Source of the DNA: a bacterium | Lineage (GTDB): Bacteria; Patescibacteriota; UBA1384; JAMDBS01; DAOVQR01 | Assembly: GCA_030628575.1 (NCBI GenBank) | Contig: DAOVQR010000042.1 | Coordinates: 1-6,389, forward strand | DNA length: 6,389 nt | Direction of reading: 5' to 3' | Shown: piece by piece, positions 1 through 6,389 of the stretch | Position numbering within the stretch: position 1 is the first letter of the stretch | Layout: each line of letters begins with the position of its first letter | The notes under the pieces: model-generated | Seen by the model: the letters and a program-made list of their open reading frames with translations, nothing else | The model's database searches: none | What the model was told of the DNA's origin: nothing | Program-made: the position numbers and the translations under genes

Positions 1-99
1 AAGAAATATACAGTTGCTATGTGCGCTGTGTCAAGAAAACTAATTTACAGAATCTACGCTGTTTTAAAGAGACAAACACCTTATGTTGTTAAAGAGTAG
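1..99 (+). CDS. IS110-family transposase, C-terminal end (partial)
   Basis: This frame is open from the first base and ends at TAG (97-99), giving 32 residues. The readable tail includes AVSRKLIYRIYAVLKRQ followed by PYVVKE. This resembles the extreme C-terminus of IS110/IS116/IS902 transposases, where a helix of the type A.(A/S)RKL...I(Y/L).(V/M)LK precedes a short proline-aromatic tail and stop. IS110-family enzymes are DEDD/serine recombinases that move the element through a circular intermediate. The catalytic regions lie outside the window, so activity cannot be judged. Assignment rests only on the C-terminal pattern and is moderately sure. Confidence 0.6.
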   Translation, partial: KKYTVAMCAVSRKLIYRIYAVLKRQTPYVVKE

Positions 100-102
100 G
101 GC

Positions 103-108
103 TTGACA
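103..108 (+). promoter_or_regulatory. Consensus -35 box (TTGACA) just after the transposase stop
   Basis: A perfect TTGACA starts four bases after the transposase stop and points outward. No good -10 box lies 16-18 bp downstream in the present arrangement; the best spot, 126-131, reads AATTTA. In several IS110-family elements the right end carries a -35 box that is completed by a -10 from the left end only when the ends join in the excised circle. This site fits that pattern, but the element's right boundary is not identified. Confidence 0.35.
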
Positions 109-121
109 TAATATAACAGGA

Positions 122-217
122 CTGAATTTAGTTCAGGATCTCAAGATTCTGAAACAAGTAATGTCATGCTGAACTTGTTTCAGTATCAGAATGACGGAAA
201 AGGTTAAATTCAGCATG
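122..217. repeat. Palindromic REP-like intergenic repeat
   Basis: The stretch between the transposase end and the terminator is built of nested inverted repeats. Outer arms are CTGAATTTA (122-130) and TAAATTCAG (205-213). Inner arms are 145-159 and 173-187, 15 bp with one mismatch, containing CTGAAACAAGT / ACTTGTTTCAG. A further 9-bp pair is CATGCTGAA (165-173) with TTCAGCATG (209-217), an alternative fold. The wording GAACTTGTTTCAG...CAGAATGAC resembles dispersed intergenic repeats seen in many draft bacterial genomes. No coding frame is evident. Confidence 0.6.
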
Positions 218-250
218 AAACTACTATATTATCAAAACATCTACATAACT

Positions 251-280
251 AAAAAATTCTCCAAATCTGGAGAATTTTTT
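251..280. terminator. Bidirectional intrinsic terminator (ends rnpB)
   Basis: A perfect stem (AAAAAATTCTCC with GGAGAATTTTTT) closes a 6-base loop and is flanked by an A run on one side and a T run on the other. It can therefore terminate transcription from either direction. On the minus strand it starts four bases after the 3' strand of RNase P helix P1, exactly where the rnpB transcript should stop. On the plus strand it would stop read-through from the insertion element. Confidence 0.85.
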
Positions 281-473
281 AATGCTTTGAGAAACTGATA
301 AGCCGAGTTCTGTTTAAACTACCATCTATCTAGGCGTTGAGATCTGTGGACATCTAAGCGAGAAACTTATTGATGATGATCAGACCCACTCAACTTGCAC
401 TACATAGGGGTTACACAGACGATTGTTGCCAATCGAACGCGTGTGCTCTTACCACACGATTTCAACCTTACCT

Positions 474-649
474 CGCGCACAGCGCGAAAGCACCAAATAA
501 CAAGCACCAAATAACAAATAATTTTTAATATTCAATTTCCAATTTCCAAAATGTTTTGAAATTTTTATTCTGGCTTATTGAATTTTGCTAATTGTAATTT
601 GTTTGACATTTGGGATTTGAAATTTGGGATTTCCGTGCTATGCACGGTG
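474..649 (-). repeat. AT-rich repeat insertion in the P8/P9 region of rnpB
   Basis: On the minus strand the RNA runs from the conserved AAACCGCC to the conserved AGGTAAGG. These are normally separated by a hairpin of roughly 15-25 nt, but here the gap is 176 nt. The extra sequence is AT-rich and repetitive. On the plus strand ATTTGGGATTT occurs at 608-618 and 622-632, CAATTTC at 533-539 and 540-546, and AGCACCAAATAACA as a 14-nt tandem duplication at 489-502 and 503-516. A GC-rich hairpin lies at each side: CCGTGC/GCACGG at 633-647 and CGCGC/GCGCG at 474-486. No useful reading frame was seen. It looks like a dispersed low-complexity repeat that landed in a tolerant stem-loop. Confidence 0.75.
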
Positions 650-754
650 GGCGGTTTATTTTCTGTTGCCCTATACCCTCGTCTTGCGACGGCCACGTTT
701 GCACGTGGTATGCTACTCTAAAGTGCTCGGACTTTCCTCCCAGCACCCTTGAGA

Positions 755-1003
755 TTACATAATTCCGATTCTTTTTTTAAGCATTGCGAGTCCCTTTCCA
801 TATTGTTTCAATTTTTTTTCTCTAATCAACGCATATTTTTTTATTGAATATGCTTCGTAGTAAATCAGTTTCCAAGGAACTCCTGCTTTTGTTGCAATTG
901 ATTTTTTGGAATTATGATCTTGAATTCGTTGTTTTAAGTTAGCCGTATAACCAATATAACATTTACCATTTTGATCGCTTTTAATCAGATAAATATAATA
1001 CAT
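755..1003 (-). CDS. GIY-YIG endonuclease encoded inside the RNase P RNA
   Basis: This 82-aa protein is a complete minimal GIY-YIG nuclease of the small UPF0213/COG2827-like type. The two motif strands are YIY (residues 3-5) and YIG (16-18). The catalytic arginine is probably R26 in LKQRIQDHN, with H30 nearby, and the metal-binding glutamate is probably E62 in REKKLKQYGK. No DNA-recognition domain follows. The ATG at 1003 is chosen because AAGGA lies 5 bases upstream; an in-frame TTG at 1021 lies inside the P3 arm and would add six residues. The TAA stop begins the 3' arm of P3. The gene has the same strand as rnpB and no visible promoter of its own, so it would be translated from the RNase P precursor. 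It may be a homing-type nuclease, but its target is unknown. Confidence 0.85.
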   Translation of the reverse strand: MYYIYLIKSDQNGKCYIGYTANLKQRIQDHNSKKSIATKAGVPWKLIYYEAYSIKKYALIREKKLKQYGKGLAMLKKRIGIM

Positions 1004-1013
1004 ACGAATCCTT
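1004..1013 (-). promoter_or_regulatory. Ribosome binding site in the P3 loop
   Basis: On the minus strand AAGGA (1013-1009) lies 5 bases before ATG. Only its first A belongs to the P3 arm, so the site is exposed in the loop immediately after the helix. This decides the ATG start at 1003 over the upstream TTG. Confidence 0.7.
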
Positions 1014-1061
1014 AATCTCAAGGGTGCTGGGTAGTAGTTTCAATTTCTCAAAACATTAAGT

Positions 1062-1090
1062 ACTATAGCATAAATTTCTTGAAAAGTCAA
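1062..1090 (-). promoter_or_regulatory. Sigma-70-type promoter of rnpB
   Basis: On the minus strand TTGACT (1090-1085), a 17-bp spacer and TATAGT (1067-1062) form a near-consensus promoter. Transcription would start at about 1055, at the first bases of P1. This supports the view that rnpB begins upstream of the nuclease gene. The -35 region overlaps that of the divergent tRNA promoter. Confidence 0.85.
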
Positions 1091-1107
1091 GATTAATATG
1101 ATAATAT
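1079..1107 (+). promoter_or_regulatory. Promoter of tRNA-Gln (and probably truB)
   Basis: TTGAAA (1079-1084), a 17-bp spacer and TAATAT (1102-1107) predict a start near 1113, leaving a leader of about 6 nt before the tRNA. The element overlaps the rnpB promoter by 12 bp in the palindrome CTTGA-AAAG-TCAAG. Confidence 0.7.
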
Positions 1108-1118
1108 TTTAGGAGCGA

Positions 1119-1192
1119 TCCGGGATCGTCTAATGGTAGGACAGCGGCCCTTGAAGCCGTCAATCATGGTTCGAATCCATGTCCCGGAGCCA
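1119..1192 (+). tRNA. trnQ: tRNA-Gln (anticodon TTG), with C33
   Basis: The cloverleaf is complete. Acceptor TCCGGGA (1119-1125) pairs with TCCCGGA (1182-1188). The D arm is GTC/GAC around TAATGGTAG. The anticodon stem GCGGC/GCCGT (1144-1148, 1156-1160) closes the loop CCTTGAA with anticodon TTG at 1151-1153. The T arm CATGG/CCATG closes TTCGAAT. The discriminator is G, as expected for glutamine, and CCA is encoded (1190-1192). Position 33, almost always U, is C here (1150), which is the only oddity. It reads CAA and probably CAG. The 5' leader would be removed by the RNase P whose RNA is encoded next door. Confidence 0.93.
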
Positions 1193-1279
1193 TTCGACTC
1201 ACTTCGTTCGCTCATGGTCTCTGACCGTGAGTTTAAATCGAATCGGCTTTCAGCCAGAAAGAAGGAAATGAGTCGAATG
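1191..1279 (+). repeat. Folded repeat element between the tRNA and truB
   Basis: Perfect 11-bp arms CATTCGACTCA (1191-1201) and TGAGTCGAATG (1269-1279) enclose two hairpins. One is 1211-1231 (CTCA-T-GGTC, loop TCT, GACC-G-TGAG). The other is 1245-1255 (GGCT, loop TTC, AGCC). Together they can fold as a three-way junction in RNA. The first arm includes the last two bases of the tRNA CCA. No U run follows, so it is not an obvious terminator, and the tRNA and truB may be co-transcribed. Confidence 0.6.
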
Positions 1280-1299
1280 TCCTGAGCGTAGTCGAAGGA
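1280..1299 (+). repeat. Dispersed repeat fragment supplying the truB ribosome binding site
   Basis: The segment TGTCCTGAGCGTAGTCGAAG plus the following base at 1278-1299 is a wording found again and again in intergenic DNA of unrelated bacterial drafts. Its last bases, AAGGA (1295-1299), lie 8 nt before the truB ATG and match a Shine-Dalgarno sequence. The repeat thus appears to act as the translation signal of truB. Confidence 0.5.
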
Positions 1300-1307
1300 T
1301 TCTTATT

Positions 1308-1973
1308 ATGGAAAATATTTTTGCAATTTATAAGAACAAGGGTCCAACTTCGCACGATATAATCAATCAATTGCGGAAAATTACTGGTATCAAAAAGATT
1401 GGTCATGCCGGAACACTTGATCCGCTGGCAAGCGGTGTTTTAGTGGTGGGGATTGGCAGAGATGGTACTAAACAGCTGGGAAAATTATCAGAGAGTGATA
1501 AAGAATATATTGCGATGATAAAATTGGGAGAGGTATCGGAAACGGATGATGCCGAAGGAAAAAAAATAGTAACAAGTAACAAGCGACATGTAACAAGAAA
1601 AGAAATTAATCAAATATTAAAACAATTCATTGGTGATATTAAGCAGATTCCGCCGATTTATTCATCTGTTAAAATTAAAGGCAAACCGGCACATCGTCGG
1701 GTTAGAAAGGGAGAAAAAGTTACATTAGGAGGTCGAGATGTTGAAATTAAATCAATTAAAATCATTAATTATAAATATCCATATCTAAAAATAAAAGTTG
1801 TTTGTGGATCAGGCACATATATCAGATCTCTGGCACGAGACATTGGTCAATCTCTAAAAACCGGCGCCTATCTATCTGACCTCGAACGCACTCGAGTTGG
1901 AGAATTTAGTAAAGAAAAATCATTCGATCTTAATAAATTTAATAAATTTTGGAAAAAATCTCAAACTAAATAA
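1308..1973 (+). CDS. truB: tRNA pseudouridine-55 synthase TruB
   Basis: TruB converts U55 in the T loop of tRNAs to pseudouridine and acts in the cytoplasm. The protein has 221 residues. The N-terminal signature GPTSHDIINQLRK (12-24) is followed by the catalytic loop HAGTLDPLASGVLV (33-46), in which D38 is the nucleophile. Further family motifs are QIPPIYSSVKIKGKPA (about 113-128) and the late GSGTYIRSLARDIG segment (about 167-180). It is short compared with the E. coli enzyme of about 314 residues; the C-terminal PUA-type region appears to be missing, as is common in reduced genomes. ATG at 1308 is supported by AAGGA 8 nt upstream. It follows tRNA-Gln without an evident terminator. A GTAACAA triplet repeat (1569-1596) lies in a variable part of the reading frame. 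Confidence 0.95.
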   Translation: MENIFAIYKNKGPTSHDIINQLRKITGIKKIGHAGTLDPLASGVLVVGIGRDGTKQLGKLSESDKEYIAMIKLGEVSETDDAEGKKIVTSNKRHVTRKEINQILKQFIGDIKQIPPIYSSVKIKGKPAHRRVRKGEKVTLGGRDVEIKSIKIINYKYPYLKIKVVCGSGTYIRSLARDIGQSLKTGAYLSDLERTRVGEFSKEKSFDLNKFNKFWKKSQTK

Positions 1974-2029
1974 TTATTAGAGATAATTAGAGTATTAATT
2001 TGTGATTTGATTAGCGAGATTTTTCACTC

Positions 2030-2058
2030 TTTACAGATTAAAAAATGTTTGTTATACT
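2030..2058 (+). promoter_or_regulatory. Promoter of the receiver-domain gene
   Basis: TTTACA (2030-2035), a 17-bp spacer and TATACT (2053-2058) form a good sigma-70-type promoter. The start would be near 2065, so the mRNA would begin with the hairpin TCGAC-TTT-GTCGA (2065-2077), which may protect its 5' end. About 60 nt of leader precede the ATG. Confidence 0.7.
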
Positions 2059-2110
2059 TTAATATCGACTTTGTCGAAATTTCATAGTTTTCTAACAAAA
2101 ATGAATATGA

Positions 2111-2116
2111 AGGAGG
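2111..2116 (+). promoter_or_regulatory. Strong Shine-Dalgarno (AGGAGG)
   Basis: A perfect AGGAGG lies 8 nt before ATG 2125. It is the strongest ribosome binding site in the window and decides the start of the receiver protein. Confidence 0.85.
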
Positions 2117-2124
2117 AGAAAATA

Positions 2125-2499
2125 ATGAGTGATAAGAAAACAACAGTTCTTGTTGTGGATGACAACCCAGGAATATTGGATCTGGTTGGAAAAATGCTTA
2201 AATGTGAAGGGTTTGCGGTAATTACGGCAAATGACGGGGAAGAAGGACTGGAGAAATTTAAAAAATATCAAAACACAATTAATTTTTTGGTGACTGACAA
2301 TATGATGCCAAAAATGAGAGGTCCACAATTGTTTATCAAAATACAAGAAATCAAACCTACCCCAGGAATTTTAATAAGTAGCGCTATATTAAAAGAAGAT
2401 GTTGGCCGATTCCAAAGGATTGGTTTTGTTACTGCGTTATCGAAAGTTTTCGAATTGAATCAAATTTCAGCGATTATTAAAAAAACTTTAGGAATTTGA
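2125..2499 (+). CDS. Stand-alone response regulator receiver protein (CheY-like)
   Basis: This 124-aa protein is a single receiver domain without an output domain. The acidic pair D12-D13 follows strand 1 (VLVVDDNP). The phospho-acceptor is D58 in LVTDNMMPKMRG. The conserved Ser/Thr is S85 or S86 in ILISSA, and the conserved lysine is K107. The usual Lys-Pro after strand 5 is Lys-Val here (SKVFEL), a small departure. ATG at 2125 is chosen because AGGAGG (2111-2116) lies 8 nt upstream; an in-frame TTG at 2071 would overlap the probable start of transcription. The gene has its own promoter and terminator, so it is monocistronic. No histidine kinase is nearby, so its partner kinase and target are unknown; it could relay phosphate or bind a protein directly. 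Confidence 0.92.
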   Translation: MSDKKTTVLVVDDNPGILDLVGKMLKCEGFAVITANDGEEGLEKFKKYQNTINFLVTDNMMPKMRGPQLFIKIQEIKPTPGILISSAILKEDVGRFQRIGFVTALSKVFELNQISAIIKKTLGI

Positions 2500-2524
2500 T
2501 CACATTGATAAAATCCTTAATTTT

Positions 2525-2571
2525 AACCGCTCTCGAGGTTCACCCCAAACCTATCGAAGAGCGGTTTTTTC
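2525..2571 (+). terminator. Intrinsic terminator after the receiver gene
   Basis: The stem AACCGCTC/GAGCGGTT, extended inwards by a GGTT/AACC pairing, is followed by a run of six T (2565-2570). It lies 25 nt after the receiver stop codon and separates this gene from the downstream operon. Confidence 0.85.
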
Positions 2572-2631
2572 TTTGGTTAAAAATTATTATATGGTTATAT
2601 CAAGTCACATAAGTAGGTAAAAGAAATTCAG

Positions 2632-2660
2632 TTGATTTTTTCCTAAAAATATGGTATATT
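2632..2660 (+). promoter_or_regulatory. Promoter of the PEP-domain operon
   Basis: TTGATT (2632-2637), a 17-bp spacer and TATATT (2655-2660) predict a start near 2667, only about 19 nt before the ATG at 2686. The short leader has no clear Shine-Dalgarno, so initiation on gene 1 may be weak or rely on an A-rich unstructured start. Confidence 0.65.
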
Positions 2661-2685
2661 TTGTTGTTTGTGGTAAAATAGAAAT

Positions 2686-4173
2686 ATGAAACATAATAAA
2701 ATTGAAAAGAATAATCAAAAATTCTTACCTTTATATGCAAGAGATTTACCTCCTTTGCCAATAATACTTTTAGTTCACGCTTATACAAAAAATTTTGAAA
2801 ACGTCATTGGAGACGAATGGGAAACTTTAATACAAACTATAAAAAATGGTTATAGTACATGGTATTTTGGGGATCAAGATCTTAAAAAATTAGGACAAAG
2901 GAGCTTAGATTTATGCTATAAGGATAATGATTTTTTATTAAAACTTAATAAAAAATTTCTAATATTGACCCAAAAATTTTTATTAAAAACTAAAAAGTTT
3001 GGAAAAGAAGACTATACTATTATAAGCGATCAACAATTAAGTCAAATGTTAGATAAATATTGTAAAAAATATGAAATTATTTCTGCTTATGGGGAAATTG
3101 TGCCGTTTTGTCTAGAGGTTGCTTTAACGGAAAAACTTAAATCATATTTAAATAAAAATTTTTCTGGGATTTCTAAAGAAAATAGAGATTCAATATTTTC
3201 GACTCTTTCTGCTTTTTCAGATATATCTTTTGTTGCTCGAGAAGAACTGGATTTATACAAATTAGCTTTTAAATCTAAAAGACAACATAAAATTTTATTA
3301 GAAAAACATTATCAAAAATATTTATGGGTACCTTTTGATTATGTAGGTCCTACTTGGACTATAGATTATTTTAAGTCTCGATTAAACGAGATTATTAAAA
3401 TTCCAAAGCGAGAAATTATAAATAAAATTGATGGACTGGAAAATAAGGGAGAAGAATTACAAAAAGACCAGCAAATAATAATCAAGAAATATGATATTCC
3501 AAAGGATATTATACTAAAATTTAAATTTTTACAGCAATGTGGTTGGCAATTTGATCAAAAAAAAGAATATTTATCTCAATCACATTATCGGCTATCTTTT
3601 TTATTAAAAGAAATAGCTAAAAGATTAAAAATTGATTTTTCTTTAATGTACTATGCTTTACCAAAAGAAATTATTGAATCATTGAATAATAAAAAAAATA
3701 TTAACAATTTATTATTAGAGAGTAGAAAAAAAGATTCATTTATTATCTCACAAAATGGAAAATCATTGTTTTTAAATAAAGACGAACAAAAAAAGTGGCT
3801 TCCTTACATTGAAACTAAAAAGAAAAGTGCCAAGACAAAAAAGAAAGTTAAAAAAGAAGCAAAAGGGTTAGTTGCCTTTCCGGGGAAAATAGAGGCAAAA
3901 GTAAGTTTAATATTAACGCCTCGCCATATTGGAGATATGAAAAGAGGAAATGTCTTGGTTACACCAATGACTTCGGTTGATTTTGTGCCAGCAATGAGAT
4001 TGGCTTCTGCCATAGTTACTGACATGGGAGGCATTACATCACACGCAGCCATAGTTTCTCGAGAATTAAAAATCCCCTGTGTTGTGGGAACAAAAGAAGC
4101 AACAAAAATATTTAAACATAATGATAAAGTTGAAGTTGATGGCGATAAAGGAATTGTTAAATTAATTACATAA
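2686..4173 (+). CDS. PEP-utilising mobile (phosphohistidine) domain protein
   Basis: This 495-aa protein has a clear C-terminal swivelling domain (about 394-495) of PEP synthase/PPDK enzymes. It includes [17 protein letters not shown] (421-437) and the phosphohistidine motif [17 protein letters not shown] (448-464) with H453. In the full enzymes this histidine carries phosphate between an ATP-grasp domain and a PEP/pyruvate barrel; neither is recognisable here. A Lys-rich linker (377-393) separates the domain from a long, mostly helical N-terminal region. That region holds a patch reading [18 protein letters not shown] (207-224) and a segment [18 protein letters not shown] (299-316), reminiscent of other stand-alone PEP-domain proteins. 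It is first in an apparent operon, 29 nt before the kinase-hydrolase gene and upstream of PEP synthase. The substrate is unknown. No membrane segment was seen. The gene is very AT-rich. Confidence 0.82.
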
Positions 4174-4202
4174 TTTTACTTATTCTAATTTAATAGGAAA
4201 AT

Positions 4203-6068
4203 ATGACTAAAAAACAATTTATAATTAATAAAAAGAATATTGCGCAATATTTAAAGAGCCAGAAGACCAGTTTAAAAATTAGTAAGGTTAATCAGATCAA
4301 GGAAGTAATTAAAAATAGTGGCTCATGTTTTATTTTTAAAGCCACGATTAAAGCTAATAATAAATGGCAGAGCATTGTTATTAAACAGGCACAAGATTTT
4401 CTTAAAATTGATCCTTCATTCAAATTATCACCTAAAAGATTAAAGTGGGAATATGAAGCATTAAAATATTTTAGTTCAATTAGTAAAAAAAAGGTTTTGC
4501 CAAAAGTATTATGGTACGATGATAGAAATTATATTCTTGTACTGACTAATATTCAAGGTAGTACAGGAAAATTACTAAGGGAAGAAATAGAAAAAGGGAA
4601 GCTACATCCTGAAATTATGAAAAATTTCGCTGAACTATTGGCTGAATGGCACCTACTTTCATACAATAAGAAGGTTAATCTTGGTATTAAAAGTGATAAA
4701 CAATTCACAAAAGAATGGTCATCTTATCTGAAGAATGAAATCATTAATGATTTTTATACCGTAGGCGCAAGAAAGATTACCGTAAATAGTATAGTAGACG
4801 AACTTCTAGAAGAAAGTAAACAGACCCCATCTGCTATTATTTGGTTAGATCCGCTTCCAAAAAATATTTTTGTAGACAAAGGAAAATTTAAATTAATTGA
4901 TTTTGAAACAGCTGTCAATTGGGATATTGCTTGGGATGCAGCTATATTTATATCGGACTGGGTTATAGAATTATCTAATGTCGATAAAGGAATAGTTGTT
5001 AATGCAAAAAAGTGTGTTAGACTTTTTTTAGATACTTACATAAAAAGGATATCATTACATTTATCAGAAACTGAATTATTAGCAATGAAGAAAAGAATAT
5101 ATCGATATTTAGGTATATTTTTATTACATAGGACCAATGGAGTTGATAATTATAAATTTGAAAAACAAAGATACTTACGAATTCAAACAGAGGCTTTGAG
5201 ATTAATACAAGAATTATACGCCAATGATTTTGCCAAAGATTTAGTTGCACTTTTAAATATTAATCACGATTTTGTTCAAGAGGAAATCAGTTTTAAAAGT
5301 AAAGAATATACACTAAAAGGAATTTTACAAATACCAAAAATAAAAAGTAACAAAAGAATTGCTGTTGTTATTTACATACATGGAGGAACAGATAGAGGTA
5401 TGTTGGGTTCACCAGCAATATTTGAAATATCTGATATATTATTAAAACAAGGAATTGCATTATTTCGTTTTAATCTTATAGGTACAGATAATAGTGATGG
5501 TTTATTATGTGATAAAACTTGGGAAAGACTTGAAGATAATTTTCATCAAGCAATAAAAATCATAAAAAAGGATAAAAGATTTTGTGATATAGGGTTGATT
5601 GGTAGAAGTTATGGTGCAACTTTAATAGCTGCTAATGCAGATCAAAAAGATATACAAGCAATGGTTTTACAAAATCCAATTTTTGACGAGTGGTATGAGT
5701 TTATTCATTTGCTGCCTGAAATGACCAAGGATTTTATAAAAAATCCACATCAAAAGTTTTTGATTTTAGGAAAAGAAAAAAAAGAACACATAAAAGGAGA
5801 TTATAAATTTAGTTCAGAGATTATTAAGCAGTTTCCGATTGAAAAATGGAGAATGATGCAATCTTTGTCTAAGTCAAATAATATCTGCATTATTCAAGCT
5901 GAAAATGATCCAGAAACAACGCCAGAACACGCTAGAATTATATACAATATGACACAACAGCCAAAAGAATTTCATATTATTAAAGATACAGTTCATAAAT
6001 TTCCCAATAAAGAAAAAGAAGTAGCAAATATTACAGCTAAGTGGTTAATTTCACATCTAAAGGAGTAA
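4203..6068 (+). CDS. Fusion of APH-like kinase and alpha/beta hydrolase
   Basis: Two enzymes are joined in 621 residues. Residues about 25-340 look like an aminoglycoside-phosphotransferase/choline-kinase fold: probable ATP lysine K61 (IVIKQA), helix-C glutamate E83, a hinge at 111-117, a catalytic-loop D216-x4-N221 (WLDPLPKNI) and metal-binding D233 (LIDFE). The usual His of HxD is Trp214 here. Residues about 357-621 are an alpha/beta hydrolase: YIHGG (391-395) for the oxyanion hole, nucleophile S469 in GRSYGA, acid D569 in AENDPETTP, and H598 in DTVHKFP. Both catalytic sets appear intact apart from the Trp. AGGA at 4195-4198 precedes ATG by 4 nt. It is the middle gene of the operon; the next ribosome binding site overlaps its end. 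Kinases of this fold phosphorylate small molecules; the substrate here is unknown. Confidence 0.82.
   Translation: MTKKQFIINKKNIAQYLKSQKTSLKISKVNQIKEVIKNSGSCFIFKATIKANNKWQSIVIKQAQDFLKIDPSFKLSPKRLKWEYEALKYFSSISKKKVLPKVLWYDDRNYILVLTNIQGSTGKLLREEIEKGKLHPEIMKNFAELLAEWHLLSYNKKVNLGIKSDKQFTKEWSSYLKNEIINDFYTVGARKITVNSIVDELLEESKQTPSAIIWLDPLPKNIFVDKGKFKLIDFETAVNWDIAWDAAIFISDWVIELSNVDKGIVVNAKKCVRLFLDTYIKRISLHLSETELLAMKKRIYRYLGIFLLHRTNGVDNYKFEKQRYLRIQTEALRLIQELYANDFAKDLVALLNINHDFVQEEISFKSKEYTLKGILQIPKIKSNKRIAVVIYIHGGTDRGMLGSPAIFEISDILLKQGIALFRFNLIGTDNSDGLLCDKTWERLEDNFHQAIKIIKKDKRFCDIGLIGRSYGATLIAANADQKDIQAMVLQNPIFDEWYEFIHLLPEMTKDFIKNPHQKFLILGKEKKEHIKGDYKFSSEIIKQFPIEKWRMMQSLSKSNNICIIQAENDPETTPEHARIIYNMTQQPKEFHIIKDTVHKFPNKEKEVANITAKWLISHLKE
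6061..6065 (+). promoter_or_regulatory. Ribosome binding site overlapping the hydrolase gene end
   Basis: AGGAG sits inside the last codons of the upstream gene and 10 nt before ATG 6076, with only 7 nt between the two reading frames. This suggests translational coupling. Confidence 0.75.
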
Positions 6069-6075
6069 TAAAAAG

Positions 6076-6345
6076 ATGTCAGAATTTATTAAATCATTTA
6101 AGCAACTAAATAGTAAAAATGTTAATATCGCCGGCGGCAAAGGTGCTTCTTTAGGTGAGATGACCCACGCCTTTAGTAAGGCGGGGCAAGCTCAAGCAAA
6201 TCCTATTCCTCCCGGTTTTGTAATTTTGGCCAATGCTTTCGATAGATTTCTTTTGGAGACCCCACTTCGCCAAGGCTTCGAGGGGCAAGCTGATTTAGAT
6301 GTTACTGTTCAGGCAGAGTTAGACAAGATTAATTATCAGGATTAG
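6076..6345 (+). pseudogene. ppsA: PEP synthase N-terminus, interrupted (partial at window edge)
   Basis: The first 89 residues match the start of PEP synthase, which makes phosphoenolpyruvate from pyruvate and ATP. FIKSFKQLNSKNVNIAGGKG and ASLGEM give the signature of the ATP-binding (PPDK_N) domain with K22. PIPPGFVILANAFDRFL (43-59) and DLDVTVQAELDKINYQD (73-89) also fit. The frame then hits TAG at 6343-6345, far short of the roughly 750-800 residues of the family. Two repeat-derived in-frame inserts are present, at about residues 36-42 and 62-72. After the stop, another frame reads ANTVEGLRH from 6362, which could continue the protein if the 19 nt at 6343-6361 are extra. It could also be the edge of a larger insertion. 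The bases are more GC-rich than in the two genes before. Identity is sure; whether it is broken is less so. Confidence 0.7.
6178..6291 (+). repeat. Two copies of a short repeat inside the PEP synthase frame
   Basis: Copy A (6178-6192) is AAGGCGGGGCAAGCT. Copy B (6272-6291) is AAGGCTTCGAGGGGCAAGCT, the same with five extra bases. Both are read in the same frame over GGGCAAGCT, giving Gly-Gln-Ala. Both fall where PEP synthases are normally compact: before PIPPGF, and between the FLLET helix and DLDVTVQAEL. They look like mobile repeat fragments tolerated within the protein. Confidence 0.6.
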
Positions 6346-6389
6346 GACTTTCTCACTTTATGCAAATACGGTAGAAGGATTACGCCATT

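Follow-up and report, generated by a model that had tools for sequence, protein, structure and literature searches.

A probably mobile GIY-YIG nuclease element with ends predicted to pair as the P3 helix of a bacterial RNase P RNA

What is a nuclease gene doing in the middle of rnpB, the gene for RNase P RNA, and how did it come to be there? The question is raised by a 6,389-nt stretch of a draft patescibacterial genome (hereafter the window), where the original prediction placed a GIY-YIG nuclease gene inside the P3 loop of RNase P RNA. We argue that a 293-bp GIY-YIG element bounded by terminal inverted repeats (TIRs), itself likely mobile, sits at the P3 place, and that its ends are predicted to pair as the P3 helix; taken as a whole, we consider this account probable. 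A broader proposal, that such elements form a hitherto unrecognised class of bacterial transposon, one that needs only its GIY-YIG nuclease to move and that settles in essential structured RNAs by replacing their helices, we hold with about equal belief and doubt.

The host gene and its insert

A covariance-model search identifies the host as a type A bacterial RNase P RNA: the Rfam model RF00010 matches the minus strand from 772 to 286 at 134.7 bits, against a curated gathering threshold of 100, and this is the one match in the window's genome (an 823-kb draft of 145 contigs, 68% complete with 3.2% contamination). The Rfam alignment carries the rnpB 5' end into the terminal part of the nuclease gene, where many of the pairs are non-standard; automatic rnpB annotation in such genomes can misplace the 5' end. 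The 5' partner of the rnpB 3' end is found beyond the nuclease gene, where a 20-pair P1 run, wobbles included, extends from 1059 to 1040 (longer than the 14 bp first proposed), its last base, 1040, competing with P2. P2 itself has the seven base pairs claimed for it (AAACTAC with GTAGTTT). With the nuclease gene between their strands, P1 and P2 close the two ends of rnpB, and between P2 and AGGAAAGTCC the position of P3 is taken by the 19-bp perfect repeat, a layout that bears out the nested arrangement (Table 1). An unconstrained RNA fold of 284-1060 (minus strand) recovers both P1 and the P3 stem, with a z-score of -8.8 over a background of only 20 shuffles. The consensus promoter that had been described upstream is present as a TTGACT-17-TATAGT site, but such sites are not above chance as a class (five in 200-1250 versus 3.3 +/- 1.9 in shuffles) and constitute weak evidence on their own.

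Table 1. Features of rnpB and of the element inside it, in window coordinates
Feature	Position	Strand	Basis
rnpB, whole, with the element inside	279-1059	minus	RF00010 and P1; exact RNA ends inferred from P1
Promoter-like site TTGACT-17-TATAGT	1062-1090	minus	upstream of rnpB; 10/12 matches
P1, 5' strand	1041-1059	minus	pairs with 279-297; also in unconstrained fold
P2, 5' strand AAACTAC	1034-1040	minus	pairs with 316-322; in unconstrained fold
Whole 293-bp GIY-YIG element, TIR to TIR, at the P3 place	739-1031	minus	repeat search
P3 5' arm, left TIR CCCAGCACCCTTGAGATTA	1013-1031	minus	19-bp perfect repeat
Putative ribosome binding site AAGGA	1009-1013	minus	sequence only
GIY-YIG nuclease gene, 82 aa from ATG, stop included	755-1003	minus	ORF and PF01541
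P3 3' arm, right TIR TAATCTCAAGGGTGCTGGG	739-757	minus	19-bp perfect repeat; stop codon at its start
Conserved region I of rnpB (AGGAAAGTCCG)	728-738	minus	RF00010 match; adjoins element directly
P2, 3' strand GTAGTTT	316-322	minus	sequence; in unconstrained fold
P1, 3' strand, after CGGCTTA	279-298	minus	pairing with 5' strand

Read from the ATG at 1003, the open frame of the nuclease gives 82 aa (88 aa from a TTG at 1021), the ATG standing 9 nt after the 5' arm and the TAA stop (757-755) opening the 3' arm, at the base of the loop as predicted; AAGGA at 1013-1009 is a candidate ribosome binding site. The protein matches PF01541 (GIY-YIG) at 62 bits against a cut-off of 22.6, and both motif tyrosines, the arginine and the glutamate of the superfamily are present. 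Y5, Y16, G18, R26 and E62 (also E50) are invariant among 17 aligned members, in agreement with the earlier remark that the nuclease has its catalytic residues; which glutamate is the catalytic one we judge from the alignment with 1zg2. Structure prediction gives one compact domain of 82 aa (pLDDT 94), and this predicted fold leaves no space for an additional, DNA-binding domain. The closest solved folds according to Foldseek are 1zg2 (UPF0213, E 7e-4) and 7cq3 (Slx1, E 5e-3), with weak likeness to the I-TevI structures 1ln0 and 1mk0 (E 0.06-0.1). DNA cleavage and transposase activity of the nuclease are putative, as is activity of the insert-bearing RNase P RNA on pre-tRNA.

No intron family reached its gathering threshold in the seven of nine filled loci that were scanned (the window, L163, L165, L166, L167, L169 and L187, with L116 and L128 outside the scan). 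We therefore set aside a group I or II intron, and find the gene in neither a self-splicing intron nor an intein, as would be expected of a homing endonuclease gene unless it were free-standing with a target allele, a form that is conceivable here.

Two other stretches of the window deserve mention in their own right. P12 of the same rnpB (490-630, minus strand) holds an AT-rich insert, some 140 nt long and containing short repeats (caccaaataacaa), which has no ORF and lacks the TIR type of the P3 element. Positions 2686-6345 carry, one after another, a protein with a PEP-utiliser mobile domain, an ORF that combines kinase-like (APH) and hydrolase domains, and the start of an ORF with a PPDK N-terminal domain; by their sequence these look like parts of a split PEP synthase.

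Recurrence at P3 and the inverted repeat

A homologous GIY-YIG ORF lies in P3 in nine genomes: G000 (the window's), G036, G047, G078, G143, G241, G252, G258 and G317. Eight of them belong to an even draw of 379 genomes from the phylum, which holds at least that many such cases and in which rnpB was matched in at least 350 and the nuclease in at least 258, and the ninth comes from a survey of the class (rnpB matched in 46 of 55 genomes); P3 copies make up six of the ten best nuclease matches listed in the phylum survey. Each of the nine, among them one- and two-contig assemblies that are 99-100% complete, yields exactly one rnpB match, where a second rnpB would have told against the original prediction. 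A gene for RNase III is present in all nine and one for the RNase P protein in seven, the latter missing only in drafts at 64 and 68% completeness.

The nine elements measure 286-315 bp, contain no gene besides the GIY-YIG one, and abut with their TIRs the P2/P3 linker and AGGAAAGTC. Six of the nine frames are undamaged and run from start to stop within the P3 loop; the ORF of G047 is antisense and broken, that of G258 is broken, and that of G078 is without its stop. Between the ORFs of G317 and G241, pN is 0.13 and pS, which is saturated, 0.76, a comparison that points to selection on the nuclease protein in this pair.

A search of the same 379 genomes for TIR-like P3 arms gave ten matches, seven of them filled, and missed filled G258; a reversed control pattern gave none. 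G268 and G392, although matched, have ordinary short P3 stems on inspection, and G042, with a short ORF-less TIR stem at P3, was not counted as filled. In the class of G241 the pattern matched two of 49 genomes, both already known cases. We also located P1, which could be matched over at least 10 bp in 78 of 101 rnpB sequences (20 gave 7-9 bp only and three none). In 58 of the 78 it lies within 60 nt of AGGAAAGTC, in ten at 61-250 nt and in ten beyond 250 nt, these last being the nine filled genes and L021, whose match at -447 we take as chance. An occurrence of AGGAAAGTC in L005, from a genome with one rnpB match, is likewise taken as chance, and L023 was rejected as an rnpB-linked insertion, its ORF lying downstream of rnpB.

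Relatives with P1 near GAGGAAAGTCC, which might have cast doubt on the nested arrangement, do exist, but those of the same genus are the empty form of the same gene. Such empty rnpB genes with a short P3 were compared for three of the nine filled genomes: G216 shares with G252 an identical 13-nt P1 strand and core pieces that are 94.7 and 95.6% identical, G112 is the empty relative of G078, and G213 and G324 are those of G317. The window's own empty allele was not found because its family and order hold no other genome.

Does the 19-bp repeat belong to the host or to the insert? Among 121 distinct GIY-YIG ORFs (80 loci from named records, the best 80 of 117 relatives, plus the survey loci), 59 are enclosed by an inverted repeat with a score of at least 14, while 62 are without a strong enclosing repeat. 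For comparison, such a repeat appears in three of 121 cases in the best of eight shuffles each, and none of 121 other ORFs lies inside one. The TIRs of the window's clade follow the consensus CCC[CA][GT]CAC.., with CAC near the TIR end in 32 of 37 TIR-bearing members versus none of 22 others, and TAG in none of the 37 versus 20 of the 22. These TIR classes were named after the arms had been seen; we added a motif-free test, in which TIR similarity again follows the nuclease tree (0 of 2000 shuffles). The window's CCCAGCACC is found again at L181 and L183, and the same TIR type surrounds related nucleases in 23S rRNA, in 16S rRNA, between genes and in protein genes. Because related nucleases carry it outside RNase P, the 19-bp repeat of P3 is, judged by its sequence, the element's own TIR, of the kind that insertion sequences and transposons possess, and with the TIR common to other loci a plain host stem is ruled out.

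Across the nine copies, 99.3% of 144 cells in the P3/TIR arms are paired, and 12 of 16 P3 pairs have undergone two-sided changes, a level that none of 500 shuffles reaches; paired changes of the TIR could, of course, also arise if the DNA repeat alone were under selection. The ends of the element take the place of other RNA helices, too. A scan of 98 rnpB loci found ORF-less TIR hairpins at P12 in G143, G252 and G036, as well as in G042, where the assignment is by position; at P3 they occur in G042 and G005. In G226 one such hairpin replaces the 4-nt linker before ACAGAACC that is present in G094 of the same genus. A copy with an ORF lies in the apparent P12 of L063, a diverged rnpB with no match over the Rfam threshold. 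Further relatives are found inside 23S rRNA (L036, L037, L039, L042, L044 and L175 according to Rfam, L183 by likeness of its flanks only) and inside 16S rRNA (L172 and L113, which overlap Rfam matches, and L185 and L168, whose flanks resemble 16S). As in rRNA intervening sequences, complementary ends close the insert in a peripheral helix, and the likeness to those of 23S rRNA that was drawn at the outset is a good one.

The wider set of loci offers some additional observations. At L128 (G036) the element's 3' end occurs a second time (TTATAGCACGAAGGGTGCGGG), immediately downstream of rnpB, and the P3 regions of L122, L125, L212 and L215, 114-201 nt long, hold inserts with neither a GIY-YIG ORF nor a window-type TIR. 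A second TIR class (CCCCGTAG.. or CCCGTTAG..), often with TATG direct repeats, surrounds related GIY-YIG genes at L079, L082, L094, L097, L073 and others, including loci in records whose titles name Scalindua or other non-Patescibacteria. Three further GIY-YIG genes are present in the window's genome, on contigs C93, C98 and C77 (L002, L004 and L005); none of their nucleases falls in the window's clade with good support and none was seen with its TIR. A tRNA gene has its 5' end about 70 nt or less from where the GIY-YIG ORF stops in 15 of the 80 named loci (L048, L050, L053, L054, L060, L064, L074, L077, L080, L092, L100, L102, L104, L105 and L106), at L092 at the 5' end itself; these tRNA genes are mostly 84-91 nt long, that is, Leu- or Ser-like. 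A tmRNA gene lies about 170 nt or less from the ORF in six of the 80 (L055, L061, L066, L083, L085 and L091).

Likely movement and descent of the nuclease family

Exact 4-bp direct repeats stand directly outside the TIR in 15 of 39 copies outside RNA genes (8 of 17 in the window's TIR clade and 7 of 22 outside it), where chance, at 1 in 256, would give about 0.15; the remaining 24 are without a perfect repeat. Twelve of the 15 are at the expected boundary and three one base out, with none at five other offsets. (ORFs with a matched domain shorter than 60 aa were excluded from this count, from the trees and from the TIR-class tests.) At L056 (1989-2300) and L181 (1480-1779), elements sit at the same Gly-Phe-Thr codons; TTTA is duplicated in both cases, and once joined, the flanks are open for 261 and 146 aa; we take the host genes to be pilin-like. 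Hairpins of 35-140 nt with the same TIR and without an ORF also occur, some flanked by TTTA and some in tandem. The family therefore looks likely to be mobile outside RNA genes. Target-site duplication is a feature of these non-RNA copies and not of P3: none of 19 RNA-gene copies, P3 included, has a 4-bp direct repeat, so that insertion in RNA genes is not seen to work as it does elsewhere. At L049, L041 and L038, ORF-less TIR hairpins are clustered or in tandem with TTTA between them, in the manner of REP or MITE sequences.

Do the P3 copies then descend from one insertion? A quick tree of 119 rows unites all nine P3 rows and the P12 row in one 43-row branch (SH-aLRT 83), which also holds seven 23S-labelled, three 16S-labelled and many non-RNA copies. 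In a careful tree of 41 rows and 83 columns, built without L002 (very long branch) and L187 (broken ORF), the constraint of a single P3 lineage for its eight P3 rows is rejected (AU p 0.012), and the starred branches cannot be reconciled with fewer than five changes of the P3 label. The P3 row of G252 pairs with a copy of G235 just after 16S (100/99), that of G047 with L040, which is the same copy as L164 of G042 (96/87), and those of G317 and G241 with a non-P3 copy of G160 (96/94). With 83 columns and several long rows, the case that the P3 nucleases are not one lineage is suggestive, not final. The P3 label also clusters, with 5 changes versus a shuffled mean of 8.8 in the quick tree (0 of 500 as low) and, less clearly, 6 versus 7.4 in the careful one (53 of 500 as low). 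Vertical descent, or homing from one rnpB allele to another, may therefore have played some part. L171 (G160), the copy nearest the P3 trio, is intergenic and lies in a structured-looking stretch that ends in a terminator-like hairpin; its surroundings gave no Rfam match over threshold, and the stretch is possibly an unknown RNA.

Site-specific homing is the alternative that comes off best. Imagine that the nuclease cut an empty P3 and that repair from a filled allele copied the gene in, the TIR being the tip of the P3 stem carried along, just as intron-borne homing endonucleases spread. That the element recurs precisely at P3 in nine genomes from several families would fit this scenario, as would the P3 trio of one family (G317, G241 and G258), close empty and filled alleles within one genus, the moderate clustering of P3 rows and the lack of a 4-bp repeat at RNA sites. 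Single-site homing is nevertheless not favoured, because the P3 nucleases do not appear to be one lineage, because an 82-aa protein has no room for the DNA-binding domain of a homing endonuclease, and because the non-RNA copies have 4-bp target duplications. The same TIR type, moreover, occurs at sites unrelated to rnpB, and one P3 copy is antisense. With a single P3 lineage rejected, we discard rnpB-only homing as the main mechanism and regard site-specific homing as unlikely overall, although part of the P3 spread could reflect homing after a first insertion and local homing may take place among rnpB alleles. The original suggestion of a homing element that uses a tolerant stem-loop in place of a self-splicing intron is thus right about the intron, while the stem has turned out to be a TIR.

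Alternatively, the TIR hairpins might be a REP- or MITE-like family moved by another enzyme, with the GIY-YIG gene as cargo or repair helper. ORF-less hairpins with the same TIR, some of them in tandem arrays, would be expected in such a family, and transposition by a lone GIY-YIG enzyme was not found in the open-access literature, nor is any known to us. Yet the TIR type tracks the nuclease clade, no other gene is found in the nine P3 elements, and the P3 nucleases of G317 and G241 appear to be under purifying selection, so we judge this scenario improbable. We give still less credence to a domesticated regulator, kept in rnpB for the benefit of RNase P or of tRNA processing: six of the nine P3 loops hold an intact ORF and pN is low relative to pS in one pair, but the gene is patchy (at least 8 of 379 in the phylum sample), absent from same-genus relatives, decayed in G047 and G258, and has relatives at many other sites. 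Finally, an assembly artefact or dead spare rnpB copy, conceivable in a contaminated and incomplete 145-contig draft, has next to no probability, since the same junctions recur in eight other genomes, including one- and two-contig assemblies at 99-100% completeness, and the stems keep pairing through two-sided changes.

How, then, might a transposon moved by its own GIY-YIG nuclease work? The nuclease would cut TIR ends or hairpin-like targets and so drive movement, a link between enzyme and movement that we draw by association only. The TIRs would become P3 or P12 of RNase P RNA or stem-loops of rRNA, and insertions in RNA genes would last only at peripheral helices where the TIR rebuilds a helix. 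Direct repeats would be missing there if the old stem was lost after insertion or if the hairpin was exchanged by recombination. The nuclease would be made from the rnpB transcript: RNase III is predicted to cut the long P3 stem, which would set the nuclease mRNA free and split the RNase P RNA into two pieces joined by P1 and P2.

Known elements and the meaning of the P3 insert

GIY-YIG ORFs have been reported in non-intron insertions of CPR rRNA genes (Tsurumaki et al. 2024, PMC11270868), most rRNA insertions being at the top or base of stem-loops, and in the authors' judgement the GIY-YIG ones do not spread by homing. Those insertions are in rRNA only, with no occurrence of RNase P or rnpB in the main text, and, unlike the present element, the passages concerned describe no TIR, target duplication or helix replacement. 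CPR RNase P RNAs whose helices are greatly extended, and rnpB genes that escape detection at standard thresholds, have been described as well (Lui et al. 2021, PMC8172020), in a main text where GIY-YIG does not occur. In line with the original prediction, we found no GIY-YIG gene in a bacterial RNase P RNA in the open-access literature, which takes in few subscription journals and no preprints, and no bacterial GIY-YIG element with TIRs and target duplication. GIY-YIG insertions in CPR rRNA are therefore known, whereas the RNase P host, the TIR, the direct repeats and the proposed replacement of P3 appear to be undescribed in that literature.

Intervening sequences of 23S rRNA have complementary ends that form a stem, sit at the tip of a peripheral helix and may carry an ORF, of the 23S-IVP (four-helix) type in known cases; cutting by RNase III without ligation has been described. 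The present ORF is instead GIY-YIG, its host is RNase P RNA, and its TIR is common to copies in protein genes and intergenic DNA. With homing endonucleases of the I-TevI type (1ln0, 1mk0) the nuclease shares its catalytic fold and the situation of a mobile gene in an essential RNA gene, but it is without an intron, a separate DNA-binding domain and a single-site lineage. As for its nearest structural neighbours, Slx1 cuts branched DNA, and to our knowledge neither UPF0213 nor Slx1 is mobile with TIRs. REP/RAYT systems and MITEs provide a further parallel in their palindromic ORF-less copies beside a nuclease-bearing family; unlike REP/RAYT, the present enzyme is GIY-YIG and not a Y1 transposase, and 4-bp direct repeats are present.

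If our reading is correct, an essential ribozyme carries a mobile gene in its sole detected copy, with the ends of the element serving as one of its helices. This would explain how mobile DNA can enter RNA genes that must not be broken without recourse to self-splicing, and RNase P RNA would join the hosts of such elements. GIY-YIG enzymes would acquire a likely role as the only enzyme that mobilises an element in bacteria, and the idea of an RNase P RNA that naturally consists of two pieces would become testable.
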